Positions 1 to 11,222 of a stretch of DNA of 11,222 nucleotides are shown here, piece after piece. The stretch's first letter is position 1. The number at the start of each line of letters is the position of its first letter. Both the position numbers and the translations under genes were made by a program. The notes under the pieces were generated by a model. It was given only the letters and a program-made list of their open reading frames with translations, was not told the origin of the DNA and ran no database searches. Source of the DNA: an uncultured Ruminococcus sp. (GTDB lineage Bacteria; Bacillota; Clostridia; Oscillospirales; Ruminococcaceae); the NCBI GenBank assembly GCA_902783235.1, contig CACZQG010000009.1, positions 1-11,222 of the forward strand, read 5' to 3'.

Positions 1-185
1 TATCATTTGCTATATAACCTGTGGGATGTAGATGGCTACGTCCTCTACAAATGTGTTATGTAACTATTTTGTAAAAATTGATTTCCGTGCTACATTGATG
101 AACGTATGACTGTGAGAAACAAATTTTCCTGCTGTGGCTACAGTCAATGCATTGTGTTTTAGCGTGCTTATCGCGTCTTGCTCCT
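1..185. other. Left-edge stretch without a recognised gene
   Basis: No convincing gene is visible here. Plus-strand frame 1 is open from the window edge to a TAA at 61-63 (about 20 codons, reading ..WDVDGYVLYKCVM) and could be the C-terminus of a gene entering from the left, but it is too short to identify. Several short inverted repeats are present, such as TGTAG/CTACA within about 28-51, but none forms a convincing terminator. The rest is AT-rich spacer before the lysozyme terminator. Confidence 0.25.
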
Positions 186-192
186 ATCAAAA

Positions 193-228
193 AAACAGTA
201 CCGCAAAACTTGTTTTGCAGTACTGTTT
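193..228 (-). terminator. Intrinsic terminator of the cohesin-lysozyme operon
   Basis: An inverted repeat of two 17-nt arms (193-209 and 212-228) has a single mismatched pair and a tiny central loop. Read on the minus strand it ends in a run of seven T (plus-strand A run 189-195). It begins about 19 nt past the TAA of the lysozyme gene, as expected for a Rho-independent terminator. The core TACCGCA.AA..TTTTGC.GTA resembles the hairpin at 3138-3180. Confidence 0.85.
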
Positions 229-246
229 ATAGATCATATCAACAGA

Positions 247-2235
247 TTATTGTTCAGAAACGATGATGCTGAGAGCGTCAACGTCCATTTGATTTACAGT
301 TCCATCCTTGTTTATATCAGCCATATAAGTTCTTTCCACTGATGATCTATCGCCATCCATGTACTTATTCAGAGCTACAAGATCAAAGATAGTTCTCATG
401 CCGTCGCCGTCCAGATCACCGGGAAGCTCACTTTGATCCGGTTCAACAACGCTTATGGCAAATTCTACCTTATAGTCGTTGTAATTAATGGTTATGGTTT
501 TTTCTCCCACAGCATCCAAAGTGAAATTCATCAATGCGTAATCCTTTATAAGCTGTTTTCTGCCGTTATCAAATACGCCGTATATCTCCAGTCCTGTTGG
601 GTCAAATTCCTCACCCACAAAATATTCTGTCTTATCGGGAAGCTTTCCGATCTCAATACCTGTAAGAGTCTTTTCTGTTACTTCTATATCAAAAGTACAG
701 GTCTGATCCTCTGCCAGTACGGTTATTGTCTTTTTACCGGGAGAAGCGGAGAAGCCTTCGATACCTTCAAGATAGAACTTCTTTATTTCCTCGGTAGTAT
801 TATTGCTGTAAACACCCTTTACGGTAAGTCCTTTAACAGAAAGACCTTCGCCTGTTTTATAAAGGGTCTTGGTGGGAGGTGTTGCCACCTCTATCTTGGT
901 AAGCTTTTTGGGATTTACAGTGACTGTAAAGCTTGCAGTCTTTTTCATATAGGTTATGGTAACTGTATGCTTGCCTTCCTTCGACTCAAATCCCGATACC
1001 TCATAAGCATCCTCACCTATTTCCTTTTCAGATTTATCTGAATATACAGCCTTTACTTTAAGTCCTTTCAGATCAAGATTTTCCCCTTCGTTATATGTTG
1101 TTTTTGTTGGCTTTGAAGCTATTTTTATGCTGCTGAGAGTTACTGTCTGGGGAAGTACAGCCGTGCTGACTCTTACAGCATAGTCCAGAGCGCACCAGCC
1201 TGTCAAGCCGTTTACAGTAGTTTTACCCCACAGATATCCATCTGATTTCTTTGATTCGGTGACTGTTATCTGAGTATTGTAATTTAAAAGACCGATCTGA
1301 CCGTAGCTGAGACCCGGACCGCTTCTGAGTCTTACACCGTCATTGGAGGTTATTCTCCATACCTCGGAAGCAGCACCCGGATCGGTAGTGCCGGGATTTG
1401 AAGGATCAACAGTCTGTTCCTTGCCGTCTATTTTTACCGGACCGCCTACATAGTAATCACAGTTTTCCAGTGCTACCCACTGATCTCTGTCCTCATAATG
1501 TACCTTACCCCAGAGACCGCCCTTGCTGTCAGTTTCCTTTTCGGTTATTCCAAAAATAAAGTTATATACCATAAAGCCTGTTTTTGTGGATGAAACGTCA
1601 GGCTTTTCTCTGAGGTTAACGCCTCCGGTAGAATCAACTCGCCATACCTCGTTGTTTTTATCGGTCCTGTTTTTCAGGAACAGCTGTATCTCCAGCTTAC
1701 GTCTTTTAACAAGTCCCTGAAGGACCTCACCATTTGCCTTACGCCATTCTGCAAAGCCTCTTGCTATCTCCAAGAAGCTGTGTTTATCGGAACCGTCTAT
1801 TATGTATCTTCTCAATGCAAAGTCGCCATAGCCGTAGAAGAAATCCCCCAGAGCGTAATGAGTGCAGACCAGTGCATCGAACTGATTCTGTGTGAATTCA
1901 ACATTTTCATTGACTGCAAATCTGTTTACATAATCACCAAAGGTCTTGCAGTAATCCTTCAGGAGTTTTTCAGCTTCTTCCTCGGTGATACCGTTGGGAT
2001 AATCGTTTTCATCGCAGCGGCTGCCATATCCGATAGACCACTGGCTGTAGTCCCAGTATTTATATTTTGCAAATCCCTCGGTGGATTTTATAAGGTCTAT
2101 AGCATCCTGTCCCACGGTGTGCTGAGTTACAGCCTTTGCCTTGTATTCCATCAGGGGTGCGATCATTATGACTGTCAGGATAATGCATACTATTCTTGTG
2201 ATGATCCTGACGTTACGCTTTTGAGTATGTATCAT
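247..2235 (-). CDS. Secreted GH24-type lysozyme with SH3, Ig-like and dockerin domains
   Basis: This is a predicted exported peptidoglycan hydrolase of 662 aa. A signal peptide has a basic N-terminus, a hydrophobic stretch at about 11-29 and a probable cut after AKA (33-35). Residues about 40-190 form a phage-type (GH24) lysozyme domain: Glu53 in STEGF, Asp62, then SIGYG at 67-71, where the family usually has TIGYG. Two bacterial SH3 domains follow, each starting VWR (about 197-262 and 292-357), which often bind cell wall. Three tandem Ig-like repeats of the Big_3 kind lie at about 367-444, 445-523 and 524-603 and probably act as a spacer. The C-terminus (605-659) is a type I dockerin with two calcium loops, GDLDGDG and ADINKDG. 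The gene abuts the cohesin gene upstream (TAA then ATG) and uses the strong Shine-Dalgarno GGAGG within that gene's last codons. Lysozyme and dockerin calls are solid; substrate and docking partner are inferred. Confidence 0.9.
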   Translation of the reverse strand: MIHTQKRNVRIITRIVCIILTVIMIAPLMEYKAKAVTQHTVGQDAIDLIKSTEGFAKYKYWDYSQWSIGYGSRCDENDYPNGITEEEAEKLLKDYCKTFGDYVNRFAVNENVEFTQNQFDALVCTHYALGDFFYGYGDFALRRYIIDGSDKHSFLEIARGFAEWRKANGEVLQGLVKRRKLEIQLFLKNRTDKNNEVWRVDSTGGVNLREKPDVSSTKTGFMVYNFIFGITEKETDSKGGLWGKVHYEDRDQWVALENCDYYVGGPVKIDGKEQTVDPSNPGTTDPGAASEVWRITSNDGVRLRSGPGLSYGQIGLLNYNTQITVTESKKSDGYLWGKTTVNGLTGWCALDYAVRVSTAVLPQTVTLSSIKIASKPTKTTYNEGENLDLKGLKVKAVYSDKSEKEIGEDAYEVSGFESKEGKHTVTITYMKKTASFTVTVNPKKLTKIEVATPPTKTLYKTGEGLSVKGLTVKGVYSNNTTEEIKKFYLEGIEGFSASPGKKTITVLAEDQTCTFDIEVTEKTLTGIEIGKLPDKTEYFVGEEFDPTGLEIYGVFDNGRKQLIKDYALMNFTLDAVGEKTITINYNDYKVEFAISVVEPDQSELPGDLDGDGMRTIFDLVALNKYMDGDRSSVERTYMADINKDGTVNQMDVDALSIIVSEQ

Positions 2236-2925
2236 TTATCTTTCCTCCTCTGTACTTTCCGATACGAAGTTAAGAACATTTTCGCTGTCCTTCTCATCAA
2301 CTATTTTATTGTTGTCCGTATCACCGTTTACAAGTCCTTCTTCTTTCAGGGAGTAGCCGGTTGCCTTTACACGGGATTTGGTTATGGCAACAACATCGGA
2401 CAGACCTGTATTGCCGTCACAATTGGCATCGCCGTATTTGAAATTCTTCAATACATTTATATCGCATCCCTTTATCTCAACAGGTATCTCCTCCATTCCC
2501 GCACTTCCCATAATGCAGTGACCCGGAAGGAGAGAAACAGTCTCACCGGCTGTATTACCTCTTGTTTTAAAGGACATCTTTATCATTTCACCATTAATGT
2601 CAATATCTTTATTTCCCGACCATACAAATGTAACACTGTCATCTGTGGGGGTATTACAGTAAAATGTACCGCCTTTGAGACAGCTTGATGCCGATACGAA
2701 TTCCAGCTTTGAGGGATCAAATCCAAGATTCAGGGTATATGCTGCTGCCTTTGTATCGCCATTGATAACTGCATCAACAAATACTATATCATTCTCACCG
2801 GCATATCCGCTTTCCAGCGTAAGACAGGGTTTGTCACCCTCTTCTGCATTTACGGGAAATGCACCTGATACCGACATTGATGCTGCTATACACAGGGGCA
2901 GTAAAAACCTCAGTTTATTATTCAC
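2236..2925 (-). CDS. Secreted cohesin-dockerin adaptor (small scaffoldin-like protein)
   Basis: This is a 229-aa predicted exported protein. A signal peptide occupies residues 1-27 (cut likely after VNA). Residues about 32-160 look like a cohesin: an E-rich start, VFVDAVINGD, then AAAYTLNLGFDPSKLEFVSA, VTFVWSG and a closing INVL strand. Residues 164-221 form a dockerin whose loops are GDANCDGN and GDTDNNKIVD. One cohesin plus one dockerin is the layout of a cellulosome adaptor: the cohesin would capture a dockerin protein while its own dockerin plugs into a larger scaffoldin. The start is GTG at 2925, with AAGGAG seven bases upstream. It is the first gene of an operon with the dockerin lysozyme. 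The predicted mature part has six cysteines (34, 82, 90, 137, 154, 169), unusual for a cohesin and suggestive of disulfides. Loop residues in the dockerin are less regular than usual. Partner specificity cannot be read from sequence. Confidence 0.85.
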   Translation of the reverse strand: MNNKLRFLLPLCIAASMSVSGAFPVNAEEGDKPCLTLESGYAGENDIVFVDAVINGDTKAAAYTLNLGFDPSKLEFVSASSCLKGGTFYCNTPTDDSVTFVWSGNKDIDINGEMIKMSFKTRGNTAGETVSLLPGHCIMGSAGMEEIPVEIKGCDINVLKNFKYGDANCDGNTGLSDVVAITKSRVKATGYSLKEEGLVNGDTDNNKIVDEKDSENVLNFVSESTEEER

Positions 2926-2946
2926 GTTTGTTCTCCTTTTTTTCTG

Positions 2947-2970
2947 CTATGCATTTTGCATAGTCCTATG
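2947..2970 (-). promoter_or_regulatory. Competing small hairpins just upstream of the cohesin ribosome binding site
   Basis: CTATGCA (2947-2953) and TGCATAG (2957-2963) form a 7-bp stem with a 3-nt loop, ending nine bases before the Shine-Dalgarno (2933-2938). The same CATAG (2959-2963) can instead pair with CTATG at 2966-2970, so the two folds exclude each other. CTATG.CATTTT also recurs as a direct repeat (2947 and 2966). A role in translation control is inference. Confidence 0.35.
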
Positions 2971-3028
2971 GCATTTTATATACTATTAAAGTTTATCATA
3001 AAATTATGAATAAATTATGAACACAGGA

Positions 3029-3057
3029 ATTATTCAACATTTTTTCCTTATTTTCAA
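3029..3057 (-). promoter_or_regulatory. Candidate sigma-A promoter of the cohesin-lysozyme operon
   Basis: On the minus strand TTGAAA (3057-3052) lies 17 bp upstream of AATAAT (3034-3029), each one base off consensus. Transcription would start near 3022, giving a leader of about 95 nt before the GTG start. The AT-rich surroundings hold weaker alternatives such as a TATAAA near 2980, so the exact start is not certain. Confidence 0.5.
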
Positions 3058-3122
3058 CAAAACCGGGTGGAAAATGTAGAAAAAATAATTGCAGGTGAGA
3101 CAATCTTTTATGGTCAGAAAAA

Positions 3123-3188
3123 ACTGAGTACCTGTAAATTAAGGCAATACCGCACAAAGATTGTGCGGTATTGCCTTAATTACTCAGT
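3123..3188 (-). terminator. Nested-hairpin terminator of the flavin reductase gene
   Basis: A perfect 20-bp inverted repeat (3138-3157 with 3161-3180, loop AGA) carries the core GGCAATACCGCACAA. Outside it a second 8-bp stem, ACTGAGTA (3123-3130) with TACTCAGT (3181-3188), closes around it, leaving a 7-nt bulge. Read on the minus strand the outer stem is followed by six T (plus-strand A run 3118-3123), and the structure starts ten bases after the flavin reductase TAA. A terminator is well supported. The inner element looks like an insertion into the loop of an older, smaller terminator, which is inference. Confidence 0.75.
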
Positions 3189-3198
3189 AATGATCCTG

Positions 3199-3741
3199 TT
3201 ATTTTGCAAATGTTTTACCTTTTCCCAGCACCTTTCCCATACTAATGTAGTTATATCCCGGGAATTCAAAGAGTACGGTTGCTGCTTTTCCGAAATCCAC
3301 CTCACCTTCACTATTCAGGCATTCTTTTTCTGCATATGCTGAATCTACGGTACAGATAAAATTATCAAAGCCGGGTGTATTATAGATGCTTTCTACTGTA
3401 CATTCCATAGATATGGGGGAAACAGTGATAATAGGAAGTCCATGATCTCCCAGTGTATAATCGAACAGGAAGGATTTATCGTCATCCTTTCCGCTGAGAA
3501 TACCGCAGACATCCGCATCGGGAAGCATCTTTTCGGTAACGCTGTTAATGGAAAGCTTGTTCTTCTGTCTGATGAGTCCGTTGATAAAGTGATCCTGTGC
3601 CAGGCTTACAATAACTCTGCTGTATCCCATAACTCCAACGTGTCCTACAAGTGTCCAGGTAGGTTTTGCACCGTTTGCTGCGCCTATGATAACCAGAGGC
3701 AGAGGATATAGCAGCGGTCTTGCACCCATATTTTTTTTCAT
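3199..3741 (-). CDS. Flavin reductase-like FMN-binding split-barrel protein
   Basis: This is a single-domain cytoplasmic protein of about 180 aa, within the usual size of the flavin reductase / flavoredoxin superfamily. Such proteins bind FMN in a split beta-barrel and reduce flavin with NAD(P)H or pass electrons on; the true partner here is unknown. Supporting features are the N-terminal GARPLLYPLPLVIIGA, the TLVGHVG strand, VIVSLAQDHFINGLI, the KLSINSV stretch and the FDYTLGDHGLPII segment, which follow the family layout. I chose ATG at 3741 because GGTGA sits about eight bases before it; a TTG at 3756 is also open but has no ribosome binding site. The gene is monocistronic: it has its own strong promoter (3803-3831) and terminator (3123-3188). 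No signal peptide, membrane segment or iron-sulfur cysteine motif is visible, so rubredoxin fusion is excluded. Exact substrate is not determinable. Confidence 0.8.
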   Translation of the reverse strand: MKKNMGARPLLYPLPLVIIGAANGAKPTWTLVGHVGVMGYSRVIVSLAQDHFINGLIRQKNKLSINSVTEKMLPDADVCGILSGKDDDKSFLFDYTLGDHGLPIITVSPISMECTVESIYNTPGFDNFICTVDSAYAEKECLNSEGEVDFGKAATVLFEFPGYNYISMGKVLGKGKTFAK

Positions 3742-3802
3742 AAGTATCACCGCCAATTTTTTTAGAATATTATTGTATATTTAGATGGTGTTTATTAACT
3801 TT

Positions 3803-3831
3803 ATTATAACAAATATATATAATCTTGTCAA
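3803..3831 (-). promoter_or_regulatory. Perfect-consensus sigma-A promoter with extended -10 for the flavin reductase gene
   Basis: The minus strand reads TTGACA (3831-3826), a 17-bp spacer, then TATAAT (3808-3803), with TGT directly before the -10 (TGnTATAAT). Every promoter element matches consensus, which is rare. The start would be near 3796, giving an untranslated leader of about 55 nt. Confidence 0.9.
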
Positions 3832-3845
3832 TAGAAAAAGAAAAT

Positions 3846-3865
3846 TGTTTGATAATTATCTAACA
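3846..3865. promoter_or_regulatory. FNR/CRP-like palindrome upstream of the flavin reductase promoter
   Basis: TGTTTGATAATTATCTAACA is a 20-bp palindrome with one mismatched pair (18 of 20 positions symmetric). Its core TTGAT-AATT-ATCTA is one base off the FNR-type site TTGAT-N4-ATCAA. The centre (3855.5) is about 60 bp upstream of the predicted start, the position a class I CRP/FNR activator uses. A MarR- or TetR-type operator is an alternative; the regulator gene is not in the window. Confidence 0.4.
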
Positions 3866-3895
3866 CTTGCACATATGCAGGGGGGTTATGTTGTT

Positions 3896-3941
3896 AAAAA
3901 AGTATAGGCAATACTCCACAAGGATTTGCCTATACTTTTTT
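3896..3941 (-). terminator. Bidirectional intrinsic terminator after the calcium ATPase gene
   Basis: Sixteen-nt arms (3896-3911 and 3926-3941) pair perfectly around a 14-nt loop. The outer part is A6/T6, so a T run follows the GC-containing stem on both strands. It lies about 50 nt past the ATPase TGA. The stretch 3908-3927 matches 17 of 20 bases of the hairpin core at 3143-3162, and the right arm looks like a shortened copy of that element. Confidence 0.85.
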
Positions 3942-3993
3942 ATTATGTTATCATTTCAGCTGCTTTTCGTGCTCATAAAGTCTCCCGATGCGG

Positions 3994-6615
3994 TCAGGCG
4001 GTCTTGTCACTCTTTGATCCGAATTTGATCGATGCAAGCAGGGGGACGGCTGCTGAAAACAGCAGTGTAATAAGAAACAGCTTTTTGTCCAGAGCAACTG
4101 TTCCGAATACCAGCTGCGCCCAGGGAAGATAAACTGCTGTAAGAACTGCACCCAGAGATATAATGACAGCACCCACCAGCTTCATATTTGAAAAGGGAGA
4201 TATGGAGAAGAGTCCCTTTGTTTCGGATTTGCATTCAAAAACGTGTATAAGCTGAGAGAAAATAAGGCACACAAGGGCAGCGGTACGTGCTGTGGGGATA
4301 CTTTGTGTCATATTCAGTATAGTAGTAAAGCAGCCGAGAGTTCCTATGCCTATAAGCAGTCCTCTAATGATTATTTTAAACAGCAGACCTCCGGAAAAGA
4401 AGCTTTCATTTATGCCTCTGGGACGCTTTTTCATAACGTCTTTGTCACAGGGCTCCATGCCTAAGGCTATTGCAGGCAGTCCGTCGGTTACAAGATTTAC
4501 AAGGAGTATCTGCGTAGGCAGGAGTACCATTGGGAAGCCCATTAGTATTCCCAAAAACATTACTATTACCTCTCCTATATTGCAGGATAGCAGATAACGG
4601 ACAAATTTACGTATATTTGAATAAATGCCCCTTCCCTGCTCTACGGCTCTTACTATAGTGGCAAAATTGTCATCAAGCAGTACCACATCTGCGGCTTGCT
4701 TGGCAACATCTGTACCTGTCAAGCCCATTGCAACGCCTACATCAGCTTCCTTTATGGCAGGTGCATCATTCACTCCGTCACCTGTCATGGTCACTATGTT
4801 GCCCCTGCGTTTATAGGCACGCACCAGTCTCAGCTTATGAGAAGGTGAGACTCTTGCAAAAACAGCATAATCGTTAAGACGGCTGTCCAGCTCCTCATCT
4901 GTCATGCTGTCCAGCTCTTCTCCTGTTACGGCTTTTTTGTCACGGAGTATTCCTGCTTGCTTTGCCACCGCAGCAGCAGTTTCCTTATGATCGCCGGTTA
5001 TCATAACGGTTCGGATATGTGCACGGGTACACTGCCCGATGGCTGCCTTGGCTTCTTCCCTTGGGGGATCGCTCATGGCAGCGAGTCCCAGGAATACACA
5101 GTCATTGTTTTTTTCATAAGCCAGTGCCAGAACACGCAGACCTTTTCTTGAAAGGGATAATAATTCCTCGTTAATGCGCTGCATTGCGATCTGAGACATG
5201 GGCTGTTCTCCTCCGCCGGTAAGCACACTGCCGCATTTTTTCAAAAGTATGTCCGGAGCTCCCTTGATATAGGATATCTCACCTCCCGATGGATCACGAT
5301 ATTTAACCAGCATCTGTTTGCTCTCACTGTCAAAAGGATTTTCCGAAAGCTTTTTATAGCCTTTAAGTCTGTCTGAGGTCATGCCTGCCTTGGCTGCTGC
5401 AATAAGCAGGGCTGTTTCGGTGGGATCACCGAATACCTCCCACTCATCGGAGACTTTTTTCAACATTCCTGACAGCTTGCTGTTGAAAACTTTCTTATCT
5501 TCTATTCTTGCGGTAGAGCATAAAACAGCACATTTCAGAAGTGAGCTCAGGGGGACATCCTTGTCAGGAGCTGCGGTTTTATTATCAAAAGTTATGCAGC
5601 CCTCTTTTTTGTAGCCTGTTCCTTTTACACCGTATTCCTTGAAGGCTGAGTAAATATATGACACAGTCATTTTATTTTCGGTGATAGTTCCTGTTTTATC
5701 CGAGCATATAACAGAGGTGCAGCCGAGAGTTTCTACGCTGTGCAGCTTATTTACCAGTGCTTTTACCTTGAGCATTCTTCGTACAGCCAGTGCAAGAGCA
5801 ATAGTAACTGTAGCAGGCAGTCCCTCGGGGATGGCGGCGATCGCAATAGTAATACCTGTCATGAGCATATCGAAAACAGGCTCTCCACGGAGGACTCCTG
5901 CACCGAATACTATTACGCATACACCTATACATATAAGGGCTACTATTTTTCCCAGCTCTCCCAGACGCTTCTGCAATGGTGTCTGACTGCTTACGGCTTC
6001 ACTTATCATATGGGATATCTGCCCTACCTGTGCGTTTTTTCCGGTAGCTATCACCTTTGCTTCGGCATTGCCACGGGTCACTACAGTTCCCGAATAGGCA
6101 ATACAGGGACGGTTCAGGGAGTTGTCCCTGTCCTCAGGACTGCCTGCATTTTTTAATACCGGCTCGGATTCGCCATTGAGCATGGATTCATCTGTATACA
6201 TTCCCGAGCAGGACAGGATGACACAGTCGGCAGGTACTCTGTCACCTGTATCAAGGGATATTATGTCATCCGGAACAAGCTCCTCCGCTTTTACAGTCCT
6301 GAGCATACCATCACGGAATACTCTGGCTGTAGGGGCTGTCATGTCGGCTAAGGCTTCCAGTGTTTTTTCCGTTCTGTACTCCTGTATAAATCCAAGTACA
6401 GCGTTGATCAGGACGATGGCGATTATAGTGACCGAATCACTGATCTCTCCCAGCAGTACGGATACCCCTGCTGCTGCCAGAAGTATCATTACCATTACAT
6501 CACGAAACTGTCCTGCAAATATTTTCAGTGGACTGCTGCTTTTTTTGGATGCTATTGTGTTTCTGCCGTACCTGAGCAGCTCACCGGCTGCCTGTTTTTC
6601 TGTAAGTCCCTTCAA
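3994..6615 (-). CDS. Calcium-type P2 P-type ATPase (SERCA/PMR1-like cation exporter)
   Basis: This is an integral membrane pump of 873 aa, close to the family's usual 870-900, that would use ATP to expel a divalent cation, most likely Ca2+. With the start chosen here, the actuator loop reads NGES at 147-150, the TM4 motif PEGLP has its Glu at 264, the phosphorylated aspartate of DKTGT is 306, the nucleotide-binding domain has KGA, and the hinge TGDGVNDAP begins at 611. TM5 has N679 and E682 (SCNIGEV) and TM6 NLVTD has N707, T710 and D711, all as in SERCA. The TM8 position of SERCA Glu908 appears to be Gln789, so site I may be altered. The start is TTG at 6615 because AAGGAG (6629-6624) lies eight bases before it; GTG at 6624 overlaps that site. 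Bacillus YloB is a family relative. It is followed by its own terminator. A role in Mn2+ export cannot be excluded. Confidence 0.92.
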   Translation of the reverse strand: MKGLTEKQAAGELLRYGRNTIASKKSSSPLKIFAGQFRDVMVMILLAAAGVSVLLGEISDSVTIIAIVLINAVLGFIQEYRTEKTLEALADMTAPTARVFRDGMLRTVKAEELVPDDIISLDTGDRVPADCVILSCSGMYTDESMLNGESEPVLKNAGSPEDRDNSLNRPCIAYSGTVVTRGNAEAKVIATGKNAQVGQISHMISEAVSSQTPLQKRLGELGKIVALICIGVCVIVFGAGVLRGEPVFDMLMTGITIAIAAIPEGLPATVTIALALAVRRMLKVKALVNKLHSVETLGCTSVICSDKTGTITENKMTVSYIYSAFKEYGVKGTGYKKEGCITFDNKTAAPDKDVPLSSLLKCAVLCSTARIEDKKVFNSKLSGMLKKVSDEWEVFGDPTETALLIAAAKAGMTSDRLKGYKKLSENPFDSESKQMLVKYRDPSGGEISYIKGAPDILLKKCGSVLTGGGEQPMSQIAMQRINEELLSLSRKGLRVLALAYEKNNDCVFLGLAAMSDPPREEAKAAIGQCTRAHIRTVMITGDHKETAAAVAKQAGILRDKKAVTGEELDSMTDEELDSRLNDYAVFARVSPSHKLRLVRAYKRRGNIVTMTGDGVNDAPAIKEADVGVAMGLTGTDVAKQAADVVLLDDNFATIVRAVEQGRGIYSNIRKFVRYLLSCNIGEVIVMFLGILMGFPMVLLPTQILLVNLVTDGLPAIALGMEPCDKDVMKKRPRGINESFFSGGLLFKIIIRGLLIGIGTLGCFTTILNMTQSIPTARTAALVCLIFSQLIHVFECKSETKGLFSISPFSNMKLVGAVIISLGAVLTAVYLPWAQLVFGTVALDKKLFLITLLFSAAVPLLASIKFGSKSDKTA

Positions 6616-6635
6616 TTCACACACTCCTTATTTAT

Positions 6636-6699
6636 GGGCAGCCCGGTATATTGATCCCTTAGCTTTGAGTCTGATACCGGGGATATACAGGGCTTGCCC
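6636..6699 (-). promoter_or_regulatory. Strongly folding leader RNA before the cation ATPase
   Basis: On the minus strand GGGCAAGCCC (6699-6690) pairs with GGGCTGCCC (6644-6636) with one bulged A. After one mismatch the stem continues with GTATAT/ATATAC and CCC/GGG, giving about 18 pairs around a 21-nt loop. A mutually exclusive 8-bp stem, CCCGGTAT (6681-6674) with ATACCGGG (6649-6642), is also possible. The hairpin ends six bases before the Shine-Dalgarno. It does not show the GGGGAGTA loop of the yybP-ykoY manganese riboswitch. Transcription might begin near 6708 from a weak TAATAT (6720-6715) with no clear -35. Cation-responsive control is inference. Confidence 0.4.
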
Positions 6700-6815
6700 G
6701 ATCGCTTTTGTTTGATATTATGCAGCCGGGACAAACTTTAGAACAGCAAAGAAATAATATAGATGTGGGATAAATGGACTTATATGCCTGCCTGAAAGCA
6801 TATGCTTGTTTATTC

Positions 6816-6844
6816 TTGTATTTCGTAAGAAATTATGCTATAAT
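6816..6844 (+). promoter_or_regulatory. Extended -10 promoter of the asp23-fakA-recG block
   Basis: TATAAT (6839-6844) is preceded by TGC, a perfect extended -10, with TTGTAT (6816-6821) 17 bp upstream as a half-matching -35. A start near 6851 gives a leader of about 35 nt before the Asp23 gene. It is the only clear plus-strand promoter before the three genes. Confidence 0.75.
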
Positions 6845-6885
6845 ATAGACAGCTATTGAGCAAACTTTTTTAAGGAGGAATGTTT

Positions 6886-7233
6886 ATGTACTGCAAAGAG
6901 ACATATCTTGGCAATATAACCGTTGCTGACAGATTTATAAAAAAGCTGGTATGCCGTGCAGTGACAAGCTGCTTCGGTGTTGCGGGAATGGGGGACCGTT
7001 CCTTTGCCGATCATATGATGACAGGTTTTTTCAGGCTCCGGGCATTGACTCACGGTATAGCTGTGCGGACAAAGGGCAGCAGTCTTACTGCCGATATACA
7101 TATTACCGTCACCTTTGGCACAAATATTGCAGCAGTAAGGGATAGTATACGCTCAAAGGTGAAATTTGTTATCGGTGAGTATATAGGTCTTCCTGTTGAA
7201 CAGGTGAATGTTTACATAGATGGTGTTATCTGA
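6886..7233 (+). CDS. Asp23/Gls24 (YloU-like) family protein
   Basis: This is a 115-aa protein of the Asp23 (DUF322) family; YloU of Bacillus is the positional match. Members are small cytoplasmic proteins linked to cell-envelope homeostasis and alkaline stress; the biochemical role is poorly known. Family signs are the N-terminal GNITVADRFIKKLV, the central FGVAGMGD, and the C-terminal run ADIHITVTFGTNIAAVRDSI, KVKFVIGEYIGLPVEQVNVYIDGV. The length is typical. ATG at 6886 is chosen because AAGGAGG (6872-6878) sits seven bases before it; ATG at 6880 is only one base from that site and would add two residues. It lies first in a plus-strand block with fakA 116 nt downstream, the order also seen in Bacillus and other Firmicutes. 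No signal peptide or membrane helix is seen. Confidence 0.88.
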   Translation: MYCKETYLGNITVADRFIKKLVCRAVTSCFGVAGMGDRSFADHMMTGFFRLRALTHGIAVRTKGSSLTADIHITVTFGTNIAAVRDSIRSKVKFVIGEYIGLPVEQVNVYIDGVI

Positions 7234-7349
7234 TATATCTGTCTTTCTGTAAGCTGCAAAAGGTATGAAAGATGAGCTGTAAGGTGCAGACACCGGAACC
7301 TTCGGTGAGTACTTTCAGCCGTCCTGAATTCATAGTGGAGGAATTTGAA

Positions 7350-8999
7350 TTGATAAACGGTGAGATTTTTAAGAATGCCGTGATAAATGCCGGCATTAAT
7401 ATAAAAAATAAAAGAACACAAATAGATGAGCTCAATGTCTATCCCGTACCTGATGGTGATACCGGTACAAATATGTCCTTGACCCTTTCGGCAGCAGTCA
7501 GGGAGCTGGAAATGCAGGGCGGAAATATTACTGTCTCACAGGCAGCCGAAACAGCGGCAGGTGCTATGCTCAGAGGAGCAAGAGGTAATTCCGGAGTTAT
7601 AACCTCTCTGCTGTTCAGAGGATATGCCAAAGCCTTTTCCGGAAAGGAGACCGCAGATAACGTGGAGCTGGCAAACGCTCTTACCATGGGAGCACAGGCA
7701 GCGTATAAATCAGTTATGAACCCTGCTGAGGGTACTATACTTACTGTTGCAAGAGTTGCTGCCGAAAAAGCTCAGGAGATATGCGGAAACGTTAAGGATA
7801 CAGCCGGATTCTGGGAACAGGTGTGTATAGCTGCCAGGGAAGCTCTGGCAAAGACCCCGGAGCAGCTCCCCGTGCTCAAAAAGGCAGGGGTGGTGGACGC
7901 AGGCGGTCGGGGACTTGTTGTTATACTGGATTCTATGCTGGCTGTTTTCAAGGGCGGAAAGGTTACTGTTCCGCAGGAAAAAAAGGCTGTTTCAAGGACA
8001 TTTGAGGCTTCAAACGATATTCCCGATGATGAGGAGATAAGGTATTCCTATTGTACCGAATATATGGTGGAGAAATCCCCGGAAAGCAAGGACTCGTTCA
8101 TGCTCCGTGCATATCTTGAAACTATTGGTGATTGTGTTGTGGTGGTAGAGGATGATGAGATCATAAAGGTACACGTTCATACCAATGATCCCGGTCTTGC
8201 AATACAAAAGGGTCTGGAATTCGGCAGATTTGTAAATGATCCCAAGCCAAAGATAGAAAATATGCGGATACAGCAGGAAATGCGCATAAAGGAAAAGAAA
8301 ATAGCTAAAAAGCAGGAATTCAAGCCTGTAAAACCGGAGAAGGAATACGGATTTGTTGCGGTGGCGGCAGGAAGCGGTATTGAGGAAATGTTCCGTGATC
8401 TGGGGGTAGACTGCATTATAAAGGGCGGTCAGACCATGAACCCTTCTACCGATGATATCCTCAAGGCTATACACTCTACTCCCGCCAAAAACGTTTTCGT
8501 GCTTCCGAACAATAAAAATATCATAATGGCAGCGGAGCAGACTATAAAGCTGGCTGACAGAAATGTATGTGTTATACCTACAAGAACTATCCCCCAGGGA
8601 CTGTCTGCTTTAATGGCGTTTGATGAATCGGAGGATTTCCCGGACAACAGAATGTCCATGACCAAGGCAATAGAACGGGTTTCTACCGGTCAGGTGACAT
8701 ATGCGGCAAGAGATTCCGAGTATGAAGGACACAGCATCAAGAAGGGAGAGGTACTTGCCTTTGACAACGGCAAGCTGCGTTATAATGAAAAGGAATTGAA
8801 CAGAGCAGCGTATAAGCTGGTAAAAAAGATGGTAAAAAGCGACAGTACTTTTGTAAATGTGTTTTATGGCAGCAATGTTTCCACAGATCAGGCAGAGGCA
8901 CTTTTGAAGCAGCTGGAGGCAAAGCTGGGAGACAAGGTGGAAATAATGCTTATGAACGGCGGTCAGCCGGTGTATTACTATATTGTTTCGGTAGAGTGA
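7350..8999 (+). CDS. fakA: Fatty acid kinase FakA (YloV, DhaL-DegV fusion)
   Basis: FakA phosphorylates fatty acids held by a FakB partner, feeding exogenous fatty acids into phospholipid synthesis. The protein (549 aa from TTG; S. aureus FakA is about 548) has an N-terminal DhaL ATP-binding domain with PDGDTGTNM at 34-42, RGARGNSG at 75-82, MNPAEGTILTVAR at 123-135 and GVVDAGGRGL at 180-189. The middle domain has YCTE (Cys235) and KVHVHT (His275, His277), matching the zinc-site and catalytic His of the family, and a DegV-like C-terminal domain has GGQTMNPST at 359-367, ending GGQPVYYYIVSVE. TTG at 7350 gives the conserved start INGEIF and has GGAGG eight bases before it. An in-frame ATG at 7272 would add 26 residues that resemble nothing in the family. 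No fakB gene is in the window; recG follows after 115 nt. Confidence 0.93.
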   Translation: MINGEIFKNAVINAGINIKNKRTQIDELNVYPVPDGDTGTNMSLTLSAAVRELEMQGGNITVSQAAETAAGAMLRGARGNSGVITSLLFRGYAKAFSGKETADNVELANALTMGAQAAYKSVMNPAEGTILTVARVAAEKAQEICGNVKDTAGFWEQVCIAAREALAKTPEQLPVLKKAGVVDAGGRGLVVILDSMLAVFKGGKVTVPQEKKAVSRTFEASNDIPDDEEIRYSYCTEYMVEKSPESKDSFMLRAYLETIGDCVVVVEDDEIIKVHVHTNDPGLAIQKGLEFGRFVNDPKPKIENMRIQQEMRIKEKKIAKKQEFKPVKPEKEYGFVAVAAGSGIEEMFRDLGVDCIIKGGQTMNPSTDDILKAIHSTPAKNVFVLPNNKNIIMAAEQTIKLADRNVCVIPTRTIPQGLSALMAFDESEDFPDNRMSMTKAIERVSTGQVTYAARDSEYEGHSIKKGEVLAFDNGKLRYNEKELNRAAYKLVKKMVKSDSTFVNVFYGSNVSTDQAEALLKQLEAKLGDKVEIMLMNGGQPVYYYIVSVE

Positions 9000-9114
9000 G
9001 CTTTTTTTTGGTCAGCAGATGCAGATACTTGGGAATATGATATGATATCTACACATCGTATGCCTGTATCCATTTTGTGCAGTATTGCCATAACAAACTT
9101 CAGAGGGATTTTAT
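9000..9114 (+). other. Spacer between fakA and recG with a half hairpin element
   Basis: This 115-nt gap has an eight-T run right after the fakA stop but no stem before it, so no terminator is called. TTGTGCAGTATTGCC (9075-9089) matches 14 of 15 bases of the right arm of the hairpin at 3161-3175, with no left arm nearby. No clear promoter is seen; recG is probably read through from upstream. The recG Shine-Dalgarno is AGAGGG at 9102-9107. Confidence 0.5.
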
Positions 9115-11151
9115 ATGAATGATCTTTTCACATCTGTCACCTGCCTTAAAGGTGTAGGAGATAAAAAAGCAGGATATTATAAAAAGTTGGGCATTGAGAC
9201 AGTATATGACCTTTTGTATCACCTGCCCAGAGGTTATATCGACTTTTCCTGTGCAGTTTCCCCTGTAGATGCTGTAACGGATGAGTATAATGTACTCAAG
9301 GGCAGGATAGTCAAAAAAATGCCGGAGATGCGTCTTCGCAAGGGACTCAGCATATTCAAGGCAATTGCCAATGACGGCAGCTATGATTTTGTTGTGACTA
9401 TTTTCAATAATGTTTACGGCTTCCGTGCTCTGGAGACGGGCAGGACGTATTATTTTTACGGAAAAGTGACAGGATCGCCTCTTCGCCGTGAGATCACCGC
9501 ACCAAAGATAATAAAGTCAAATGATGAAAAGCTCCAGCCCATATACCCGCTGACAACAGGACTGACATCATATGCAGTGCTGTATAATATGCGTCAGGCT
9601 ATGGATATTCTGAAAAAAGAGCCTTTTGATTTTATGCCTCCGCATATACTTATGGAAAATGATCTTTTCACACTTCCCCATGCGCTGAGGGCAATACATT
9701 TTCCTATGATGAAGGAGGAGGCAGATGATGCAAGGCGCAGACTTGCCTTTGATGAGCTTCTGATCCTTCAGCTGGGGCTTCTTACTATGAAGGGAAACCG
9801 CAGGAGCAGGACACAGCTGAAAATGGAGCTGGCAGATATTGACCCGTTTTTCCAAAGTCTTCCCTTTACCATGACAGGGGCTCAGCTTCGCTCTGTTAAG
9901 GATATTATTGAGGATATGTGCTCGGAATATCCCATGAACAGACTGCTGCAGGGAGATGTGGGAAGCGGTAAGACAGCTGTAGCTGCCGCAGCCTGCTATT
10001 TTGCTTATAAAAACGGCTGTCAGTCGGCTATGATGGCACCAACCGAAATACTGGCAGCTCAACATTACAATACCCTGAAAAAATTTCTTGAGCCATGCGG
10101 TGTAAAGGTGGCACTGCTTACCGGCTCTATGACCGCAAAGCAGAAGCGTGAGGTAAAGGAGGCTCTCCTTTCCGGGGAAATATGTGTGCTTGCAGGTACT
10201 CATGCTCTGATACAGAAGGATGTGGAATTTAAAAGGCTGGGACTTGTTATAACCGATGAACAGCATCGTTTTGGTGTGGCACAGAGAGCAGCACTTGCAG
10301 ATAAGGGGGAAAGTCCCCACAGACTGGTAATGTCTGCGACCCCTATACCACGTACACTGGCTCTGATAATATACGGGGATCTGGATATATCCGTCATTGA
10401 CGAGCTGCCTAAGGGCAGACTGCCTATAAAGACCTATGCTGTTACCTCAAAGCTTCGCCCGAGAATATGCAGCTTTATCAAGGAGGAGATCGAAAACGGC
10501 GGCAGAGCATACATAGTATGCCCTATGATAGAAGACAGTGACAGTGACCTCCGGGCTGTAAAAAGCTATGCTGAGGAGGCAAGAGCCAAAACCTTTCCGG
10601 AATATACCGTGGGACTTCTTCACGGCAAAATGAAGGCAGCCGAGAAAAACAAGGTCATGGAAAGCTTTAAAAACGGTGAGACAGATATATTGATATGTAC
10701 TACCGTTGTGGAGGTCGGTGTAGATGTGCCTGAGGCAAATGTTATGCTTATTGAAAATGCGGAGCGTTTTGGATTGTCACAGCTCCATCAGCTCAGGGGA
10801 CGAGTGGGCAGAGGAAGCCGCCAGAGTCACTGTATACTTCTTACAGATAATAAAGGTGACGAATGCCTGGAGAGAATGAAGATAATGAGCAGTACCTCGG
10901 ACGGATTCAGGATATCCGAGGAGGATCTGCGTCTTCGTGGACCGGGTGACTTTTTTGGCAGCCGTCAGCATGGTCTTCCGCCGCTTAAAATAGCTGATAT
11001 TGCAGCGGATATGAAGCTGGTGGATCTTACCAAGCGTATCGCTGCGGATATTTTAAGCCGGGATCCGGAGTTGAAAAGCAAGGAGAATGGTCCGCTGAAA
11101 ACAGAAATAATAAGGCTTTTTAACAAAAACGGAGAAAATTTCTATAATTAA
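9115..11151 (+). CDS. recG: ATP-dependent DNA helicase RecG
   Basis: RecG remodels stalled replication forks and branch-migrates Holliday junctions. The 678 aa length is close to the E. coli (693) and Bacillus (682) proteins. The N-terminal wedge/OB region (about 1-200) starts with LKGVGDKKAGYYKKLGI, a helix-hairpin-helix-like entry, then DLLYHLPRGYID. The helicase core has Walker A GDVGSGKT at 280-287, the DEQH box at 381-384, SATPIPRT at 407-414, LLHGKM, TTVVEVGVDVPEA and motif VI QLHQLRGRVGRG. The C-terminal DLRLRGPGDFFGSRQHG motif is typical of RecG and Mfd. ATG at 9115 has AGAGGG seven bases before it. The open frame is intact, with no frameshift. It stands third after asp23 and fakA, as in Bacillus once the serine dehydratase genes between them are set aside. 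No GC-rich terminator follows. Confidence 0.97.
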   Translation: MNDLFTSVTCLKGVGDKKAGYYKKLGIETVYDLLYHLPRGYIDFSCAVSPVDAVTDEYNVLKGRIVKKMPEMRLRKGLSIFKAIANDGSYDFVVTIFNNVYGFRALETGRTYYFYGKVTGSPLRREITAPKIIKSNDEKLQPIYPLTTGLTSYAVLYNMRQAMDILKKEPFDFMPPHILMENDLFTLPHALRAIHFPMMKEEADDARRRLAFDELLILQLGLLTMKGNRRSRTQLKMELADIDPFFQSLPFTMTGAQLRSVKDIIEDMCSEYPMNRLLQGDVGSGKTAVAAAACYFAYKNGCQSAMMAPTEILAAQHYNTLKKFLEPCGVKVALLTGSMTAKQKREVKEALLSGEICVLAGTHALIQKDVEFKRLGLVITDEQHRFGVAQRAALADKGESPHRLVMSATPIPRTLALIIYGDLDISVIDELPKGRLPIKTYAVTSKLRPRICSFIKEEIENGGRAYIVCPMIEDSDSDLRAVKSYAEEARAKTFPEYTVGLLHGKMKAAEKNKVMESFKNGETDILICTTVVEVGVDVPEANVMLIENAERFGLSQLHQLRGRVGRGSRQSHCILLTDNKGDECLERMKIMSSTSDGFRISEEDLRLRGPGDFFGSRQHGLPPLKIADIAADMKLVDLTKRIAADILSRDPELKSKENGPLKTEIIRLFNKNGENFYN

Positions 11152-11192
11152 TTGTTTAAATATCCAAAACAAAAATTTTTTTAAAAAAGCTA

Positions 11193-11221
11193 TTGACTTT
11201 TATCGAAAAATGGTGTAAAAT
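11193..11221 (+). promoter_or_regulatory. Near-consensus promoter at the right edge
   Basis: TTGACT (11193-11198), a 17-bp spacer and TAAAAT (11216-11221) form a strong sigma-A promoter, with an A/T-rich UP-like stretch (11171-11188) just upstream. It points off the right edge and should drive the next gene, which is not visible. Confidence 0.8.
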
Positions 11222-11222
11222 A

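Follow-up and report, generated by a model that had tools for sequence, protein, structure and literature searches.

An 11,222-nucleotide stretch of Ruminococcus DNA (the window) carries a two-gene unit that encodes a secreted cohesin-dockerin adaptor and a secreted GH24 lysozyme with a dockerin of its own. The reading we favour, with slightly better than even confidence, is that of a dedicated adaptor-plus-cargo module: the adaptor cohesin would hold the lysozyme and the adaptor dockerin would plug into the main scaffoldin, as with ScaC of Ruminococcus flavefaciens. Similar neighbour genes occur in other Clostridia, where cohesin-dockerin bonding probably serves as an independent system for holding lysozymes.

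The gene pair and its products

The features of the locus are as follows.

3029..3057, minus strand: promoter-like site, some 100 bases upstream of the adaptor gene
247..2925, minus strand: two-gene unit, secreted cohesin-dockerin adaptor and secreted GH24 lysozyme
2236..2925, minus strand: cohesin-dockerin adaptor gene, 229 amino acids, GTG start
2845..2925, minus strand: adaptor signal peptide, residues 1-27, cleavage after VNA, judged by eye
2443..2832, minus strand: adaptor cohesin, residues 32-161, type I-like fold
2248..2439, minus strand: adaptor dockerin, residues about 163-226, from three helices at high pLDDT and comparison with ScaC-like dockerins
2244..2249, minus strand: Shine-Dalgarno-like AGGAGG for the lysozyme, within the last adaptor codons
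2233..2238, minus strand: adaptor stop TAA (2238-2236) abutting lysozyme start ATG (2235-2233), same frame
247..2235, minus strand: GH24 lysozyme gene with C-terminal dockerin, 662 amino acids
2131..2235, minus strand: lysozyme signal peptide, residues 1-35, cleavage after AKA, judged by eye
1690..2088, minus strand: GH24 domain, residues 50-182
1444..1650, minus strand: first SH3 domain, residues about 196-264, limits from model
1180..1341, minus strand: second SH3 domain, residues 299-352
445..1137, minus strand: three Ig-like Big_3 domains, residues about 367-597, limits from model
256..426, minus strand: lysozyme dockerin, residues 604-660
193..228, minus strand: terminator-like hairpin of 16 pairs with a T-run, 3' of the lysozyme gene

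The two genes form a unit with the domains listed. This agrees with the first-pass annotation, which had described secretion signals on both proteins, one cohesin, two dockerins, abutting genes and GH24 with SH3 domains. The first product has the architecture of a monovalent adaptor, with one cohesin and one dockerin on a single secreted chain (secretion signal by eye). Structures of the two proteins were predicted as separate chains; adaptor residues 1-30 have pLDDT below 50.

The layout suggests that both genes lie on one transcript. In orthologous pairs the reading frames abut, overlap or stand one base apart, with the ribosome site inside the adaptor gene. The TAA-ATG layout is identical in four of seven orthologous pairs, and in five pairs the adaptor and lysozyme can be read in frame through the TAA. 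Terminator-like sites number five in positions 1-3400 (shuffle mean 2.1), while the promoter-like scan as a whole was no better than chance (7 sites versus a shuffle mean of 8.6).

The lysozyme belongs to GH24 by its PF00959 domain with catalytic Glu and Asp and a third position of Thr or Ser. Across 47 aligned rows, window included, Glu53 and Asp62 are always kept, and residue 67 is either Thr (28 rows) or Ser (19 rows). We take the Glu/Asp/Thr motif to hold the GH24 catalytic roles; its Asp-Thr spacing is shorter by one residue than that of T4 lysozyme. Judged by sequence, the window protein would be an active muramidase.

A viral origin of the pair was considered and rejected. The adaptor occurs in no phage record at E 1e-5 in a search that covered the adaptor; the lysozyme was compared with viral contigs only, where a scan with its alignment gave three distant GH24 matches at 33% identity. 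A prophage-like dockerin endolysin in genome G005 likewise had no relative among the viral contigs.

Conservation in the genus and in other Clostridia

The first-pass annotation held that the pair should persist as neighbours in related genomes, and it does. The two genes adjoin, adaptor first, in all eight genus genomes that have the lysozyme. The remaining 3 of the 11 lack both genes and retain other cohesins; their completeness is 64%, 89% and 99%. This co-occurrence (8/8 versus 0/3) has p 0.006, uncorrected for relatedness. The surroundings of the pair vary, with four or more distinct sets of flanking genes (gene names by eye; the contig of genome G007 is too short to tell). In four further adaptor and lysozyme protein pairs, both members have the same longest-contig size in the protein database (75604, 9135, 8540 and 7848 bases).

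Lysozyme and cohesin neighbours, as dockerin-GH24 plus cohesin gene pairs, recur in other lineages. We examined 30 dockerin-GH24 loci and found a cohesin neighbour in 19.

With cohesin neighbour (19): eight genus loci; membrane-anchored type L119, L121, L123, L124, L125, L127, L226, L227; also L296, L300, L304
Without cohesin neighbour (11): genus g96 or its named relatives L102, L103, L104, L163, L164, L166, L167; also L066, L129, L130, L168

One locus type outside the genus comprises eight loci that pair dockerin-GH24 with a cohesin gene, with a membrane helix visible in seven. The cohesin gene of L125 is cut before any membrane helix is visible and scores below the Pfam cut-off, and the GH24 part of L227 lies off the contig. 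The L127 cohesin has no Pfam call yet shares 46% identity with that of L124 across an N-terminal stretch. The L123 cohesin scored 24.1 bits in one run and 21.2 (below cut-off) in another, and its dockerin has no Pfam call; the L124 dockerin is below the cut-off. In genome G692, which is 99% complete, Pfam models find one cohesin and one dockerin, adjacent to each other. By detection, such a genome offers an unusually clean natural pair for testing specificity.

A dedicated cohesin neighbour is not a must, since all seven loci examined in genus g96 and its named relatives have none beside the GH24-dockerin gene (L104 seen on one side only), nor was one found adjoining L066, L129, L130 or L168. 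The dockerin is Pfam-confirmed in all seven g96-type loci. A cohesin-only HMM gave no match near any of the 11 loci without a cohesin neighbour. The adaptor-based HMM, which includes the dockerin, matches some proteins near these loci; those inspected end in dockerins.

In the order sample of 394 genomes, alignment A8 gave matches at 22 places in 19 genomes, and 20 of these places were examined (without G424:C18 and G540:C63). Three of the 20 loci have a dockerin on GH24, each with an adjoining cohesin or cohesin-homologous gene; the L304 partner was missed by the local HMM and assigned by 27% identity to the L296 partner. Among the other 17, L299, L301 and L302 may also have a dockerin, because their contigs end before the C-terminus of the GH24 protein. 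The 14 complete loci have neither a dockerin nor, by the local HMM, a cohesin neighbour. A cohesin neighbour thus accompanies 3/3 dockerin-bearing and 0/14 dockerin-less loci (Fisher p 0.0015, uncorrected for relatedness and with some contigs ending near the gene).

We think it fairly probable that Clostridia use cohesin-dockerin bonding to hold lysozymes, with dockerin-GH24 encoded beside its own cohesin in several lineages. That cohesin would take the form of a membrane-anchored socket, a cohesin-cohesin-dockerin adaptor, or, as in the window, a monovalent adaptor feeding the cellulosome; for at least one genome that is nearly complete, Pfam detects no cohesin or dockerin beyond the pair. 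If this is true, the plug-and-socket of the cellulosome also lets Clostridia keep enzymes that cut peptidoglycan on the cell or close to it, and in fibre degraders a wall-lysing enzyme would be part of the fibre-feeding machine.

The likeliest purpose of the window pair, at roughly even odds, is the cutting of other bacteria's walls at the fibre surface. The GH25 enzyme of R. champanellensis ScaK reportedly lyses other species without autolysis. It is less probable, though a serious possibility, that the tethered lysozyme acts on the producer's own wall, in growth, cell separation or surface-protein placement; such a role is compatible with the other readings. Relatives with a membrane-anchored cohesin would hold the lysozyme at the producer's envelope. 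In g96 and its relatives the GH24-dockerin gene adjoins a GH25 gene (Pfam-confirmed in five loci) whose product has an N-terminal hydrophobic stretch by eye, which also points to the producer's wall. The first-pass idea that wall remodelling lets the scaffold be placed gained no support from the analysis. Pointing away from the producer's wall, a 2019 review proposes a 'lyticome' for bacterial lysis; neither this proposal nor the ScaK finding bears directly on the window enzyme. A lysozyme-holding system, if true, would be a concrete case for that idea.

Possible binding partners in a cellulosome-type genome

The window genome is that of a cellulosome-type organism, with multiple cohesins on scaffoldins and a large set of dockerin-bearing enzymes. 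At an E limit of 10 it has 15 cohesin matches, of which 10, the window cohesin among them, pass the Pfam cut-off; at an E limit of 1 it has 72 dockerin matches. Plant cell wall enzymes bear dockerins, with type B dockerins on GH44, GH26 and GH5 enzymes. A larger scaffoldin had been supposed to lie elsewhere in the genome, and a 2060-aa protein with seven cohesin matches and a dockerin is indeed present. The idea of a separate cellulosome-like complex acting on peptidoglycan fared less well: because the genome has an ordinary fibre-degrading dockerin set, the pair looks like one item of a cellulosome-like inventory.

The dockerins of the adaptor and the lysozyme are clearly of different types. 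Within its genome the lysozyme dockerin stands apart from the others, with a best in-genome score of 80 versus a median nearest-neighbour score of 157 (63 others compared, four of which score even lower than 80); against its orthologues it scores 97-160. The adaptor dockerin has a loose likeness to other dockerins (best in-genome score 89) and shares 31-35% identity with the four ScaC-like dockerins compared. Among its orthologues, the adaptor dockerins of G007 and G001 have 44% and 52% identity to the ScaC-like dockerin of G007, and that of G002 has 30% to the ScaC-like dockerin of G002 itself. Such ScaC-like genes exist separately, in the scaffoldin clusters of G002, G006, G007 and G010, so we rejected the adaptor as the genus's ScaC; the window pair lies outside such a cluster.

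Under the adaptor-plus-cargo reading, a single transcript with translational coupling would give both proteins, which would be exported. The adaptor cohesin would then bind the dockerin at the C-terminal end of the lysozyme, and the adaptor dockerin, apparently of the kind borne by fibre enzymes and by the ScaC-like adaptor of the genus, would enter cohesins of the main scaffoldin. A muramidase would in this way join the fibre-degrading complex via a socket reserved for it, and its SH3 domains could grip cell walls. The gene layout, the domains, the conserved catalytic residues and pairing, and the family likeness of the adaptor dockerin are established; which socket takes which plug is inferred. 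The 15 cohesin and 72 dockerin matches are many other potential partners and argue against a dedicated pairing. Partner choice may also have drifted, because adaptor orthologues are just 22-41% identical to the window adaptor.

An unlikely alternative is that the genes share expression without bonding, the lysozyme dockerin going to another cohesin, such as a surface anchor, and the adaptor cohesin to other dockerins. The g96-type GH24-dockerin genes that have no adjoining cohesin speak for it, as do three points from R. flavefaciens: the single GH24-dockerin protein of strain FD-1 has a group 4a dockerin (PMC2930009 Table 2), tested group 4a dockerins bind directly to the wall-anchored ScaE cohesin, and ScaC serves a wide range of proteins as a general adaptor (both from passages of PMC5301203). 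It fits poorly with strict pairing in eight of eight genomes despite changed flanks, with the outlying lysozyme dockerin, and with other lineages in which the small number of cohesins and dockerins sit mostly on such neighbour genes. Self-assembly, with the adaptor cohesin also taking the adaptor dockerin to form chains that carry lysozyme or extend the reach of the complex, has a precedent in the R. flavefaciens ScaH dockerin, which binds its own cohesin (passage of PMC5301203), and is improbable here: the two dockerin types clearly differ, so it would be unusual for a single cohesin to accept both.

Comparison with known systems

The first-pass annotation took dockerins and cohesins normally to assemble plant-fibre enzymes; a lysozyme in a cellulosome nonetheless has precedents in the GH24-dockerin protein of R. 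flavefaciens FD-1 and in ScaK of R. champanellensis. Since lysozymes in cellulosomes are already known, the window pair is a variant of a known theme. Judged by titles and abstract openings, the literature searched has no account of a cohesin gene paired with lysozyme-dockerin genes, though Morais et al. 2016, Bensoussan 2017 or Peer et al. 2009 may describe one.

ScaK is a single chain bearing one cohesin plus a GH25 lysozyme, as passages on it describe (Morais et al. 2016; PMC6403190, PMC9210761, PMC6780208). Both systems join a lysozyme to a cellulosome system via a cohesin. ScaK is without a dockerin, whereas here a GH24 enzyme carries one and the cohesin sits on the product of a neighbouring gene, with its own dockerin. 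Lysozyme and cohesin come from two separate genes, and the pair is not of the ScaK type.

The FD-1 protein is likewise a GH24 protein bearing a dockerin. It differs in its group 4a dockerin, and the source passages name no dedicated adaptor for it (PMC2930009, PMC2721979). The papers disagree on this dockerin, as the group 4a assignment in PMC2930009 stands against a passage of PMC5301203 that places GH24 among the ScaC-binding families.

Cohesin and dockerin modules also occur outside classical cellulosomes (Peer et al. 2009, as cited in a passage of PMC4035507). The relatives of the window pair resemble these and may differ in being tied to lysozymes, with mostly membrane-anchored partners.

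ScaC-type monovalent adaptors share with the window adaptor one cohesin and one dockerin, a type I-like cohesin and a probably related dockerin type. The genus, however, has a separate ScaC-like gene in its scaffoldin cluster; the window adaptor is nearly linker-free and lies elsewhere, with a lysozyme as its fixed neighbour.

Layout and conservation of the adaptor-lysozyme pair

The pair consists of two genes in the window:

2236..2925, minus strand: adaptor gene, encoding a cohesin and a dockerin
247..2235, minus strand: lysozyme gene, encoding a GH24 lysozyme with a C-terminal dockerin

As described in the first-pass annotation, the genes abut; they do so in frame, the TAA of the adaptor touching the ATG of the lysozyme. 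AGGAGG sits within the final codons of the adaptor gene, and a terminator-like hairpin of 16 pairs lies 3′ of the lysozyme gene. From this layout of abutting frames, AGGAGG and hairpin, we infer a single transcript with coupled translation. The TAA-ATG abutment recurs in four orthologous pairs of other genus genomes (L049, L060, L062 and L063); L061 has a single-base gap between the frames, and L064 and L065 have a few-base overlap.

The pair is adjacent and in the same order in 8 of 11 genus genomes, with flanking genes that vary from genome to genome. Neither gene was found in the other three (G003, G006 and G010). These retain 9, 9 and 5 cohesin matches, respectively, so the pair is not required for having a cohesin set. 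In a family sample of 396 genomes, in which only the best candidates per genome were scored, end-to-end matches to the lysozyme model were confined to genus genomes (six of the eight sampled). Strong adaptor matches came from the same six, with three weaker matches elsewhere. Four lysozyme homologues carry the label Porcipelethomonas.

Two genus genomes, G001 and G004, encode another small protein two genes from the lysozyme (L060, 4402-5247; L062, 4228-5001), with a local cohesin-HMM match and a dockerin-like end. Its gene adjoins a rubrerythrin-like gene (by eye), as does a cohesin-cohesin-dockerin gene on contig C70 of the window genome (also by eye).

Cohesins, dockerins and predicted partners in the window genome

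In the window genome (2.12 Mb in 415 contigs; 88% complete) there are 72 dockerin matches and 15 cohesin matches, 10 of which exceed the Pfam cut-off. The larger scaffoldin that had been postulated elsewhere in the genome is present as a 2060-aa protein (L055, G000:C142, 2589-8771) with seven cohesin matches, a dockerin and, by eye, leucine-rich repeats. Five of ten dockerin proteins scanned carry a GH44, GH26-CBM35 (two), GH5 or pectinase-like domain. A sixth has an esterase-like domain, and the remainder have leucine-rich repeats, are mucin-like or lack a catalytic domain. By its gene content, the organism appears to degrade fibre and to possess a cellulosome-like inventory.

Three broad dockerin types can be distinguished by eye. 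The adaptor dockerin groups with the type borne by fibre enzymes (GH44, GH26, GH5). The lysozyme dockerin is an outlier, with a top score of 80 against any other dockerin of the genome; the other 63 compared have a median nearest-neighbour score of 157, and four fall below 80.

In R. flavefaciens, the dockerin of the monovalent adaptor scaffoldin ScaC enters cohesins of ScaA and ScaB (PMC5301203, Table 1). By analogy, the window adaptor may carry the lysozyme into the main scaffold. The adaptor dockerin of G007 is 44% identical to that of its own ScaC-like adaptor, and the adaptor dockerin of G001 is 52% identical to the same G007 ScaC-like dockerin; likeness to ScaC-like dockerins is weaker for the window and G002 adaptors (30-35%). 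The ScaC-like gene of the genus is located in a scaffoldin cluster, which in G002 and G010 also includes a cohesin-bearing protein ending in a sortase-type anchor (by eye). The ScaC-like and ScaA-like cluster of the genus (L234, L236, L237, L239, L247, L248 and L260) adjoins a spore-germination-like gene (named by eye), and a cohesin fragment in the window genome (L058) lies beside the same kind of neighbour.

Dockerin-bearing lysozymes in other lineages

A scan of named genomes using the lysozyme alignment yielded 34 loci. Overall, counting the genus pairs and the order-wide sample as well, a cohesin neighbour is present at 19 of 30 dockerin-GH24 loci. In six loci from MAGs titled Oscillospiraceae or Bacillota (L119, L121, L123, L124, L125 and L127), a GH24-SH3-dockerin gene is immediately followed by a cohesin gene. 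The dockerin consists of two near-identical repeats; the partner has an N-terminal cohesin, then a cysteine-rich stalk and, by eye, a C-terminal membrane helix in all but L125, where the contig ends. Each of these genomes, whose completeness is unstated, yields one or two cohesin matches (E up to 1) and from zero to three dockerin matches (E up to 0.1). For G400 and G402, the lone cohesin and lone dockerin matches are the pair itself; G399 and G403 each hold a second pair of the same type. Some findings do not fit this pattern: G403 encodes a dockerin-bearing, S8-protease-like protein of 1852 aa (by eye), and the Pfam cohesin match of G404 is a different membrane-type protein that lacks a lysozyme neighbour. 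Also in G404, a GH25 lysozyme gene precedes that of a 102-aa protein comprising hardly more than a dockerin (L229, G404:C30, 3903-5020).

In the order-wide sample, every dockerin-GH24 gene of G692, G491 and G552 has a cohesin or cohesin-homologous neighbour, and dockerin-less GH24 relatives have none in 14 of 14 complete cases. The neighbour in G692 is cohesin-cadherin-like and has, by eye, a membrane helix; the cohesin and dockerin matches of this genome (99% complete) number exactly one each and are adjacent. The G491 neighbour is a homologue of that partner (27% identity over 395 aa) whose cohesin is uncalled by Pfam, in a genome with three matches of each kind. G552 has a cohesin-cohesin-dockerin neighbour and a cellulosome-like set of 9 cohesin and 45 dockerin matches.

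No cohesin gene was seen beside the GH24-dockerin gene at seven loci from the separate genus g96 and its named relatives (two of the three named-relative loci are labelled Ruminococcus). The gene is shorter there and adjoins a GH25 gene, Pfam-confirmed in L102, L103, L164, L166 and L167 and identified by eye in L163; in L104 this position lies beyond the visible stretch. L066, L129, L130 and L168 likewise have no cohesin neighbour. L066 (G005:C138, 1886-7169) encodes, in tandem, a CHAP/NlpC, a GH24 and an M23 enzyme, the last with a lectin domain. These three wall hydrolases differ in cleavage type and end in closely similar dockerins; their genes lie between that of an integrase and those for phage head and connector proteins. 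On gene content, the trio is a set of putative dockerin-tagged endolysins in a prophage-like region; no relative was found among the viral contigs searched. The L129 and L130 proteins have additional domains, either Fn3 or PKD and lectin; their genes lie in the vicinity of one for a recombinase-like protein (by eye) and another for a BNR-repeat protein that matches dockerin weakly.

Relation to known cellulosomes

The gene pair noted in the first-pass annotation is confirmed. That annotation interpreted the pair as a cellulosome-like complex acting on peptidoglycan. This reading is partly supported, in that the pair is kept adjacent in the genus. Lysozyme in a cellulosome is not unprecedented. 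R. flavefaciens FD-1 has one GH24 protein with a group 4a dockerin (PMC2930009, Table 2); a review notes lysozyme activity in the R. champanellensis cellulosome, refers to dockerin-bearing wall hydrolases and proposes the term ‘lyticome’ (PMC6403190); and the R. champanellensis scaffoldin ScaK joins a cohesin and a GH25 on a single chain (PMC9210761, PMC6780208). The word lysozyme is absent from the main text of a 2024 cellulosome survey (PMC11557425). Group 4 dockerins bind the wall-anchored cohesin protein ScaE, and the same 2017 text names GH24 among ScaC-binding families (PMC5301203), a listing that conflicts with the 4a assignment of 2010 (PMC2930009). The literature searched (titles and abstract openings) yielded no dockerin-lysozyme paired with an adjacent cohesin of its own, and no genome in which such a pair is all that is detected of cohesins and dockerins. 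By itself the window pair is moderately interesting; its recurrence across lineages raises that interest and makes the pairing question directly testable.
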